Notes under the pieces: generated by a model
Seen by the model: only the letters and a program-made list of their open reading frames with translations
Told to the model about the DNA's origin: nothing
Database searches by the model: none
Shown: one piece after another, positions 1-64,000 of the stretch
Numbering within the stretch: the stretch's first letter is position 1
Layout of the letters: each line of letters starts with the position of its first letter
Source: Flavisolibacter ginsengisoli DSM 18119
GTDB lineage: Bacteria > Bacteroidota > Bacteroidia > Chitinophagales > Chitinophagaceae
NCBI RefSeq assembly: GCF_900129295.1
Contig: NZ_FQUU01000003.1
Span: forward strand, 310,001-374,000
Direction of reading: 5' to 3'
DNA: 64,000 nt
Position numbers and translations under genes: made by a program

Positions 1-267
1 TTCTATGGCAATTGCAAAAAGAAACGCAGGAAAGAAATTGCCTAATAAACCGGAACATACTACCAGCGCTAACTTTTGCCTGGGAATTTTTGAAATATGA
101 AATAAGGCAAAAGGAATAAATACAAGCCCGGCCGAAAAGATCCGTAAGGCTCCTATTTGAATACCCGTAAGATTTTCAGAGCCTTTTTTCATCAAAATGA
201 AGGAACTGCCCCAGATCAGCGATAACAAAATGAAAATACTCCAGTTTCTTAGTTTATGATTGTTCAT
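1..267 (-). CDS. EamA/DMT-family transporter, N-terminal part (truncated by window edge)
   Basis: The reverse strand reads open from an ATG at 267 to the window edge, 89 codons. The protein starts MNNHKLRNWSIFILLSLIWG and continues with the GSSF-x-LMKKG turn and RI-x-SAG segment typical of the first EamA repeat of drug/metabolite transporters. Three hydrophobic segments are visible, so it is an inner-membrane protein. The substrate cannot be read from the sequence. It is divergent from the polyphosphate kinase gene, with about 100 bases of shared upstream DNA. Family assignment is good; the C-terminal half lies outside the window. Confidence 0.8.
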   Translation of the reverse strand, partial: MNNHKLRNWSIFILLSLIWGSSFILMKKGSENLTGIQIGALRIFSAGLVFIPFALFHISKIPRQKLALVVCSGLLGNFFPAFLFAIAIE

Positions 268-317
268 AAAATACGATCAGTTCCTCCTTTGAAATATTAA
301 TGATCCCACGTAATGAG

Positions 318-346
318 TTTGCAAAAGTGCAGAAGGATTACATTTG
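318..346 (+). promoter_or_regulatory. Bacteroidota-type promoter for ppk2
   Basis: TTTG at 318-321, a 17-base spacer, then TACATTTG at 339-346, an exact match to the -7 consensus TAnnTTTG. The predicted start of transcription is about 353, giving a leader of roughly 13 bases before the ATG at 366. Confidence 0.6.
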
Positions 347-365
347 AATACAATAAATCTTTTTC

Positions 366-1115
366 ATGAGCCGGTTATCAGACATTAGTACAAAAGCTCC
401 TAAAGAGCTGGATAAAGAAAAGATAAAAGGTGAAACAGCCAAACTTGTAAAACGCTTTGATGAATTGCAATACCTGTTGTATGCAGAAAGCAAGCATGCA
501 GTGCTGGTTATTCTACAGGGATTGGATGCCAGTGGTAAAGATGGCGTTATCAATAAGGTCTTTGGGCAGCTAAACCCACAAGGAGTGCAGGTTACATCCT
601 TTAAAGCACCAACCGAGGAAGAATTGAAACATGATTTTCTTTGGCGTATTCACAGGCATGCACCTGAAAAAGGAATGATCCAGATCTTCAACCGGAGCCA
701 ATATGAAGATGTGTTAGTAACGCGTGTACATGGTTGGTGCGATGATGAAACAGCCAATAAAAGGTTTGAGGCTATCAACCATTTTGAACAACTGCTCACT
801 GTTCATAACAACACCATGGTTTTTAAGTTTTACCTCCACATATCTCCTGAAGAGCAACAGGCAAGATTTAAAGAAAGGCTGGAAGATCCACGTAAAATGT
901 GGAAATACAATAAGAGAGATTTTGAAGAAGCTGCCATGTGGGAAAAGTATATGAAGGTTTATGAAGATGTTTTCCAGAATTGCAATGTTTTACCATGGAC
1001 CATTGTGCCTGCAGACCAAAACTGGTATAAGGAATATGTAATTGCCAAAGAAGTGGTAGAAGCGTTAACTAAGTTGGATATGAAATATCCACAAATAAAG
1101 GAAGAGGCTCGATAA
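366..1115 (+). CDS. ppk2: PPK2-family polyphosphate kinase / polyphosphate:nucleotide phosphotransferase
   Basis: 249 residues, a normal single-domain PPK2 length. Walker A is GLDASGKDG at residues 52-60, Walker B-like IFNRSQYEDV at 107-116, and the lid segment KERLEDPRKMWKY at about 169-181. The family transfers phosphate between polyphosphate and nucleotides in the cytoplasm. The YEDV motif after FNRS resembles the polyphosphate-nucleotide phosphotransferase branch rather than class I enzymes with FNRSWYNR; whether AMP, ADP or both are used is inference. The gene is followed after 43 bases by mscL in the same direction and may share its transcript. Confidence 0.9.
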   Translation: MSRLSDISTKAPKELDKEKIKGETAKLVKRFDELQYLLYAESKHAVLVILQGLDASGKDGVINKVFGQLNPQGVQVTSFKAPTEEELKHDFLWRIHRHAPEKGMIQIFNRSQYEDVLVTRVHGWCDDETANKRFEAINHFEQLLTVHNNTMVFKFYLHISPEEQQARFKERLEDPRKMWKYNKRDFEEAAMWEKYMKVYEDVFQNCNVLPWTIVPADQNWYKEYVIAKEVVEALTKLDMKYPQIKEEAR

Positions 1116-1158
1116 ACTATTCATTTGGCTTATATTAGTAAAACTAAAACTATACATT

Positions 1159-1536
1159 ATGGGATTTGTAAAAGAATTCAGGGAATTCGCGCTTAAAGGC
1201 AATGTTATAGACCTTGCCATAGCAGTTATCATAGGTGCTGCTTTTGGTGCCATAATTTCTTCATTGGTTGACGATGTGATCACACCGCTTCTTTTAACCC
1301 CTGCTTTGAAGGCTGCACATGCCGAAGACCTGGATAAGCTTACGTGGGGAGCTGTTAAATACGGCAAATTCCTGGCTGCAGTTATCAAGTTCCTACTTGT
1401 AGCCCTGGTTTTATTCCTGATTATACAGGGCATCAATAAGATGAAGCGTAAGAAAGAAGAAGTAGCTCCTGCTCCGCCTGAATATTCACTGCAGGAAAAA
1501 CTCCTGATAGAGATCAGGGATTCTCTTAGGAAATAA
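1159..1536 (+). CDS. mscL: Large-conductance mechanosensitive channel
   Basis: 125 residues, close to the usual MscL length of about 130-140. The N-terminal amphipathic helix MGFVKEFREFALKGNVIDLA and the first membrane helix AVIIGAAFGAIISSLVDDVI match the family's most conserved stretch. The second helix is at about residues 72-92, followed by a basic KMKRKK cluster and a cytoplasmic C-terminal helix. It forms a homopentameric pore in the inner membrane that opens under osmotic downshock. The periplasmic loop is fairly short. It lies downstream of ppk2 and is closed by the terminator at 1579-1607. Confidence 0.95.
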   Translation: MGFVKEFREFALKGNVIDLAIAVIIGAAFGAIISSLVDDVITPLLLTPALKAAHAEDLDKLTWGAVKYGKFLAAVIKFLLVALVLFLIIQGINKMKRKKEEVAPAPPEYSLQEKLLIEIRDSLRK

Positions 1537-1578
1537 CTATTAACCAGCTTTTTGTCCTATAAATCGTATTTTTGACCA

Positions 1579-1607
1579 GTCCCGTTTATTAACGGGACTT
1601 TTCTTTT
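1579..1607 (+). terminator. Rho-independent terminator after mscL
   Basis: Perfect 8-bp stem GTCCCGTT / AACGGGAC with a TATT loop, followed directly by TTTTCTTTT. Confidence 0.85.
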
Positions 1608-1618
1608 AAATATTGACC

Positions 1619-2398
1619 GTGAGTACTTACCAGATAAAGCTTGACCAGTTTGAAGGCCCCTTTGACCTCCTTCTTTTCTTCATTGAAAGGGATGAACTGG
1701 ATATATACAATATTCCCATCACCAGGATCATTAATGATTTCCTGGATTTTATCCATTCACAGGAATCATTGAATATTGAGCTCTCCAGCGAGTTTATCCT
1801 GTTCATATCGACCCTTATGCGTATCAAGGCAAAAATGCTGCTGCCACGCAAGGAAATAGATGCACAGGGTAATGAGATAGATCCCAGGCAGGAATTGGTA
1901 GATAAGATACTGGAGTACAAAAAGTATAAGGAAGTATCAGCACGCATGGCGGAAATGGAAGCCGACAGGATGCTGATGATCAAAAGAGGAAATATTCAAA
2001 AAGAACTTTCCTCTATTGGTGAGGAAGCCAGTGAAGGAACGGAAGTGCAAACCATTACCATGTTCAAGCTGATGAAGGCATTTGAACGCGTGATGCAGCG
2101 CTACCACGACAGGTTTAATAAGCCTATGCACACCGTGGTCCGCTACAATTACTCCATCGAACAAAGCAAGACTGACCTGATATCCAAGGCCCAAAGCGAA
2201 AGGACGTTATCTTTTGAAAGAGTTTTTGACAACATTGAGAACAGGGTTCAAGCGATCTTTATATTTCTATCCATGCTGGAACTGGTCCAGGGAAAGTTTC
2301 TGCGTATTATGATAGGCGAAGGCAAGAACAATTTCATTGTGGAATACAACGAAGCTGAAGAAGGCCTAACGGATGAAGAGCATATGAGACTGTTGTAG
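1619..2398 (+). CDS. scpA: Segregation and condensation protein A (kleisin)
   Basis: About 259 residues. The N-terminal block YQIKLDQFEGPFDLLLFFIE is the kleisin signature that binds the SMC neck. The middle part carries a charged linker, and the C-terminal winged-helix segment includes FIFLSMLELVQGK. ScpA bridges SMC heads together with ScpB in chromosome condensation and segregation; scpB is not next to it here. No ATG lies at the 5' end: candidate starts are TTG at 1613 and GTG at 1619. GTG was chosen because it gives a start close to the conserved YQIKL block, but TTG cannot be excluded. The gene starts soon after the mscL terminator, so it needs its own promoter, which I did not identify. 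Confidence 0.9.
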   Translation: MSTYQIKLDQFEGPFDLLLFFIERDELDIYNIPITRIINDFLDFIHSQESLNIELSSEFILFISTLMRIKAKMLLPRKEIDAQGNEIDPRQELVDKILEYKKYKEVSARMAEMEADRMLMIKRGNIQKELSSIGEEASEGTEVQTITMFKLMKAFERVMQRYHDRFNKPMHTVVRYNYSIEQSKTDLISKAQSERTLSFERVFDNIENRVQAIFIFLSMLELVQGKFLRIMIGEGKNNFIVEYNEAEEGLTDEEHMRLL

Positions 2399-2635
2399 GC
2401 AAAAGGAAAGCGTTGGTTGACAGGTTAACAAGTTGAAAAGTTGATAAGGAGAGAAAGAAATGTAAAATGCAAATAAAAAATTTGCCTTAGATCAATAAGA
2501 CCCCCTTATAAATAAACATCGCCGAAAGGTTGATAACACTCAATAGTAACATTCTACCTAAGTAAATGATGCCTGGCATTACAACAAGTTTGCATCCCAC
2601 CGGTAGGTATGACCTAAATAACCAGAAACAAAAAA

Positions 2636-4564
2636 CTATAAACTATAAACAGTTGAAGTTTCTTTAACCATTTCCCTCACTGCGTTGGCTATTCCCTGTT
2701 CGTCATAGCCACACTCGCGGTGAAGATCTTTCAGGGTGCCATGTTCAACAACCCGATCAGGTATACCCAGCATTCTAAGCTCGTTCTTATAGCCATGTTC
2801 AGCCATGAACTCTGTTACTGCACTTCCAAAGCCACCTACAATGGTTCCATCTTCCACAGTGATGATTTTAGAATATTCTTTGAGTGCCTCATGAAGTAAT
2901 TCTTCATCCAATGGCTTGGCAAAACGCATATCAAAATGTGCCGGAGTAATACCGTCTTTGCGCAGTTCGCGAATGGCAGCCGCTGCAAAATTGCCCGGGT
3001 GTCCTATAGTAAGGATGGCAATGTCTTTACCGTCACGTAGTTTTCGGCCCTTACCGATCTGTATCTCTTCAAATGGCTTTCTCCATTCCGGCATCACGCC
3101 TTCACCCCGTGGATAGCGGATCACAAAGGGTAGTGTAGTACTGTCTAATTGCGCTGTGTACATCAGGTTGCGCAGTTCCTGCTCATTCATTGGAGCAGAA
3201 ATGATCATATTAGGAATGCACCTGAAATAGGCAATATCATAGGCACCATGGTGCGTTGGACCATCTTCACCTACCAGTCCGCCACGGTCAAGGCAAAAAA
3301 CAACCGGCAGCTTTTGAATAGCTACATCATGCACCACCTGGTCGTAGGCACGCTGCATAAAGGAAGAATAGATATTGCAAAAGACCTTCATGCCCTGTGT
3401 AGCCATGCCGGCACTTAAGGTAACAGCATGTTGTTCACAGATGCCTACATCAAAGGCACGGTCAGGCATTTTCTCCATCATAAATTTGAGTGAAGAACCT
3501 GAAGGCATTGCGGGGGTAATGCCAAATATCTTTTTATTCTGTTCTGCCAGCTCAATTATAGAATGGCCAAAAACGTCCTGGTATTTCGGTGGTTGGGGAA
3601 TATCGTATTTCTTTTTAAAGATCTCACCTGTGATCTTATCAAAAAGACCGGGTGCATGCCACTTGGTCTGGTCTTTTTCTGCAAGGGCATAACCTTTACC
3701 TTTTACAGTAATGATATGCAGCAACTTGGGACCCGGTATGCTGCGCAGATCTTTAAGCGTATCAACCAGCTTGGTAATATTGTGACCGTCAATAGGTCCA
3801 AAATACCTGAAGTTGAGGGCTTCAAAAAGATTACTGCTGCGTGTTACCATTCCCTTGATGCCTGCTTCCAGTTTGCTGGCCATATCCCTGGTGAAGCGTT
3901 TACCAACCGGCAGCTTGCCCAATAGGTTCCAGACATCATCCCTAAGTTTATTATAAGTGGGAGAGATGGTAATATCGGTCAGGTATTCCTTTAAAGCACC
4001 AACATTAGGGTCAATGCTCATGCAGTTGTCATTGAGTATCACCAGCATGTCGGCATCTGTCACACCTGCATGATTCAAAGCTTCGAAGGCCATCCCCGCT
4101 GTCATAGAACCATCACCAATGATGGCAACGGACTTTCGGTCTGTTTCACCTTTGTATTTTGCCGCCATGGCCATGCCAAGGGCAGCAGAAATAGAAGTAG
4201 AGGAGTGACCTACTCCAAAAGTATCATACTCGCTTTCTGATCTTTTAGGGAAGCCGCTTAGTCCTTTGTATTTCCTGTTGCTGATAAAATTGTCCCTTCT
4301 GCCTGTTAGTATTTTATGTCCGTAAGCCTGGTGGCCCACGTCCCATACCAATTGGTCATATGGTGTGTTATAGATATAGTGGAGGGCCACACTGAGTTCC
4401 ACCACGCCAAGGCTGGCTGCAAAATGCCCACCATGAACACTGACCACGTCAACAATGAATTGACGCAATTCATCACACACCTGGTGTAATTGCTCCTTTG
4501 GAACCTTTTTCAGGTCCTCAGGCGAATTGATCGTTTGTAAAAGCGGCCCGGCAGGTATTTGCAT
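2636..4564 (-). CDS. dxs: 1-deoxy-D-xylulose-5-phosphate synthase
   Basis: 642 residues, full length. The enzyme condenses pyruvate and glyceraldehyde 3-phosphate to DXP, the first step of the MEP isoprenoid pathway, with thiamine diphosphate. Visible hallmarks are the VHGGHFAASLG block at about 43-53, the ThDP/Mg site GDGSMTAG at about 150-157 with its NDN partner at 178-180, the catalytic glutamate in DVGICEQHA at about 372-380, and DRGGLVGEDGPTHHG at 426-440. It appears monocistronic and faces away from the lytS/lytT genes. The pathway supplies the polyprenyl precursors that the GGGP synthase (8511-9266) and UbiA-like protein (53332-54189) would need. Confidence 0.97.
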   Translation of the reverse strand: MQIPAGPLLQTINSPEDLKKVPKEQLHQVCDELRQFIVDVVSVHGGHFAASLGVVELSVALHYIYNTPYDQLVWDVGHQAYGHKILTGRRDNFISNRKYKGLSGFPKRSESEYDTFGVGHSSTSISAALGMAMAAKYKGETDRKSVAIIGDGSMTAGMAFEALNHAGVTDADMLVILNDNCMSIDPNVGALKEYLTDITISPTYNKLRDDVWNLLGKLPVGKRFTRDMASKLEAGIKGMVTRSSNLFEALNFRYFGPIDGHNITKLVDTLKDLRSIPGPKLLHIITVKGKGYALAEKDQTKWHAPGLFDKITGEIFKKKYDIPQPPKYQDVFGHSIIELAEQNKKIFGITPAMPSGSSLKFMMEKMPDRAFDVGICEQHAVTLSAGMATQGMKVFCNIYSSFMQRAYDQVVHDVAIQKLPVVFCLDRGGLVGEDGPTHHGAYDIAYFRCIPNMIISAPMNEQELRNLMYTAQLDSTTLPFVIRYPRGEGVMPEWRKPFEEIQIGKGRKLRDGKDIAILTIGHPGNFAAAAIRELRKDGITPAHFDMRFAKPLDEELLHEALKEYSKIITVEDGTIVGGFGSAVTEFMAEHGYKNELRMLGIPDRVVEHGTLKDLHRECGYDEQGIANAVREMVKETSTVYSL

Positions 4565-4851
4565 TAAGGATGTTTAAAGCTGTAAAAATATTTACTTTTT
4601 TGCCAAAAGTTGGCATCCTTCAAAAGGTTAACAAAACCGGAGTCATATGGTTGGATATGTGAAACAAATCTATTTCCGTTGTTTTGGATATGACTAGAAG
4701 CAGGTAGATGTATGAAAAAAGTCAAAACTCAAAAGCTAAAATGTAAATAATGGACATCAATGGGCTATTCAGCCTTAAACAAGCCAATATTTACATTAAC
4801 GATCGATCAGAAGGGGCTCAAATACTAACATTTTCCAACTATATCCTATAC

Positions 4852-4948
4852 ATAAGCCATAGATGTACTGAGGATATCCCGACTCTATAAGAGTCGGCTT
4901 ATCGTCGGCTTATCCTCGGCTTATCCTCGGGATATCCTCGGGATATCT
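4852..4948. repeat. Palindromic repeat with 11-bp tandem units, copy 1
   Basis: Core palindrome CCGACTCT-ATA-AGAGTCGG at 4879-4897. It is followed by five contiguous 11-bp units: TCGGCTTATCG (4894), TCGGCTTATCC (4905), TCGGCTTATCC (4916), TCGGGATATCC (4927) and TCGGGATATCT (4938). To the left, GAGGATATCCC (4870-4880) is an inverted unit and pairs with GGGATATCCTC at 4929-4939. Positions 4852-4903 match 38010-38061 at 47 of 52 bases, with 34 identical bases at 4870-4903. Two copies in one window point to a dispersed genomic repeat family. Confidence 0.85.
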
Positions 4949-5212
4949 CCTACTCTGATTGACTATTGTATTCAACCTTGAGGGTAGGAAAAACTACCGG
5001 TTTAGCGGTTAGAAACCAATTATTACTTGGAATCGAACAGGTATGGGTGCTGATTCTTATTTATAAGCGCTTATTAAGAATCTGCAATCACTTTTGAGGG
5101 ATTGGGTAGCAGCCAGGTAAATAAGCCAGGATAGGTAGCGCTTAGCTACCTTTATTTGCAACATATTATTCCATTTGTAAAACTTATCTTCCACTGGTAT
5201 ATTTACGCAACC

Positions 5213-5240
5213 TTGTTACAAAGCCTCCTCTTTAAATTTG
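5213..5240 (+). promoter_or_regulatory. Bacteroidota-type promoter abutting the lytS start
   Basis: TTG at 5213-5215, 17-base spacer, exact TAAATTTG at 5233-5240. Transcription would begin within a few bases of the ATG at 5244, implying a leaderless or nearly leaderless mRNA. Confidence 0.5.
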
Positions 5241-5243
5241 TAT

Positions 5244-6278
5244 ATGCAGTTTAAGCTGAACAGATATTGGACCTTCCAGATAGTGGGTTGGGGACTTTTT
5301 GGCATTATCAATATATTCTTTGCCTTCATTTTCGGGCAATTTAAAGCCACCATGCTGTGCCGCCTGTTGTTTTTCCTTGAAATAGGTATCATCAGTTCTC
5401 ATTTCATGCGCCAGATCATCCGTAAAAATTCACTTTTATTGCGGCCTATTAACCAGCAGATCATTTTTTTGCTGATACTAACTTTGTTATTCGCCTCTTT
5501 TTTCAGCCTGGTGCAAACACCTTTTGAAGCTTTTTATAATTTTTACCCTACAGGCAAACCTGCACCGTTTCATGTGCATTTCTTTTATAATCTCTCTTCC
5601 TCCTTTGTACTATTGTTCATCTGGAACAGTATATACTTTATGTATCACTATGTAGCCAAGAGCCGGAAGCAGCAACTGGATACGCTGCAACTGGAAGCAT
5701 TGGTGAAATCATTGGAACTAAAAACCATCAAAGCCCATATCAATCCACATTTCATATTCAATGCATTGAACAGCATACGTGCATTAATAGACGAAAACCC
5801 GGCAAGAGCCCGCAGGGCCATCACCGAGTTGAGTAATATTTTACGAAGCAGCCTGCAGGCTGAAAAAGGTGAGACAGTGTCGCTTGAAGAGGAATTGAAA
5901 ATTGTTAAGGATTACCTGGCGCTTGAGCACATGCGGTTTGAAGACCGGCTTCAGGTGGAATATGCAATTGATGATGATACTCTGGGACAACAAGTGCCCC
6001 CGATGATGTTGCAAACCCTGGTGGAAAACGCCATCAAGCATGGTATAAGCAGGCAGTTGAAGGGTGGTGTGGTGAAGATCATTAGTGATTTTAAAGAGAA
6101 TTATCATGAACTGGCCGTACAGAATACAGGGCACCTGAATGGAGGGGCTTCGCATGGAGGATTTGGATTGTCGAGCACCCAGGATAGGCTGGAACTGCTA
6201 TATGGTAACAAGGCAAGATTCCAGATACAGCAATTGAATAAAGAGCTGGTAGAAGCAAAGGTGCTGATACCCGCCTGA
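5244..6278 (+). CDS. LytS/YehU-type sensor histidine kinase
   Basis: 344 residues from the ATG at 5244 (a TTG two codons upstream is in frame but overlaps the -7 promoter box). Four hydrophobic segments fill the first 130 or so residues, so it is an inner-membrane sensor. The kinase core has the His_kinase signature KAHINPHFIFNALNSIRALI, whose first histidine region carries the phospho-acceptor, and an ATPase N-box PPMMLQTLVENAIKHG near residue 250. No HAMP or extracytoplasmic sensor domain is visible. It is 85 bases upstream of the LytTR regulator at 6364 and is surely its partner. The signal is unknown. Confidence 0.9.
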   Translation: MQFKLNRYWTFQIVGWGLFGIINIFFAFIFGQFKATMLCRLLFFLEIGIISSHFMRQIIRKNSLLLRPINQQIIFLLILTLLFASFFSLVQTPFEAFYNFYPTGKPAPFHVHFFYNLSSSFVLLFIWNSIYFMYHYVAKSRKQQLDTLQLEALVKSLELKTIKAHINPHFIFNALNSIRALIDENPARARRAITELSNILRSSLQAEKGETVSLEEELKIVKDYLALEHMRFEDRLQVEYAIDDDTLGQQVPPMMLQTLVENAIKHGISRQLKGGVVKIISDFKENYHELAVQNTGHLNGGASHGGFGLSSTQDRLELLYGNKARFQIQQLNKELVEAKVLIPA

Positions 6279-6363
6279 AAATGGATAAAAGTTTAAATTA
6301 GCAACACTTAATAATCAACCATCATTCCGGGATCGAAACCCGGACAAAATATAAACAGATTTC

Positions 6364-7098
6364 ATGAGAGCCATTTTAATAGACGATGAACGCCTGGCCC
6401 GTGCCGAATTACGCAAGCTGTTACAGGAATTTCCTGAAATTGAGATCATAGATGAAGCCTCCAATGCAGAAGAAGGTTTGCATAAGATAGAAACACAAAA
6501 TCCTGATCTTATTTTCCTGGATATACAAATGCCGGGTAAGACAGGTTTTGATCTTTTGTCTGAACTGGACCATGCTCCGCATGTGATCTTTACCACTGCT
6601 TATGATGAATATGCGCTGAAGGCTTTTGAGGTGAACGCGTTGGATTATTTATTAAAACCTGTAGAACCCAGGAGGCTGGCGGATGCAGTGGAAAAATTGA
6701 AAAGGTCTAACTCTAATTTTGTTTCTGATCGTCCGCAACAGCTATCAGAGAACAACAGCATTTTAAATGAGAACGACCAGGTGTTTGTAAAGGATGGAGA
6801 AAGATGTTGGTTTGTTAAGCTGGGAGAGGTACGTTTATTTGAAAGTGTAGGCAATTATGCAAAAGTATTTTTCGGTCCCAATAAACCCCTGATATTAAAA
6901 TCGCTGAATGCACTGGAAGAGAGACTGGATGAAAAGGTATTCTTTCGTGCCAATCGCAAACATATTGTCAACCTTCGAATGATTGATAAAATAGAGCCCT
7001 ACTTCAATGGCGGCTTATTGCTTGAGCTAAAAGGAGGAGAGAAAATAGAAGTGAGTCGCAGGCAAACCGTGAAGTTCAAAGAGATGATGAGTCTTTGA
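6364..7098 (+). CDS. LytTR-family response regulator
   Basis: 244 residues. The receiver domain (about 1-120) has the acidic pair IDDER at 6-10, the phosphorylatable aspartate D53 in FLDIQMPG, the T-TAYDEYA block and the lysine in LLKPVE. The C-terminal LytTR DNA-binding domain (about 145-244) shows FESVGNYAKVFF and FFRANRKHIVNLRMIDKIEPY. Such regulators bind direct-repeat operators upstream of their targets. It forms a two-gene unit with the kinase at 5244, and is followed 61 bases later by a lipoprotein peptidase that might be a target or just a neighbour. Confidence 0.93.
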   Translation: MRAILIDDERLARAELRKLLQEFPEIEIIDEASNAEEGLHKIETQNPDLIFLDIQMPGKTGFDLLSELDHAPHVIFTTAYDEYALKAFEVNALDYLLKPVEPRRLADAVEKLKRSNSNFVSDRPQQLSENNSILNENDQVFVKDGERCWFVKLGEVRLFESVGNYAKVFFGPNKPLILKSLNALEERLDEKVFFRANRKHIVNLRMIDKIEPYFNGGLLLELKGGEKIEVSRRQTVKFKEMMSL

Positions 7099-7159
7099 TT
7101 TTTTGCCAATAAAAATTATTGTTCCCCGATTCAAATCTGAAGCTGGTTAAAATCTTATT

Positions 7160-8449
7160 ATGAAGAAAGTGTTTTTGCTTTTCAGCATTGGTGTAAGTTT
7201 TATTGCCTGTGCCCAGAAAACTGGTAGCGTAATTAATGTTAAAGAAGTGCAGCGTGTGGAGACTGCCCTTGCCTCTGATGATATGCGCGGTCGTAAAGCT
7301 GGTACCCCGGATATTGACAGAGCGGCACAGTTTATAGCTGGCGAGTTTAAAAAAACAGGTTTACAACCGGTGAACGGAGACAGTTACCTGCAGGAATTTA
7401 TCATGGTGCGGTCAAACATGAGATCGGTGAAAGGTGAAATTGATGATTACGAGCTGGATCCTAAAAATATAATTGTAGTATCACAGGAAGAAGAGTTGAA
7501 AATGGATGAAAAGTCAGGCTATGAAGTGCAATACGTAAAGGAGGGGGAGGACATACGGAAACGGGTAAGCGAAATAATGGCCATGAAAAAGAACACACTT
7601 GTATTCATAGATACAGGTTTTAATAAGATGTTTGCCCGGCTTGGTGGATTTAAAAGACCTTATTTTAAATCTGAGAAAAAAGAATCTCCGAATGTTATTT
7701 ATGTATTAGGGATGTTTCAGCCAAAGGAATTCAAAATAAAGGCGGAGCAAAGTTTTGAAGAATCAAAATATGCTAATGTGGTGGGCGTTTTGCCTGGCCG
7801 CAGCCGCAAGAATGAATACGTAATCTTCTCAGGGCATTATGATCATTTAGGAGTAGGGAAGCCACAGGAGGGAGATAGTATATACAACGGTGCGAATGAT
7901 GATGCAGCCGGAACTACGGCGGTGATATTATTGGCGAAGCATTTTAAAAAATTAAATAATAATCAACGCACCCTTGTGTTTGTGGCCTTTACCGCAGAGG
8001 AAATCGGTGGTTTTGGTTCACAGTATTTTTCAAAGCAGTACGATCCAAAACAGGTAATGGCCATGTTCAATATTGAGATGATTGGAACTGATAGTAAATG
8101 GGGAAAGAATTCTGCTTATATCACGGGTTATGAAAAAACAAATATGGGTAAGATCCTTCAAAAGAATTTGAAGGGCACTTCATTTAGTTTTTATCCTGAT
8201 CCTTATACAGATCAGAACTTATTTTACCGGTCAGACAATGCTACATTGGCCAGGTTGGGCGTGCCTGCGCATACTATCTCTACGAGCAAGATGGATAATG
8301 AACCCAATTACCACCAGTTGAGCGATGAGGTGAAGACTTTAGATATGAAAAACATGGCTGCAATTATTGAGGCCATTGCAGCAAGCAGCCGGTCAATTAT
8401 CAGCGGGGTTGATACACCAACAAGAGTAAAAACAGAAGACCTGAAATAA
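7160..8449 (+). CDS. M28-family zinc aminopeptidase-like lipoprotein
   Basis: 429 residues. The N-terminus MKKVFLLFSIGVSFIAC ends in a lipobox-like FIAC, so a lipid-anchored, exported protein is likely. The M28 di-zinc site is visible: HYDHLG with H226, NGANDDAAG with D247, FTAEEIGGFG with E280/E281, NIEMIG with E306 in the usual Asp position, and a histidine in EPNYHQLSDE near the end. A PA-like insert appears to lie between about residues 85 and 200. The family cleaves N-terminal residues from peptides. It stands downstream of lytS/lytT and ends in a strong terminator at 8470. Confidence 0.9.
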   Translation: MKKVFLLFSIGVSFIACAQKTGSVINVKEVQRVETALASDDMRGRKAGTPDIDRAAQFIAGEFKKTGLQPVNGDSYLQEFIMVRSNMRSVKGEIDDYELDPKNIIVVSQEEELKMDEKSGYEVQYVKEGEDIRKRVSEIMAMKKNTLVFIDTGFNKMFARLGGFKRPYFKSEKKESPNVIYVLGMFQPKEFKIKAEQSFEESKYANVVGVLPGRSRKNEYVIFSGHYDHLGVGKPQEGDSIYNGANDDAAGTTAVILLAKHFKKLNNNQRTLVFVAFTAEEIGGFGSQYFSKQYDPKQVMAMFNIEMIGTDSKWGKNSAYITGYEKTNMGKILQKNLKGTSFSFYPDPYTDQNLFYRSDNATLARLGVPAHTISTSKMDNEPNYHQLSDEVKTLDMKNMAAIIEAIAASSRSIISGVDTPTRVKTEDLK

Positions 8450-8469
8450 ATAAAAGATCACCTATTATG

Positions 8470-8499
8470 AAAAGAGACACATTGGTGTCTCTTTTTTTA
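8470..8499. terminator. Bidirectional terminator between M28 peptidase and GGGP synthase
   Basis: 11-bp stem AAAAGAGACAC / GTGTCTCTTTT with an ATTG loop, T-run on the plus side and A-run on the other, located between two converging genes. Confidence 0.85.
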
Positions 8500-8510
8500 T
8501 GAGAATTCTT

Positions 8511-9266
8511 TTAGGAAATTTTTACCGGAACGGAATGAATCGCATTGGCCATTTCCATGATCAAAGAAGGATCTTTTTCTATGGCATTGCCCACTACAAT
8601 AACATCTGCACCAGCTTTGCAATTGAGGTAGGCTTTTTCTGCATCACGAATGCCACCACCAACTATTAGTGGCACCTCTATATGAGAAGCTACAGTATTG
8701 ATCATGGTTTCAGTTATGGCCTTTTTGGCGCCACTTCCTGCATCCATATAGATCAACTTCATGCCGAGCATTTCACCTGCCATGGCAGTGCACATGGCAA
8801 TTTCAGGTTTATCAGCAGGCATGGCGCTGGCATTGCTGATGTAGGAAACGGTAGTAGCTGCACCTCCATCAATGACCATATAACCCGTGGGTATGATCTC
8901 CAGGCCACTGTTTTTAACAAAGGGTGCAGAAATCACATGCTGTCCTATGAGATAATCTGCATTTCGGCCAGAGATGAGCGAAAGATATAGCAGTGCATCT
9001 GCCTTTTTACTGATCTGTGAAGGGCTGCCAGGGAATAATAGAACCGGAATGGAGCAAGCCTCCCTGATCTGGCTGATACATTCATCCAGGTGATCTGAAA
9101 TGACCAGGCTTCCACCTGCAAATATATAATCGACCTTTGCGTCTACAGCCAGTTGCACTGTTTCCAGTAAAGAATCCTTTGTAACCTTATCAGGATCGAT
9201 CAACACTGCGAAAGATTTATATCCGCTCTTTTTTTTATCCAGCAACGATTGGTAAACAGGCATCAT
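8511..9266 (-). CDS. Geranylgeranylglyceryl-phosphate synthase family protein
   Basis: 251 residues from the ATG at 9266 (an in-frame TTG at 9290 would add eight residues). It is a TIM-barrel prenyltransferase: the N-terminal LIDPDK motif, GGSLVISD, LFPGSPSQIS, the IPTGYMVIDGG block, YMDAGSGA and the phosphate loop LIVGGGIRDAEKA followed by GADVIVVGNAIEKD. The enzyme class makes the ether bond between sn-glycerol-1-phosphate and a polyprenyl diphosphate, the committing step of archaeal lipids; bacterial group II members occur widely in Bacteroidota. The product in this organism is unknown. The gene appears to be alone, converging on the M28 gene. Confidence 0.9.
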   Translation of the reverse strand: MMPVYQSLLDKKKSGYKSFAVLIDPDKVTKDSLLETVQLAVDAKVDYIFAGGSLVISDHLDECISQIREACSIPVLLFPGSPSQISKKADALLYLSLISGRNADYLIGQHVISAPFVKNSGLEIIPTGYMVIDGGAATTVSYISNASAMPADKPEIAMCTAMAGEMLGMKLIYMDAGSGAKKAITETMINTVASHIEVPLIVGGGIRDAEKAYLNCKAGADVIVVGNAIEKDPSLIMEMANAIHSVPVKIS

Positions 9267-9667
9267 TATTCGTAAGGCTATGTTGTGCAAAAATGCAAAA
9301 CTTTTCCCATTGAGGCTAATCCACTGTAATTATTCATAACTATAGCAATCGAAGGGTGTGGTTTTACGTTATAATGATAGTTGAAAATGGAATAAAAAGA
9401 GCTTACAGGTGATTCATCCCTTCTTAAGTAACTGTTCGTAGGTTAATTAGTGTTTTTTCTTCTGCCGGCCAAAAAAAATCGGTAAAAAAAGATTTTTTTA
9501 TATCGTAAAAGCACGCATTGCCCTACAGGCCTGATGTGGCATTTTTCCCACTCGGTTTATCCACAGTTGTGCATATCTCTGGCTTCATTTTTCCGACTTG
9601 TAAAGATATTTTCGTCGTCCACCACAATTATAAAAAAACCACCAAAACCTTTTAAAACAAAGCAGCT
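9267..9667. other. Non-coding region upstream of nrdJ
   Basis: About 400 bases between divergent genes. It contains an AT-rich inverted repeat AAAAAAATC (9472-9480) / GATTTTTTT (9491-9499), a perfect DnaA-box 9-mer at 9557-9565 and a TATTTTCG sequence (9607-9614) that is one base off the TAnnTTTG promoter box. I looked for a cobalamin riboswitch, which would suit a B12-dependent enzyme, and saw no B12 box. Confidence 0.5.
9557..9565 (+). promoter_or_regulatory. Perfect DnaA-box 9-mer upstream of nrdJ
   Basis: TTATCCACA, the strict DnaA consensus, lies 103 bases before the nrdJ ATG. One such match is expected about every other 64-kb window by chance, so function is uncertain. Confidence 0.3.
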
Positions 9668-12600
9668 ATGGCAAGTGAAAACAGCGCAACTAAGAAGGGA
9701 CTTACGTTCACCCGTAAGTTTACCAGGGAAGATATTAATGTATTCGACCAGTTCGAGTATGATTACCGTACATCGGTTATCCGCAACCCGAGCGGAGAAA
9801 TTGTTTTCGAGATGACCAATGTAGAGGTGCCGAAACAATGGAGCCAGATCGCAACCGATATACTTGCCCAAAAGTATTTCAGAAAAGCAGGAGTGCCCCA
9901 ACCAGATGGGTCATTGGGAAGAGAAACTTCGGTGAAGCAGGTTGCACACCGCATGGCCAACTGCTGGAGAGTGTGGGGTGAGCGCTATGGATATTTTGCT
10001 TCTTTTGATGATGCACAGATATTTTATGAGGAACTGGTATATAGCATCCTTAACCAGATGTGTGTGCCTAATTCACCCCAATGGTTCAATACAGGATTGT
10101 ATGAAAGCTATGGTATCAAAGGAAAGCCCCAGGGCCACTATTATGTTGATGCTGTTGATGGCCAGTTGAAAAAATCAACATCGGCTTATGAACGTCCCCA
10201 ACCGCATGCCTGCTTTATCCTAAGTGTAGATGACGACCTTGTTGGTGATGGTGGTATCATGGATCTATGGGTGAGGGAAGCCCGCATCTTTAAATATGGT
10301 TCTGGTGTAGGAACCAATTTTTCCAACCTTCGTGGTGAGGGTGAGAAGCTGAGTGGTGGTGGAACCTCCAGTGGCCTTATGTCATTTTTGAAAATAGGTG
10401 ATCGTGCTGCTGGTGCTATCAAAAGCGGGGGAACTACGAGGAGGGCTGCCAAAATGGTTTGCCTGGACCTGGATCACCCTGAGATCGTTCAGTTCATTAA
10501 CTGGAAGATGGAAGAAGAAAAGAAAGTGAGTGCATTGATTGATGCAGGTTATGCCAGTGATTATGAGGGCGAGGCTTACAGAACAGTGAGTGGCCAGAAT
10601 TCTAATAACTCTGTACGCATACCTAATGCTTTCTTTGAAAAATTAGAAAAAGGTGAAGATTGGGAATTAACAGCCCGCACGGATGGCCGCGTGATGAAGA
10701 GAGTGCCATCTGGTGAGTTATGGAACCAGATAGCCTACGCAGCATGGCGTTGCGCTGACCCGGGTACACAATACAATACTACCATCAATGAATGGCATAC
10801 CTGCCCTGAAGGTGGAGAGATCAGAGCTTCTAATCCTTGCTCAGAATATATGTTCCTGGACAACACAGCATGCAACCTTGCCAGTGCCAACCTGATGAAA
10901 TTCTATGATTTCGAAAAAGGAATACTGGATGTAGAAGGCTTTGAATATGTATGTCGCCTGTGGACTACAGTACTGGAAGTATCTGTGCTGATGGCGCAGT
11001 TCCCTTCCAAAGAAGTAGCACAGTTAAGTTATGAATACAGAACGCTAGGATTAGGATATGCCAACCTTGGTACCTTATTGATGGTGAGCGGCATTCCTTA
11101 TGACAGTGAAAAAGCAAGAGCTATTGCAGGCTCTATCACAGCTATCATGACCGGTGTGGCTTATAAAACATCGGCTGAAATGGCAGGAGTATTAGGCGCT
11201 TTCCCACGTTATGAAGAGAACAAAGAACATATGTTGCGGGTAATGCGCAATCACAGGCTGGCAGCTTATGATGCAGATGTATATGAAGGATTAAGCGTGA
11301 AGCCACAGGGCCTGAAGGCGCAGTATTGCCCCGATTATTTATTAAAAGCAGCCTGTAAAGCCTGGGATGATGCAGTGGAACTTGGTGAGAAATATGGATA
11401 CCGCAATGCGCAATCTACTGTGATAGCGCCAACAGGTACCATCGGTTTGGTAATGGATTGTGATACTACTGGTGTTGAACCTGACTTTGCCCTGGTGAAG
11501 TTTAAAAAGCTTTCCGGTGGTGGTTATTTTAAGATCATTAACCAATCAGTTCCTGTTGCTTTAAAGAATTTGGGATACAGTGAAAAAGAAGTTGATGGTA
11601 TCATTAAATATGCTGTGGGTTCCGGAACCTTTGCCGGTGCACCTCATATTAATCATCAAAGCCTGAGCGAAAAAGGATTTATTGCTGAAGAAATTGCAAA
11701 GCTTGATAAGGCTGTTGCTTCTGCATTCGAGATCGGGTTTGTATTTAATGTATATGCATTGGGTGAAGAGTGCCTGCAACGGTTAGGCTTTAAACCGGAA
11801 CAGTATTTCAATTTTGAATGGAGCCTGCTGGAAGCATTGGGGTATACTGATGAACAAATTGAGGCTGCTAATGATTATGTATGCGGTACTATGACAGTAG
11901 AGGGTGCACCTTTATTAAAAGAAGAACACCTGGCAGTATTTGATTGCGCCAACAAATGTGGTAAGAAAGGAGAAAGATATATTCATGCGCATGGCCACAT
12001 CCGTATGATGGCAGCGGCACAGCCGTTCATCTCCGGGGCTATCTCCAAAACTATCAACCTGCCGCATGAAGCGAAGGTGGAAGAAATTGCTGACTCTTAT
12101 TTATTAAGCTGGAAGCTGGGATTAAAAGCCTGTGCCTTGTACCGTGATGGTTCAAAACTGTCACAGCCATTGAGCAATAAAAGTGATAAGAAAAAGAAAG
12201 TTGAAGATACTGTCATAGCAGAAGAGGAAAAAGCTGAGACTGTGAACAGCAGCTTTGTGGATATGGGCAAACTAACCATAGATGAATTGCTGGAAGAAGT
12301 GCACAAGAGAGTACAGGCTTCACCTGACACGCAATTGAAGCGCAAGCTGGCAAGCATTGTTGAACGTCGTGCCTTACCTGCAAAACGCAGGGGCTTCACC
12401 CAGAAGGCCAAGATCAACGGGCAAACCATTTTCCTGCGTACCGGTGAGTATGCTGACGGAGCGTTGGGAGAGATCTTTATTGATATGGCCAAGGAAGGTG
12501 CTACCATGCGTAGTATGCTGAACTGTTTTGCCATCTCTATTTCCATAGGTCTCCAGTATGGTGTGCCACTGGAAGAATTCGTAGAGAAGTTTGTATTCAC

Positions 12601-13030
12601 CAGATTTGACCCAGCAGGATTTGTAGAGCATCCAAATATTAAATCAACTACTTCTATTGTTGATTTCATCTTCCGTGCATTGGGTTATGAGTACCTTGAC
12701 CGCACAGACCTGGTGCATGTGTTGGACAAGCCGGAGGTGATGAATACAGGAACTGATGATTGGGATGAACCTGCCACCACTGAAGTTTCAACAGGCAAGC
12801 CTGCTAAACAGCCGGAGTTATCCAGCCTGAGAGTAGTTGCTTCAACTCCACAGAGTGTTAAAGCACAAAAACAGGCGGTGAAAGCTGAGAATGGCCTTGG
12901 TGCGGTGAATGCAGCGGCGAAAAGTATGCAAAGCGATGCGCCGGCCTGTAATACCTGTGGTCATATCACCGTAAGAAGCGGCACCTGTTATAAATGTTTA
13001 AACTGCGGCAACAGCATGGGTTGCAGTTAA
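9668..13030 (+). CDS. nrdJ: Adenosylcobalamin-dependent (class II) ribonucleoside-diphosphate/triphosphate reductase
   Basis: 1120 residues, a typical long NrdJ. Active-site features: the first redox cysteine C182 in ACFILS, the NPCSE motif at 389-393 with the radical-site cysteine C391, the partner cysteine in DNTACNLASANL at about 404, and PTGTIG at about 594. The C-terminal quarter carries a TSCPD-type domain and the tail ends in CNTCG...CYKCLNCGNSMGCS, combining a zinc-ribbon-like CxxC pair with the redox-shuttle cysteines. It converts ribonucleotides to deoxyribonucleotides without oxygen. No class I subunit is in the window. Gene is monocistronic, with a terminator at 13073. Confidence 0.96.
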   Translation: MASENSATKKGLTFTRKFTREDINVFDQFEYDYRTSVIRNPSGEIVFEMTNVEVPKQWSQIATDILAQKYFRKAGVPQPDGSLGRETSVKQVAHRMANCWRVWGERYGYFASFDDAQIFYEELVYSILNQMCVPNSPQWFNTGLYESYGIKGKPQGHYYVDAVDGQLKKSTSAYERPQPHACFILSVDDDLVGDGGIMDLWVREARIFKYGSGVGTNFSNLRGEGEKLSGGGTSSGLMSFLKIGDRAAGAIKSGGTTRRAAKMVCLDLDHPEIVQFINWKMEEEKKVSALIDAGYASDYEGEAYRTVSGQNSNNSVRIPNAFFEKLEKGEDWELTARTDGRVMKRVPSGELWNQIAYAAWRCADPGTQYNTTINEWHTCPEGGEIRASNPCSEYMFLDNTACNLASANLMKFYDFEKGILDVEGFEYVCRLWTTVLEVSVLMAQFPSKEVAQLSYEYRTLGLGYANLGTLLMVSGIPYDSEKARAIAGSITAIMTGVAYKTSAEMAGVLGAFPRYEENKEHMLRVMRNHRLAAYDADVYEGLSVKPQGLKAQYCPDYLLKAACKAWDDAVELGEKYGYRNAQSTVIAPTGTIGLVMDCDTTGVEPDFALVKFKKLSGGGYFKIINQSVPVALKNLGYSEKEVDGIIKYAVGSGTFAGAPHINHQSLSEKGFIAEEIAKLDKAVASAFEIGFVFNVYALGEECLQRLGFKPEQYFNFEWSLLEALGYTDEQIEAANDYVCGTMTVEGAPLLKEEHLAVFDCANKCGKKGERYIHAHGHIRMMAAAQPFISGAISKTINLPHEAKVEEIADSYLLSWKLGLKACALYRDGSKLSQPLSNKSDKKKKVEDTVIAEEEKAETVNSSFVDMGKLTIDELLEEVHKRVQASPDTQLKRKLASIVERRALPAKRRGFTQKAKINGQTIFLRTGEYADGALGEIFIDMAKEGATMRSMLNCFAISISIGLQYGVPLEEFVEKFVFTRFDPAGFVEHPNIKSTTSIVDFIFRALGYEYLDRTDLVHVLDKPEVMNTGTDDWDEPATTEVSTGKPAKQPELSSLRVVASTPQSVKAQKQAVKAENGLGAVNAAAKSMQSDAPACNTCGHITVRSGTCYKCLNCGNSMGCS

Positions 13031-13072
13031 TGATACTTTGGACGGAAAACCAAACCTATGTACCCGAACAAG

Positions 13073-13100
13073 AAATCCCGCCGAGAGGCGGGATTTTTAT
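13073..13100 (+). terminator. Rho-independent terminator after nrdJ
   Basis: Stem AAATCCCGCC / GGCGGGATTT with a GAGA loop and a following TTATTT tract. Confidence 0.85.
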
Positions 13101-13109
13101 TTGATATAG

Positions 13110-13144
13110 ATATTTTAAAAAGAAAAGGCTTCCGAAGAAGCCTT
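13110..13144 (-). terminator. Terminator after the 58-residue gene
   Basis: Stem AAGGCTTC / GAAGCCTT around a four-base loop at 13125-13144. On the minus strand it runs into TTCTTTTT, so it closes the small gene at 13151-13327. Confidence 0.75.
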
Positions 13145-13150
13145 ATACTA

Positions 13151-13327
13151 TTATTTAAAAACGTTGTTGACAGCTCCCGAAAGCATCGGGTATTTCTCAA
13201 TAACAAAATCTTTTATTGTTTCAATTACTTTTTGCGCTTGTTCATCACTGAGGCCAACTTCTGATTTTAATTTGTCTACCAGTTCAGTTACCTGTCCTTG
13301 TGCATTGTCTTTATTTAATCCAAACAT
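13151..13327 (-). CDS. Small conserved-looking helical protein, 58 residues
   Basis: ATG at 13327, TAA at 13151-13153. It starts MFGLNKDNAQGQVTELVDKL and contains SEVGLSDEQAQKVIETIKDF before ending near SGAVNNVF-K. The pattern of amphipathic helices and a KYPMLSGAVN turn resembles small DUF-type proteins of Bacteroidota; no function is known to me. Coding potential is supported by its own terminator 7 bases downstream, a regular spacing of hydrophobic residues and a start codon 65 bases from clpX. It is below the usual 60-residue cut-off and easily missed. It sits between nrdJ and clpX, pointing the same way as clpX, and could be cotranscribed as the last gene. Confidence 0.8.
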   Translation of the reverse strand: MFGLNKDNAQGQVTELVDKLKSEVGLSDEQAQKVIETIKDFVIEKYPMLSGAVNNVFK

Positions 13328-13392
13328 GATCTCTTATTAAAGGGTTTATACTTTATTAATGGTCTTGCTATAGCAAATGGGAAAAGGAATCT

Positions 13393-14640
13393 TTACGCCA
13401 CCTTTAGCAAGCTAAGTTTGCTCTTATCGAACTTGCGCATGGCATATTCCATATCCAGGTTGAAGAACTTCTCCTTGGAGGATGGTAGTTCAAACATGGC
13501 ATCTGTGAGGATACCTTCGCAAATACTGCGCAGGCCCCTGGCGCCTAATTTATACTCCACTGCTTTTTCTACCATGAAGTTCAATACATCATTCTCAATG
13601 GTAAGTTTGATTCCTTCCAACTCAAATAAGCGAATGTATTGCTTGATCAAGGCATTCTTCGGCTCTGTAAGAATGGCTCTTAATGTTTCTGCGTCTAATG
13701 GATCGAGGTGTGTAACGACAGGAAGACGTCCCAGTAATTCAGGGATCAATCCAAAAGCTTTAAGATCCTGGGCATTTACGTAGCGAAGGAGATTCTTTTT
13801 CATATTCTCCTGGAGCACTTTGTCCACGTTGAAACCAATGGTGTTGGTTTGTACACGGCGGGCAATGATCTTATCTATACCATCGAAGGCACCACCACAG
13901 ATGAACAATATGTTTTGCGTGTTGATCTTGATAAGCTTTTGCTCAGGATGTTTCCTGCCACCTTGAGGGGGAACCAGTACATCAGTTCCTTCCAGTAGCT
14001 TCAGCATTCCCTGCTGAACACCTTCGCCACTTACATCGCGGGTGATGGAAGGATTGTCGCTTTTCCTTGCGATCTTATCTATTTCATCAATGTAAACGAT
14101 GCCTCTTTCGGCTGCAGCCACATCATAATTACATACCTGTAACAAACGGGTAAGGATACTTTCAACGTCTTCACCCACATAACCTGCCTCTGTAAAAACA
14201 GTAGCATCAACAATGGTGAAGGGTACATTCAGCAATTTCGCGATGGTCTTAGCTAACAGGGTTTTACCGGTACCTGTTTCACCCACCATTACAATATTGC
14301 TCTTTTCAATCTCAATCTCATCCTTAATAGTATCCGAGGTTTTGTATTGAAGACGTTTGTAGTGATTGTAAACGGCAACTGCCAGCACTTTTTTAGCCTC
14401 GTCCTGGCCGATCACATATTCATCCAGGAATTTCTTAACCTCTATAGGTTTTTTGACGGTGAGCTTAAAGGCAGAACCACCCGCAGATTTGTCATCACGG
14501 ACCATTAATTCCTGGTCAATGATCTCCCGGGCATGTTCTACGCAGTTTTCGCATATGTGTCCTTCCTGGCCTGCAATTAAAATCTTCACTTCATCACGGC
14601 TCCGACCACAAAACGAACAATGTAAAATATTCTTTGCCAT
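13393..14640 (-). CDS. clpX: ATP-dependent Clp protease ATP-binding subunit ClpX
   Basis: 415 residues. The N-terminal zinc-binding domain has CSFCG at 8-12 and ICENC near 30. AAA+ elements: Walker A GETGTGKT near 117, Walker [11 protein letters not shown], the pore loop GYVGEDVE, and sensor-2 GARGLR near the C-terminus. ClpX unfolds tagged substrates and feeds them to ClpP. The gene lies about 300 bases downstream of the two clpP genes, in the same direction and behind a stem-loop, so it is probably a separate transcription unit though functionally coupled. Confidence 0.97.
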
Positions 14641-14944
14641 TTAGTTATTTCTCGTATTAATAGAACGCTTTAAATAGAATAAAGCTGCATTTGAATCAAC
14701 AAAAATAGAAAAAACCTTTAGGAGGGAGGCTTTCTTTCCTAAATTATAAGAAACAATTAGGGGAAGCCGGGGATCAGGTGGTTGAATTTGACCTCCGCAA
14801 AGGTGAAATTGGATGAAGGCCAGTAAGGTTATGGATACAATATGATTGTAATAACCGGGAAGGACCTTCATTTTAAATACTTCTTTTAAATAGGAACCCT
14901 GCCAATGGGGCAGGGTTCCATGGAAATATTGTCAAATTATTAGA
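14641..14944. other. Spacer between clpP2 and clpX with a stem-loop
   Basis: 304 bases. A stable hairpin GGAACCCTGCC / GGCAGGGTTCC at 14893-14919 follows the downstream clpP stop codon by 26 bases on the minus strand and likely terminates the clpP pair, though its T-tract is poor. CAAAAATA at 14700-14707 is TATTTTTG on the minus strand, a -7 match without a clear -33 partner, and could belong to a clpX promoter. The 76-codon frame here is not credible. Confidence 0.5.
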
Positions 14945-15619
14945 TCAATACATTTTGTCGAGTATCTTATCAACGATACCATATTCAATGGATTTTTCTG
15001 CATCCATCCAGTAATCTCTTTCAAAATCTTTACGTATGCGCTCAATAGTTTGCCCGGTATTGTCGGCAAGGATCCTGGCGCCCATTTCCTTTGTTCGGAG
15101 GATCTGTTCAGCATGTATCTCCATATCTGCACTTACACCTTGTATATGGCCACCAAGTGAAGGCTGGTGGATCATCACTTCCCCATGAGGATAAATAAAA
15201 CGCTTCCCTTTTTCACCTGCACTAAGCAATATGCTTCCCATAGAAGCTGCCAGGCCCATACAAATGGTACTTACAGGCGACTTTATAAGCTTCATGGTAT
15301 CATAAATGACCATACCGCTTGTAACAGATCCGCCCGGACTACTGATAAAGAATTTGATCTCTTTACCGGGAGCATCAGCTTCAAGGAGCAATAATTTGGT
15401 TACTACATCCTTTGCAGACTTATCATCAACAACGCCCCACAGATATATGGCCCGGGTTTCGAAGAAGTATTTTTCAAGGCGTTTGTAGAGCATTCTGGTA
15501 TCTACTTCCGCTCTTTCTTCTTTTTCTTCCTCGTCTGGTTCACCTGGTGTGCCAGGCGTATTGGGATCGGGTTGTGGTTGCATCCTGTTCCAATAATTAT
15601 ATTGATTCTTAAAACTCAT
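14945..15619 (-). CDS. clpP2: ClpP serine protease, second paralogue with acidic N-terminal extension
   Basis: 224 residues. The protease core has the nucleophile serine in GLAASMGSILLSAG, the histidine in EVMIHQPS and the aspartate in DFERDYWM, so the triad is complete. The N-terminus differs from normal ClpP: after a short start it has a Pro/Asp/Glu-rich stretch (about residues 14-38, with PDPNTPGTPGEPDEEEKEE) before the core. The handle region GGHIQGVSADMEIHAEQI is typical. It follows the other clpP by 23 bases and is probably cotranscribed. It may form mixed or separate tetradecamers with the first copy. Confidence 0.93.
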   Translation of the reverse strand: MSFKNQYNYWNRMQPQPDPNTPGTPGEPDEEEKEERAEVDTRMLYKRLEKYFFETRAIYLWGVVDDKSAKDVVTKLLLLEADAPGKEIKFFISSPGGSVTSGMVIYDTMKLIKSPVSTICMGLAASMGSILLSAGEKGKRFIYPHGEVMIHQPSLGGHIQGVSADMEIHAEQILRTKEMGARILADNTGQTIERIRKDFERDYWMDAEKSIEYGIVDKILDKMY

Positions 15620-15642
15620 CTTTTATTCTTTTTATCAGTTAA

Positions 15643-16344
15643 TTATTTAGTTTCTGATTTCTTTTCCTTCCTGGGGTTCACCAGCAATACTTCATCCACA
15701 AGTCCATATTCCTTGGCTTCAGGGGCAGTCATCCAGTAGTCCCTGTCGAAATCTGTTTCTACACGCTCCATACTTTGGCTGGAATGGTTGCAAACTATCT
15801 CATACAATTCTCTTTTCAGTTTGCGTATTTCTTTCACAGTTACTTCGATATCCGTAGCCTGGCCACCTATTGCACCACTGGGTTGGTGCATCATGATGCG
15901 GGCATGTTTAAGGGCTGCTCTTTTGCCATGAGTGCCTGCCGCCAAGAGTACGCTACCCATAGATGCGGCCATTCCTATGCAAATGGTGGCTACATCAGGA
16001 GAAACATACTGCATGGTGTCGTAAACACCAAGGCCGGCGTAAACGCTACCTCCGGGGGAGTTGATGTACATATTGATATCCCTTGTTCTGTCAGAAGAAT
16101 CCAGGAATAAAAGCTGGGCGGTTATAATGTTGGCCACTTCGTCGTTGATAGGATAGCCGAGGAAAATGATGCGGTCCATCATTAAGCGGCTGTACACATC
16201 CATAACAGCAACGTTCATGGGCCTTTCTTCAATGATATTTGGAGTAAGAGCTGTTACCAAATATTTGCCGTAGCTGTCCAATGTATTGCTCGACATTCCT
16301 CTGTGCTTCACGGCATATTTCTCAAATTCTGAATTAAAACTCAT
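15643..16344 (-). CDS. clpP: ClpP serine protease, first paralogue
   Basis: 233 residues. Catalytic serine in GMAASMGSVLLAAG, histidine in RIMMHQPSG, aspartate in DFDRDYWM. It has the classical head-group features NSPGGSVYAGLGVYDTMQ and the substrate-axial N-terminus beginning MSFNSEFEKYAVKHRGMSS, and ends with a basic KEKKSETK tail. It is the upstream gene of a tandem clpP pair and follows trigger factor in the same direction with the small divergent gene at 16532 between, so the tig-clpP-clpX order common in bacteria is kept although broken into units. Confidence 0.95.
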   Translation of the reverse strand: MSFNSEFEKYAVKHRGMSSNTLDSYGKYLVTALTPNIIEERPMNVAVMDVYSRLMMDRIIFLGYPINDEVANIITAQLLFLDSSDRTRDINMYINSPGGSVYAGLGVYDTMQYVSPDVATICIGMAASMGSVLLAAGTHGKRAALKHARIMMHQPSGAIGGQATDIEVTVKEIRKLKRELYEIVCNHSSQSMERVETDFDRDYWMTAPEAKEYGLVDEVLLVNPRKEKKSETK

Positions 16345-16451
16345 ATCGTCTTTGATTAGATTTTAGGCAATTTAATGGATTGTGTGGTATCAAATACCGT
16401 GCTTAGCCAAAAACACGACATTTTGCCACCTGCCTGTTTGTATAGTAACAA

Positions 16452-16481
16452 TTGCAGATGCCCGGCTCAATTTTAACTTTG
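16452..16481 (+). promoter_or_regulatory. Bacteroidota-type promoter for the small membrane protein
   Basis: TTG at 16452-16454, 19-base spacer and exact TAACTTTG at 16474-16481. Predicted leader is about 45 bases to the ATG at 16532. Confidence 0.55.
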
Positions 16482-16531
16482 GTACAAACTCGGGCAATAA
16501 AACTGTGAATGAATTATCTTGAACTTTCTAT

Positions 16532-16717
16532 ATGCCGTTATTAACCTACTTATTGATAATCATTCCTATTGTACTGGCCTTTATTGCATTATGGCACCTG
16601 GATGAAAGATTATTTAATAAGATACAAAAGGAGTTTTTCGTAGGGCTGATTGAGATATTGATAGCTTTTCTGATTTTATGTGCCGGATTGATTGTGGCTG
16701 CGCTGGTCCTGACCTGA
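16532..16717 (+). CDS. Small two-helix membrane protein, 61 residues
   Basis: The sequence begins MPLLTYLLIIIPIVLAFIAL, has a short charged middle WHLDERLFNKIQKE, and a second helix IEILIAFLILCAGLIVAALV. Both segments are long enough to span the inner membrane. A matching promoter upstream and a clean terminator just downstream (16729-16762) support a real gene. I do not recognise a family. It is the only plus-strand gene between the clpP and tig transcription units. Confidence 0.65.
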   Translation: MPLLTYLLIIIPIVLAFIALWHLDERLFNKIQKEFFVGLIEILIAFLILCAGLIVAALVLT

Positions 16718-16728
16718 GGTTTTAAATA

Positions 16729-16762
16729 AAAATGGAGAACTGATTAAACAATTCTCCATTTT
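16729..16762. terminator. Bidirectional terminator between small membrane gene and tig
   Basis: 11-bp stem AAAATGGAGAA / TTCTCCATTTT with a 12-base loop, flanked by A and T tracts on either side. Confidence 0.8.
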
Positions 16763-16784
16763 ATATATAAACATGACGTAGATA

Positions 16785-18155
16785 CTAATGATGGTGATGC
16801 TGGTGCTCTTCATTCAAATGAATGAATTCTTCCTTGCTCACTGGTGTTTCCACTGCGTTGATCTTTGTTTCGGCAAAGTCGAATATTTTTTGCGTTTGCA
16901 GGCGGTTATAGCTATCTTCTACATATTTCCTGTCTTTCATCATCCTGTCGATGTAATCTCTTACCCACTGCTGTTCCTCATCCAAGGTGGAAGTGCCCAT
17001 ATAACCAAGCAATTGATCCTTGGCAAACTGGCGAAGGTCATCCTGGCTAACCTGGATGCCATTTTCCTGAACCATTTTATCTGTGATAAGGCTCCATTTC
17101 AATTGATTTAGAAATGCAGGAAATTCTTTTTCTACTTCTTCATCAGTTTTTTCTTCGCCCTTTTCCGCCTGGCTTTTAATCCAGCGTTTCAGGAAATCGG
17201 CCGGGAAATCAATATTCGTATGTTCCAGCAATACATGGTAAAGGGAATGATGTAACTGGTTGCGGCTTTCAGCATCCCATTGTTTTTGCAATTCCTGTTT
17301 GATGCGCTCCCTGAACTCTTCTTCAGTTTTTACTTCATCATTAGGGAATAACTGGGTAAAGAATTCTTCATTCAGCTCGCGGGGTTCAACATGGCCAACC
17401 TTAGTGATCAATAATTTAAAATGTTTGCCAGAAGCACTATCAATACCCAGGTCATTCAGGATCCATTCTTTTTCTTTGGCATCAAAAGCTTCATCCAATG
17501 TTAATTGAATAGTATCATCTTTCTTTTTGCCTATTAAACCAGGACGGTAAGCCTCGTTAAAATATTTAACCAGGAGAGAATTGTCTTTCCTGAGACCACC
17601 TTCTATTTCATTACCTGAAGCGTCAGTTTCAATAAATGTTACATTCAAAACATTTTCATCCCCACTGACAGATTCCGGCTCCGTCATATTGCCATAACGG
17701 GTGCGCAGCCTCTCTATTTCTTCATTCAGCATTTCATCCGTTACATTTACTTTGTAGCGTTTTACCTGCTCTTTGGCAAGATCAGGAAGCTGGAAGCCAG
17801 GCTTCATCCCTATTTCAAATGTGAAAGTATAATTGTTGGGGTTGTTAACATCCAATTGTCCAAGATTCATGTCCACCGGAAGGGGCTGGGCAAAGATGTC
17901 AAGTTTCTCGTCTTCTATAAATTTAAAAACTTCCTTATCTACTGTCTTTAAAACTTCATCAGTAAATAAAGAAGAGCCATACATTTTTTTGATTAGGCCA
18001 GCTGGCACCATGCCTTTTCTAAAGCCCGGGATGTTGGCTTTTTTACTGTATTCTTTTAAAGACTTCTCGAATTGAGGGAGATAATCTTCTTTATTGATGG
18101 TTATGCTAAACTGTTTGTGTAAGGGGGCAACTTCTTGCTGTGTTACTGTAGCCAT
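16785..18155 (-). CDS. tig: Trigger factor (ribosome-associated chaperone)
   Basis: 456 residues. The ribosome-binding N-terminal domain contains the signature IPGFRKGMVPAGLI at about 41-54. A central FKBP-like peptidyl-prolyl isomerase region (about 150-240, with GLIGKKKDDTIQLTLDEAF) and a helical C-terminal chaperone domain with FPADFLKRWIKSQ follow. The protein binds nascent chains at the ribosomal exit. The last residues are EEHQHHHH, a natural histidine-rich tail that could bind metal ions. Start at ATG 18155. Confidence 0.95.
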   Translation of the reverse strand: MATVTQQEVAPLHKQFSITINKEDYLPQFEKSLKEYSKKANIPGFRKGMVPAGLIKKMYGSSLFTDEVLKTVDKEVFKFIEDEKLDIFAQPLPVDMNLGQLDVNNPNNYTFTFEIGMKPGFQLPDLAKEQVKRYKVNVTDEMLNEEIERLRTRYGNMTEPESVSGDENVLNVTFIETDASGNEIEGGLRKDNSLLVKYFNEAYRPGLIGKKKDDTIQLTLDEAFDAKEKEWILNDLGIDSASGKHFKLLITKVGHVEPRELNEEFFTQLFPNDEVKTEEEFRERIKQELQKQWDAESRNQLHHSLYHVLLEHTNIDFPADFLKRWIKSQAEKGEEKTDEEVEKEFPAFLNQLKWSLITDKMVQENGIQVSQDDLRQFAKDQLLGYMGTSTLDEEQQWVRDYIDRMMKDRKYVEDSYNRLQTQKIFDFAETKINAVETPVSKEEFIHLNEEHQHHHH

Positions 18156-18179
18156 GATTCAATTTTATTATCAAATGTG

Positions 18180-18250
18180 CAATGCTCAATGTTCAACGTA
18201 CAATGTTCAAACTGGAACATTGAATAGTGGTTGTTGAACATTGAGCATTG
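18180..18250. repeat. Nested inverted repeat between tig and tRNA-Leu
   Basis: Perfect 18-bp arms CAATGCTCAATGTTCAAC (18180-18197) and GTTGAACATTGAGCATTG (18233-18250). Inside is a second pair CAATGTTC (18201-18208) / GAACATTG (18215-18222). The short motif CAATGTTCAA recurs in both orientations. Confidence 0.85.
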
Positions 18251-18262
18251 GTTGTTCTTTCG

Positions 18263-18344
18263 TGCGGGTGGAGGGACTCGAACCCCCATGCCTCGCGGCG
18301 TCAGATCCTAAGTCTGATACGTCTACCAATTTCGCCACACCCGC
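18263..18344 (-). tRNA. tRNA-Leu (anticodon UAG)
   Basis: On the minus strand the acceptor arm GCGGGTG pairs with CACCCGC, the anticodon stem TCAGA / TCTGA encloses loop CTTAGGA with anticodon TAG, a long variable arm follows as in class II tRNAs, and the T-loop is GGTTCGAGTCC. The CCA end is not encoded. The discriminator base is A, as in leucine tRNAs. Confidence 0.95.
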
Positions 18345-18393
18345 TTCAGTGTTAAAAGAATGATCCGGAGATCTTTCTTCTTAAACAGGGGTG

Positions 18394-18421
18394 CAAAAGT
18401 AAGGGTTTCAAATTATTCAAA
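18394..18421 (-). promoter_or_regulatory. Bacteroidota-type promoter for tRNA-Leu
   Basis: On the minus strand: TTTG (18421-18418), 16-base spacer, exact TACTTTTG (18401-18394). Transcription would start about 44 bases before the tRNA. Confidence 0.55.
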
Positions 18422-18555
18422 CCTAATTAAACAAAGTAATCCTTTAGATGTCATGAAAAGAAATAGTTAAAAACCTTGCAATGGTTACATGCCCGGGAGG
18501 GTAGTTGCCGGCTTCTAAATTAGAAGTGCGGCTAATATGCGTAAATTCGTACTTC

Positions 18556-20787
18556 ATGGAAACTGTAGCGCAGATACCGAAGTATAACTTGAATGATGAG
18601 CAGGAAAAAAAGCTGATCCTGAGAGAATACCGTGCTCTTTTGAGGTCTTTAAAGGCCAGGATAAAGCCTGGAGATCGTAAGTTGATCCGTCATGCCTTTG
18701 AAATGGCGGCAGAGGCGCACAAGACCATGCGCCGTAAAAGTGGGGAGCCATATATTCTTCATCCTTTGGCTGTAGCCAGGATCGTAGTGGAAGAAGTTGG
18801 CCTTGGGGTGCGTTCTACAATATGTTCTCTATTACATGACACTGTTGAGGATACAGATATAAGCCTGGAAGATGTTCAAAAAGAATTTGGTGGAGAGATC
18901 GCCAAGATTGTTGATGGATTGACGAAAATTTCTAATGTCATTGATGTTAATGCCTCCCAGCAAGCCGAGAACTTCAGGAAGATATTATTAACGCTTACGG
19001 ATGATCCCAGGGTTATTTTGATCAAGCTAGCCGACAGGTTGCATAATATGCGGACCATGGACAGCATGAAGCCTGAGAAACAATTAAAAATATCTTCTGA
19101 AACGGTATATGTATATGCACCTCTTGCCCACCGGATGGGTTTGTATAATATAAAAACTGAAATGGAAGACCTGGCTATGAAATACCTGGAGCCGGGCACT
19201 TATAAGGAAATAGCTCGCAAACTGGCAGAGACAAGGCGGGAACGTACCAGGTATATCAATGAATTTATCAAGCCCTTGCAGGAAAAGTTAGCCAAAGCAG
19301 GAGTGGACTTCGAGATTTACGGCAGGCCCAAAAGCATACATTCCATATGGAATAAGATGAAAAAGAAGGGTGTTTCATTTGAAGAGGTGTATGATCTTTT
19401 TGCCATACGTATAATTGTTAATTCACCCCCTGAAAAAGAAAAGGAAGATTGCTGGAAAGTGTATTCTATGATCACTGATGAATACACGCCTTCACCAGAA
19501 CGTTTGAGAGATTGGTTAAGTAATCCAAAAAGTAATGGGTATGAGGCTCTTCATACTACAGTAATGGGTCCCCAGGGGAAATGGGTGGAAGTGCAGATTC
19601 GAACCAAGCGGATGAATGAAATAGCCGAAAAGGGTTTGGCAGCGCATTGGAAATATAAAGAGGGGGCAAATGAAGAAAACCGCTTTGATCAGTGGCTGGG
19701 ACAGATACGGGAAGTGATAGCCAACCAGGAAGTGGATTCTGTGGATTTCCTTCATGATTTTAAACGAAGCTTTCTTGCTGAAGAAATATATATCTATACT
19801 CCAAAAGGGGATGTAAAGATGTTGCCTGTTGGGGCGACAGCCCTTGATTTTGCTTTTGCTGTGCACAGTGAGGTAGGGGTGAAATGTATTGGAGCCAAGG
19901 TGAATCATAAACTTGTGCCCATCAGTCATAAATTACGCAGTGGAGACCAGGTGGAGATCATCACATCCAACAAGCAAAAACCTTCAGATGACTGGCTCAA
20001 CTTTGTAGTAACAGCAAAAGCCCGTACTAAGATCAAGGACTCTTTAAAGGAAGAGAAAAAAGCAGTGGCTGACGAAGGCAAGTATACTGTTCAGCGTAAA
20101 CTCGAAGGACTGGGCGCATCAATGAACTCGCATAATATTGATGAACTGGTAAGCTTTTATAAACTGGCTGCCCCTCTTGACCTTTACTACCAGGTGGCTG
20201 TCAAGTCTATTGATCTGAAAGAGCTAAAAGAGTTCAAAATAATTGGTGATAGGCTGGAAGCTCCCAGGCCTGTCAGAGTGCTGGAGCCCAAGCCGGAATA
20301 CCATCCTCATATAGCAAAAAAGGAATCAGAACTTATCATTTTTGGTGAAAGTGGTGACCGCATCATGTATAACCTTGCTAATTGCTGCAAGCCTATACCA
20401 GGTGACGATGTATTTGGATTTGTTACTACAGGTAAAGGTTTGACTATTCACCGCACCAATTGTCCCAATGCTGCCAAGTTAATGTCAAATTATGGCCACA
20501 GGATAGTGAAAACAAAATGGGCCAAGAATAAGGAGATATCCTTCCTTACTGGTCTGAAGATCATTGGTCTGGATGACGTAGGTGTTGTTAATAAAATTAC
20601 CAACCTTATATCGGGAGAACTACGGCTAAATATTAATGCCTTGACAATTGAGGCGAAGGAGGGGTTATTTGAAGGCAATATCAGGATTTATGTACATGAT
20701 AAGGAAGAGCTGGATGAATTGGCACAACGCCTGTTGAAATTGCCGGGAATACAGAAAGTAGATAGATACGAAATGGAAAACATATAG
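18556..20787 (+). CDS. rsh: Bifunctional (p)ppGpp synthetase/hydrolase (RelA/SpoT homologue)
   Basis: 743 residues from ATG at 18556 (an in-frame TTG at 18505 lacks support). Order: HD hydrolase domain with HPLAVARIV and the metal motif LLHDTVEDT, then synthetase domain with YGRPKSIHSIW, LFAIRIIV and the NGYEALHTTV block, TGS domain with IYIYTPKGDVKMLPVGATALDF, a zinc-finger-like helical region with NCCKPIPGDDV, and a C-terminal ACT domain. Both catalytic halves keep their key residues, so it should make and degrade the alarmone. As the only such protein in the window it is likely the main stringent-response enzyme. No other gene is in its unit. Confidence 0.96.
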   Translation: METVAQIPKYNLNDEQEKKLILREYRALLRSLKARIKPGDRKLIRHAFEMAAEAHKTMRRKSGEPYILHPLAVARIVVEEVGLGVRSTICSLLHDTVEDTDISLEDVQKEFGGEIAKIVDGLTKISNVIDVNASQQAENFRKILLTLTDDPRVILIKLADRLHNMRTMDSMKPEKQLKISSETVYVYAPLAHRMGLYNIKTEMEDLAMKYLEPGTYKEIARKLAETRRERTRYINEFIKPLQEKLAKAGVDFEIYGRPKSIHSIWNKMKKKGVSFEEVYDLFAIRIIVNSPPEKEKEDCWKVYSMITDEYTPSPERLRDWLSNPKSNGYEALHTTVMGPQGKWVEVQIRTKRMNEIAEKGLAAHWKYKEGANEENRFDQWLGQIREVIANQEVDSVDFLHDFKRSFLAEEIYIYTPKGDVKMLPVGATALDFAFAVHSEVGVKCIGAKVNHKLVPISHKLRSGDQVEIITSNKQKPSDDWLNFVVTAKARTKIKDSLKEEKKAVADEGKYTVQRKLEGLGASMNSHNIDELVSFYKLAAPLDLYYQVAVKSIDLKELKEFKIIGDRLEAPRPVRVLEPKPEYHPHIAKKESELIIFGESGDRIMYNLANCCKPIPGDDVFGFVTTGKGLTIHRTNCPNAAKLMSNYGHRIVKTKWAKNKEISFLTGLKIIGLDDVGVVNKITNLISGELRLNINALTIEAKEGLFEGNIRIYVHDKEELDELAQRLLKLPGIQKVDRYEMENI

Positions 20788-20894
20788 ATGAGTTACGCAG
20801 CATTTAATTTATAAATCTTGCCATACAAAAGATAGCCGGGTATTTGGCCTGGTTGGCGGCCGTTTTTACTGTCGTTTCAATCAAAACTTTTGTT

Positions 20895-23855
20895 ATGAGC
20901 AAGAAAATTAACCTTCTGTTTTTGCTCTGTAATGTTCTATTACCTTTTTTTTCTTTAGCACAGTTCACCATTTCCGGAACAGTTACAGATGCAACAAATA
21001 ATCCCTTGCCAGGGGTTAGTGTTATACACCTTAATTCTTTCGTTGCTACGAGCACAGATGCTAATGGAAAGTTTAGCCTGGTTATACCTAAAAAAACCGG
21101 TACACTAGAATTTACCTATGTAGGATTGGCCAGGCAAACAGTTCCTGTCGTAGAAGTAGGCGAGAGTTTTGTGATTAAGATGAAAGAGGATGTTGGTAAA
21201 CTGGATGAAATTGTAGTGACAGGTTTAGCAAGCTCTGTTCGAAGGAGCAACCTGGGTAATGCTGTTTCAACTATTACATCGAAACAACTTGTAGGTACAA
21301 CCGTACAACCCACAATGGATGCAGCTCTGTACGGCAAGTTCACTGGTTCTAATATTTCTGCTAATTCCGGAGCGCCCGGAGGTGGTATTTCCATCAAGTT
21401 AAGAGGTATCACTTCATTAGTTGCCAATTCTCAACCCCTGTTTATTGTTGATGGAGTGTATTATGATAATTCAAGTATCAACCCCGGTTTAAATTCCATC
21501 TCCAAAGCGGCGGGACAGGGAAATACAAATTTCCAGGATAACCCTTCTAACCGAATCGCTGACCTGGATCCTGAAGACATCGACCGTATTGAAATTTTAA
21601 AAGGAGCTTCTGCTGCTGCAATTTATGGTTCCCGTGCTGCAGCAGGTGTTGTGTTGATCACTACTAAAAGAGGTAGGTCGGGCAAGCCACGCATAGAACT
21701 TTCTCATTCCATAGGGGTGCAGATGCAGCTCAAGAAACTGGGACAACGACAGTGGACCGAGGATAAAGTGCTGGCATCGTATGGTGCAAGTGCCGTACCG
21801 TTATTCCGGGGAGCTAATGGGCAAATATTTGATTATGAAAAGGAATTGTTTGGAAATAAAGGGTTGATGAATAATACCAGGGTAAGCATCAGCGGTGGTA
21901 ATGAAAACACAACTTATTATGCGGGTTTTACACGTAAAGATGATGAAGGCATTGTGAAACGTACAGGATATAAAAAAACTTCCGTACGATTGAATCTCGA
22001 TCAGAAAGTTACCAGTTTCATAGACGCGAATTTCAGTGCAAACTATGTTACATCCAATGCAGACAGAGGCTTTTTTAACAATGATAATACCAGCACTACT
22101 CTTGGTGTTTCATTTGTGTCAACGCCTTCCTGGGTGAATCTTTACCCTGATGCAAATGGAAATTATCCTAATAATCCTTTTGCTCCTTCCAATTTCATAC
22201 AGACACGTGACCTGATGACCAACAGGGAACATGTAGACCGCATACTGTTGGGCGGTACTGCTACCTGGAAAATTTTTAATTTTTCAAAGAATAGTCTTCG
22301 GCTCATTGCACGGGCCGGAATGGACAATTATACTTTAAATACTATTGCAATTTTCCCAAGAGAATTGCAATTTGAAAAGGATGGGAATGGTACCAACGGC
22401 GCTTCCATCTACGGCACAACCCTTGATAAGAGTACCAACTTCGGAGGTATACTGGTTCATAATTTTAAATTGTCCGGAAATCTTGAGTTCACTACACAGG
22501 CCGGTTTAACTTCTGAAAATCTTGACCAGGACAATGTAGTAAATACTGCCACGCAGCTAATAGGAACACAAACAAATTTAAACCAGGCAAGTGCTATTGA
22601 AGTGCAACAAACAAAAACGATTCAGAAAGACAGGGGCTTTTTTGTACAAGAGGAAATGAACTACAGGGATCTGGTTTTATTAACCTTGGGTATGAGGGGG
22701 GATAAGTCATCCCGTAATGGTGATGCTAATAAATTGTACTATTATCCTAAGGGTGCCCTGGCTATCAACCTGCATAAACTTTCCACCTGGAATGCTTCCA
22801 CTTTAAGCCAATTAAAGTTGAGAGCAGCATATGGAGAATCTGGAAACTTTGCACCATTTGGTGCCATTTATTCTCCCTTGGTTTCAGCAGTATTTGGAGG
22901 GTCTACAGGTTCTTTGATCACTACTACCAGAGGTAATGAAGCACTTGTGCCCGAAAGACAAAAAGAACTGGAAGGTGGATTTGATATTGGAGCTTTTAAT
23001 AACCGTGTATCGCTTGAAGCAACTTATTACAGGAAGACAGTTCAGGATCTGATATTCAACGTTGCTGTGGCTACTTCTTCAGGATTTTCTTTCGCCTGGA
23101 AAAATGTAGCAGCTATACGCAACCAGGGTGTTGAGCTTGCTTTAAATGCTACACCTGTGCTTAATAAAGACTTGCAATGGAATTTTACAGTTGCATTCTG
23201 GAAAAATAAAGCCAAGGTGACACGTTTGGATGTGCCTGCATTTAACACTGGTGCTTTTGGTGCAACATTGGGAACTTACCGCATTGAAAAAGACAAAAGT
23301 CCCACACAGATAGTAGGCATTGGCGGGCCTTCAGATAAAGTGGATCCGCAATCAGGAGTAGCAGTGTATGGGGATGGGGAACCTGATTTTAATTTATCCT
23401 CTTACCAGGACCTTGTTTACAAAAACTTTGAACTGAGTGTGTTGATGCACTGGAAGAAAGGTGGCGATAATATCAACCTAAGTACTTTGTTGTCCGATAT
23501 TTTTGGTACTTCTCCTGATTATGATGCCATGACCCTGGACCCGGCAAAACAACTGACAAATGGGAAATTCCGCTTAGCAGCTCTTGGCACCACTGCAAGG
23601 CCGTGGGTAGAAGATGCTAGTTATTTCCGGGTACGGGAACTGGGTCTTACTTATAGAATCCCCAAACATGTCTTTAAGAACATTGCCGATGTAAAGGTGG
23701 GTGTTTCAGCAAGGAACCTGATCAATATATTTAATTACAGTAGCTACGATCCCGAAGTTTCCAATTTTGGCTCCAATGCTATATCAAGCAATGTGGAAGT
23801 GACACCTTATCCATCCTCAAAAAGCTTTCACTTCACGCTAACCGTAAATTTTTAA
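20895..23855 (+). CDS. SusC/RagA-type TonB-linked outer-membrane receptor
   Basis: 986 residues from ATG 20895 (upstream TTG rejected because the signal peptide MSKKINLLFLLCNVLLPFFS begins here). After cleavage near SLAQ comes the carboxypeptidase-like domain ISGTVTDATNNPLPGVSV, a TonB-box-like region, the plug domain with GGISIKLRGITSL and PLFIVDGVYYD, and the DRIEILKGASAAAIYGSRAA motif typical of SusC proteins. A large beta-barrel follows, ending in the aromatic FHFTLTVNF. It imports oligomeric nutrients together with the SusD-like lipoprotein immediately downstream. No glycoside hydrolase or sensor is adjacent, so the substrate is unknown. Confidence 0.95.
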   Translation: MSKKINLLFLLCNVLLPFFSLAQFTISGTVTDATNNPLPGVSVIHLNSFVATSTDANGKFSLVIPKKTGTLEFTYVGLARQTVPVVEVGESFVIKMKEDVGKLDEIVVTGLASSVRRSNLGNAVSTITSKQLVGTTVQPTMDAALYGKFTGSNISANSGAPGGGISIKLRGITSLVANSQPLFIVDGVYYDNSSINPGLNSISKAAGQGNTNFQDNPSNRIADLDPEDIDRIEILKGASAAAIYGSRAAAGVVLITTKRGRSGKPRIELSHSIGVQMQLKKLGQRQWTEDKVLASYGASAVPLFRGANGQIFDYEKELFGNKGLMNNTRVSISGGNENTTYYAGFTRKDDEGIVKRTGYKKTSVRLNLDQKVTSFIDANFSANYVTSNADRGFFNNDNTSTTLGVSFVSTPSWVNLYPDANGNYPNNPFAPSNFIQTRDLMTNREHVDRILLGGTATWKIFNFSKNSLRLIARAGMDNYTLNTIAIFPRELQFEKDGNGTNGASIYGTTLDKSTNFGGILVHNFKLSGNLEFTTQAGLTSENLDQDNVVNTATQLIGTQTNLNQASAIEVQQTKTIQKDRGFFVQEEMNYRDLVLLTLGMRGDKSSRNGDANKLYYYPKGALAINLHKLSTWNASTLSQLKLRAAYGESGNFAPFGAIYSPLVSAVFGGSTGSLITTTRGNEALVPERQKELEGGFDIGAFNNRVSLEATYYRKTVQDLIFNVAVATSSGFSFAWKNVAAIRNQGVELALNATPVLNKDLQWNFTVAFWKNKAKVTRLDVPAFNTGAFGATLGTYRIEKDKSPTQIVGIGGPSDKVDPQSGVAVYGDGEPDFNLSSYQDLVYKNFELSVLMHWKKGGDNINLSTLLSDIFGTSPDYDAMTLDPAKQLTNGKFRLAALGTTARPWVEDASYFRVRELGLTYRIPKHVFKNIADVKVGVSARNLINIFNYSSYDPEVSNFGSNAISSNVEVTPYPSSKSFHFTLTVNF

Positions 23856-23874
23856 ACCTTAAACTAACTCAATC

Positions 23875-25188
23875 ATGAAAATCTTTTTAATTAAAAACAG
23901 GATGATCATTAGGTTAGTTTTTTTGGTTATCCTTATTTATTCCTGTAAAGTTGAACCTATACAGGATCCTAACAATCCCAGTCCTTCTGCAATAGCAGCT
24001 AAGGGAACACTCAGTGAAATTCAAAACCTGGTAGATGGTACAGAATCGGGTATCAGGATCAACATGAATTTTTATTATGATGATGTGAGTGTTATTGGAA
24101 GGGAATATTATCGTTTTTCAACTTCAGATCCAAGGTTTACTTCAGACCTGTTAGGAAAAGGAACTGCCCAATTAGATAGTAACACTTTTTATATTACAAA
24201 CCCATTTGCTGCACGGTATAGGGCCATTAAAAATGCCAATATTCTGATTGATGCCCTAACGAATACAAAGGCTCCTATAACCAGTGAACAGCGTAAGGCT
24301 GGTATAGCCTACGCAAAGACAGTCCAGGCATACCAATATCTTTTGATCTCAAATTTATTATACAATAACGGGCTACGGGTGGATGTAAAGGACCCTGACC
24401 ATTTAGGACCTTTCCTAAGCCGGGAGCAGGGTATAGATGCTATCATTAACTTGCTGAATGAAGCAAATACGGATTTAAAGAACAATTTGGTTGAATTTCC
24501 TTTTCATACAACATTGTATTCACAAAAAGCCGCTGAATTTTCCAAATTCAACAGGGCCCTGGCAGCCAGGGTTTATATATATAAGCAGGATTGGATGGCT
24601 GCCAACACGGCTCTACAGGAATCTTTTTTGGATCTCAATGGTGATTTAAATGCTGGTGTTTATCATATGTATTCCATTGCAGGTGGTGATCTGTTAAATG
24701 CTATGTATTTTCCGCCAAACTCAAGCGGCGAAACCAGGGTAGTGCAGCCACGTTTTATTACTGATGCGGAAGCAGGAGATAAGAGAGTTATCAACAAAAC
24801 CTTATTGCGCACATCAGAAGCTTTCCAGGATGATCTGAAAAGTAATTATGATTTTTTTCTCTATAAATCAAACATTGACCCGATTCCTATTATACGTAAC
24901 GAGGAATTAATATTGATCTATGCAGAAGTAAAAGCACAAACCAACGATCCTGCTGAAGCTAATAAAGCTATCAACAAAATAAGGTCTGCTGCCGGATTAG
25001 GCCCTTATGCCGGGGGTAATGATACCAATAGCCTGATCACAGAAATATTAAAACAACGCAGGTATTCCCTGTTTGGGGAAGGGCATAGATGGATCGATCT
25101 GAGGAGATATAATCTATTGAATCAATTACCCATCGATAGGCCAGGTGATGATGTATGGATACAATTTCCTATACCTGCCAATGAATAA
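23875..25188 (+). CDS. SusD/RagB-type nutrient-binding outer-membrane lipoprotein
   Basis: 437 residues. Signal sequence ends in LIYSC, a lipobox. The body shows tetratricopeptide-like helices, and the C-terminal SusD segment reads PIIRNEELILIYAEVKAQ, then ANKAINKIRSAAGL, ILKQRRYSLFGEGHRWIDLR and IQFPIPANE, all characteristic. It caps the SusC barrel as the lid that captures substrate. It starts 19 bases after susC and is followed by a terminator, so the pair is a two-gene operon. Confidence 0.95.
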   Translation: MKIFLIKNRMIIRLVFLVILIYSCKVEPIQDPNNPSPSAIAAKGTLSEIQNLVDGTESGIRINMNFYYDDVSVIGREYYRFSTSDPRFTSDLLGKGTAQLDSNTFYITNPFAARYRAIKNANILIDALTNTKAPITSEQRKAGIAYAKTVQAYQYLLISNLLYNNGLRVDVKDPDHLGPFLSREQGIDAIINLLNEANTDLKNNLVEFPFHTTLYSQKAAEFSKFNRALAARVYIYKQDWMAANTALQESFLDLNGDLNAGVYHMYSIAGGDLLNAMYFPPNSSGETRVVQPRFITDAEAGDKRVINKTLLRTSEAFQDDLKSNYDFFLYKSNIDPIPIIRNEELILIYAEVKAQTNDPAEANKAINKIRSAAGLGPYAGGNDTNSLITEILKQRRYSLFGEGHRWIDLRRYNLLNQLPIDRPGDDVWIQFPIPANE

Positions 25189-25201
25189 AGCCTTTATTAT
25201 T

Positions 25202-25231
25202 AAAAAGACCCCCGGAAGGGGGGCTTTTTTT
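25202..25231 (+). terminator. Terminator after susD
   Basis: C5/G5 stem with GGAA loop (25209-25222), one A-G mismatch, continued by AAAAAG / CTTTTT pairs and a run of seven T. Confidence 0.85.
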
Positions 25232-25256
25232 ATTTTCCCTATTAGCCCTGTTCAAT

Positions 25257-25264
25257 TACTTTTG
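25257..25264 (+). promoter_or_regulatory. Possible -7 promoter box for purA
   Basis: Exact TACTTTTG directly after the susD terminator; predicted leader about 25 bases. No good TTG at the -33 distance was seen. Confidence 0.35.
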
Positions 25265-25294
25265 CCACGCTTTTCTATTTATACAAAATATTTT

Positions 25295-26566
25295 ATGGTT
25301 GACGTAATTCTAGGTCTTCAATGGGGTGATGAGGGAAAAGGTAAAATAGTAGATTATTTTGCTTCAAAGTATGATATTATTGCCCGTTTCCAGGGTGGTC
25401 CTAATGCAGGGCATACGCTATATGTGGGTGAAGAAAATAAAAAGGTTGTTTTACACCAAATACCGTCAGGAGTTTTTCACCAGGGCACTATCAATTTAAT
25501 TGGAAATGGAGTAGTCCTTGATCCTGTCACATTAAGAAGAGAATGTGAAACAGTAGCATCTTTTGGAGTAGATGTAAAACAAAATCTTTTTATTTCTGAA
25601 CGTACGCATGTAATCCTACCTACACACCGAGCCCTTGATAAGGCTGCAGAAATGTCAAAAGGCAATGATAAGATCGGTTCCACATTAAAAGGAATTGGTC
25701 CTGCCTATATGGACAAAACGGGTAGAAATGGTCTAAGAGTAGGAGACCTGTTGCATAAGAGCTTCACAACGTCCTATATCAAACTGAGGTTAAAACATCA
25801 GAAGCTGTTGGATAATTACAATTTTAATGAGGATATCTCTGCATGGGAAGAAGAATTCTTTGATGCGGTGGAATTCTTAAAGACTTTAAATATTGTAAAT
25901 GGTGAATATTTTATCAATGATCATATTTCACAAGGCAAAAAAGTATTAGCTGAAGGTGCCCAGGGAAGTATGTTGGATATTGACTTTGGAACATTTCCTT
26001 TTGTTACTTCTTCCAATACAATTTCTTCAGGCGTTTGCAACGGCCTTGGAGTAGCACCACAAACAATAGGTGAAGTGATTGGTGTCAGTAAAGCTTATTG
26101 CACCCGTGTAGGAAGTGGTCCCTTTCCTACAGAACTTGAAGATGAAACAGGAGAAAAGTTGCGTAAAATAGGGCATGAGTTTGGAGCTACTACCGGCCGT
26201 CCCCGCCGTTGCGGATGGATGGACCTTGTTGCCTTGAATTATGCCTGTATGTTAAATGGTGTTACCCAGATTGTAATGACAAAGGCGGATGTGCTCGATG
26301 CTTTTGAAGAGCTGGAAATTTGTACATCTTATAATGTAAATGGTAAAGAAAGCAAACAAGTACCTTTTCAAATGACTCAATGCAAGATAGAACCTAACTA
26401 TCAAACCTTCAAAGGCTGGAAGATGGATACTACCCAGATCAAGCTGGTGAAAGACTTGCCTGGAGAAATGAATACTTATATTGATTTTATAAATAGTAAC
26501 CTGCAGGCAAAAGTTCATTATATTTCCAATGGCCCAGGAAGGGACCAGATAGTGAAAGTTTATTGA
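25295..26566 (+). CDS. purA: Adenylosuccinate synthetase
   Basis: 423 residues from ATG 25295; the longer frame beginning at 25145 would run through the susD end and the terminator and is not credible. The protein begins MVDVILGLQWGDEGKGKIVD with the GDEGKGK P-loop, then GPNAGHT, IGSTLKGIGPAYMDK and the IMP/aspartate loop GATTGRPRRCGWMD. It converts IMP and aspartate to adenylosuccinate using GTP, the first step towards AMP. No other purine gene is adjacent. Confidence 0.97.
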   Translation: MVDVILGLQWGDEGKGKIVDYFASKYDIIARFQGGPNAGHTLYVGEENKKVVLHQIPSGVFHQGTINLIGNGVVLDPVTLRRECETVASFGVDVKQNLFISERTHVILPTHRALDKAAEMSKGNDKIGSTLKGIGPAYMDKTGRNGLRVGDLLHKSFTTSYIKLRLKHQKLLDNYNFNEDISAWEEEFFDAVEFLKTLNIVNGEYFINDHISQGKKVLAEGAQGSMLDIDFGTFPFVTSSNTISSGVCNGLGVAPQTIGEVIGVSKAYCTRVGSGPFPTELEDETGEKLRKIGHEFGATTGRPRRCGWMDLVALNYACMLNGVTQIVMTKADVLDAFEELEICTSYNVNGKESKQVPFQMTQCKIEPNYQTFKGWKMDTTQIKLVKDLPGEMNTYIDFINSNLQAKVHYISNGPGRDQIVKVY

Positions 26567-26652
26567 GTAATATCAACAGGTAAAAAAACTTTTTTCAAAA
26601 TTTGGCGGTTTAAAATCTTAACCCAAATTTTACAGCGCAATCAAATAATGTT

Positions 26653-27039
26653 ATGGCAGTTATTTTAACCGAGGACATTACCTCAGAAACCTTGATAGAA
26701 ACGATAGTAGCACAGGCAAAAGGCCGACCATCTAAAACCAAAAAGGTTGAAGATGATGAGGATCTTGACGATGAGGACATTGCACCTAAAAAATCTTCAA
26801 AGAAGGCTAGCGATGATGACGACGATGATGAGGATGATGATGTAGATGGTGCAGAGGAAGATGATGATGAGTGGGATCCTGATTTTGAAGAGTTTGATCT
26901 TCCCAAATCAAGAAAAGGAAAAGGTGGATCTAAGGCAGAAGAAGAGGAAGATTTTAAGGTGGAGGACACAGAAGATTTCAAAGACCTGGATCTGTTTAAT
27001 GATTCAGAAAGCTTTGATGATGAAGATGATGACTTTTAA
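26653..27039 (+). CDS. Very acidic low-complexity protein
   Basis: 128 residues. A short N-terminal part beginning MAVILTEDITSETLIETIVA looks structured, then a long stretch alternates Asp/Glu blocks with short Lys clusters (KPKKSSKKAS-like and KSRKGKG). Roughly 40 % of residues are Asp or Glu. Similar acidic tails occur in nucleic-acid-mimic proteins and in the RNA polymerase delta subunit of Firmicutes, but I see no evidence for homology. It lies between purA and pabB, same strand, in frame with the pabB upstream region (see findings). Function unknown. Such proteins also run to false positives in low-complexity searches, so I rate it as likely real from its clean ATG and stop. Confidence 0.7.
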   Translation: MAVILTEDITSETLIETIVAQAKGRPSKTKKVEDDEDLDDEDIAPKKSSKKASDDDDDDEDDDVDGAEEDDDEWDPDFEEFDLPKSRKGKGGSKAEEEEDFKVEDTEDFKDLDLFNDSESFDDEDDDF

Positions 27040-27114
27040 TTTCAATTTTTTAAATACAACACACTGAACAGCTCCACCTTTCCTATTGGTGATGTAGTTC
27101 AGGTAAAAAAGAAA

Positions 27115-28341
27115 ATGTTGAGCTGGGCCAGCCAGTTCAACATTTTTAGTTTCCTGGACAACCAGCAATATGCTGATGAATCACACCAATATGAATGCCT
27201 GCTCGCTACAGGGCAACAAGACTATGCTGCAGCTATTGATCTTAAGAAGTTAGACCATTTTCTGGCAGATAATCCAGAGTGGATATTTGGGCATTTATCT
27301 TATGATCTGAAAAATGTATGGCATCATTTTCCTCCTAAAACAAACAGGGTAGGGTTTCCACCTCTTTATTTCTTCATACCAGCGCAAGTAGTGCTTCTGA
27401 CTGGAAACTGCCTACACATTTATGCAGAACATCCGGAGGAGGTATATAATGCCATTTTAAATACACCTAACCATATTCCTCGACAATTAACCGCATATGA
27501 GTTTTCGCAATCATTGAGCAGGGAGGAATATATTGCTAAAGTCAGGCAACTACAGGAACATATTGTAAAAGGAGATTGCTATGAGATCAATTTTTGCCAG
27601 GAGTTCTATGCTAATAATTGTTCACTTGATCCTGTTAATGTGTATCAGCAACTGGTTGATCTTTCTCCCAATCCTTTTTCTGCATTATACAGGTTGAACG
27701 ATAAATACCTTTTATGTGCAAGTCCTGAACGCTTCTTACAAAAAACGGGTAATAAACTCATTTCACAGCCAATAAAAGGCACCATCAAACGCGACTTACT
27801 AAATGCATCAGCGGATGAAACATTAAAAGAAGCATTAAAAGATAGCCAGAAAGAGCAATCGGAAAATGTAATGGTAGTGGACCTGGTGCGCAATGATCTT
27901 TCTAAGATCTGTAAAGAAGATTCTGTAAAGGTGGAAGAACTTTTTGGTGTCTACACTTTTCCACATGTGCATCACCTTGTTTCAACTGTTAGCGGTGAGC
28001 TGCCAGGTAATACTTCTTTTTCCAGCATACTTGAAGCTTGTTTTCCTATGGGATCTATGACCGGTGCTCCAAAGCACAGGGTAATGCAACTCATTGACCA
28101 TTATGAATCGCAAAGCCGTGGTATCTTTTCTGGTTGTGTTGGGTACTTTAAACCCAATGGAGATTTTGATTTTAATGTTGTGATTAGAAGCATCATGTAT
28201 AATGCAACTGAAAAGTACCTGTCTTACCAGGTAGGATCGGGGATTACCTTTTATAGTGACCCGGAAAAAGAGTGGGAGGAATGTTTATTAAAGGCTGAAG
28301 CCATTAAGGCAGTATTGTCCTCGTCAGCAGGTCCTTATTAA
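27115..28341 (+). CDS. pabB: Aminodeoxychorismate synthase component I (chorismate-binding)
   Basis: 408 residues. The chorismate-binding C-terminal half shows CYEINFCQEF, LLCASPERFL, PIKGTIKR, VMVVDLVRNDL, the GSMTGAPKHRVMQL block and FSGCVGYF followed by NVVIRSI. The PIKGT lysine, rather than an alanine, favours PabB (4-amino-4-deoxychorismate for folate) over anthranilate synthase TrpE. No amidotransferase (PabA) is nearby. The ATG used at 27115 may be internal: in frame upstream, 27040-27114 encodes a plausible N-terminus ending STFPIGDVVQVKKK but has no ATG, GTG or TTG. Confidence 0.88.
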   Translation: MLSWASQFNIFSFLDNQQYADESHQYECLLATGQQDYAAAIDLKKLDHFLADNPEWIFGHLSYDLKNVWHHFPPKTNRVGFPPLYFFIPAQVVLLTGNCLHIYAEHPEEVYNAILNTPNHIPRQLTAYEFSQSLSREEYIAKVRQLQEHIVKGDCYEINFCQEFYANNCSLDPVNVYQQLVDLSPNPFSALYRLNDKYLLCASPERFLQKTGNKLISQPIKGTIKRDLLNASADETLKEALKDSQKEQSENVMVVDLVRNDLSKICKEDSVKVEELFGVYTFPHVHHLVSTVSGELPGNTSFSSILEACFPMGSMTGAPKHRVMQLIDHYESQSRGIFSGCVGYFKPNGDFDFNVVIRSIMYNATEKYLSYQVGSGITFYSDPEKEWEECLLKAEAIKAVLSSSAGPY

Positions 28342-28344
28342 TAC

Positions 28345-28371
28345 AAATGCAGGAGGTCATCTCCTGCATTT
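28345..28371. terminator. Stem-loop between pabB and the transglycosylase gene
   Basis: 11-bp perfect stem AAATGCAGGAG / CTCCTGCATTT with a GTCAT loop between converging genes. The T-tract is poor, so termination is likely but not certain. Confidence 0.55.
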
Positions 28372-28399
28372 AGTACTACGTAAACTAATTATTATATTT

Positions 28400-29425
28400 T
28401 TACCTTGACGATTCTGCAAGCATCATTTGTATTGATTGCTCCAGTATCTGTGATTTATTTTGCTGAAATAACGTTGTCTTTTCAGCAGGCAAACGCATAT
28501 CATATGAGCTATTGCCTGCAATGGCTTTATCAAAGTTTGGATTTAGCCTGTTGAAATCGGTAATATTCATTCCAATTGAGTTGGCTATAGCAAAAGATGT
28601 GTACTTACCACTTATCTTCAAAACCGAGGCTGTAGGATCAGTAACCGTTTGTTCAGGAATTAAGTTCTCCCTTTCTTTTTTTGTTATAGTAGTTAACCCT
28701 CCATCACCTTCCATAATATAGTGAGTGGCAATGAACTTTTTTACATGATTCCTTGATTCAGCAGGTAGATAATACTGTAGATCCCAAAAATTATGACTAC
28801 CGCTTCTGCGAATGGCTGAATTAACATTACCTGCTCCGCAATTATAGGCTGCAACTACAAGTAGCCAATCATTATAAATATCATATAGGTCAGATAGATA
28901 TTTGGCAGCAGCATTAGTGCTCTTATAATAGTCCCTGCGTTCATCTTTGTTTCGGTTAACCTTTAATCCATAATCCCTTGCTGTTTGCGGCATAAACTGC
29001 CACGGTCCTACAGCACCAGCCCATGAAGTAGCTGAAGATTTTAGATCTGATTCAATAACCGATAGGTATTTTAACTCAATAGGCAGACCTTGTTCGGTAA
29101 ATACAGAACCTATCAAATCAAAATAAGGCTTGCCCCAGGATTTCATCCTGTTTAAACGTGCGCCATTTTCCTCAATATAATCCTGCACAAAGCTGATGGC
29201 TTTAGGATTTAACCGGGTAATATTAATACCGGTAGCAGACTCTGTTTCAAAGAGATTTTTAAATGCATTCTTGGGATCATTAACAGACAGGTCCTTAATA
29301 GTGGAATCCTTGTAGTCAGCAATTGATCTTTTAATTTCGGTTGAAAGAGAATGTATGGCACCACGGCTCTGTATAGTCAGGCTCATGAGAAGAATGGTAG
29401 CCAACAATAAAAGTTTGTTCATCAC
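28400..29425 (-). CDS. MltD-like lytic murein transglycosylase
   Basis: 341 residues with an N-terminal signal peptide (MMNKLLLLATILLMSLTIQS). The SLT domain has the catalytic glutamate in LSVIESDLKS, the GAVGPWQFMPQTARDYGL motif and the VAAYNCGAGNVNSAIRR block. A LysM-like segment follows (VLKISGKYTSFAIANSIGM, then FNRLNPNF). It cleaves peptidoglycan glycan strands with 1,6-anhydro product formation in the periplasm. It is the last gene of the tatA-gatA unit, 46 bases behind gatA. Confidence 0.9.
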   Translation of the reverse strand: MMNKLLLLATILLMSLTIQSRGAIHSLSTEIKRSIADYKDSTIKDLSVNDPKNAFKNLFETESATGINITRLNPKAISFVQDYIEENGARLNRMKSWGKPYFDLIGSVFTEQGLPIELKYLSVIESDLKSSATSWAGAVGPWQFMPQTARDYGLKVNRNKDERRDYYKSTNAAAKYLSDLYDIYNDWLLVVAAYNCGAGNVNSAIRRSGSHNFWDLQYYLPAESRNHVKKFIATHYIMEGDGGLTTITKKERENLIPEQTVTDPTASVLKISGKYTSFAIANSIGMNITDFNRLNPNFDKAIAGNSSYDMRLPAEKTTLFQQNKSQILEQSIQMMLAESSR

Positions 29426-29471
29426 AAAATTTTACGGGATGAGTCAAATCACACAGGTTCCTTACTCGCCT

Positions 29472-30881
29472 TTATTGTTGCATCAGTTGATGCGTAAAGC
29501 GTAGCAAAGATACCTCATTCTGACCACCTGCAGCTACTTGTAAACCAAAAGGAAGGTTAGAGGAATGTTTAAATACTGGTAAACTAATAGCAGGGATTCC
29601 AGTTAAATTGGCAAAAACAGTGAAAATATCGCCCATATACATTGCAAGCGGATCCTTATTCTTTTCTCCTAAAAGGGGTGCAATGGTAGGAGCATTGGGA
29701 GCGATTATAAAGTCGAAGTCATTGAAAATCAACCTAGTTTGCTGATACAGTTGTTGCCTTACCTGTTGCGCCTTGGTATAGTAGGCATCATAATATCCAG
29801 AACTTAGCACAAATGTTCCAAGCATAATACGGCGCTTAACCTCTTTTCCAAACCCATGGGCCCGGTTAGATCTGTAAAAACTGGCAAGGTCTTCAGTTTC
29901 GCCAGCGCTTTTTCCATACCTGATACCATCATACCTGGATAAATTGGAAGAAGCTTCCGCTGTGGTTAATATATAATATGTGGGAACTATGTACTCTGTA
30001 AGATCAAAACTTACGGGTTTCACTTCCTGTCCCATTGCTTCAAGCTTCTCAATATATTTTCTTATCTGGACAGAGATCTCTGGATCAATAGAAGGGTGAT
30101 TGATCCATTCCGGAAAATAGGCAATCCTGAATTTTTCTTCCTTATCACTTTGTTGTGTATTTGTGGGCTTAGCCGGTAGAGCAGTACTGTCAAAATCATC
30201 AGGTCCTGAGATCACATCTAATACTATTGCGACATCAGCAACATTATTAGCTAATATCCCAATCTGGTCGAATGAAGAGCCATAGGCGATCAAACCATGC
30301 CTGGAAACAGTTCCATAGCCCGGCTTAAGACCTACAATTCCACAATAATCTGCCGGAAGACGCACAGAACCGCCGGTATCACTACCTAATGATACCATGC
30401 ACATCCCTTTCTTTACAGCTACTGCACTACCGCCGGAGGATCCTCCTGGCACCCTTGAATGATCATCAGGATGCAGGGTGGGGCCGTAGGCAGAATTTTC
30501 GTTGGTAGAACCCATACCAAACTCATCACAGTTTTGCCTTCCAATAATGATGGCACCTTCTGCTAAAAGTCTTTCCACCGCAGTGGCAGAATATAAAGAA
30601 GTGAACCCTTCCAGTATGCGGGAAGCAGCCGAAACCTTATGGTCTTTATAGCAAATATTATCTTTAATACCTATTACTACACCATGTAGTTTGCCTTTGA
30701 CTTCCTGGCTATCCAGGAATAAGGCCCGTTCAATTGCTTCTTCTGCAAAAACCTCAATAAAAGCATTAAGCTCCTTGAATTGCTCAATTAAAAAAAGGCA
30801 GCTTTGAACTGCCTGTTTACAAGAAGTCTGGCCGCTTTTTATACGGTCATGATACTCTTCAATAGATTGGTAATTGATCAC
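29472..30881 (-). CDS. gatA: Glutamyl-tRNA(Gln)/aspartyl-tRNA(Asn) amidotransferase subunit A
   Basis: 469 residues. The amidase-signature Ser-cisSer-Lys triad is visible: lysine in GIKDNICYKD, the serine pair in GGSSGGSAVAV and GSDTGGSVRLPADYCG. Subunit A hydrolyses glutamine and channels ammonia to the GatB site to correct misacylated tRNA. gatB and gatC are not in the window. The start is a GTG at 30881, 34 bases behind the tatA stop; the sequence MINYQSIEEYHDRI is a normal GatA N-terminus. Confidence 0.95.
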   Translation of the reverse strand: MINYQSIEEYHDRIKSGQTSCKQAVQSCLFLIEQFKELNAFIEVFAEEAIERALFLDSQEVKGKLHGVVIGIKDNICYKDHKVSAASRILEGFTSLYSATAVERLLAEGAIIIGRQNCDEFGMGSTNENSAYGPTLHPDDHSRVPGGSSGGSAVAVKKGMCMVSLGSDTGGSVRLPADYCGIVGLKPGYGTVSRHGLIAYGSSFDQIGILANNVADVAIVLDVISGPDDFDSTALPAKPTNTQQSDKEEKFRIAYFPEWINHPSIDPEISVQIRKYIEKLEAMGQEVKPVSFDLTEYIVPTYYILTTAEASSNLSRYDGIRYGKSAGETEDLASFYRSNRAHGFGKEVKRRIMLGTFVLSSGYYDAYYTKAQQVRQQLYQQTRLIFNDFDFIIAPNAPTIAPLLGEKNKDPLAMYMGDIFTVFANLTGIPAISLPVFKHSSNLPFGLQVAAGGQNEVSLLRFTHQLMQQ

Positions 30882-30915
30882 CTAAACCTGGTCAGAAATG
30901 GTTAAGGGTGAAAAA

Positions 30916-31140
30916 TTAAGGTTGAGTAGTAGAAGATGGAGTGCTGGCTGTAGTATTGGCCGTGCGTTCCTTTTCTGTCATTCCTTCTTCAATCTCACGA
31001 CGTACATTATTCTTAGCATCGTTGAATTCGCGCATTCCGCGTCCAAGACCACGCATCAGTTCAGGAATCTTTTTACCACCAAACAATAATAACACGATCA
31101 ATAGGATGATCAGGATTTCATTAAAACCTAGAGGGCCCAT
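30916..31140 (-). CDS. tatA: Sec-independent (twin-arginine) translocase protein TatA
   Basis: 74 residues. One N-terminal membrane helix [20 protein letters not shown], the hinge [17 protein letters not shown] and an amphipathic helix, then a charged, Thr/Ser/Pro-rich tail. The FG hinge and KKIPEL pattern mark TatA/E rather than TatB. It forms the pore of the Tat system for folded proteins; tatC is not in the window. First gene of a tatA-gatA-transglycosylase unit with its own promoter. Confidence 0.93.
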
Positions 31141-31173
31141 AAAATGGATTTATTAAATGAAGAATTAAGAATA

Positions 31174-31203
31174 CAAAGGTATTAGAAATAAAGCTGACAG
31201 CAA
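31174..31203 (-). promoter_or_regulatory. Bacteroidota-type promoter of the tatA-gatA unit
   Basis: Minus strand TTG (31203-31201), 19-base spacer and exact TACCTTTG (31181-31174). It lies between the rplS terminator and tatA, with a predicted 28-base leader. Confidence 0.65.
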
Positions 31204-31226
31204 GGTAGCTAAGATTTTAATGCAAT

Positions 31227-31258
31227 AAAAAAGCGGAAGGTTCGACTTCCGCTTTTTT
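31227..31258. terminator. Terminator after rplS
   Basis: Stem AAAAGCGGAAG / CTTCCGCTTTT with a GTTCGA loop, A- and T-tracts on both sides; positioned 15 bases after the rplS stop on the minus strand. Confidence 0.85.
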
Positions 31259-31273
31259 AAAAAGATTAACGAT

Positions 31274-31639
31274 TTATGCTGTTTCAATTGCTCTTTTCTT
31301 TTCCTGGATCCTTGCGCTCTTACCACTTCTTCCACGCTGGTAGAACAACTTGGCACGACGAACACGGCCTGATTTATTCACAATGATTGATTCAACGTTT
31401 GGAGAGAAGAAGGGAAATAACCTTTCTACACCAACGCCATCAGAGATCTTACGTACAGTGAAAGTAGCTGTTGCGCCTTCACCCTGAAGTTTGATCACAT
31501 CACCACGGAAAGACTGGATTCTTTCTTTATTACCTTCTATGATCTTATAGTTAACAGTAACGTTGTCACCGGCTTTAAACTTAGGAAATTCCTTTTTGCC
31601 TGTTAATTGTTCGTGTACGTAGGCAATTGCAGCGTTCAT
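31274..31639 (-). CDS. rplS: 50S ribosomal protein L19
   Basis: 121 residues. The L19 pattern FPKFKAGDNVTVNYKIIEGN, ERIQSFRGDVIKLQG, TFTVRKIS-GVGVERLFP, and RRAKLFYQRGRSGKSARIQE is complete. L19 sits at the interface of the 30S and 50S subunits. Its leader holds a stem-loop TCCCGAA / TTCGGGA at 31656-31672 between the gene and a TACCTTTG box (minus strand, 31682-31675) that lacks a well-spaced -33 element. No trmD, rimM or rpsP neighbours are present, unlike the common bacterial operon. Confidence 0.96.
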   Translation of the reverse strand: MNAAIAYVHEQLTGKKEFPKFKAGDNVTVNYKIIEGNKERIQSFRGDVIKLQGEGATATFTVRKISDGVGVERLFPFFSPNVESIIVNKSGRVRRAKLFYQRGRSGKSARIQEKKRAIETA

Positions 31640-31710
31640 AACTCAAAATTTTAAATCCCGAAAAATTCGGGAGGCAAAGGTAAGGGAGAAATGTCAAAAC
31701 AGGAAAGCAA

Positions 31711-31755
31711 AAATTAAAAAACTGAGCCCAATTGCTGAATTGAAGGCTCAGTTTT
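31711..31755 (-). terminator. Terminator after rny
   Basis: Minus-strand stem AAAACTGAGCC / GGCTCAGTTTT (arms 31718-31728 and 31745-31755), extended by an inner CAATT / AATTG pair, running into a T-rich tail 25 bases after the rny stop. Confidence 0.8.
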
Positions 31756-31779
31756 AACTTTTTTCTCCTTAAGTATTTT

Positions 31780-33345
31780 TTACCTGGCTACGTTCACTGC
31801 TCTTTTTTCCCTGATCACTGTTACCTTGATCTGGCCAGGGTAGGTCATTTCAGTTTGTATCTTCTGGGCTATCTCAAACGATAGCTTCTCACTGTCCTGG
31901 TCTGAAACCTTATCAGCTTCCACAATCACCCTCAATTCGCGGCCAGCCTGTATAGCGTATGCCTTTTCAACTCCATTATAAGCCTGTGCCAGGTTCTCTA
32001 ATTCTTTTATCCTTTGCAGGTATTGCTGCATGATCTCCCTGCGGGCACCCGGGCGTGCACCACTTATAGAGTCGCAGGCCTGTACTATTGGTGAGATCAC
32101 ATATTGCATTTCCATTTCATCGTGGTGCGCACCAATGGCGTTCACAATGGCAGGATTCTCGCCATACTTTTCAGCCAACTTGGCTCCAAGCAATGCGTGG
32201 CTTAATTCTGTTTCTTCATCGGGCACCTTACCTATATCGTGTAACAATCCTGCTCTTTTAGCCAGTTTGGGATTCAGGCCCAATTCCGAAGCCATGACGG
32301 CACACAAATTAGCTACTTCCCGGCTGTGCATCAGCAGGTTTTGGCCATAAGAGGAGCGGAAACGCATTTTACCTACGATACGTATCAATTCTTTATGCAA
32401 ACCATGTATCCCCAATTCAATTACTGTTCTTTCTCCTATTTCCATTACCTGCTCTTCCAGTTGGCGGCGGGTTTTTTCTACCACTTCTTCAATACGTGCA
32501 GGGTGAATACGACCATCAGACACCAGTCTTTGCAAACTTAAACGGGCAATCTCCCTGCGTAATGGGTCAAAGCAGGAGAGGACTATTGCTTCAGGAGTAT
32601 CATCAACAATAAGGTCAACACCTGTGGCAGCCTCAATAGCCCTGATATTCCTTCCTTCTCTACCAATGATCTGGCCCTTGATCTCATCACTTTCAAGATT
32701 GAAAACTGTGATGGCATTTTCAATGGCCTGTTCAGAAGCTGTTCTTTGAATGCTTTGTATAATGATCTTACGTGCTTCCTTATTAGCCTTTTGTTTGGCT
32801 TCATCAATGATCTCCTGTTGCAGTCCTAAAGCCTGTGAATGAGCTTCCTGCTTCAGGCTTTCCACCAACTGCGACTTTGCTTCTTCAGCGGTAAGCCCGG
32901 AGATCTTTTCAAGCCTGCGCGTATGCTCTTCCTGGTGCTTCTCCAGTTCGGCCTGTCGTGTATTAACAACCTCTATTTGCCGGTTGAGATTTTGTTTGAT
33001 AGCGTCATTCTCTTTGATCTGGCGCTCCAGGTGTTCAGTCTTTTGGTTAAGCGTAAGTTCCTTTTGTTTGATTCTGTTTTCACCCTCCAGCACCTTGCGA
33101 TTGCGTTCCATCACCTCTTTTTCATGCTCCGACTTCAGGTGAACAAACCTTTCCTTAGCCTCCAGTTCTCTTTCTTTTTTATAGGTATCAGCCTTTAGTT
33201 GTGCTTCCTTGATCAGTGATTGAGCCTGTAAATCTGCTTCGTCTATTCTCTTGCGCGTGTCCTGGGCAAATATGAATTTACCCGCTATAATACCAGCCAC
33301 TAGGGCTACTACAGCTATGATGATTGTAATTATATTGAGGTCCAT
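31780..33345 (-). CDS. rny: Ribonuclease Y
   Basis: 521 residues. An N-terminal membrane helix ([18 protein letters not shown]) is followed by a long coiled coil (about 30-200), a KH domain with [19 protein letters not shown] and an HD domain with LLHDIGKV and the metal-binding H-D pair. Rny initiates mRNA decay from the membrane. It appears monocistronic, closed by the terminator at 31711. In related genomes it often stands near zapA and pheT, and the TlpA-type gene lies between them here. Confidence 0.95.
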
Positions 33346-33526
33346 TTCTCAGAATTTTAAAAATTTGGTGGTTGATATATGTATAATAAGTTGTCATACC
33401 GCCTTTTATTGGCAGATGGCGAAGATACAAAACCAGCTCTATTTAAAGTGCTAACAAACCTTTATGTATAAACGGTGATCAATTGTCTGAACATTTTTTT
33501 AAAATTGCATATATAAATATTATAAA

Positions 33527-34651
33527 ATGAAGAAACTCTTCTTATTTCTTTTAATACCAGCAACTTCTTTTGCCCAGGCACCCGTCGGAGGATTTAAAGT
33601 GAAAGGTAAACTGGAGTCTTTTCAACCTGTTGACAAGGTTTATTTTGGCTACCGTGATGGAGATAGTTATAAAAGAGATAGCGCCAGTTTAAAAGATGGA
33701 GAATTCACATTCAAGGGTACAGTAGCTGAGCCTACAGTGGCTATGCTTACTGTAAAATATGTAAAACAACCCGGTGAAGAAAGAGCAAAGCAACAGGGTA
33801 TGAACTTTTACCTTGAGCCAGCCAAAATTGAGATCAAGGCAAAGGATTCAATCAAAAACAATAAGGTTTCAGGTTCATCCGGCCAGGCAGACCTGGAAAA
33901 ACTTCAGAAAGCACAGGAAGAGTTCAGGCCGGCACTGGATAAATTATACGAGGAATATGGCAATGCAAAAAAAGCTTCCGATAAAGAAGCGATGGCCAAA
34001 CTGGAAGAAAAGATGAATGAGGTGGATGATCAGATGAAGGAAAAAGTATATGGTTCGTTTTTACACCAACATGCATCCTCTCCATTGGCCTTATATGCTC
34101 TGCAGCAATATGCTGGTTGGGATATAGATCCTGCCAAAGTTGAACCATTATACAATGCATTGCCTGCTGCCCAGAAAGAAAGAACGTCCGCTAAAGCTCT
34201 GAAAGACCTTATAGACATAGCTAAGAAAACAGCTGTTGGAAGTTATGCCATGGACTTTACCCAGAATGACACACTGGATAAGCCAGTATCTCTTTCTTCA
34301 TTTAAAGGAAAATATGTGTTGGTAGATTTCTGGGCAAGCTGGTGTGGACCATGCCGTGCAGAAAACCCCAATGTGGTTAGAACATTCAATAAATTCAAGG
34401 ATAAAAACTTCACGGTGCTGGGTGTATCCCTGGACCGGCCTAATGCCAAGGAAAAGTGGATGAAGGCTATTCATGATGATGGACTTACATGGAACCATGT
34501 TAGTGACCTGAAGTTTTGGGACAATGAAGTTGCTAAAGCATATGGCATCAGGGCTATACCACAGAATGTATTGATAGATCCGCAGGGAAAGATCATTGCC
34601 AAAAATCTGAATGGTGATAAACTGGAAAAGAAATTAAGTGAAGTGTTATAA
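33527..34651 (+). CDS. TlpA-like periplasmic thiol-disulfide oxidoreductase with DUF4369-type N-terminus
   Basis: 374 residues. Signal peptide MKKLFLFLLIPATSFAQ; an N-terminal beta domain FKVKGKLESFQPVDKVYFGY of the DUF4369 type; a helical linker of Lys/Glu-rich composition; and a thioredoxin domain at about 240-374 with the active site FWASWCGPCRAENP and the cis-proline region GIRAIPQNVLI. It probably keeps cysteines reduced, for example during cytochrome maturation or nutrient stress. It is a plus-strand single gene inserted between two minus-strand units and ends in a very strong palindromic terminator. Confidence 0.88.
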   Translation: MKKLFLFLLIPATSFAQAPVGGFKVKGKLESFQPVDKVYFGYRDGDSYKRDSASLKDGEFTFKGTVAEPTVAMLTVKYVKQPGEERAKQQGMNFYLEPAKIEIKAKDSIKNNKVSGSSGQADLEKLQKAQEEFRPALDKLYEEYGNAKKASDKEAMAKLEEKMNEVDDQMKEKVYGSFLHQHASSPLALYALQQYAGWDIDPAKVEPLYNALPAAQKERTSAKALKDLIDIAKKTAVGSYAMDFTQNDTLDKPVSLSSFKGKYVLVDFWASWCGPCRAENPNVVRTFNKFKDKNFTVLGVSLDRPNAKEKWMKAIHDDGLTWNHVSDLKFWDNEVAKAYGIRAIPQNVLIDPQGKIIAKNLNGDKLEKKLSEVL

Positions 34652-34671
34652 TAACAGTACTATCAAATGAC

Positions 34672-34707
34672 AATAAGAAAGCCGCTCCCGGGAGCGGCTT
34701 TCTTATT
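34672..34707. terminator. Perfect 36-base palindrome overlapping the zapA stop
   Basis: 18-bp arms without a spacer: AATAAGAAAGCCGCTCCC (34672-34689) and its exact complement (34690-34707). It works as a terminator in both directions. It overlaps the final codons of zapA on the minus strand. Confidence 0.85.
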
Positions 34708-35005
34708 TTACTGACGGATCTATTACCCCGTCTATCATCTTTTCAAGCGTTTGTAGCCTGCTGCTCACATTATCCATATTCACTACATTGGAAATAGATG
34801 CATTTTGTTCCGTAGCAAACCATACCAACACCATGGCGATATAATCCTGCATGTCTTTACCCGCAAAATGCGTTTTAAACTCCAGCATTTTGTCATTGAT
34901 TGTTTTCACGGTTTTTCTAACTACCTCTTCGTCTTTGGGCTGCACCCTAACCCTGTAGGTTCTGTCTCCAATCAATAGGTTTAATGGGATCAATTCTTCA
35001 GTCAT
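34703..35005 (-). CDS. zapA: Cell division protein ZapA
   Basis: 100 residues: N-terminal beta part IPLNLLIGDRTYRVRVQPKD, a linker, and a long helical C-terminal dimer segment with DMQDYIAMVLVWFATEQN. ZapA binds and bundles FtsZ protofilaments at the division septum. It lies 70 bases downstream of the coiled-coil gene at 35076 in the same direction, and with it may form a ZapA/ZapB-like pair. Confidence 0.85.
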   Translation of the reverse strand: MTEELIPLNLLIGDRTYRVRVQPKDEEVVRKTVKTINDKMLEFKTHFAGKDMQDYIAMVLVWFATEQNASISNVVNMDNVSSRLQTLEKMIDGVIDPSVK

Positions 35006-35075
35006 GGTTGTTTATTTGTGGTGCATTTTGAAAAAAATATTCTAACTGGATAGCCGGTATGCAAAATGATTTGTT

Positions 35076-35360
35076 CTACTGGCTGAGAAAAGTGATACAC
35101 TTATCCACCTCTCTTATATATTGGTTTATCTTCCTTTCGAAATCCTTTTTATCCTTTTCACTTAATTCTCCGGAAGCCACCTTAAGAATAGTTATTTGTT
35201 CCTGCATTTCCTCCATCTTTTGTGCTACAAGAGATTCTTTCTTTTTCAGATCAGACACTTCATACCTCAGCCGTTCATTCTCTTTTTGCAAGCGGCTGTA
35301 TTGCTTCAGCAATTGCTGCAACTTTTCATTGATGATGGTGAATTGCTGATCTATGGTCAT
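35076..35360 (-). CDS. Coiled-coil protein, possible division-associated partner of ZapA
   Basis: 94 residues, almost entirely heptad-like: QQLLKQYSRLQKENERLRYE then VAQKMEEMQEQITILKV, with a charged C-terminal half. No catalytic motif. Position between pheT (10-base gap) and zapA is conserved in several Bacteroidota that I recall, which suggests a structural role near the divisome. A ZapB-like function is inference from context and shape only. Confidence 0.6.
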   Translation of the reverse strand: MTIDQQFTIINEKLQQLLKQYSRLQKENERLRYEVSDLKKKESLVAQKMEEMQEQITILKVASGELSEKDKKDFERKINQYIREVDKCITFLSQ

Positions 35361-35370
35361 AAGTAAAGGT

Positions 35371-37791
35371 TTATTTTCTTACTTCAGCATTAAGCTCTTT
35401 TTCCAGGGTATTCATTATCTTGTTCATCCATGTATCAATTTCCTTATCGGTCAATGTTTTTTCTTCATCCATAAATGTGAGATTGATGGCCATTGACTTT
35501 TTATCCTTTCCTAGTTTCTCACTTTCAAATACATCGAATAAGCGAACCTGTTGCAATTTGTTCAACCGCAGTTTGGATAATTGCTCACTGATATCTTTAT
35601 ATTTCATAGTTTTCGGAACTACTATAGCAAGGTCCCTTTCCACAGAAGGATACCTGGAGATCTCATTGAACTGAACTTTTTTATTGCCCACCTCTATAAT
35701 AGTATCCCAGTAAAGATCCGCAAAGAATACCGGCTGCTTTATATCAAATTTGGCCATAAGGTCATTTCGCACCTTTCCAAGCTCAGCTACTCTTTCCCCA
35801 TTATAAATAACAGAGAGTGCTGCTTCCAGTTCACTACTTTCTGACATGTCAAAAGCATCTGTCTTTACTCCCAGGGTAGCAAGAATTGATTTTGCCAATC
35901 CCTTCAAATAATAAATGTCTGAAGCCTTTGCAGTTTCCTTCCATTGTGTTTCTCCTAACTGCCCTGTTAAATATAAACACAGGTGTGACTTTTCATTGTA
36001 TTTACCTACACTGTTGGAAGCATAAGTTTTTCCAAATTCAAAAAAGCGAAGGTTGTTATTCTTACGGTTTATGTTGAATGATATTACTTCCAAAGCTGTA
36101 TGGAGCATGGAGGGTCTCATAATATCAAGTTCGCTGCTTAAGTTATTCAGCAACCTTACACTGTTCTTCAATTCTTCTGGAGAGAAATAAGCCGCATTGG
36201 TTATGGAATTGGTTAATATCTCCGTAAAGCCAAGACCTGTTAATACATTGGATATCTTTTCCTTTAAGATCTCGCCCCTGTAATCTTCTTCAATAGAAGG
36301 AGAGATGCTGATGGTAGTAGGGATATCAATATTGTCCAGGCCATCTATTCGCAATATTTCCTCCACAAGGTCCGCGGGCAAAGAAACATCGGGTTTGTGA
36401 TAAGGCACTGCCACTGTCAATGTATCCATGCTGTCTCTTTCAAGGGTAAATCCCAGGCTTTGTAAGATATTTTTAACCGTTTCGGGATGGTAATTTTTAC
36501 CGCTTAATTTTTTGAGGTAATGGTATTTGATAGATACCAGTGGCTTTGGCTGTGGATCAGGATATAGATCCACGATATCAGATGCTATATTACCGCCTGC
36601 AATTTCTTTTATTAGCATTGCAGCTCTTTTAACTACGTTAACCGTATTGGATATATCTATCCCTTTTTCAAACCTTGTAGCAGCATCTGTACGTAATCCA
36701 TGACGGAAGGAGGACTTACGGATAAATATTGGATCGAAATAGGCACTTTCAAGAAATATATTAGTTGTTTTATTGGTAACACCACTGTGCATTCCACCAA
36801 AAACACCAGCAATACACATCGGTTCTGCAGCATCACAGATCATCAGGTCTTCACTATTCAATTTTCTTTCTTTTTCATCCAGAGTAGTGAATAGCGTTCC
36901 TTCACTCATGGTCTTCACCACCACCTTATGTTCTTTTATTTTATCATAGTCAAATGCATGCAATGGTTGGCCAGTTTCATGCTGAATGAAATTTGTAATA
37001 TCTACTATATTATTGATAGGTCTTAATCCAATGGCTTTTAATCTTTCCTGCAACCATTTTGGCGACTCTTTCACCTGCACATTGGAAAGACATACACCCG
37101 AATACCTTTTGCAGGCCTTATTATTCTCTATTGTAATATCAATCTTTAAGGAGTTGGTATCTGCTTTGAAATCAAGTTTTGGCAATAAAGGCTTTACCTC
37201 TTTTTTATCATGGTGTGACAAGTAGGCACAAACATCTCTGGCAACACCCCAATGGCTCATGGCGTCCATTCGGTTTGGCGTAAGTCCGATTTCATATATG
37301 GTGTCACTAAAAGGTTGAAAATATTGTTCTGCAGTAGTTCCAACTTGGGCGTCTGCCGGGAGCACCATTATTCCTGCGTGTGAAGTACCTATTCCTATTT
37401 CATCCTCAGCGCAAATCATACCATAGCTTTCCACCCCCCTGATCTTAGCAACTTTCATAGTAAGCGGATCGCCTGAAGAAGGATAGATAGTTGTGCCAAC
37501 TGTGGCCACTACCACTTTTTGACCGGCAGCCACATTAGGAGCACCACAAACTATTTGAAGCGATTCGCCAGAACCTATGTCTACTTTTGTAAGCTTTAAT
37601 TTATCAGCATTGGGATGCTGTTCTGATGATAATACTTCACCAATTACAAGGCCTTTTAATCCGCCTTTTACTTCTTCAAACTGCTCCATTTTTTCCACCT
37701 CCAGGCCCACAGAGGTCAGGATTGTCGAAAGGCGATCAGGATCGATGGTAACAGGCAGATATTCACTTAGCCATTTATATGAAATAGTCAT
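35371..37791 (-). CDS. pheT: Phenylalanine-tRNA ligase beta subunit
   Basis: 806 residues. Order: N-terminal YKWLSEYLPVTI, EMAP/tRNA-binding domain with GLVIGEVLSSEQHPNADKL, the B3/B4 editing domain, B5 with KLSGKNYHPETVKNILQSLGF, catalytic-like core and the C-terminal FDX-ACB anticodon domain with ISRYPSVERDLAIVVPK. It pairs with PheS (not in window) to charge tRNA-Phe and edits Tyr-tRNA-Phe. First gene of a pheT - coiled coil - zapA unit; a minus-strand TATCTTTG (37819-37812) lies 20-28 bases upstream of the ATG but has no convincing -33 element. Confidence 0.96.
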   Translation of the reverse strand: MTISYKWLSEYLPVTIDPDRLSTILTSVGLEVEKMEQFEEVKGGLKGLVIGEVLSSEQHPNADKLKLTKVDIGSGESLQIVCGAPNVAAGQKVVVATVGTTIYPSSGDPLTMKVAKIRGVESYGMICAEDEIGIGTSHAGIMVLPADAQVGTTAEQYFQPFSDTIYEIGLTPNRMDAMSHWGVARDVCAYLSHHDKKEVKPLLPKLDFKADTNSLKIDITIENNKACKRYSGVCLSNVQVKESPKWLQERLKAIGLRPINNIVDITNFIQHETGQPLHAFDYDKIKEHKVVVKTMSEGTLFTTLDEKERKLNSEDLMICDAAEPMCIAGVFGGMHSGVTNKTTNIFLESAYFDPIFIRKSSFRHGLRTDAATRFEKGIDISNTVNVVKRAAMLIKEIAGGNIASDIVDLYPDPQPKPLVSIKYHYLKKLSGKNYHPETVKNILQSLGFTLERDSMDTLTVAVPYHKPDVSLPADLVEEILRIDGLDNIDIPTTISISPSIEEDYRGEILKEKISNVLTGLGFTEILTNSITNAAYFSPEELKNSVRLLNNLSSELDIMRPSMLHTALEVISFNINRKNNNLRFFEFGKTYASNSVGKYNEKSHLCLYLTGQLGETQWKETAKASDIYYLKGLAKSILATLGVKTDAFDMSESSELEAALSVIYNGERVAELGKVRNDLMAKFDIKQPVFFADLYWDTIIEVGNKKVQFNEISRYPSVERDLAIVVPKTMKYKDISEQLSKLRLNKLQQVRLFDVFESEKLGKDKKSMAINLTFMDEEKTLTDKEIDTWMNKIMNTLEKELNAEVRK

Positions 37792-38009
37792 TATAATAGA
37801 TTGTAGGTCGGCAAAGATAAGACTGGGGCGGAATTGCTGATTCTATTCCCAACGGGGATAAAAACTGAAATACCAATATAACAATTCCCTGGTCGTAAAT
37901 TCTTTCCATTTACTCTTAATTTATTCCCTTTCCCTAACCATCATGAAACTACCATGAATAGCTCTCATGGTCAAGGCAACTTTCACCATCTCTCAAGATT
38001 TTCCCATAA

Positions 38010-38099
38010 ATAAACCATAGATAAGCCGAGGATATCCCGACTCTATAAGAGTCGGCTTATCCTCGGGATATCCTCGGGATATCTTCGGGATATCTATGG
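38010..38099. repeat. Palindromic repeat with 11-bp tandem units, copy 2
   Basis: Core palindrome CCGACTCT-ATA-AGAGTCGG at 38037-38055, then four 11-bp units: TCGGCTTATCC (38052), TCGGGATATCC (38063), TCGGGATATCT (38074) and TCGGGATATCT (38085). Two inverted units lie left of the palindrome (AAGCCGAGGATATCCCGA, 38023-38040). The outer ends CCATAGAT (38015-38022) and ATCTATGG (38092-38099) also pair, so the whole block can fold as one long imperfect hairpin. Confidence 0.85.
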
Positions 38100-38600
38100 G
38101 ACATCCCCTCCTTTGTTTAGATTTTATCCTTTGGATGGCTAATAGTTCCAATGCAGGTATTATTAAGCTAAAGAGTTCTTTACCTGGAACAGCTTCTTCC
38201 AGGCTGCTTGTTATACATAACTTCAAATTCAATTTTCTATCCCTATTTCACTTTGCGGGTTAAACGAGAAAATGCAGATGGCATATAATGAGCTTCTACC
38301 CGGTAATTTCTGTTTATAGTATATGGAGGATTTTAGCGGATAACCTACTCAGAATTGAAATAACCCTTTTACTGTATCCCGGTAAATAAAAGGCATAAAA
38401 ATCTTTTCACAATGCGAATTGAATTGGTTTCAGGCAGGCCCCGCAACAGTTATAGATATTAATTAAGCAATGTAAAGAGCGCTTTCAGGCATAAAACTCC
38501 ATTCTGTAGTTTCTATCATTCCACCAAATGTTTTTGCCAATATATTTCTTGACAAAACTTGTGCACAAGCGACTGAAAGCTGCGCAAAAAAATCCAATTT

Positions 38601-38630
38601 TGTGGATATTTTGGTAATCAATGTGTATAA
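38601..38630 (-). promoter_or_regulatory. Two DnaA-box-like 9-mers upstream of dnaB
   Basis: Reverse strand ATATCCACA (38609-38601, one mismatch to TTATCCACA) and TTATACACA (38630-38622, matching TTATNCACA). They are 13 bases apart and in the same orientation. Confidence 0.3.
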
Positions 38631-38810
38631 GGGGTATATTAATGTGAGTGTTGAATGAATTTTCTGTGAATTAAAATATTCATCGAAAAAATGATTTTAG
38701 TACTTATGCCTGCATTTATATTCGCCGTCTGACTTACTGGGACCCTTCAGATAATAATCTGATAACAATAAATTAATAAAGCCAAACTAATTGAAAGCCC
38801 CTATAGGTCA

Positions 38811-38840
38811 TTGATCGAAAAAATCAATGGTTTAACTTTT
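38811..38840 (+). promoter_or_regulatory. Possible promoter for dnaB
   Basis: TTG at 38811-38813, 19-base spacer, TAACTTTT at 38833-38840 (one mismatch to TAnnTTTG). The leader would be only about 10 bases. Confidence 0.3.
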
Positions 38841-38855
38841 TGACGTACTTGAATT

Positions 38856-40409
38856 ATGGATCTTACTAACCTCAATCGGGATAAAAAGAATAGGAGAAAA
38901 GCCCCTTTAGATCTCAGCACAATGATCTATGGAAAGGTGCCGCCCCAGGCCAAAGACCTCGAGGAGGCAGTGCTGGGAGCGATCATGCTGGAAAAGGGTG
39001 CATTTGATGCAGTAATAGAGATCCTAAAGCCGGAATGTTTTTATGTAGATGCGCATCAAAGGATCTATAAAGCCATGCAAAGCCTGGCTAATAAAAGCCA
39101 GCCTATAGATATTTTAACTGTTGTTGAAGAGCTTCGCTTCAGAGAGGAACTGGACATTGTTGGGGGTCCTTATTATGTGACCAAGCTTACCAACGCCGTT
39201 GTTTCTTCAGCTAACATAGAGGCGCACTCCAGGATCGTCCTACAAAAATTCATACAAAGAGAACTTATCCGTATCAGTGGAGAGATCATTTCTGATGCCT
39301 ATGAGGACAGTACCGATGTTTTTGACCTGCTGGACCAGGCTGAAAGCAAAATGTATGAAGTAACCAGCAATCACTTAAAGAACAACTACGAATCCATCGA
39401 TTCTGTACTGGTAAAGACCATACAACGTATTGAGGATCTGAGACATAAGAACGAAGACATTACTGGTGTACCTAGTGGCTTCCCTTCGCTGGACAGGGTG
39501 ACCTATGGATGGCAAAGTACTGACCTTATTATCCTTGCAGCCCGTCCTGCGGTGGGTAAAACGGCTTTCGCCCTCAACCTTGCCCGTAGTGCAGCCCTGA
39601 GTGCCACCAAATCCACACCTGTTGCACTGTTTTCATTAGAAATGAGTGCCGGGCAGCTGGTTCAACGTATTCTCTCTGCTGAAAGTGAGATCCACCTGGA
39701 AAAGATTTCCCGTGGAAAAATGGAGGAGCATGAGATGAAGCAGCTGTATGCAAAGGGTATCCAAAGGTTGGCCCAGGCCCCCATTTACATTGATGATACC
39801 GCCGCATTGAACATCTTTGAATTAAGGGCTAAATGCCGCCGTTTGAAGAATACTGCGAATATCGGCCTGATCATTATCGATTATTTGCAGTTAATGAGCG
39901 GTACCGGCGAAAGAAATTCCAATCGTGAACAGGAAATCTCAACTATCTCAAGATCATTAAAAGGATTGGCAAAAGAGCTGCAGGTACCAATTATTGCACT
40001 GTCACAGTTAAGCCGTGAGGTGGAAAAAAGGAAGGATGGAAATAAGATGCCACAATTGAGTGACCTGAGGGAATCCGGAGCCATTGAACAGGATGCAGAT
40101 ATGGTAATGTTCCTCTACCGTCCTGAATACTATGATATCACCCAGGATGAAATGGGAGATAATAACAGGGGGGAAACACACGTTCGTATTGCCAAGCACC
40201 GGAATGGTTCTTTGGAAACGATCAAGCTCAGGGCCCTGCTACACATTCAAAAATTTGTGGAAGATGGCGGAGGCAATGATTTTGGCTCCTTTAACATGCC
40301 TTCTAATTTCAAGCCTGTATCTGGCAATGATGGCAATGGAGGCGCCAGAATGTTCATACAGACTGGAAGCAAAATGAATGACCTTCCCGACGATGAAGAT
40401 CCATTTTAG
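38856..40409 (+). CDS. dnaB: Replicative DNA helicase DnaB
   Basis: 517 residues. N-terminal helical collar domain (PPQAKDLEEAVLGAIMLEKG), linker helix, and RecA-like helicase domain with Walker A ARPAVGKTAFALNLARSA, H2 LFSLEMSAGQL, Walker B LIIIDYLQLMSG and the SQLSREVEKR and KHRNG motifs. It unwinds DNA at the fork as a hexamer. No intein interrupts the P-loop. The acidic C-terminus ends DLPDDEDPF. Monocistronic, with a terminator that separates it from rsmE. Confidence 0.97.
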   Translation: MDLTNLNRDKKNRRKAPLDLSTMIYGKVPPQAKDLEEAVLGAIMLEKGAFDAVIEILKPECFYVDAHQRIYKAMQSLANKSQPIDILTVVEELRFREELDIVGGPYYVTKLTNAVVSSANIEAHSRIVLQKFIQRELIRISGEIISDAYEDSTDVFDLLDQAESKMYEVTSNHLKNNYESIDSVLVKTIQRIEDLRHKNEDITGVPSGFPSLDRVTYGWQSTDLIILAARPAVGKTAFALNLARSAALSATKSTPVALFSLEMSAGQLVQRILSAESEIHLEKISRGKMEEHEMKQLYAKGIQRLAQAPIYIDDTAALNIFELRAKCRRLKNTANIGLIIIDYLQLMSGTGERNSNREQEISTISRSLKGLAKELQVPIIALSQLSREVEKRKDGNKMPQLSDLRESGAIEQDADMVMFLYRPEYYDITQDEMGDNNRGETHVRIAKHRNGSLETIKLRALLHIQKFVEDGGGNDFGSFNMPSNFKPVSGNDGNGGARMFIQTGSKMNDLPDDEDPF

Positions 40410-40430
40410 TTACTAACTTTTCCATTATAC

Positions 40431-40454
40431 AAGCTCCTCATGGGAGCTTTTTTT
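40431..40454 (+). terminator. Terminator after dnaB
   Basis: Stem AAGCTCC / GGAGCTT with a TCATG loop and a run of T after it. Confidence 0.8.
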
Positions 40455-40508
40455 ATTACCGGAAGAACCATTCTATTGTTTATAATAAAAATGAATTTTC
40501 TTCGCAGT

Positions 40509-41216
40509 ATGGCCCTGCCTTTTTTTTATGTTGCAAACCTGGATGCTAAATCCATCTTACTTGATGAAGACACCTCAAAGCATGTGGTAATGGTGTTGAG
40601 AATGAAAAGGGGAGAAGAATTACTGCTAACTGATGGGAAAGGGAAAAAAGTGATTGCGCGGATTGTTGATGGCAACAGGAAAAAGTGTGTGGTGGATATT
40701 TTATCATCTGAAATAGATACACCACGAAAGAGGAAAGTTTCAGTTGGAATTTCTATTATTAAAAACACCGCAAGGTTTGAATGGTTTCTTGAAAAAGCCA
40801 CAGAAATTGGTGTCAGTGAGATTTATCCAATGATCTGTGAAAGAACAGAAAAAGGAAAATTCAGGTATGAGCGGATGCAAAATATCCTTGTAAGTGCAAT
40901 GCTGCAATCGCAGCAATCTATGTTACCAAAATTGCAAGAACCAACAAATTTTGGAAATGTGCTGAACAAGGAAAACTATATGCAAAAGTTTATTGCACAT
41001 TGTGTGGAGAGCGACAAGAAATCGCTGTTCGATTATAATTCACGTGAAGAGAGTACTTCAACGCTTGTGCTAATAGGGCCTGAAGGAGATTTTACCTCAG
41101 AAGAAATTTCACAAGCTCTATCCCACGATTTTATCCCTGTTGCTCTTGGCGAAACAAGGTTGAGAACAGAAACTGCCGGCCTTGTGGCTGCAACCTTACT
41201 TTGTATTGCGCATTAA
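40509..41216 (+). CDS. rsmE: 16S rRNA (uracil-1498-N3)-methyltransferase
   Basis: 235 residues from ATG 40509 (MALPFFYVANLD matches the usual N-terminus; ATG 40491 would add six residues; a still longer frame starts inside the terminator). The N-terminal PUA-like part recognises rRNA, and the SPOUT knot has FLEKATEIGVSEIYPMICERTEK, LIGPEGDFTSEE and ALGETRLRTETAGLVA. The 3' end overlaps that of the converging terC gene by four bases. Confidence 0.93.
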   Translation: MALPFFYVANLDAKSILLDEDTSKHVVMVLRMKRGEELLLTDGKGKKVIARIVDGNRKKCVVDILSSEIDTPRKRKVSVGISIIKNTARFEWFLEKATEIGVSEIYPMICERTEKGKFRYERMQNILVSAMLQSQQSMLPKLQEPTNFGNVLNKENYMQKFIAHCVESDKKSLFDYNSREESTSTLVLIGPEGDFTSEEISQALSHDFIPVALGETRLRTETAGLVAATLLCIAH

Positions 41217-42016
41217 TGAGCTAAATCGGAATCAATAGGTGTGTCTTCATTCAATACAGGTTCGTGTAATTTCACTACTCTTCTTTTAGCAGATTTCTTG
41301 CGCATGGTCATATTCAGCACTTCCACCAGGAAGGAGAAGGCCATACCGAAATAAATATAATTTTTCAGGTGTAGTGTTTCTGCACTTTCAGCATCCCATC
41401 CTTCAATGACAAGGCTTAATCCTATCATTACCAGGAAAGAAAGAGCAAGCATTTTAAGTGTTGGATGCTTATGGATAAAAGAAGATATTTTAGGACTGAA
41501 TAAAAACATAATGATCATGGCAATAATAACAGCACCAATCATTATTTCCACATGTTTGGCTGTGCCTCCAGCTGTTATCACGCTGTCGAAAGAGAAAACA
41601 GTATCAATGAGCATGATCTGTACAATGCCTTGCATTAATGAAAGATGTACAGGCTTTAACTGGTAATCTTCATGGTCTTCCCCTTCCAGTTTTCCATGTA
41701 TCTCTTTTACAGATTTATAGATCAGGAACAAGCCTCCAACAAGCATAACAAGACTGGCCAGGTCAAAGCCTTTACCAAAAAGTGTGAACAATGGTTTTCC
41801 CTTCTGTAATAACAGCCAGCTTAATCCCATTAACAATATGCTCCTGATAATGATGCCGGAAACCATCCATGCTCGCCGGGCTTTTTTCTTGTTTTCATTT
41901 TTAAGTCTGTTAATGATGATGCTGACGAATATTACATTGTCAATGCCCAGCACTACTTCTAATATGACAAGAACTATAAAACTTATTAAACTCTCTGTTG
42001 TAAATAAATATTCCAT
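41213..42016 (-). CDS. TerC-family integral membrane protein
   Basis: 267 residues with about seven hydrophobic segments. The family motifs are LEVVLGIDNVIFVSIIINRL near residue 20 and FSFDSVITAGG near 143, each with an intramembrane aspartate that probably binds Mn2+ or another cation. TerC-like proteins are now seen as Mn2+ exporters that protect or supply secreted metalloenzymes, and some are named for tellurite resistance; no tellurite genes lie nearby. Last of a pair following pyrD (gap 32 bases) in the same direction. Confidence 0.88.
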   Translation of the reverse strand: MEYLFTTESLISFIVLVILEVVLGIDNVIFVSIIINRLKNENKKKARRAWMVSGIIIRSILLMGLSWLLLQKGKPLFTLFGKGFDLASLVMLVGGLFLIYKSVKEIHGKLEGEDHEDYQLKPVHLSLMQGIVQIMLIDTVFSFDSVITAGGTAKHVEIMIGAVIIAMIIMFLFSPKISSFIHKHPTLKMLALSFLVMIGLSLVIEGWDAESAETLHLKNYIYFGMAFSFLVEVLNMTMRKKSAKRRVVKLHEPVLNEDTPIDSDLAH

Positions 42017-42048
42017 GAATAGGGAAACTATTTTGGGTGTATGTATGG

Positions 42049-43086
42049 TTATAATGACTTACAGATCTTTTTAACAATAACCGGACCTTGATATATAAAA
42101 CCGGTCCACACTTCCAAAAGAGAAGCACCGGCACTCATCTTCTTTTTGGCATCAGCAGCGGTAAAAATTCCGCCACTACCTATCACAGGTATGGTGCCCT
42201 TTGTTTTTTCAGTGATGTAAGCCAGTACTTCTGTTGATCGTTCTTCCAATGGTTTACCACTAAGCCCTCCCGCGCCAATTGATTGTATTTGGTCGGTGGA
42301 GATGGAAAGTTTGTCCCTGCTGATAGTAGTATTTGTAGCCACGAGCCCATCAAGCTTTATTTCATTAGCCAGGTCAATCACATCATCCAGTTGTAACCAG
42401 GAAAGATCCGGAGCAATTTTCAGTAGTATGGGCTTAGCTACAGGGAATGCTTGATTCAAAGACTGCAGGTGCATCAGTATTTTTTTCAGAGCGTCTTTTT
42501 CCTGCAGTTCTCTCAATCCTGGGGTATTGGGTGAACTAACATTTACCACAAAGAAATCAACATAAGGATGAAGTGCATTAAAGCAGATCTCGTAATCTTT
42601 CCATGCTTCCTCGTTGGGTGTAATTTTGTTTTTGCCAATATTGCCTCCAATAATGAATGGTGTGAGATTTTGTGAGGTTTCAGCATTTCTCCACCGCTTT
42701 AATCTTTCAGCGATCACTTCTACGCCATCATTATTAAAACCCATCCTGTTGATCAATGCCTTATCAGCCGGCAGGCGAAAAACCCTTGGCTTATCATTAC
42801 CAGGCTGGGGCTTAGGAGTAACAGTTCCAATTTCTACAAAACCAAAGCCCAGGACTTCAAGCTCCCGTAAGTATTGTGCATTTTTATCAAAACCTGCTCC
42901 AAGACCTATAGGATTTTTAAAATGTATACCAAAGAGTTTGACTTCCTTTTGAGGGGCTGCAAAATAATTATGTAAGATGTTTTTCACAAAAGAAACTGAA
43001 CAGGCCGTTTTCAATAATTCCATTGAAATGGAATGAGCTGTTTCAGGTGAAAAAAGAAATAAAATACGCCGAAGAAACTTGTACAT
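42049..43086 (-). CDS. pyrD: Dihydroorotate dehydrogenase (quinone)
   Basis: 345 residues from ATG 43086 (an in-frame TTG at 43128 is not needed). An N-terminal amphipathic helix (MYKFLRRILFLFSPETAHSI) anchors class 2 enzymes to the membrane. FMN-barrel motifs: NPIGLGAGFDKNA, EIGTVTPKPQPGNDKPR, VVNVSSPNTPGLRELQ with the catalytic serine, GLVATNTT and PVIGSGGI. It oxidises dihydroorotate to orotate with quinone, the fourth step of pyrimidine synthesis. Confidence 0.95.
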   Translation of the reverse strand: MYKFLRRILFLFSPETAHSISMELLKTACSVSFVKNILHNYFAAPQKEVKLFGIHFKNPIGLGAGFDKNAQYLRELEVLGFGFVEIGTVTPKPQPGNDKPRVFRLPADKALINRMGFNNDGVEVIAERLKRWRNAETSQNLTPFIIGGNIGKNKITPNEEAWKDYEICFNALHPYVDFFVVNVSSPNTPGLRELQEKDALKKILMHLQSLNQAFPVAKPILLKIAPDLSWLQLDDVIDLANEIKLDGLVATNTTISRDKLSISTDQIQSIGAGGLSGKPLEERSTEVLAYITEKTKGTIPVIGSGGIFTAADAKKKMSAGASLLEVWTGFIYQGPVIVKKICKSL

Positions 43087-43187
43087 GGGTGTGCGAAGAT
43101 AGTAATTGAGAGTATTTAGGGCAGGCAAATTGGTTGTTGATGCAACTAAAACACAAATTCTGTACTTTTAAGTATAATCTCTAAGGT

Positions 43188-44363
43188 ATGCAGGAAGCTT
43201 ATATAGTAGCAGGATACAGAACAGCAGTGGGTAAAGCTAAAAAAGGTGGTTTTAGATTTTACAGACCGGATGACCTGGCCATTAACCTTATAAAAGGCTT
43301 ATTGGCATCGGTGCCCCAACTGGATAAGAATTTAGTAGATGATGTAATAGTTGGTAATGCTGTACCGGAGGCTGAACAAGGCTTGCAAGTGGGACGTATC
43401 ATTGCTGCCCGCGCCATTGGTTATGATATTCCAGGGATGACTGTGAACAGGTATTGTGCTTCTGGTTTGGAAACAATTGCAATTGCTACAGCTAAGATCC
43501 GCATGGGAATGGCAGATTGCATAATTGCTGGAGGAACAGAAAGCATGAGCCTAGTGCCTACAGCAGGGTGGAAAACTGTGCCTTCCTATTCTATTGCCAA
43601 AGATGATCCTGATTATTATTTAAGCATGGGTCTTACAGCGGAAGAAGTGGCTAAGGAATATAAGGTTAGCAGGGAGGACCAGGATGAGTTTTCCTACCGG
43701 TCGCATCAAAAGGCAATCAATGCTATAGATAAGGGGTATTTACAGGAAGGTATTCTACCTATGGAAGTGGAAGAGGTGTACCTTGACGATAAAGGCAAAA
43801 GGCAGAAAAGGAGCTTTACAGTAGCTATTGATGAAGGTCCCAGGAAGGACACGTCTGTAGAGGTATTGTCGAAATTAAAGCCGGCATTTGCCGCTGGCGG
43901 TTGCGTAACAGCTGGTAATTCATCACAGACAAGTGACGGGGCTGCATTTGTAATTGTTATGAGTGAAAAACTGGTTAAGCAGTTGGGTCTTACTCCAATA
44001 GGAAGACTGGTAGCTTGTGCATCGGCTGGCGTAGAGCCCCGGATAATGGGAATTGGGCCTGTTGCAGCTATTCCAAAAGTTTTAAAGCAGGCTAATATGA
44101 ATCTTGGTGATATAGACACTATAGAGTTGAATGAAGCTTTTGCTTCCCAGTCTATTGCGGTCATCAGGGAAGCTGGATTGGATCCGGAAAAAGTAAATCC
44201 GAACGGGGGCGCTATTGCTTTGGGTCATCCATTAGGATGTACGGGAGCCAAGTTGACCATCCAGGTTTTAAAAGATTTGAAACGCTCGGGTAAAAAATAT
44301 GGAATGGTAACAGCATGCGTAGGTGGGGGTCAAGGTATAGCAGGAATTATTGAAAACCTGTAG
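43188..44363 (+). CDS. Acetyl-CoA C-acyltransferase (thiolase)
   Basis: 391 residues. Nucleophile cysteine in NRYCASGLETIA, the GGTESMSLVP block, histidine and second cysteine in GGAIALGHPLGCTGAK and CVGGGQGIAGI. The family either breaks down 3-ketoacyl-CoA in beta-oxidation or makes acetoacetyl-CoA. The FadA-like length and absence of an acetoacetate context favour beta-oxidation, though no FadB-type partner is next to it. A TTG-N23-TACTTTTA arrangement before the ATG is a weak promoter candidate. Confidence 0.92.
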   Translation: MQEAYIVAGYRTAVGKAKKGGFRFYRPDDLAINLIKGLLASVPQLDKNLVDDVIVGNAVPEAEQGLQVGRIIAARAIGYDIPGMTVNRYCASGLETIAIATAKIRMGMADCIIAGGTESMSLVPTAGWKTVPSYSIAKDDPDYYLSMGLTAEEVAKEYKVSREDQDEFSYRSHQKAINAIDKGYLQEGILPMEVEEVYLDDKGKRQKRSFTVAIDEGPRKDTSVEVLSKLKPAFAAGGCVTAGNSSQTSDGAAFVIVMSEKLVKQLGLTPIGRLVACASAGVEPRIMGIGPVAAIPKVLKQANMNLGDIDTIELNEAFASQSIAVIREAGLDPEKVNPNGGAIALGHPLGCTGAKLTIQVLKDLKRSGKKYGMVTACVGGGQGIAGIIENL

Positions 44364-44414
44364 TTATTGATGAGCTAAGCATTTAATAATCAACATATTT
44401 AATCTCACATATCC

Positions 44415-44445
44415 TTGCATTTATGGGTAGAAATTGTTAAGTTTG
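44415..44445 (+). promoter_or_regulatory. Bacteroidota-type promoter for the single-domain response regulator
   Basis: TTG at 44415-44417, 20-base spacer, exact TAAGTTTG at 44438-44445. It places the transcription start after the TTG at 44434, which argues for the ATG at 44458 as the true start codon. Confidence 0.6.
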
Positions 44446-44457
44446 GTTAACACCAAA

Positions 44458-44877
44458 ATGCAACCTATGCCACTTCCACAACCCACCAAAATCCTCTACG
44501 TTGACGATGACATGGACGACCGGTATTTTATGAGCCTGTCGATAACTGAAACCGGTACTAATGCTGATCTTGTTTGTGCTTCCAATGGAGCAGATGCCAT
44601 TGAATATTTAAATTCAATCAATACATCTGATCTTCCAGCATTGATCATCCTGGACCTGAACATGCCGAAATGGGATGGTACGGAAACCTTACATTATCTT
44701 AAAAAGCAACCTCATCTTGCTGATATACCCGTTGTGATCCTTACGACATCTAATAGTAATGCGGATAGGGAGAAATGTGCACTATTGGGTGCCAGCTCCT
44801 ATTATACCAAACCGTACAGATTCGATGAATATAAACAGATCATCAACAGCTTTGGATCTATCCTTGCCCACTCATAG
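44458..44877 (+). CDS. Single-domain response regulator (Rcp1/CheY-like)
   Basis: 139 residues, receiver only. Acidic pair in ILYVDDDMDDRYF, phospho-acceptor aspartate in LIILDLNMPKWDG, threonine in VVILTTSNSNADR and lysine in SYYTKPYRFDEY. No output domain, so it must act by protein contact. Bacteroidota use many such regulators with phytochrome-type or hybrid kinases; none is adjacent. The start was moved from TTG 44434 to ATG 44458 because a promoter box lies between. Confidence 0.88.
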   Translation: MQPMPLPQPTKILYVDDDMDDRYFMSLSITETGTNADLVCASNGADAIEYLNSINTSDLPALIILDLNMPKWDGTETLHYLKKQPHLADIPVVILTTSNSNADREKCALLGASSYYTKPYRFDEYKQIINSFGSILAHS

Positions 44878-44892
44878 TCTTAACTAAATTTG
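44864..44892 (+). promoter_or_regulatory. Bacteroidota-type promoter of the small protein / TonB receptor unit
   Basis: TTG at 44864-44866, 18-base spacer, exact TAAATTTG at 44885-44892. It overlaps the end of the response-regulator gene and gives a leader of about 70 bases. Confidence 0.55.
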
Positions 44893-44967
44893 ATATTGCA
44901 GCTTGGTTGCAATGCTTTTACTTTGCTGTGAATTTAAAAATCACGGTCAACAGTAAGCATAAGCAAC

Positions 44968-45306
44968 TTGATAATAAAGATCTCCATAAGAAAGTCGGTA
45001 TCGTTTTTACTGTTATTTGTATTCATGGTAAGTGCTATGCCAAAGGCATTTATTCATGATCTTGTTGCTCAACATAAAGACACTATTTCCTGTACACATG
45101 GTCCCGTAAAGACCAATTGCATGCATATACAGGGAATTAACTGCCATTTCGATGAACTGGTAGTAACTATTCCATTTATTTATGAAAAATGCGAAACAGG
45201 TGTCATTCCTTACCAGGGTCACATACGATCTTACCATTCTTTCCAGAGTAGTTTCATAGAAACTCCATTTTTATCCGATGCGGGAAGAAGTCCTCCCGTT
45301 TGCTAG
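44968..45306 (+). CDS. Small secreted His/Cys-containing protein upstream of a TonB receptor
   Basis: 112 residues if TTG at 44968 is used; no ATG fits the signal peptide better (the ATG at 45025 would remove it). The N-terminal helix SVSFLLLFVFMVSAMPKAF exports the protein. The mature part contains HDLVAQHKDTISCTHG, CMHIQGINCHFDEL and an isolated C near the end, a spacing of His and Cys that suggests metal or heme contact. No database family name comes to mind with certainty. It is 50 bases ahead of a TonB-dependent receptor and probably cotranscribed, which points to a shared role in metal uptake. Function is inference. Confidence 0.6.
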   Translation: MIIKISIRKSVSFLLLFVFMVSAMPKAFIHDLVAQHKDTISCTHGPVKTNCMHIQGINCHFDELVVTIPFIYEKCETGVIPYQGHIRSYHSFQSSFIETPFLSDAGRSPPVC

Positions 45307-45356
45307 CAACAGTTAAGAGTTTACGTATTACCTAATGTTAGCAAATCATTTATTGA

Positions 45357-47735
45357 ATGAAAAAGATAATCCTGTTATCTATTCTCAGCCTTACTATATC
45401 TATTTCCTTTGCTCAGGATATTAAGAAAAATCAACTTTCAGGAAAGATCACTGATCTGAAGACCGGCGAGCCATTGGCAGGCGCAAGTATTTTGCTGGCA
45501 GATTCCAAAAATGGAACGTTTACCGATAGTCTTGGAAATTATGTACTTGACAATATTCCATTAGGACATTCCATCATTGAAGTAACTTATTCAGGATATA
45601 AAACATTGGTGGAACATGTTGACCTGAAGGGAAATGATGTACATGATTTTGCCTTAACCTCAACTTATGTTATGAATGAGGGTATTACTATTACTGCTGT
45701 TGGCGCAGCAAGCAGTATGAGAAAAACACCTATTCCCATCAACCGGATCAATAAAACTGAATTACTAACCACACCGTCCACTAATATTATAGATGCCCTT
45801 ACCCGGCAACCCGGTATTAATCAATTGTCTACAGGACCTGCTATTTCCAAGCCTATCATCAGGGGGTTAGGCTATAACAGGCTGGTAGTGGTGAATGATG
45901 GTATCCGGCAGGAAGGGCAGCAATGGGGCGATGAACATGGAATAGAAATAGATGAAAACAGTGTTAGTAGAGTGGAGATCGTGAAGGGACCAGCTTCGCT
46001 TATCTATGGCAGTGATGCTATGGCAGGGGTTATTAATATTATTACCACCAATCCTGCGCCGATCAACAGTTTTAAAGGCAATATCCTTTCAGGATATCAA
46101 ACAAATAATAAGCAACGGTCTTTATACGCAAGTTTGGGAGGCAACCAAAATGGTTTTAACTGGAATGCCTGGGGGGATTATAAAGCTGCAGGAGATTACA
46201 GGAATAAATTTGATGGACCTGTATTCAATTCAAAATTCAATGAACACAATATAGGTGGCTACATAGGATACAATGGATCATGGGGATTTTCGCATTTGAT
46301 AGCGAGTAATTTTAACCAGAAGCTGGGAGTAATAGAAGGCATCAGGAATGAGCAAGGTGAATTTGTGAAAACACTTCCTGGAGGTATAGAACAATTGCCC
46401 ACGGAAAATGATTTCAATAGTGTGGATCCACAGGTGCCTTATCAGCATGTAAATCACTTAAAATTGATAAGTGATAACAGCTTCAAGGTGGGAGCTGGAA
46501 AGTTGAGTGTAAATACCGGTTGGCAAAGAAATCAGCGTACTGAATTTGGTAATACAAACATACCATCTCAAAAGAGCCTGGATTTTGACCTGAATACTTT
46601 TAATTATAGTACAATCTATCATTTAGCAGATAAGAATGGCTGGACCCATTCTATTGGTTTGGGTGGTATGGCTCAACAGAATAGAAATAAAGGCGTGGAG
46701 GTGCTGATACCTGAATACCATTTATTTGATATCGGAAGCTTTTTATACACTCAAAAAACCATAGGCGGATCAACCATTAGCGGGGGAATACGTTTTGATA
46801 ACCGTTCACTTCAAGCCAGTTACCTGGAAGAAAATGGCGCTGTAAAATTCAATAGCATTGCTAAGAACTATTCCAATGTTTCGGGTAGTCTTGGTGTAAG
46901 TTATGAAGCGACAGAACGCTTATTGCTTAAAATTAATCTTGCTCGTGGATTTCGGGCTCCAAGTATCCCGGAGCTTGCCTCTAATGGAACACACGAGGGT
47001 ACTAACAGGTATGAATATGGAAATGCCGGATTAGGATCTGAAAAATCATGGCAGGGAGATGTAGGAATAGAATTGAATTCAGAACATGTTTTATTCACAG
47101 CCAGTACATTTTACAACAGGATCAACAATTTTATTTTCTACACCAAGTTGATGGGAGCTAATGGATCTGATTCATTAGTGAATGTTGATGGAGACCAAAT
47201 ACCAGCATATAAATTTGACCAGCGAAACGCAACGCTTTATGGGGGTGAAGTTTTATTGGACATTCATCCACATCCATTGGATTGGTTTCATTTTGAGAAT
47301 ACTTTGTCTTATGTAAGAGGTCAATTTGCTACGCCTATAGAAAATGTAAAAACTGTTCCGTTTATACCGGCTACCAAATGGATAAGTGAATTAAGGGCCG
47401 AGTTAATGAAAAATGGGAAACTGTTGAGGGATCTTCATTTACAATTTGAAGTAGATCATACTTTCCCCCAAAACAAACCTTTCACAGCTTTCGGAACAGA
47501 AACAGCCACACCGGGATATACTTTATTAAATGCCAGTATTAGCGCTGATATCAAGAATAAGAATAAAACATTATTCAGCCTTTACCTCATGGGCAATAAT
47601 ATTGCTGATGTTGCCTACCAGAGTCATTTAAGCCGTTTGAAATATACAGACGTTAATCAAATGACCGGAAGGAGAGGTGTATTTAATACGGGTCGTAATT
47701 TTATGGTACGGCTTAATATTCCTATTGTATTTTAA
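45357..47735 (+). CDS. TonB-dependent outer-membrane receptor
   Basis: 792 residues. Signal peptide MKKIILLSILSLTISISFAQ, an N-terminal carboxypeptidase-like domain (LSGKITDLKTGEPLAGASIL), plug domain with DALTRQPGINQL, PIIRGLGYNRLVVVNDGIRQ and VEIVKGPASLIYGSDAMAGV, then a 22-strand-type barrel containing LARGFRAPSIPELASNGTHE, a motif common in metal and heme receptors. The GTHEGTNRYEYGN stretch resembles zinc/copper-type receptors of the CirA/ZnuD kind, but the ligand is unproven. No periplasmic binding protein or ABC importer is nearby. Confidence 0.9.
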   Translation: MKKIILLSILSLTISISFAQDIKKNQLSGKITDLKTGEPLAGASILLADSKNGTFTDSLGNYVLDNIPLGHSIIEVTYSGYKTLVEHVDLKGNDVHDFALTSTYVMNEGITITAVGAASSMRKTPIPINRINKTELLTTPSTNIIDALTRQPGINQLSTGPAISKPIIRGLGYNRLVVVNDGIRQEGQQWGDEHGIEIDENSVSRVEIVKGPASLIYGSDAMAGVINIITTNPAPINSFKGNILSGYQTNNKQRSLYASLGGNQNGFNWNAWGDYKAAGDYRNKFDGPVFNSKFNEHNIGGYIGYNGSWGFSHLIASNFNQKLGVIEGIRNEQGEFVKTLPGGIEQLPTENDFNSVDPQVPYQHVNHLKLISDNSFKVGAGKLSVNTGWQRNQRTEFGNTNIPSQKSLDFDLNTFNYSTIYHLADKNGWTHSIGLGGMAQQNRNKGVEVLIPEYHLFDIGSFLYTQKTIGGSTISGGIRFDNRSLQASYLEENGAVKFNSIAKNYSNVSGSLGVSYEATERLLLKINLARGFRAPSIPELASNGTHEGTNRYEYGNAGLGSEKSWQGDVGIELNSEHVLFTASTFYNRINNFIFYTKLMGANGSDSLVNVDGDQIPAYKFDQRNATLYGGEVLLDIHPHPLDWFHFENTLSYVRGQFATPIENVKTVPFIPATKWISELRAELMKNGKLLRDLHLQFEVDHTFPQNKPFTAFGTETATPGYTLLNASISADIKNKNKTLFSLYLMGNNIADVAYQSHLSRLKYTDVNQMTGRRGVFNTGRNFMVRLNIPIVF

Positions 47736-47744
47736 AGTCAAAAT

Positions 47745-47781
47745 AATTAAAAAGACCCCTTTCTCCGGGGTCTTTTTAATT
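47745..47781. terminator. Bidirectional terminator between TonB receptor and ABC exporter
   Basis: 15-bp perfect stem AATTAAAAAGACCCC / GGGGTCTTTTTAATT with a seven-base loop between converging genes. Confidence 0.9.
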
Positions 47782-47783
47782 AC

Positions 47784-49598
47784 TTAATTGGAAATGGCAG
47801 GTGTTGTTACCGGTGTATTTTTTCTTTCCCCTATTTGTTGTCTCCACATTGCATAATACAATCCTTTTTCTTCTAACAACTCTTCATGTGTTCCTGTTTC
47901 TATGATCAGGCCTTTTTCCAATACAAAGATCCTGTCTGCATGCATTATAGTTGATAGACGGTGTGCTATTAGTATCGTGATCTGGTCATTGAATGAAGAT
48001 ACATTCCGGATGGTTTTATTGATCTCTTCTTCCGTAAGTGAGTCAAGAGCAGATGTAGCTTCATCAAAGATCAGGAGCTTTGGTTTTCTGAGTAATGCCC
48101 TTGCGATACTTAATCTTTGTTTTTCTCCACCTGAAAGCTTTAGGCCACCTTCGCCAATCATGGTTTCAAGACCTTTTTCTGCTCTTAATAAAAGGTTTTG
48201 ACAGGACGCCTTTGTCAGTGCTTCCACCAGGTCTTCATCACTGGCAGATGGATTTACGAACATGAGATTCTCTTTTATTGTTCCACTGAATAATTGTGTA
48301 TCCTGCGTAACAAATCCTATCTGGTTCCTCAGGTCGTCAAAGTGAATTTTGTTTTCATCAAGGCCATTATAAAAGATATTGCCCTGTTGCGGGCGATATA
48401 AACCAACCAATAATTTCATAAGGGTGGATTTGCCTGAACCGGAGGGTCCAACAAACGCAATGGTTTCTCCCCTCTGCGTTTGAAAACTAATATTATCAAT
48501 CGCTTTATGCATGGCAGTCTGGTGCTTAAAGCTAACTTCTCTGAATTCCAGCTGGCTGATAGGGCCCAGGTGTTTAGGATGTTCCGGCTGAGGTTCAGAT
48601 TTTTTTTGCATTAAGGAATTGTAATTATTAAGAGAGGCTTCAGCTTCCCTGTAGCTTAATATTATATTGCCAATATCCTGTAAAGGTCCAAAGATGAAGA
48701 ACGAATAGATCTGCATGGTCACTAACTGGCCCGCATTCATTTCTTCTTTAAATATGAACCACATTAACATGAAAAGTATCACCTGCCTTAATGTATTGAC
48801 AAACGTGCCCTGTACGAATCCAATACTCCTGATGCGCTTTACTTTAGTAAGTTCCAGCCCCAGGATCTTATAAGTGTTCTTATTCAGTCTATCGACTTCC
48901 TGGTTGGTAAGCCCCAGGCTTTTCACCAATTCAATATTTCTCAGTGATTCTGTGGTTGTTCCGGCAAGAGAAGTAGTTTGGGCAACAATGGTTTTTTGAA
49001 TTGTTTTTACCTTTTTGCTCAGCAGGTTGGAAATGATCATTAATATGGCGATACCTCCAAAATAAACAATGGGTAAAAGAGGGGAGATGCTTGCAGCAAA
49101 TACCGCCACAATTACAATCCCTACTAATACAGTGAAAAGAATATTTACAAAGTTGTTTATGAACTTTTCTGTATCAGTTCTAACCTTTTGAAGAACACTT
49201 AGTGTTTCCCCGCTCCGCTGGTCTTCAAATTCCTGGTAAGGCAGCTTCATCGCATGTTGCAAACCATCAGTGAATACCTTAGCCCCGAATTTCTGAACTA
49301 TTACATTTAAAAAGTAATCCTGGAAGTTTTTAGCAATACGGCTTATCATAGCAACTCCAATGGAACAAAGCAGTAAATAGACAACTCCGGGGGCTGTCCA
49401 GTTGAATTGCCAGAAAAATCTTTCCTTATCCATCTTTGCTCCTTTCTCTATAGACTTTACAAAGGCATTGCTAAGGTTTACCAACTTTCCGAATATTATC
49501 GGATCAATAAGAGAGAACCCAATATTCAAAGCAGCCAATATTAAAATAAGGGCTACTAAAAGTTTATAAGGTTTTAAATGCGCTATTAATATTTTCAT
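47784..49598 (-). CDS. ABC transporter, fused permease and ATPase (exporter type)
   Basis: 604 residues. Six membrane helices in the first 320 residues, then the nucleotide-binding domain: Walker A FVGPSGSGKSTLMK, Q-loop GFVTQDTQLFSGTI, signature LSGGEKQRLSIARALLR, Walker B LLIFDEATSALD and the switch histidine in LIAHRLSTI. It works as a homodimer or heterodimer exporting lipids, peptides or drugs. It is the last gene of the comM - GT25 - unknown - ABC unit (12-base gap), so an envelope-lipid or saccharide role is possible but unproven. Confidence 0.9.
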   Translation of the reverse strand: MKILIAHLKPYKLLVALILILAALNIGFSLIDPIIFGKLVNLSNAFVKSIEKGAKMDKERFFWQFNWTAPGVVYLLLCSIGVAMISRIAKNFQDYFLNVIVQKFGAKVFTDGLQHAMKLPYQEFEDQRSGETLSVLQKVRTDTEKFINNFVNILFTVLVGIVIVAVFAASISPLLPIVYFGGIAILMIISNLLSKKVKTIQKTIVAQTTSLAGTTTESLRNIELVKSLGLTNQEVDRLNKNTYKILGLELTKVKRIRSIGFVQGTFVNTLRQVILFMLMWFIFKEEMNAGQLVTMQIYSFFIFGPLQDIGNIILSYREAEASLNNYNSLMQKKSEPQPEHPKHLGPISQLEFREVSFKHQTAMHKAIDNISFQTQRGETIAFVGPSGSGKSTLMKLLVGLYRPQQGNIFYNGLDENKIHFDDLRNQIGFVTQDTQLFSGTIKENLMFVNPSASDEDLVEALTKASCQNLLLRAEKGLETMIGEGGLKLSGGEKQRLSIARALLRKPKLLIFDEATSALDSLTEEEINKTIRNVSSFNDQITILIAHRLSTIMHADRIFVLEKGLIIETGTHEELLEEKGLYYAMWRQQIGERKNTPVTTPAISN

Positions 49599-49611
49599 AT
49601 GATCACCTGTT

Positions 49612-50511
49612 CTAAATTTTCTTTTCGTAAGATTTTATATTCCAGCCTTTGCCGGCAAAAGTGTTGATCCATTTCTTATAAAACGGCAATGAATCAAATT
49701 GTTCTTTCTTTTTCCAGATAGCTTCGATGTCTAATTTGTTTAGAGCCTTTACCAGGTTAGGTACACTTTCTTCAGCATTCTTATTGAAAAAACTACGCAA
49801 TAACCGAAGTAAAGCCTTCTCGTCCTTAAAATAGACGACCCTGTCATCACTATTTTTTATTTGTTCTTTATTAGCCTGGAGGCAATAACTGTAGGCAAAG
49901 GATTCAATAATAGGATGAGGATGCTGTTTATACAAAAGATCTGATAATTCAATTATATCTTCTATCACTTCTTTGGATGAAGAGTTTATACCAATTACGG
50001 ATGGGTTGAATAATTTCAGATCTATGACTTCCAATGAACTTCCATTGCTTTGGAAATTATTATCTGATAAAAGCTTTTTTAGTTTTTGGGCAGGGATACT
50101 TTTATTATTTGCAAATTGTCCCAGGCATGAAAGCATACAGTAATTTCCAGCCTCCAGTTCTGAAAAAATGGCTTCAACTGGCATTGTCAAATAACAATTG
50201 TTCTGCAGGGAAAGGATATTACCATGGAAATGAGTTGCCACTTCTGCGAGTATTTTCATAGAAACCCTTTCACTGTTTCCCTGCTCACCTGCCCATTCCT
50301 TTCGTTGCGCCATCGAAACTTCTTTGATGCCAAACAGTGAAAAGAAAGGAATAAATGATTCAAAGTAGGCGGGCTGATCTGTATAAAGAAATATGGCAAT
50401 ATCTGGAGGAGGATTCAAATTATATACCTCCAGGTATTTTAAAATGGCATACCTGCATTTATTAATATTGTCAATTCCCTGAATTGCTTGTAAAACCAGA
50501 ACATTCGCCAT
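49612..50511 (-). CDS. Unknown protein in a glycosyltransferase neighbourhood
   Basis: 299 residues, begins MANVLVLQAIQGIDNINKCR. There is no signal peptide or membrane helix. The fold pattern (alternating short beta strands and helices, IAIFLYTDQPAYFESFIPFF, NILSLQNNCYLTMPVEAIF, SSLEVIDLKLFNPSVIGI) resembles a nucleotide-sugar transferase of the GT-A type with the usual DxD replaced by LQNN, but I cannot show a donor site. It is 20 bases behind the GT25 gene and 13 ahead of the ABC exporter in one unit. Alternatives: a non-catalytic subunit or a sugar-recognition protein. Confidence 0.6.
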   Translation of the reverse strand: MANVLVLQAIQGIDNINKCRYAILKYLEVYNLNPPPDIAIFLYTDQPAYFESFIPFFSLFGIKEVSMAQRKEWAGEQGNSERVSMKILAEVATHFHGNILSLQNNCYLTMPVEAIFSELEAGNYCMLSCLGQFANNKSIPAQKLKKLLSDNNFQSNGSSLEVIDLKLFNPSVIGINSSSKEVIEDIIELSDLLYKQHPHPIIESFAYSYCLQANKEQIKNSDDRVVYFKDEKALLRLLRSFFNKNAEESVPNLVKALNKLDIEAIWKKKEQFDSLPFYKKWINTFAGKGWNIKSYEKKI

Positions 50512-50531
50512 TAAATAAAGTTAAGAATTGA

Positions 50532-51308
50532 TTAGTGCCCAATATATGTGCTGAGCTTTTTTGTTTCGCCCTGTGAAAGTTGGTTTATAAGCTTTGGCCG
50601 GGTAATATAAGCTTTAACCAGTTCGTTTGTAGCCGCATAAGCTAATAGGTTATCAGGGAAGAAGCGAATAGGCTCTTGCAATTTATTAAGCTTTTCTGCG
50701 CCCGACCTGGTAACTGCATAAGCATGGGTATGGTCGTGGTATCCTGAGGAGTAAATATGCGGGGATAATTTCTTTGCATACATATTCCTGATCGTTTTAT
50801 GTGAAAAGCGTGTCAACCCAAGTGTTCTTTGTAAATGATACATCAACTGCTTGAAATAAAAAGCGGGCTTAAATTCTTCATTTCTTTCATACCCAAGGTA
50901 AAGTAATTCCCAATCAGCGGGAAGTTCTTTCAGCATTTGGGGGAATGTTGAAATATTGCTTTTGTCAATAATTATATCATCTTCCAAAATCAATACACGC
51001 TTATAATTATTCTTAATTACATCTTCATAGATTAGTTTATGGCTCCACGAGCACCCGATCATGCCCGGGGGCATAGGTTTATTCCAGCGGTGAGCTTTCC
51101 TGGCAAGCGCTTCATTATAAATATTCTGCTCTTCTAACTCACTCACCTCAAATTCATCTTTATCCTGTCCCCAGAACAGCGAATAGTTTAATCCTTTTAA
51201 TTCTTCTTTGATGTGTTGGTGCCTGTCTGTAGCACGCGATAAGGTGATGACGTATATCTTATCAAAATAATTTTCAAGGCTCTTGAAAAATGATTCCAAC
51301 TGATCCAT
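50532..51308 (-). CDS. Glycosyltransferase family 25 protein
   Basis: 258 residues. GT25 hallmarks: YVITLSRATDRHQHIKEEL at the start, MIGCSWSHKLIYEDV, the metal-binding LILEDDIIID, the ELLYLGYERNEEF segment and the C-terminal THAYAVTRSGAEKL. Members transfer galactose or glucose to lipopolysaccharide cores and similar acceptors. Position between comM and an ABC exporter suggests a small surface-glycan operon. Confidence 0.9.
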   Translation of the reverse strand: MDQLESFFKSLENYFDKIYVITLSRATDRHQHIKEELKGLNYSLFWGQDKDEFEVSELEEQNIYNEALARKAHRWNKPMPPGMIGCSWSHKLIYEDVIKNNYKRVLILEDDIIIDKSNISTFPQMLKELPADWELLYLGYERNEEFKPAFYFKQLMYHLQRTLGLTRFSHKTIRNMYAKKLSPHIYSSGYHDHTHAYAVTRSGAEKLNKLQEPIRFFPDNLLAYAATNELVKAYITRPKLINQLSQGETKKLSTYIGH

Positions 51309-51320
51309 ATCTTTTCATTA

Positions 51321-52868
51321 TTAACCAGCCCAACCTTCTCTGTCAAGGCTCCTGTACTGGATGGCTTCTGCCAGGTGTTCCACTTTTATTTCTTCACTTT
51401 GTGCAAGGTCGGCTATTGTTCTGGATACCTTTAATATCCTGTCATAGGCTCTTGCTGACAAATTTAATTTTTCCATTGCTGCCTTTAACAGGTTTTGGCC
51501 GGCAGTGTTGATGATACAGATCTGTTTAAGCATTTTGCTGCTTATCTGTGCATTGCAATAAATGCCTGCATGTTCTTTATACCTTATGTCTTGTATTTCC
51601 CGTGCTTTTATCACCCTTTCCCTGATAGAGGTTGAATTTTCCTGGGCTTTAGTAGCTGATAATTCACTGAATTCTACCGGTGTAACCTCCACATGAAGAT
51701 CTATCCTGTCGAGCAAAGGTCCTGAGATTTTATTGAGGTATTTCTGCACTGCTCCCGGAGGACAGGTGCATTCTCTTTCAGGATGATTATAAAAACCGCA
51801 AGGGCACGGATTCATAGAGGCTATAAGCATAAAACTTGCTGGGAAATCTACCGCCACCTTGGCACGGGAGATGGTTACCCTACGTTCTTCCATAGGCTGG
51901 CGCATAACCTCTAGTACAGTCCTTTTAAATTCAGGCAATTCGTCCAGGAATAATACTCCGTTATGCGATAAAGAGATCTCGCCAGGTTGAGGATTACCTC
52001 CGCCACCTACCAATGCCACATCGGAAATAGTATGGTGTGGACTTCTGAAGGGACGTTTAGAAACCAGTGTTGTATTTTCTGGTAGTTTACCCGCTACTGA
52101 ATGGATCTTGGTTGTTTCTAGTGCTTCCTGCAGGCTTAAAGGGGGCAAAATGGTTGGTAACCGTTTAGCCAGCATTGTCTTGCCTGCACCCGGAGGACCT
52201 ATTAATATGGCATTATGACCACCGGCAGCTGCTATTTCCAATGCCCTTTTAATGTTTTCCTGGCCTTTTACATCTGCAAAATCAACTTCATAATCCGATT
52301 GTGAATTATAAAATTCCTCCCTTGTGTTGATGGCAATGGGCTCAATACCTTTTTCACCATTTTCAAAGAAATCTATCACTTCCTTAATATGGGTTACGCC
52401 ATATACTGCCAGGTTATTAACCATGCCAGCTTCCCTGGCATTGGCTGCAGGCACAAAAAGGCCTTTAAACTTTTCTTTTCTAGCCTGTATTGCAATGGGC
52501 AGGGCACCTTTTATAGGACGTATCTCCCCATCGAGGCTCAATTCTCCCATGATAAGGTAATGTTCAATAGCCTCAATATTGTTTAATTGTTCGGTAGCTG
52601 CTAACATGCCTATTGCTATGGGAAGGTCGAATGCTGTACCGCTTTTTTTTATATCGGCCGGTGCCAGGTTAACCACTATCCGGGTCCTTGGTAAGGTGTA
52701 ACCATTGGCTTTAAGGGTACTTTCCACCCTTTGAAAACTTTCTTTGATTGCACTGTCAGGAAGGCCTACTAACATAAAACCAACATTAGCCTTCATCCAA
52801 TTAACCTCTACGGTAATAGTTATTGCTTCTACTCCGTATACGGCGCTTCCAAATGTCTTAACCAACAT
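51321..52868 (-). CDS. comM: YifB/ComM-family Mg-chelatase-like AAA ATPase
   Basis: 515 residues. An N-terminal Lon-substrate-like domain begins MLVKTFGSAVYGVEAITITV, then the AAA+ core with Walker A IGPPGAGKTMLAKRLPTILP, Walker B LFLDELPEF and the ExRRVTISRAK segment, a zinc-binding insertion with CPCGFYNHPERECTCPP, and a helical C-terminus RAYDRILKVSRTIADL. ComM helicases drive branch migration during natural transformation; in non-competent species the role is less clear. It is the first gene of a four-gene minus-strand unit. Confidence 0.93.
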   Translation of the reverse strand: MLVKTFGSAVYGVEAITITVEVNWMKANVGFMLVGLPDSAIKESFQRVESTLKANGYTLPRTRIVVNLAPADIKKSGTAFDLPIAIGMLAATEQLNNIEAIEHYLIMGELSLDGEIRPIKGALPIAIQARKEKFKGLFVPAANAREAGMVNNLAVYGVTHIKEVIDFFENGEKGIEPIAINTREEFYNSQSDYEVDFADVKGQENIKRALEIAAAGGHNAILIGPPGAGKTMLAKRLPTILPPLSLQEALETTKIHSVAGKLPENTTLVSKRPFRSPHHTISDVALVGGGGNPQPGEISLSHNGVLFLDELPEFKRTVLEVMRQPMEERRVTISRAKVAVDFPASFMLIASMNPCPCGFYNHPERECTCPPGAVQKYLNKISGPLLDRIDLHVEVTPVEFSELSATKAQENSTSIRERVIKAREIQDIRYKEHAGIYCNAQISSKMLKQICIINTAGQNLLKAAMEKLNLSARAYDRILKVSRTIADLAQSEEIKVEHLAEAIQYRSLDREGWAG

Positions 52869-52967
52869 AAGCAGATAAGTTCTTATAGATCATTGAAGAT
52901 AATAGAAAGGAATTATGTTTTGTTTCTGCGGCAAAACTTTTGCATTAACAAAGAAAAAGACGAACTC

Positions 52968-53135
52968 ATGAAAAATTATTCATTATTATGGCTTAGCGTA
53001 CTGGCAATGGCAATGACCCTTAGCTCCTGCGAAGTAGTGGGTGGAATCTTTAAGGCAGGTATGTGGGTAGGTATTCTGGTGGTAGTGGTTGTTGTTGGCT
53101 TAATATTATGGCTTGTTGGTAGAGGCAGACGGTAA
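52968..53135 (+). CDS. Small lipoprotein with a C-terminal membrane helix, 55 residues
   Basis: The real start is the ATG at 52968; a longer frame from 52893 is not supported. The N-terminus MKNYSLLWLSVLAMAMTLSS leads to a lipobox LSSC, followed by EVVGGIFKAGMWVG and a valine-rich helix ILVVVVVVGLILWLVGRGRR. This SSCEVVGGIFKAG pattern recurs in small proteins of Bacteroidota as I recall, usually annotated as hypothetical. It lies divergent from comM and is followed by a long hairpin terminator. Confidence 0.7.
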   Translation: MKNYSLLWLSVLAMAMTLSSCEVVGGIFKAGMWVGILVVVVVVGLILWLVGRGRR

Positions 53136-53155
53136 TTTAGATATAATTACTAAGC

Positions 53156-53220
53156 ATCCATGGTGTACTAATAGTTGCATGTAACTGCAAAAGTTCGGAA
53201 CACCATGGATTTTATTTTAG
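53156..53220 (+). terminator. Long stem-loop terminator after the small lipoprotein
   Basis: Outer arms ATCCATGGTGT (53156-53166) and ACACCATGGAT (53200-53210), an inner AGTT / AACT stem, then TTTATTTT. Confidence 0.75.
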
Positions 53221-53331
53221 GAAGTTTCAACTAAAAAGAAATGGATTTCTGCAATCAATGAACCTGGAATAGGCGGTATCAATGCCTGCTATTATTTCTC
53301 TTTTTACCTATAGTTTTAATTAACTTTCCAT

Positions 53332-54189
53332 GTGCTTCACCCATCTACCATACAATTACTTAGATTCCATTTTTCCTTGTTCCTGTTACCGGTTTATTTG
53401 TTTGCTATAAGCCAGGTTCCAACGGTTGATTTCACTAAAGCAATCATAATATTTATAATCCTCCATTTTTTAGTTTATCCATCCAGCAATGGATATAACT
53501 CTTATATGGACAGGGATACATCGCCTATAGGAGGGTTAAAAAACCCTTTGCAACCTACTAGGCAATTATACCGTATTACCATCATCATGGATGTAATAGC
53601 AGTTCTAACAGGGTTGCTCATTTCAATTTATTTTTCAGTGGGTATTTTACTCTACATATTGGCTTCAAGGGCTTATAGTTCCAGGCAGATACGATTAAAA
53701 CGCTACCCGGTTATAGGCTTTCTTACAGTGTTTATTTTCCAGGGCGCCCTGGTCTTTTATATTACTTATATAGGAACAAACCCATCCACTGATTTATATG
53801 CACCCATATTGCCTTGTATAATTTCCAGTTGCCTGATAGCAGCTTTATATCCACTGACGCAGATCTATCAACACAAAGAAGATAAGGACGATGGAGTAAC
53901 TACTATCAGTTACCTGGTTGGAAAACGGGGGACATTTATTTTAAGTATGTGTCTTTTCCTTGGGGCCACTTTCCTTATGTATTTGTTTTTTACACAAAGA
54001 CATGAAATGAACATTTGGTTCAGATACCTGTTGATTATGTTACCAGTGGTATTGTTTTTTTTAACGTGGATGCGAAAGGTCTGGATATCCGAAAAGGAGG
54101 CAAACTTTAAAAACAGTTTGCGCATGAATGTGATAGCTACCTTATGTACAACCATTTTTTTTGTAACCCTTATTTTATTTAAACCTTGA
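53332..54189 (+). CDS. UbiA-like membrane prenyltransferase (cluster gene 1)
   Basis: 285 residues with about eight hydrophobic helices. The UbiA-type acidic motifs are recognisable: NGYNSYMDRDTSPIGG at residues 53-68 and YQHKEDKDDGVTTISYLVGK at about 185-205. UbiA enzymes attach prenyl or related chains to aromatic or other acceptors. The start is a GTG at 53332; no ATG is in frame nearby. Its stop overlaps the TTG start of the type III PKS gene by four bases (TTGA), so the two are translationally coupled. The motifs deviate from the canonical NDxxDxxxD, so substrate and even activity are uncertain. Confidence 0.75.
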   Translation: MLHPSTIQLLRFHFSLFLLPVYLFAISQVPTVDFTKAIIIFIILHFLVYPSSNGYNSYMDRDTSPIGGLKNPLQPTRQLYRITIIMDVIAVLTGLLISIYFSVGILLYILASRAYSSRQIRLKRYPVIGFLTVFIFQGALVFYITYIGTNPSTDLYAPILPCIISSCLIAALYPLTQIYQHKEDKDDGVTTISYLVGKRGTFILSMCLFLGATFLMYLFFTQRHEMNIWFRYLLIMLPVVLFFLTWMRKVWISEKEANFKNSLRMNVIATLCTTIFFVTLILFKP

Positions 54190-55262
54190 GCCAAATTATC
54201 TCCATAGGTACCGCAGTTCCTTCGTTTTGCCATCAACAAATGGATATACTCAGTTTTATGCAAACAGTGTATGCTGTTACTGAGACAGATAAAAGGAAAA
54301 TGCGCTTTTTATACAAACAATCGGGGATCAACCAGCGGTTTTCAGTTATTTCTGATTACAGTAAGGGAATTAACGATTGGAAGTTTTATCCCCAGTCAGA
54401 GAATCTTGAACCCTTCCCTTCGCTGGAGCATCGTATGGCTATCTATAGCAAGCATGCACCCTTGCTTTCTGTAGATGCCATAAGGGATTGCCTGGGGCAT
54501 ACACATCACCCTCAAACAATCACTCATTTACTCACTGTTAGTTGTACAGGAATGAGTGCTCCGGGATTAGATCTGCAGGTTATGGAACTGATGGACCTTA
54601 ATAAATCCATCGTCAGGAGCTCGATCAATTTTATGGGATGTTATGCTGCAATTCATGCATTAAAAATGGCAAATGCTATTTGTCTTGCAGACAAGCAATC
54701 AAAAGTATTGATCGTTTGTACTGAGTTGTGTACCCTACATTTTCAAAGAGATGCTACAACCGATAACCTTACCTCATCGCTATTATTTGGTGATGGTTCT
54801 GCCGCGGTATTGGTAACCGGGGATCACGAGGGAGGATGGTACCTTGACGACTTTTATAGTGAAGTAATTCCTAAAGGAAAGAGAGATATGGCATGGGAAA
54901 TCTCTTCCAGTGGTTTCCAGATGACTTTAAGCGGATATGTACCTGACCTGATAGAAGAAGATTTCAAATCAATACTGGAAAGAGCAATGCAAAAACAAGG
55001 TCTTTCTATAGAGGAGGTTTCACACTGGTGTATACATCCCGGGGGGAAGAAAATACTTGAAGCAGTCGCAAAGAGCTTAGGAATTAATAATGATCGATTA
55101 AAGGAGTCATATGAAGTACTTCATGATTATGGAAACATTTCATCAGCTTCCATATTATTTGTACTCAAAAAGATTTTTCAAAAGAGCGAAAAAATGACAA
55201 AGCTGGTAGGTGCAGCTTTCGGGCCGGGACTTACTGTAGAAACATTTTCAGTTCATAATTGA
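54186..55262 (+). CDS. Type III polyketide synthase (cluster gene 2)
   Basis: 358 residues. The catalytic triad of the chalcone-synthase superfamily is complete: cysteine C152 in INFMGCYAAIHALK, histidine H284 in WCIHPGGKKILE and asparagine N317 in HDYGNISSASI. The PKS signature GVDLxxMELMDL-like SAPGLDLQVMELMDL and the LFGDGSAAVLV block are present, and the C-terminus AAFGPGLTVETF is typical. It extends an acyl-CoA starter with malonyl-CoA and cyclises the product, commonly to pyrones or resorcinols. The TTG start at 54186 is supported by the family N-terminus IISIGTAVPSF following directly. Confidence 0.95.
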   Translation: MSQIISIGTAVPSFCHQQMDILSFMQTVYAVTETDKRKMRFLYKQSGINQRFSVISDYSKGINDWKFYPQSENLEPFPSLEHRMAIYSKHAPLLSVDAIRDCLGHTHHPQTITHLLTVSCTGMSAPGLDLQVMELMDLNKSIVRSSINFMGCYAAIHALKMANAICLADKQSKVLIVCTELCTLHFQRDATTDNLTSSLLFGDGSAAVLVTGDHEGGWYLDDFYSEVIPKGKRDMAWEISSSGFQMTLSGYVPDLIEEDFKSILERAMQKQGLSIEEVSHWCIHPGGKKILEAVAKSLGINNDRLKESYEVLHDYGNISSASILFVLKKIFQKSEKMTKLVGAAFGPGLTVETFSVHN

Positions 55263-55975
55263 TGTTCACTTCGGCTAAACGATCTTACCAAAAGGAACTG
55301 CTGGATAGTTCTGACATACCCTTCAGGGATATCATGCATAACATGCAGGAACTGGAGTTTATTAACAGGTATTTGGGTGGACATGCCATTACTATTGATG
55401 GTGTCAATAAATTGATCAGTGAATATGATGTGCGTGAACCAATTAAGATAGTGGAGTTGGGTTGTGGTGGTGGTGATAACCTCAATGCCATACAAAAGTG
55501 GGCATGTAAAAGAAATATTCCTGTATTGCTGACGGGAATAGATATTAACCAGGAATGTATTCAATATGCATCATCAAAGCCTGAAAATGCAAATATTCAA
55601 TTCATTCATTCAGATTACCGGCAAGTTCACTTCCAGGCGAAACATGATATACTTTTCTCTTCATTATTTTGCCACCATTTCGATGACATAGAATTGGTAG
55701 ATATGCTAAAGTATATGCAACTCAACAGTTCATTCGGGTTTTTTATCAATGACCTCCATCGTCACCCCATTGCCTATTATTTGATAAAATGGCTTACGCA
55801 ATTGTTTTCCAGTAGTTACCTGGTTAAAAATGATGCACCATTATCTGTTAGCAGAGGGTTTACAAGAAAAGACTGGACATATTTATTTAAGAAAGCTGAA
55901 ATATCAACATATGCCTCTGAGTGGAAATGGGCTTTCCGGTGGTTAATAACTGTTCATACTTATGGAATTGGCTGA
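55262..55975 (+). CDS. Class I SAM-dependent methyltransferase (cluster gene 3)
   Basis: 237 residues from ATG 55262, whose A is shared with the PKS stop (TGATG). The SAM-binding motif I is IVELGCGGGDNL at about 60-71, followed by LLTGIDINQECIQYA (motif II) and IQFIHSDYRQ. Downstream FSSLFCHHFDD and the C-terminal ASEWKWAFRW are as in small-molecule O- or C-methyltransferases. Given the context, methylation of a polyketide-derived phenol is the natural guess. The gene order PKS then methyltransferase then flavoprotein equals that of srsA-srsB-srsC in Streptomyces griseus. Confidence 0.88.
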   Translation: MFTSAKRSYQKELLDSSDIPFRDIMHNMQELEFINRYLGGHAITIDGVNKLISEYDVREPIKIVELGCGGGDNLNAIQKWACKRNIPVLLTGIDINQECIQYASSKPENANIQFIHSDYRQVHFQAKHDILFSSLFCHHFDDIELVDMLKYMQLNSSFGFFINDLHRHPIAYYLIKWLTQLFSSSYLVKNDAPLSVSRGFTRKDWTYLFKKAEISTYASEWKWAFRWLITVHTYGIG

Positions 55976-57113
55976 CCAATATGATGTTGCTATTATAGGA
56001 GGGGGCCTTGCCGGCCTGTCCGGTGCTATAGAACTTCGTATGGCTGGCTATAATGTAATTTTATTTGAACAGGAAAAGTACCCATTTCACAAAGTATGTG
56101 GTGAGTATATCAGTCATGAATCTTTAAATTATTTAGAGCATCTAGGCATTCCCATTAGCCAAATGAAAGTCCCTTTCATTGACAACCTTGTTCTGACAGC
56201 TCCCAATGGACGCGCATTTAAAACGGCCTTACCCTTAGGAGGCTTTGGTATCAGCCGGTATGAATTGGATAATGCTTTGGCTCAAAAGGCCAAGAAGCTT
56301 GGAGTAGTAGTATTGGAGGAAACAAAGGTGGAGAAGGTTGAATTTAATGAACAGTTCACTATTCATTTTAATTCCAGGATTACTAATATAGGTGTTGTTA
56401 AGTCAAAAGTTTGTTGTGCAGCATGGGGGAAGAAAAGCAATATTGACCGGAAATGGAACAGGACCTTTTTAAGTAAGAACAACAAGCGTCTGAACAATTA
56501 CATTGCAGTCAAATACCATATCAGGTCTGCCTGGCCTGAAGGAATTATAGGACTTCATAATTTCAAAGATGGGTATTGTGGAATCTCAAATATTGAAAAT
56601 GGATTGACCTGTTTATGCTATATGACCACCGCAGGTAATTTGAAAAAAAGTAATAACAGTGTTGAGCAATTAGAGCAATGCATTTTAATGGATAATCCTC
56701 ATTTGAAAGAGATATTCACTTCCTGTACAAGGATCAAAGAGTTTCCGATAACTATTTCTCAAATCAATTTCCTATCTAAGACAAAGATTGAAAATCATGT
56801 GATCATGATAGGAGATGCAGCAGGATTGATAACTCCTCTTTGTGGAAATGGAATGAGCATAGCATTGCATACCGGGAAGATAGTATCACGTCTGGTAATT
56901 CTTTTTTTAATGGGAAAGATTACAAGAGCAAATCTTGAAAAGCAATATAGCAGGGAATGGCATCGTCAGTTTTCGAAGCGATTACGAAGAGGCAGACAAC
57001 TGCAGTGGTTCTTTGGGCGGAAATGGATCAGCAATTCTTTTGTTAGCTTTTTCCAGGTATTTCCATTTTTAGCTAAGCGGGTAATACGAATGACACACGG
57101 AAGACCTTTTTAA
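55962..57113 (+). CDS. FAD-dependent oxidoreductase of the geranylgeranyl-reductase / group A monooxygenase type (cluster gene 4)
   Basis: 383 residues, overlapping the methyltransferase by 14 bases. FAD-binding AIIGGGLAGLSGAIEL near residue 10, the HKVCGEYIS motif typical of geranylgeranyl reductases and halogenase-like flavoproteins, and GDAAGLITPLCGNGMSIALH at about 285-304. It could hydroxylate an aromatic ring (as in quinone-forming phenolic-lipid pathways) or reduce double bonds of a prenyl chain, the latter fitting the UbiA-like gene. Sequence alone does not decide. It ends the cluster; 42 bases later an unrelated CoA-binding gene starts. Confidence 0.85.
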   Translation: MELADQYDVAIIGGGLAGLSGAIELRMAGYNVILFEQEKYPFHKVCGEYISHESLNYLEHLGIPISQMKVPFIDNLVLTAPNGRAFKTALPLGGFGISRYELDNALAQKAKKLGVVVLEETKVEKVEFNEQFTIHFNSRITNIGVVKSKVCCAAWGKKSNIDRKWNRTFLSKNNKRLNNYIAVKYHIRSAWPEGIIGLHNFKDGYCGISNIENGLTCLCYMTTAGNLKKSNNSVEQLEQCILMDNPHLKEIFTSCTRIKEFPITISQINFLSKTKIENHVIMIGDAAGLITPLCGNGMSIALHTGKIVSRLVILFLMGKITRANLEKQYSREWHRQFSKRLRRGRQLQWFFGRKWISNSFVSFFQVFPFLAKRVIRMTHGRPF

Positions 57114-57155
57114 GGCACAAGCTTTGTATTTTAGAATGCCGGTAATGAATTAAGA

Positions 57156-57518
57156 ATGATGAAGAAGACTTTAGTTTTAGGGGCCTCAGACAATCCTGCC
57201 AGGTATAGTTATTTAGCTATTAAAAAATTAGTAGCACATCAGCATCCTGTAGTGGCAGTTGGCAGAAAGAATACAAAAGTTGGAGATATTAATATTTATA
57301 AAGACCATGTGGCAGAGGGGGGAATAGATACAGTGACGTTATATTTGAATCCTAAGAACCAGGTTGAATATTATGATTATATTTTAAACCTTAAGCCTAA
57401 ACGAATTATATTCAATCCGGGTACCGAAAATGATCATTTAATAGCAAAAGCGAAGGAAAACAATATTGAAACTATTATTGGTTGTACACTTGTTATGCTT
57501 AGTACGGGTCAATACTAA
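57156..57518 (+). CDS. CoA-binding domain protein (YccU-like)
   Basis: 120 residues. Rossmann-like nucleotide fold: KKTLVLGASDNPARYSYLAI near the start, HPVVAVGRKNTKVGDI, DTVTLYLNPKNQVEYYDYIL and the NPGTENDHLI segment. Family members bind CoA, but their function is poorly defined. Not obviously part of the PKS cluster. The two possible starts, ATG 57156 and ATG 57159, differ by one residue. Confidence 0.85.
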   Translation: MMKKTLVLGASDNPARYSYLAIKKLVAHQHPVVAVGRKNTKVGDINIYKDHVAEGGIDTVTLYLNPKNQVEYYDYILNLKPKRIIFNPGTENDHLIAKAKENNIETIIGCTLVMLSTGQY

Positions 57519-57599
57519 TCATTGGGAAAATGAGTTATCGGAGATCTACGTCTTTAATCAGTAATAACACTTAATCTTTAAAAAATTATTCATTATCGC

Positions 57600-57629
57600 T
57601 TTGATGTAAAATTGTTTTTTACAAATTTG
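57600..57629 (+). promoter_or_regulatory. Possible promoter for the secreted protein at 57704
   Basis: TTTG at 57600-57603, 18-base spacer, CAAATTTG at 57622-57629, one mismatch to TAnnTTTG. Confidence 0.35.
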
Positions 57630-57703
57630 CACTATAAGAATCCTTGAAAACCAGCAGCTAATCCCTGCTAAAAGTTAGTAAATAACTTTTAAATCCAAGT
57701 CCG

Positions 57704-58168
57704 ATGAATATCCTGAAAACCTGCGTCTTTTGCGCATTTTTAATTGCCTGTGGCTTATCCTCCTTTGCCCAGGGTAAAGTTCCCATAAACGAGCCTGATC
57801 ATAATAAGCCGTATCTTTTTGCAGATCTTCCTGACCATATGCCTTTAAGGGTTTCGAACCTGGAAACCTTGTTCAATCTGGAAATTGGTGCGCCAGTAAA
57901 TGTTACCCTGTCTGGCAATTTTCATATTATCGGTTCTGTTATTTCAAAATCTCCTGAAAAAGATTTGAATGTAAAAAGCATTGTTATCAAGTCTATAAAC
58001 AGGAAAGGTGCCATTTTCACCTATACAAAAACAGTTAAAGAAGATGGTACTGTAAAATACCTGGGTAGAATAATAAGTACAAGGAATTCCGATGCGTACG
58101 AAATTGTGAAAGAAGAAGACCAATACATTTTAAAAAAGAAAAATCTTTATGATATAATAAGTGAGTAA
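57704..58168 (+). CDS. Secreted protein of unknown function
   Basis: 154 residues. Signal peptide MNILKTCVFCAFLIACGLSS with cleavage near SFAQ. The mature part is beta-rich and charged: NKPYLFADLPDHMPLRVSNL, LEIGAPVNVTLSGNFHIIGS, TKTVKEDGTVKYLGRIISTR. No family recognised. It precedes the metzincin gene by 48 bases in the same direction; a role as propeptide-like inhibitor or partner of that protease is possible but only from position. Confidence 0.65.
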   Translation: MNILKTCVFCAFLIACGLSSFAQGKVPINEPDHNKPYLFADLPDHMPLRVSNLETLFNLEIGAPVNVTLSGNFHIIGSVISKSPEKDLNVKSIVIKSINRKGAIFTYTKTVKEDGTVKYLGRIISTRNSDAYEIVKEEDQYILKKKNLYDIISE

Positions 58169-58216
58169 AATCCTTTAGATCCGACAATCCTATCCAAATC
58201 CAATTCGAACCTTCCC

Positions 58217-59803
58217 ATGAAAACTCTAACTTCTTTCTTCCTTTCTGTGCTGATCTGTATGACAGCATTCGGCCAGGTAACAGCTTATAATAGTAATCCT
58301 TCTTCCGTTGCTACTATTTATTTAGATTTTGATGGTCAATATGTACAAGGAACAAGTTGGAATATGGGTGGTTCCGCAATAAACTGTGCGCCTGCAGGCA
58401 TTAATGCTTCTCAAATAAAGGAAGTATTTCAAAGGGTGTCAGAAGATTATCGACCCTTTGATATTAATGTTACAACAGACTCTACGAAATATTGGGCAGC
58501 TCCTATAGATCGACGAATACGTATAATACTCACAACAACATCAGATTGGTATGGTAATGCTGGTGGTGTATCCTATATGGGTTCTTTTACCTGGGGAGAT
58601 AATACACCTGGCTTTGTATTTACAGCGCTTTTAAATTACGTACCAAAATATATTGCAGAAGCTGCATCTCATGAAGTTGGGCATACCTTAGGTTTGAAAC
58701 ACCAGGCTGCCTATGATAATAACTGTAATAAATTATCAGAATATAATACTGGTATAGGTTCTGGAGAAATAGGGTGGGCGCCTATTATGGGTTCGGCCTA
58801 TTATAAAAATTTTACGCTTTGGAACAATGGTGCCAATCCATATGGTTGCACCAATTATCAAAATGACCTGGAGATCATTACGGGCTATAATGGGTTTACT
58901 TATCGTGCTGATGATTACACGGCAGATTTTAAAAAGCCGACCAAGGTTAGTTTTACAAATGACAAGTTTTCTCTAAGTGGAATAATTGAAAAAAGTACAG
59001 ATGTTGATGTAGTTAGTGTTACCATCCCGTCTTTTGGAAGGTTTAAGCTGGATGCTGAGCCTTATAATATAGGTGATGGTTATTCAGGTGCTAACCTGGA
59101 CCTGGAAGTAGACCTCATGTCAAATGCCACAACAGTTCTTGGGACATATAATCCTGCAACTACTTTAAAATCTGGAATAGATACCATGCTCAATGCAGGA
59201 ACTTATTATTTGCGACTTCAAGGCAAAGGGAATTCATTTACCAGTGCATATGCCAGTCTTGGATCTTACAACCTGCTTGGTCAATTTGGAGCTGGCATCA
59301 TCCTGCCATTGCATAAGTTGGAACTTCATGGAGTAGTAGAAAAAGGACTGCACAAATTAGACTGGGAAATAGAAGCGGAAGAAACAGTGGTTAAACAAAC
59401 CCTTGAAGTTTCCACAAATGGACAAAATTTCCAGGTAGCGGCTCAGCCAGGCTCTACAGAAAGAACCTATAATTATTTTGCCGGCACGGGTGCCAACCTA
59501 TATTATAGGTTAAACGTGGAATTTGACAACGGTCGCCAGTACTATTCTAATATAGTATCGCTAGGTGATAATAAAGCTCAAAAACCATCTTTAGTAAGTA
59601 ACCTGGTTAGGGGTAATTTAACCATAAACAGCCCTGGGTTATATAATTATTCTATTATTGATCTTAACGGCCGTTTGGTCTTAAAGGGATCGCTTTCCCA
59701 GGGAATTAATACCATTTCAACATCCACAATGAATCCAGGTATGTTCATCATTCAATACCTTAACGACAATTCGAGGTTTGCAGAGAAGTTTATAAGGCAA
59801 TAA
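58217..59803 (+). CDS. Secreted metzincin-type zinc protease with T9SS sorting domain
   Basis: 528 residues. Signal peptide MKTLTSFFLSVLICMTAFGQ. The catalytic domain begins near VATIYLDFDGQYV and holds the zinc motif HEVGHTLGLKH at residues 152-162, with the Met-turn region likely in GWAPIMGSAYYKN. A beta-sandwich follows. The last 75 residues (GNLTINSPGLYNYSIIDLNG to AEKFIRQ) form a type IX secretion C-terminal sorting domain, so the enzyme is exported across the outer membrane by the T9SS and possibly anchored. Ends in the terminator at 59837. Confidence 0.9.
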   Translation: MKTLTSFFLSVLICMTAFGQVTAYNSNPSSVATIYLDFDGQYVQGTSWNMGGSAINCAPAGINASQIKEVFQRVSEDYRPFDINVTTDSTKYWAAPIDRRIRIILTTTSDWYGNAGGVSYMGSFTWGDNTPGFVFTALLNYVPKYIAEAASHEVGHTLGLKHQAAYDNNCNKLSEYNTGIGSGEIGWAPIMGSAYYKNFTLWNNGANPYGCTNYQNDLEIITGYNGFTYRADDYTADFKKPTKVSFTNDKFSLSGIIEKSTDVDVVSVTIPSFGRFKLDAEPYNIGDGYSGANLDLEVDLMSNATTVLGTYNPATTLKSGIDTMLNAGTYYLRLQGKGNSFTSAYASLGSYNLLGQFGAGIILPLHKLELHGVVEKGLHKLDWEIEAEETVVKQTLEVSTNGQNFQVAAQPGSTERTYNYFAGTGANLYYRLNVEFDNGRQYYSNIVSLGDNKAQKPSLVSNLVRGNLTINSPGLYNYSIIDLNGRLVLKGSLSQGINTISTSTMNPGMFIIQYLNDNSRFAEKFIRQ

Positions 59804-59836
59804 GATATTACCAGATCCGTGCCCCTTGGTAAGTAG

Positions 59837-59870
59837 GAGGTTTTTCCGTAACTTGGAAAAACCTCTTTTT
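59837..59870 (+). terminator. Terminator directly before the YkuK-like gene
   Basis: 11-bp stem GAGGTTTTTCC / GGAAAAACCTC with a seven-base loop (59837-59865) and TTTTT to 59870. It ends only two bases before the ATG at 59873. Confidence 0.85.
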
Positions 59871-59872
59871 AT

Positions 59873-60346
59873 ATGAAATGGAGAAAATTCAATGGAGAAA
59901 CCATTAATCTGCCCATTTACGATGCTGTTGAAAATGTCATCAGGAGAGAAACAGCGGCAGGTTACCGTTTAAAAGTTTGTATAGGAACAGACTCCCAAGT
60001 TAAAGGCCAGGAAACCGAATTCGCTACAGTGATCGTATTCTTAAGAGAAGGTCACGGAGGCTTCATGTTTATCCATAACGAGAAAACCAGACAGCAATTC
60101 GCTATCAAAGAGCGAATGTTAGTTGAAGTTGCCAAGAGTATAGAGATTGCATATGAGCTATGCAATCTCTTTACTATCTATGATGTTGATATGGAAGTTC
60201 ATGCGGATATCAATACTAATCCTCATTTTAAAAGTAACGATGCATTGAAGGAAGCAATGGGTTATATCCTGGGTATGGGCTTTGCATTTAAGGCCAAACC
60301 AGAAGCTTTTGCCAGTAGTAGTTGTGCAAATAAAGTAGTGAATTGA
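59873..60346 (+). CDS. YkuK-like (DUF458) RNase H-fold protein
   Basis: 157 residues. RNase H-like features: VCIGTDSQVKGQETEFATVI with an acidic residue, the central strands GGFMFIHNEKTRQQFAIKER and DMEVHADINTNP, and a C-terminal VSKFK-like basic helix here ending SSCANKVVN. Function is unknown; a nuclease activity is only suggested by the fold. It starts two bases after a strong terminator, so it either needs a promoter within that hairpin region or depends on read-through. Confidence 0.85.
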   Translation: MKWRKFNGETINLPIYDAVENVIRRETAAGYRLKVCIGTDSQVKGQETEFATVIVFLREGHGGFMFIHNEKTRQQFAIKERMLVEVAKSIEIAYELCNLFTIYDVDMEVHADINTNPHFKSNDALKEAMGYILGMGFAFKAKPEAFASSSCANKVVN

Positions 60347-60450
60347 AATTATTATTCACTGTGTAATCAGGGGAAATGTATTGTAGAAAATATTTACCGG
60401 GGCAATTAGATTAATTGTCTTGTTAAATTGTTTTCATCCAAATCATTTGC

Positions 60451-60567
60451 TCAATTTCCTTCGGAAGAATTATAACCAAGGGTATTAAATGTTTTGCCTG
60501 CTTGCCAAAGCTTGATTAAGAAATTGTAGCCTTTTTCATTTTTATAAGGTGAACCGCCAGCATAAGT
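60451..60567 (-). other. Protein-like in-frame extension after the stop codon of the 71-residue gene
   Basis: Directly after the TAA (60570-60568) of the gene at 60568-60783, the same frame continues open for 38 codons, TYAGGSPYKNEKGYNFLIKL and further to EGN, before a TGA at 60453-60451. The composition is protein-like. It may be a nonsense-mutated C-terminus. A frame of this length can also occur by chance. Confidence 0.3.
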
Positions 60568-60783
60568 TTAATAATTAACTTTTGCCATCCTTAGCACTAT
60601 GCTTTTCCTATGTTCTTCATTGCCAGATATATTCTTTTCTTTTTGCAGGGGAGCATAGGTAGTTTTAACGGGAGCGTATAATTGATCTAATTTACGTGAA
60701 TCTCTTTCGGCATAGGAAAAAGTAATGATGACCAGAATAAATAGAATTACCACTATATTTCTTTCCTGTACCCTTCTTTTCAT
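60568..60783 (-). CDS. Small exported protein, possibly a truncated gene
   Basis: 71 residues: one N-terminal hydrophobic helix (VQERNIVVILFILVIITFSY), then a charged tail AERDSRKLDQLYAPVKTTYA ending RMAKVNY. No recognised family. An in-frame continuation lies behind its stop (see 60451-60567), which raises the possibility of a broken longer protein. It lies upstream of nothing obvious and 39 bases downstream of engB on the minus strand. Confidence 0.5.
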   Translation of the reverse strand: MKRRVQERNIVVILFILVIITFSYAERDSRKLDQLYAPVKTTYAPLQKEKNISGNEEHRKSIVLRMAKVNY

Positions 60784-60822
60784 AACTTTTCCTAAACTAT
60801 TGCAATTTAAATTATAAAAAAA

Positions 60823-61455
60823 CTATACCCTATCTTTTTTGTGTTTTTCATAAGCAGTATTAAGTTCGCTTATAAAACTCAATATTGGACGGGATCCAGT
60901 TCTTTTGATGGCAGAAGTAACAAAATGCGGTGGAGGTTCTTCCCAGGTTTTAAGCAATTCCTTTAAAAAATCATTTACATTATTTGCGGTTTCTTTTTGG
61001 GTTGACTTGTCAGCCTTGGTAAAAACAATAGCGAAAGGCATTTGCCATGCGCCAAGCTTATTAACAAACTCCAGGTCTATCTTTTGCGGACTAATCCTGC
61101 TGTCTATTAATATAAAAAGATTTACCAGGTTTTCACGGCTTTTTAAATAGCCATCTATCATTTTCTGCCAACTGTTTCTTTGTTTTATCGAACGTTTGGC
61201 ATAGCCATAACCAGGAAGATCTACCAGGTACCATTCCTTTTTATCGCTGGAAGTAATGAGGAAATGATTGATCATTTGAGTTTTACCAGGGGATGAAGAC
61301 ACCTTTGCCAGTTCTTTTTTATTACATAACATATTAATTAGGGAGGACTTTCCCACATTGCTTCTGCCTATAAAAGCGTATTCCGCCTTTTCAGGTGGAG
61401 GGCACTTTTCAACTGAAGGACTACTAATCAGATAACTTGCCTGGATAATTTCCAT
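60823..61455 (-). CDS. engB: GTP-binding protein EngB/YsxC
   Basis: 210 residues. G1 FIGRSNVGKSSLINMLC near residue 32, G2/G3 with LVDLPGYGYAKRS, G4 FTKADKS and G5 VTSAIKRTG. It acts late in 50S ribosome assembly and is essential in many bacteria. The N-terminus MEIIQASYLISSPSVEKCPP is as expected. It stands 82 bases behind the RsmI-like gene in the same direction. Confidence 0.95.
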   Translation of the reverse strand: MEIIQASYLISSPSVEKCPPPEKAEYAFIGRSNVGKSSLINMLCNKKELAKVSSSPGKTQMINHFLITSSDKKEWYLVDLPGYGYAKRSIKQRNSWQKMIDGYLKSRENLVNLFILIDSRISPQKIDLEFVNKLGAWQMPFAIVFTKADKSTQKETANNVNDFLKELLKTWEEPPPHFVTSAIKRTGSRPILSFISELNTAYEKHKKDRV

Positions 61456-61536
61456 CCTGCAAAGTAAGGGAATAGACTACGTTCCTACCACGGGAATTCT
61501 TGCCAATAGTTACAATATGCTGCTATTCACACGTAC

Positions 61537-62241
61537 TTATTCACCTGAATACAGTAGAAAAATGGATGGTCGTTTATGCAAAGGTGGCAGTGCGGTTTTC
61601 CATTGCTTCGCTGTTTTTGTATGTATAAACTCTGTGGGAGCAGTAATGTCTGCTGCAACACAGATAAGCGTTTGTGGTTGGCAGGATTTAATCAACGACT
61701 CCATTAATTGATTATTCCTATATGGCGTTTCAATAAATATTTGAGTGCAGTTTTTATCTTTTGATGCTGCTTCCAGTTCTTTTATGGCTTGAACCCTTTT
61801 AGATTGGTCAATGGGTAAGTACCCTAAAAACTGGAAATGTTGCCCATTCATGCCACTTGCCATCAAGGCTAATAATACTGAGTTGGGCCCTACCAGCGGC
61901 TTCACTGTTACATTCATTTGTTGGGCAATAGAAACCAATGCCTGGCCAGGATCTGCAACTCCCGGACAGCCCGCTTCACTAATGATCCCTATTGTTCTTT
62001 CTTCTTTAATGCATTGCAGAAATGATGATTTTACGGCGGCGTTGGCCTCTTTCATGTTGTGCCATTGATAATCATCTATCACCATTTCTTTCCAAAGCAA
62101 TTTCAGGTATCTCCTGGCAGTGCGTTCATTTTCCACAAAGAAAACCGAGCATTTTTTTACTGCTTCCAATATATAAACAGGCAAGCACCTGGTTTCACCT
62201 TCAGCTAATACGGTTGGAATAAGGTAAATACTAGCAGCCAT
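61537..62241 (-). CDS. RsmI-like SAM-dependent tetrapyrrole-methylase-fold protein
   Basis: 234 residues. Methylase motifs: YLIPTVLAEGETRCLP at the start, IGIISEAGCPGVADPGQ and VKPLVGPNSVLLALMASG, and FIETPYRNNQ. The fold matches RsmI, which 2'-O-methylates C1402 of 16S rRNA, but this shorter form lacks the RsmI HTH C-terminus and may be a second paralogue with a different target. Its ATG overlaps the stop of the EI24 gene by one base. Confidence 0.8.
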   Translation of the reverse strand: MAASIYLIPTVLAEGETRCLPVYILEAVKKCSVFFVENERTARRYLKLLWKEMVIDDYQWHNMKEANAAVKSSFLQCIKEERTIGIISEAGCPGVADPGQALVSIAQQMNVTVKPLVGPNSVLLALMASGMNGQHFQFLGYLPIDQSKRVQAIKELEAASKDKNCTQIFIETPYRNNQLMESLIKSCQPQTLICVAADITAPTEFIHTKTAKQWKTALPPLHKRPSIFLLYSGE

Positions 62242-62999
62242 TATTGATTTTTAATTCTATGTAAGCTTAATGTGGCAGCCACCACAGCATATGCCGGCGC
62301 CAAAACCCAACCAATGATCACCACACCATGCATCAGGTAGAACATAAGTCCGTTTCCAATAGCCAGTCCTTTGTGCCGACTTATAAAGTTGATGCTTTCA
62401 GTGGAAGAAAAATTATTACGTTCACAACTATAATCCATCATGGAAAAACCATAATAGTAACATTCAACAAACAGGGCTATCAAGGGTGTTATCCATCCGG
62501 CCAGGGGCACAAGGGATAACAGTATCAAAGAAACGGCATATAAAGTTTGCCAGGCCGTATTGCGCAAGGCAAGACGTATTCCCCTGGCAGCGTCTTTTAA
62601 TAATTGGCTGAAACTAAAAGGAAATTCTCTTTCCTCAATAATGCTGGATGTTTTTTCGCTCAGGTAGGCAAACACCGGTGATCCAATAATGAGAAAAAGA
62701 TATTTAAATAAGGAGAAATAAAAGAATACAAGTATCAATCGAAGCATGATGCCTGCCATCAGGAATAAAAAATTCAGGAAGGCATTGGTTTGATGCTGCA
62801 ACCAGGTTTCAAGGCCAATACTTTTGCTAAGCCAGGTTACTGCGCTATCCGAAGAATTCCAGAAAAAGTACATGCCTGCCATAAATAATATGGTATATAT
62901 AATCCCCGGAATCAGGATCCATTTCCAAAGGTTATGCTTCCTGATGAATTGGTGTGCATCAAAATAGGATTGTATAGCTATTACGATTTCTTTTAGCAA
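62241..62999 (-). CDS. EI24-domain (CysZ-like) integral membrane protein
   Basis: 252 residues with four to six hydrophobic segments. The start MLKEIVIAIQSYFDAHQFIR and the segments WKWILIPGIIYTILFMAGMY and MMDYSCERNNFSS resemble EI24/CysZ proteins, which include sulfate permeases; in Bacteroidota the function is not established. The start is a TTG at 62999 that yields the conserved N-terminus; no ATG is available. First gene of an EI24 - RsmI-like - (82 bases) - engB row. Confidence 0.78.
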   Translation of the reverse strand: MLKEIVIAIQSYFDAHQFIRKHNLWKWILIPGIIYTILFMAGMYFFWNSSDSAVTWLSKSIGLETWLQHQTNAFLNFLFLMAGIMLRLILVFFYFSLFKYLFLIIGSPVFAYLSEKTSSIIEEREFPFSFSQLLKDAARGIRLALRNTAWQTLYAVSLILLSLVPLAGWITPLIALFVECYYYGFSMMDYSCERNNFSSTESINFISRHKGLAIGNGLMFYLMHGVVIIGWVLAPAYAVVAATLSLHRIKNQ

Positions 63000-63003
63000 A
63001 TAG

Positions 63004-63011
63004 TAGATTTG
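63004..63011 (+). promoter_or_regulatory. Possible -7 promoter box for mpg
   Basis: Exact TAGATTTG match, with a predicted leader of about 40 bases. No well-spaced TTG is upstream. Confidence 0.3.
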
Positions 63012-63059
63012 AATGGTAAATATATTGGAATTTCATTACCCTAAATGATTGGTGAGAAT

Positions 63060-63665
63060 ATGAAAAAACTGCCTTTGTCTTTTTATCTTAGAAATGATGT
63101 GGTCAAAATATCAAAGGAACTTCTTGGAAAGGTATTGGTAACAAATTGGCATAATGAGCTTACTTCTGGAAGAATAGTTGAAACAGAGGCATACGAAGGC
63201 GAAATAGATAGAGCATCGCATGCTTCAAAAGGGCGTACTCCGAGAACACAGGTATTATTTGGTGAGGGAGGCAAAGCATATGTGTATTTATGTTATGGTA
63301 TACACCAGATGTTCAATATTGTTACAAATTATACTGATGCTCCCCATGCTATATTAATCAGAGCCGTAGAACCCCTGGAAGGCATTAATATTATGCTGGA
63401 AAGAACAGGTAAGGAAAAACTGGATGAAACACTTACCCGCGGACCAGGCAATGTGGGAAAGGCATTCGGTTTTCATACCTCCCAATGTGGAATTTCACTA
63501 ACCAGCGATGAGCTATATATTGCAGATGATGGGTTTAAAGTTACCAAGGCTATGGTAGGTACATCACCAAGGATAGGTGTTGACTATGCTGGTGATCATG
63601 CTGCCTGGCACTACCGCTTTTTTATAAGGGGAAACAGGTATGTAAGCGGGAAAATCAAAAGCTAA
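63060..63665 (+). CDS. mpg: 3-methyladenine DNA glycosylase (Mpg/AAG family)
   Basis: 201 residues from ATG 63060 (MKKLPLSFYLRNDVV), or 206 from ATG 63045. Family motifs: LLGKVLVTNW, GRIVETEAYEGEIDRASHA with the catalytic glutamate, the YVYLCYGIHQMFNIVT strand with the intercalating-tyrosine region, LIRAVEPLEGI and TRGPGNVGKAFG. It removes alkylated purines in base-excision repair. Single gene, diverging from the EI24 gene. Confidence 0.93.
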   Translation: MKKLPLSFYLRNDVVKISKELLGKVLVTNWHNELTSGRIVETEAYEGEIDRASHASKGRTPRTQVLFGEGGKAYVYLCYGIHQMFNIVTNYTDAPHAILIRAVEPLEGINIMLERTGKEKLDETLTRGPGNVGKAFGFHTSQCGISLTSDELYIADDGFKVTKAMVGTSPRIGVDYAGDHAAWHYRFFIRGNRYVSGKIKS

Positions 63666-63709
63666 AGCTTCATGGAATTACCATATAAGGTCCAGTCCTT
63701 TACTATAAC

Positions 63710-64000
63710 TTAAAATTTGGGACAGTTCAGTTTTTTAGCGTTTGGATCCGTGTGTTTCTTGATATAAATGAGAGAAATTTCTGCTCCACCACGCATGTTG
63801 GAGGCGGGTTTCAGGCTGGAAGTATTAACATCATAGCTGGCACCTAACTGAAATTCGCCAAATTCAAGCCCTACGTATGGTATGATGGCATCACCGAATC
63901 TATACCAGCTACCAAGGTATAAATTAGTAGGGTTGCCCAGGTCCTGTGCAACATTGATCATATAGGCTCCTCCAATTACAGTATTCGTCGCATTGGCCTG
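63710..64000 (-). CDS. PorP/SprF-family type IX secretion membrane protein, C-terminal part
   Basis: The reverse strand is open from the window edge to the stop at 63710; the visible part is 96 codons. It reads QANATNTVIGGAYMINVAQD and then NPTNLYLGSWYRFGDAIIPY, GLEFGEFQLGASYDVNTSSL and RGGAEISLIYIKKH, the standard C-terminal beta-barrel of PorP/SprF, ending in the usual C-x-KF. These barrels partner T9SS components or gliding adhesins. It is consistent with the T9SS-tailed protease at 58217. Confidence 0.9.
   Translation of the reverse strand, partial: QANATNTVIGGAYMINVAQDLGNPTNLYLGSWYRFGDAIIPYVGLEFGEFQLGASYDVNTSSLKPASNMRGGAEISLIYIKKHTDPNAKKLNCPKF

What the first reader, a model, noticed from the sequence alone, without database searches (positions are those of the whole stretch)
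53332..57113. Overlapping four-gene type III PKS cluster with a UbiA-like prenyltransferase
Seen: four plus-strand genes overlap by 4, 1 and 14 bases, the products being a UbiA-like membrane prenyltransferase, a type III PKS with complete C152-H284-N317 triad, a SAM methyltransferase and an FAD oxidoreductase. Known: srsA-srsB-srsC of Streptomyces griseus has the same PKS - methyltransferase - flavoprotein order and makes methylated phenolic lipid quinones. Inference: this operon makes a membrane-bound methylated, oxidised phenol or quinone, perhaps prenylated. The extra UbiA-like gene with unusual acidic motifs, and the GGR-type flavoprotein, suggest a product different from known phenolic lipids.
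Basis: partly seen in the sequence, partly recalled or inferred. Interest (0 to 1): 0.72.

Follow-up and report, generated by a model that had tools for sequence, protein, structure and literature searches.

The report
Prenylated phenolic-lipid operon in Chitinophagaceae
A Chitinophagaceae bacterium carries a compact, evolutionarily conserved four-gene operon that most likely builds a methylated, oxidised and prenylated phenolic membrane lipid; a similar set of four enzymes is known from actinobacteria, so this is a new variant of a known kind rather than a new kind.

Summary
Four plus-strand genes at 53332-57113 overlap by 4, 1 and 14 bases and encode a UbiA-family membrane protein, a type III PKS with C152/H284/N317, a class I methyltransferase and an FAD enzyme. 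The operon is real: in the best 80 named loci found with the UbiA protein, 80 have the PKS downstream and 75 have all four genes in this order; the other five stop at contig ends. In 296 Bacteroidota genomes, 21 of 21 with the UbiA subfamily also have the FAD enzyme and the PKS, including five where the UbiA gene lies elsewhere. The UbiA protein does not look housekeeping: the genome shows futalosine-route menaquinone synthesis and another UbiA for it. Most likely product: a methylated, hydroxylated, prenylated 5-alkylresorcinol lipid. The chemistry is inferred, not shown.

The parts
53332..54189 (+). UbiA-superfamily integral-membrane prenyltransferase-like protein, GTG start, divergent acidic motifs
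   Evidence: PF01040 66.6 bits; R11, N53, N56, D60, D62, Y115, S116, K123 in 42 of 42 rows; Q180, D184, D187 in 41 of 42, one X; AlphaFold2 pLDDT 95.1, pTM 0.92; AfUbiA 4tq4, TM 0.72
54186..55262 (+). type III polyketide synthase, TTG start, C152-H284-N317, W237 at the position aligned with a glycine of stilbene synthases
55262..55975 (+). class I SAM-dependent methyltransferase (best NCBIfam model PRK06202, 124.5 bits, below its cut-off of 243)
55962..57113 (+). FAD-dependent oxidoreductase, probably a ring hydroxylase
   Evidence: (AlphaFold2 pLDDT 91.1, pTM 0.91)

Best explanation
A four-gene operon for a membrane phenolic lipid of the agq kind. The type III PKS extends a fatty-acyl starter with malonyl units and closes a resorcinol ring (5-alkylresorcinol). 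The methyltransferase methylates the ring (O or C). The FAD enzyme hydroxylates the ring to a methoxy- or methyl-hydroquinone, which can be oxidised to the quinone. The UbiA-like protein transfers a prenyl group from a housekeeping prenyl diphosphate onto the phenol inside the membrane. Shown here: gene content, conserved order, co-occurrence, kept catalytic residues, predicted UbiA fold. Inferred: every reaction, the order of steps, starter length, prenyl length and biological role.
For: Operon conserved in order and strand: 75 of 80 named loci complete, 5 cut by contig ends; 14 of 16 same-genus loci fetched and 6 of 17 genomes of other genera in the family. In 296 Bacteroidota genomes, 21 of 21 with the UbiA subfamily have the FAD enzyme and the PKS, and 63 of 63 with the FAD enzyme have the PKS. 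In 5 of the 21 the UbiA gene is on another contig or more than 300 kb away from the PKS (G126, G200, G212, G220, G244), so the link is not only physical. PKS genes of UbiA-bearing genomes (23 rows) form one clade (97/96) with one plasmid row nested inside. UbiA keeps counterparts of residues that bind Mg2+/diphosphate or line the reaction site in AfUbiA: R22, N68, D72, Y139, S140, K146, D202 correspond to R11, N56, D60, Y115, S116, K123, D184 (roles from passages of PMC4106721; R11, N56 and D60 matched by spacing only). W237 is Trp in 23 of 26 rows and in Steely1; PMC5916927 (passages) says a Trp essential for resorcinol formation in ArsB is kept in SrsA, FtpA, PKS10 and PKS11. Two polyprenyl synthase genes could supply donors.
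Against: No product is known. Q180 replaces D198 of AfUbiA and S64 stands where the third Asp of NDxxDxxxD is expected, so transferase activity is not certain; the position-198 counterpart is essential in EcMenA (PMC4106721, passages). That W237 is the ArsB Trp position rests on recalled chalcone-synthase numbering. In the planctomycete work the role of the FAD oxidoreductase stayed unknown and no oxidation to alkylquinones was seen on co-expression (PMC10896814, passages and section 14), which gives no support to a hydroxylase. Profile and fold neighbours of the FAD enzyme include halogenases. The Psychrobacter plasmid PKS lies inside the UbiA-type clade, yet no UbiA relative was found in the plasmid collection (its chromosome was not searched). 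O- versus C-transfer cannot be told. The hypergeometric figures ignore shared ancestry.
Confidence: 0.55

Rival explanations
1. The PKS makes an alkylpyrone or acylphloroglucinol instead of a resorcinol, and the other three enzymes decorate that ring.
For: Best solved relatives are mixed (Steely1 160.6 bits, stilbene synthase 145.1, PKS18 141.3) and the best NCBIfam model is DpgA far below its cut-off (158.2 against 425), so sequence alone does not fix the product.
Against: W237 is shared with Steely1, and a Trp is reported for resorcinol-forming bacterial enzymes (same position by inference). Planctomycete PKSs from operons with a methyltransferase and an FAD oxidoreductase gave alkylresorcinols (PMC10896814, passages); one such operon, of Paludisphaera, is homologous in all three genes, though that species was not among the tested strains I saw named.
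Confidence: 0.2
2. The FAD enzyme is a prenyl-chain reductase of the geranylgeranyl-reductase kind, so that the product bears a partly saturated prenyl group as in the dihydrogeranyl compounds of Actinoplanes.
For: Best NCBIfam match is TIGR02032 (105.3 bits, below the 158.8 cut-off), and geranylgeranyl-reductase-like structures are among the profile hits (3oz2, 1.8e-12). The agq products are dihydrogeranylated (compound name in PMC7692728 and PMC10896814).
Against: The FAD enzyme occurs without this UbiA subfamily in 42 of 63 genomes, often in FAD-MT-PKS operons, and on a Hymenobacter plasmid beside an isonitrile synthase. The fold search puts halogenases and monooxygenases first.
Confidence: 0.18
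3. The UbiA-like protein no longer transfers a prenyl group to the PKS product; it is a binding, transport or cyclase-like relative, and the lipid is a plain methylated alkylquinone as in srs.
For: D198 of AfUbiA is replaced by Q180, and the third Asp of motif 1 is missing. Related PKS-MT-FAD sets exist without this UbiA in other families.
Against: Counterparts R11, N56, D60, Y115, S116, K123 and D184 are kept and an extra D62 is invariant. In AfUbiA the D198A change is reported as comparatively mild for GPP binding, although its EcMenA counterpart is essential (PMC4106721, passages).
Confidence: 0.14
4. The UbiA-like gene is a housekeeping quinone or heme enzyme that happens to sit beside the PKS.
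For: It has weak hits to MenA models (PRK06080 32.8 bits, TIGR00751 22.7, both far below cut-off).
Against: The genome has heme O synthase and a UbiA_other/MqnP-type enzyme over the TIGR01475 cut-off elsewhere; MqnC is over its cut-off and menB is not. The subfamily is in only 21 of 296 Bacteroidota genomes and tracks the PKS and FAD genes.
Confidence: 0.02

Closest known systems
agqABCD of Actinoplanes missouriensis (alkyl-O-dihydrogeranyl-methoxyhydroquinones; Awakawa et al. 2011, not seen; known here from citations and passages in PMC7692728, PMC10896814 and PMC4044012)
   Same: One type III PKS plus three further genes; the alkylresorcinol is prenylated and hydroxylated, and the product name shows a methoxy group; a membrane-bound prenyltransferase O-prenylates the polyketide.
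   Different: Actinobacterial (orthologous clusters also reported in Phytohabitans, PMC7692728); gene order and sequences could not be compared here; prenyl length, O- or C-attachment and chain reduction are unknown for the window operon.
hierridin operon hidABC of picocyanobacteria and the three-gene type III PKS operons of Planctomycetota
   Same: Same three-enzyme core; hidC>hidA>hidB is the same PKS-MT-oxidoreductase order (PMC8086630, passages). The Paludisphaera plasmid operon is homologous in all three: PKS 34%, MT 24% (1e-18), FAD 25% (2e-18).
   Different: No prenyltransferase is described as part of them, except in one cyanobacterium (Raphidiopsis) in PMC8086630.
srsABC of Streptomyces griseus
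   Same: PKS, methyltransferase and flavoprotein in one operon making methylated phenolic lipids and quinones.
   Different: SrsB is of the isoprenylcysteine carboxyl methyltransferase family (PMC6669644, passages); the window enzyme is class I. The srs operon is described as three core genes, without UbiA.
loseolamycin region of Micromonospora endolithica
   Same: The gene table lists a UbiA-family prenyltransferase, a methyltransferase and an acyl-CoA dehydrogenase next to the type III PKS losA (PMC7587189, passages).
   Different: An acyl-CoA dehydrogenase instead of the FAD monooxygenase-like protein; whether those neighbours belong to the pathway was not read.

Membership tests
type III polyketide synthase | Both chalcone/stilbene synthase domains and an intact Cys-His-Asn triad | tested here: met
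UbiA superfamily | PF01040 over the curated cut-off and a multi-helix UbiA fold | tested here: met
   66.6 bits against 34.2; AlphaFold2 pLDDT 95.1 with TM 0.72 to AfUbiA
UbiA superfamily | Canonical NDxxDxxxD and DxxxD motifs | tested here: not met
   NxxxDxD (N56, D60, D62) and Q180xxxD184 instead; predicted fold and other site residues are kept, so it is filed as a divergent superfamily member on score and fold
MenA or other housekeeping UbiA enzyme | Match over an equivalog cut-off, or sole candidate for menaquinone or heme O synthesis | tested here: not met
srs operon | SrsB-type (isoprenylcysteine carboxyl) methyltransferase | tested here: not met
   Class I Methyltransf_25/11 in 29 of 29 alignment members, no such family among the 11 families hit; SrsB family from PMC6669644 passages
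hierridin-like / planctomycete three-gene operon | Homologous PKS, methyltransferase and FAD oxidoreductase side by side | tested here: met
   tblastn to the Paludisphaera operon: all three match. No hidABC sequence was compared
agqABCD | Type III PKS, methyltransferase, hydroxylase and prenyltransferase in one cluster | tested here: inconclusive
   The four enzyme classes are present here by sequence; hydroxylase activity is inferred, and the agq composition is taken from passages and recall
agqABCD | Orthology of the four proteins | not testable with these tools
   No named Actinoplanes record was reached (one search failed: the centre must be a genome handle)
agqABCD | Product an O-prenylated alkyl-methoxyhydroquinone | not testable with these tools
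   Needs lipid chemistry
geranylgeranyl reductase family | TIGR02032 over its cut-off | tested here: not met
   105.3 against 158.8 bits
FADH2-dependent halogenase | Catalytic Lys in the segment after the first FAD motif (recalled) | tested here: inconclusive
   Profile 60-92 is 32 positions against 58 residues in PltA, unaligned; no column of residues 60-95 has Lys in more than 11 of 38 rows. The Lys position is recalled, not looked up

The most novel reading that the evidence does not exclude
A good part of the Chitinophagaceae and scattered other Bacteroidota make a so far undescribed class of prenylated alkyl-(hydro)quinone lipids, attached by a UbiA subfamily with a rebuilt second metal site (QxxxD in place of DxxxD, plus an extra Asp in motif 1), giving these bacteria a second redox-active membrane lipid beside menaquinone.
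Probability: 0.3. Interest if true: 0.65.

Novelty: new variant of a known kind. Interest (0 to 1): 0.45.

Why it matters
If the reading is right, a common family of environmental Bacteroidota makes a meroterpenoid-like membrane lipid that I found no description of, and a plant-cannabinoid-like logic (type III PKS plus UbiA transferase; recalled) is widespread in bacteria. The UbiA subfamily would also test how much of the second aspartate motif is needed for prenyl transfer. The operon is short and isolated, and named cultured strains carry it, so a deletion plus lipidomics could settle it.

Tried and rejected
Housekeeping MenA: rejected. srs orthology: rejected on methyltransferase family. 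Geranylgeranyl reductase: not supported but kept as a rival. Halogenase: considered because; no conserved Lys in the expected segment, left open. Viral or plasmid origin of the UbiA: no relative found in viral contigs or in the plasmid collection at 1e-3. Extra genes of the operon: in the 75 loci with a complete PKS ORF the most recurrent neighbours within about 9 kb are the CoA-binding protein (36 of 75), the RNase H-like protein (29), a lipoyl-domain protein that looks like a dehydrogenase E2 subunit (26), YihA (22) and, lower down, a MarR/GbsR-like regulator (14) (the E2 and MarR names are by eye); none is as constant as the four. Trp at H284 minus 3 (W281) was first looked at as the ArsB position and dropped for W237.

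In print: paper searches showed, among the rows listed (some lists were cut), no paper on this Bacteroidota cluster; one search was for UbiA structures. PMC9248904, a survey of Bacteroidetes clusters, has no occurrence of T3PKS, type III, prenyltransferase or resorcinol in its main text. antiSMASH-type lists of type III PKS regions in Bacteroidota are in print, for example Reichenbachiella (PMC10752948), Kordia (PMC7477175) and Aquimarina (PMC9323603) (passages); none of the three holds the terms UbiA or prenyltransferase. The library holds open-licence papers only.
Full report
What is there. Four plus-strand genes at 53332-57113 overlap by 4, 1 and 14 bases. They encode a UbiA-family membrane protein (GTG start), a type III PKS (TTG start), a class I methyltransferase and an FAD enzyme; all pass Pfam cut-offs. 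The N-termini chosen agree with relatives. The PKS triad C152/H284/N317 is intact.

Whose genome. The window is G000:C20:310001-374000, a 4.68 Mb genome that is 99.99% complete. One of its same-genus relatives, G006, has a contig of 445121 bases, the length of the Flavisolibacter longurius BT320 contig found, with the match at the same place; so the window lies in or beside Flavisolibacter, Chitinophagaceae. Genus lines are those of the tool, not of NCBI.

It is a conserved operon. In 80 of 80 the PKS follows on the same strand; in 75 all four genes are present in the window's order; the other five end at contig ends. Seventy of the 80 have four complete ORFs (one, L202, has a broken PKS frame, the rest mostly contig ends); start-stop overlap is seen in 54 of 70 (UbiA-PKS), 37 of 70 (PKS-MT) and 39 of 70 (MT-FAD) by a mechanical choice of start codons. 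In the same genus 14 of 16 fetched loci have all four and two are cut by contig ends; in other genera of the family 6 of 17 genomes have them. Two family members (G018, G022) have instead a distant FAD-MT-PKS set with no UbiA in the 16-17 kb fetched (their whole genomes were not searched for UbiA). Outside the family, G036 has PKS-MT-FAD-UbiA and G048 has UbiA on the other strand on a short contig.

Co-occurrence beyond linkage. The same 296 Bacteroidota genomes were searched with the UbiA, FAD and PKS alignments. At E 1e-20 the UbiA search rang in 47: 21 at 263 bits or more, taken as the subfamily, and 26, all of one family (f42), at 91-130 bits. I counted the 21 and set the 26 aside; all 26 have a PKS, none has the FAD enzyme at 1e-40, and in the two UbiA loci looked at the PKS is not beside it. 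The FAD enzyme (E 1e-40) is in 63 and the PKS (E 1e-40, several types) in 134. All 21 UbiA genomes have both others, and all 63 FAD genomes have the PKS (hypergeometric 3.7e-16 for UbiA within FAD, uncorrected for ancestry). In 16 of the 21 the UbiA gene is next to the PKS; in five it is on another contig or more than 300 kb away (in G244 it sits 1.7 kb from a contig end), and in three (G058, G067, G072) the FAD gene is on another contig. One FAD copy beside a PKS (G126) has an internal stop, with a second intact copy elsewhere.

Phylogeny. In a tree of 47 PKS proteins that I chose from the loci in hand (G220's PKS was missed by my ORF caller and is absent), the 23 rows from UbiA-bearing genomes fall in one clade (97/96) with a single other row, a Psychrobacter plasmid PKS. 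The Bacteroidota PKS-MT-FAD sets without UbiA fall in two other clades (10 and 4 rows), one lone PKS (L252) falls with Streptomyces rows, and the two f42 rows with Deinococcus. The tool warned of long branches. The simplest account is one recruitment of this UbiA into an older PKS-MT-FAD unit. That older unit exists outside the phylum: Deinococcus PKS-MT-FAD, Paludisphaera MT-FAD-PKS, Psychrobacter with the PKS facing FAD and MT. tblastn finds all three proteins in Paludisphaera and Psychrobacter, and PKS and MT but not FAD at E 1e-3 in Deinococcus.

The UbiA protein. It does not look housekeeping. The genome has five other PF01040 matches, four over the cut-off, among them heme O synthase and a UbiA_other/MqnP-type protein over the TIGR01475 cut-off. 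MqnC is over its cut-off (447.3 against 428.1) and menB is not (130.7 against 342.7), which points to the futalosine menaquinone route. The AlphaFold2 model (pLDDT 95.1, pTM 0.92) has the UbiA fold (AfUbiA 4tq4 TM 0.72, archaeal DGGGP synthase 7bpu TM 0.63). Against AfUbiA, whose residue roles I took from passages of PMC4106721, R22, N68, D72, Y139, S140, K146 and D202 have counterparts R11, N56, D60, Y115, S116, K123 and D184; D198 is Q180 and the third Asp of motif 1 is S64, with an extra invariant D62. The alignment covers the second motif and, for 4tq3, Y139-K146; the counterparts in motif 1 and R11 are by spacing. I read this as an active transferase with an altered second metal site.

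The PKS. W237 aligns with a glycine of stilbene synthases (G256 in chalcone-synthase numbering, recalled) and with a Trp in Steely1. It is Trp in 23 of 26 rows and Phe in the three rows of the FAD-MT-PKS subtype. PMC5916927 (passages) says a Trp essential for resorcinol formation in ArsB is kept in SrsA, FtpA, PKS10 and PKS11; that it is the same position is my inference. This favours a resorcinol ring. The starter is unknown; among the 22 most recurrent neighbour groups I saw no acyl-CoA ligase or carrier protein (by eye; not searched by family).

The methyltransferase and the FAD enzyme. The methyltransferase is a class I enzyme in 29 of 29 alignment members, whereas SrsB is an isoprenylcysteine carboxyl methyltransferase (PMC6669644, passages), so the srs comparison is one of logic, not descent. 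The FAD enzyme's best NCBIfam match is the geranylgeranyl-reductase subfamily, below its cut-off. By profile and by fold its nearest solved relatives are flavin halogenases and monooxygenases at about 16-20% identity in the fold search. It is kept in 42 genomes that lack this UbiA subfamily, and a 40% relative lies beside an isonitrile synthase on a Hymenobacter plasmid. A ring hydroxylase explains this best; prenyl reduction or halogenation is not excluded, and the planctomycete FAD oxidoreductase showed no identified activity on co-expression (PMC10896814).

Known systems. The four enzyme classes match agqABCD of Actinoplanes missouriensis. I did not see that paper. PMC10896814 (section 14) says the AgqA alkylresorcinol is prenylated and hydroxylated; PMC4044012 (passages) cites it for O-prenylation by a membrane-bound enzyme studied in vitro; PMC7692728 (passages) names agqB to agqD with agqA and reports orthologous clusters in four Phytohabitans strains, whose extracts did not show the compounds. 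The assignment of agqB, C and D to single functions is from memory. The three-gene core matches hierridin and planctomycete operons (PMC8086630 and PMC10896814, passages), and PMC8086630 notes one cyanobacterial cluster with a prenyltransferase. So the kind is known. Type III PKS regions of Bacteroidota appear in published lists, but I found no description of this four-gene operon or its UbiA subfamily in the searches named under Tried and rejected.

Verdict. Real, conserved, well bounded; product inferred as a methylated, oxidised, prenylated alkylresorcinol lipid; new variant of a known kind.

Noticed in passing
L279:4881-6065 (Hymenobacter swuensis plasmid pHsw1): A 40% relative of the window's FAD enzyme sits behind an L-tyrosine/L-tryptophan isonitrile synthase and a TauD-type dioxygenase, so this flavoprotein family may serve another aromatic pathway as well.
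   Followed up: no
L248:7840-8706, L250:7735-8613: A family outside the class (f42) carries a weaker relative of the UbiA protein with an NSYWDKDEGPIGGL-type motif in the two loci aligned, away from its type III PKS there; 26 of 26 such genomes also have the PKS but no FAD relative at 1e-40.
   Followed up: partly
L055, L056, L057, L255-L261: A second, distant PKS type with the order FAD-MT-PKS and no UbiA relative in the stretch fetched, with Phe instead of Trp at position 237 in the three rows checked; two members of the window's own family (G018, G022) have it.
   Followed up: partly
window 53156-53210: Perfect 11-base inverted repeat (ATCCATGGTGT / ACACCATGGAT) followed by T-rich sequence between the small gene 52893-53135 and the operon; read by eye, outside the loop limit of the terminator scan.
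   Followed up: no
L275 (Psychrobacter urativorans plasmid 5): The plasmid PKS falls inside the UbiA-bearing Bacteroidota clade although no UbiA relative was found in the plasmid collection; this looks like transfer between phyla without the prenyltransferase. The chromosome was not searched.
   Followed up: partly
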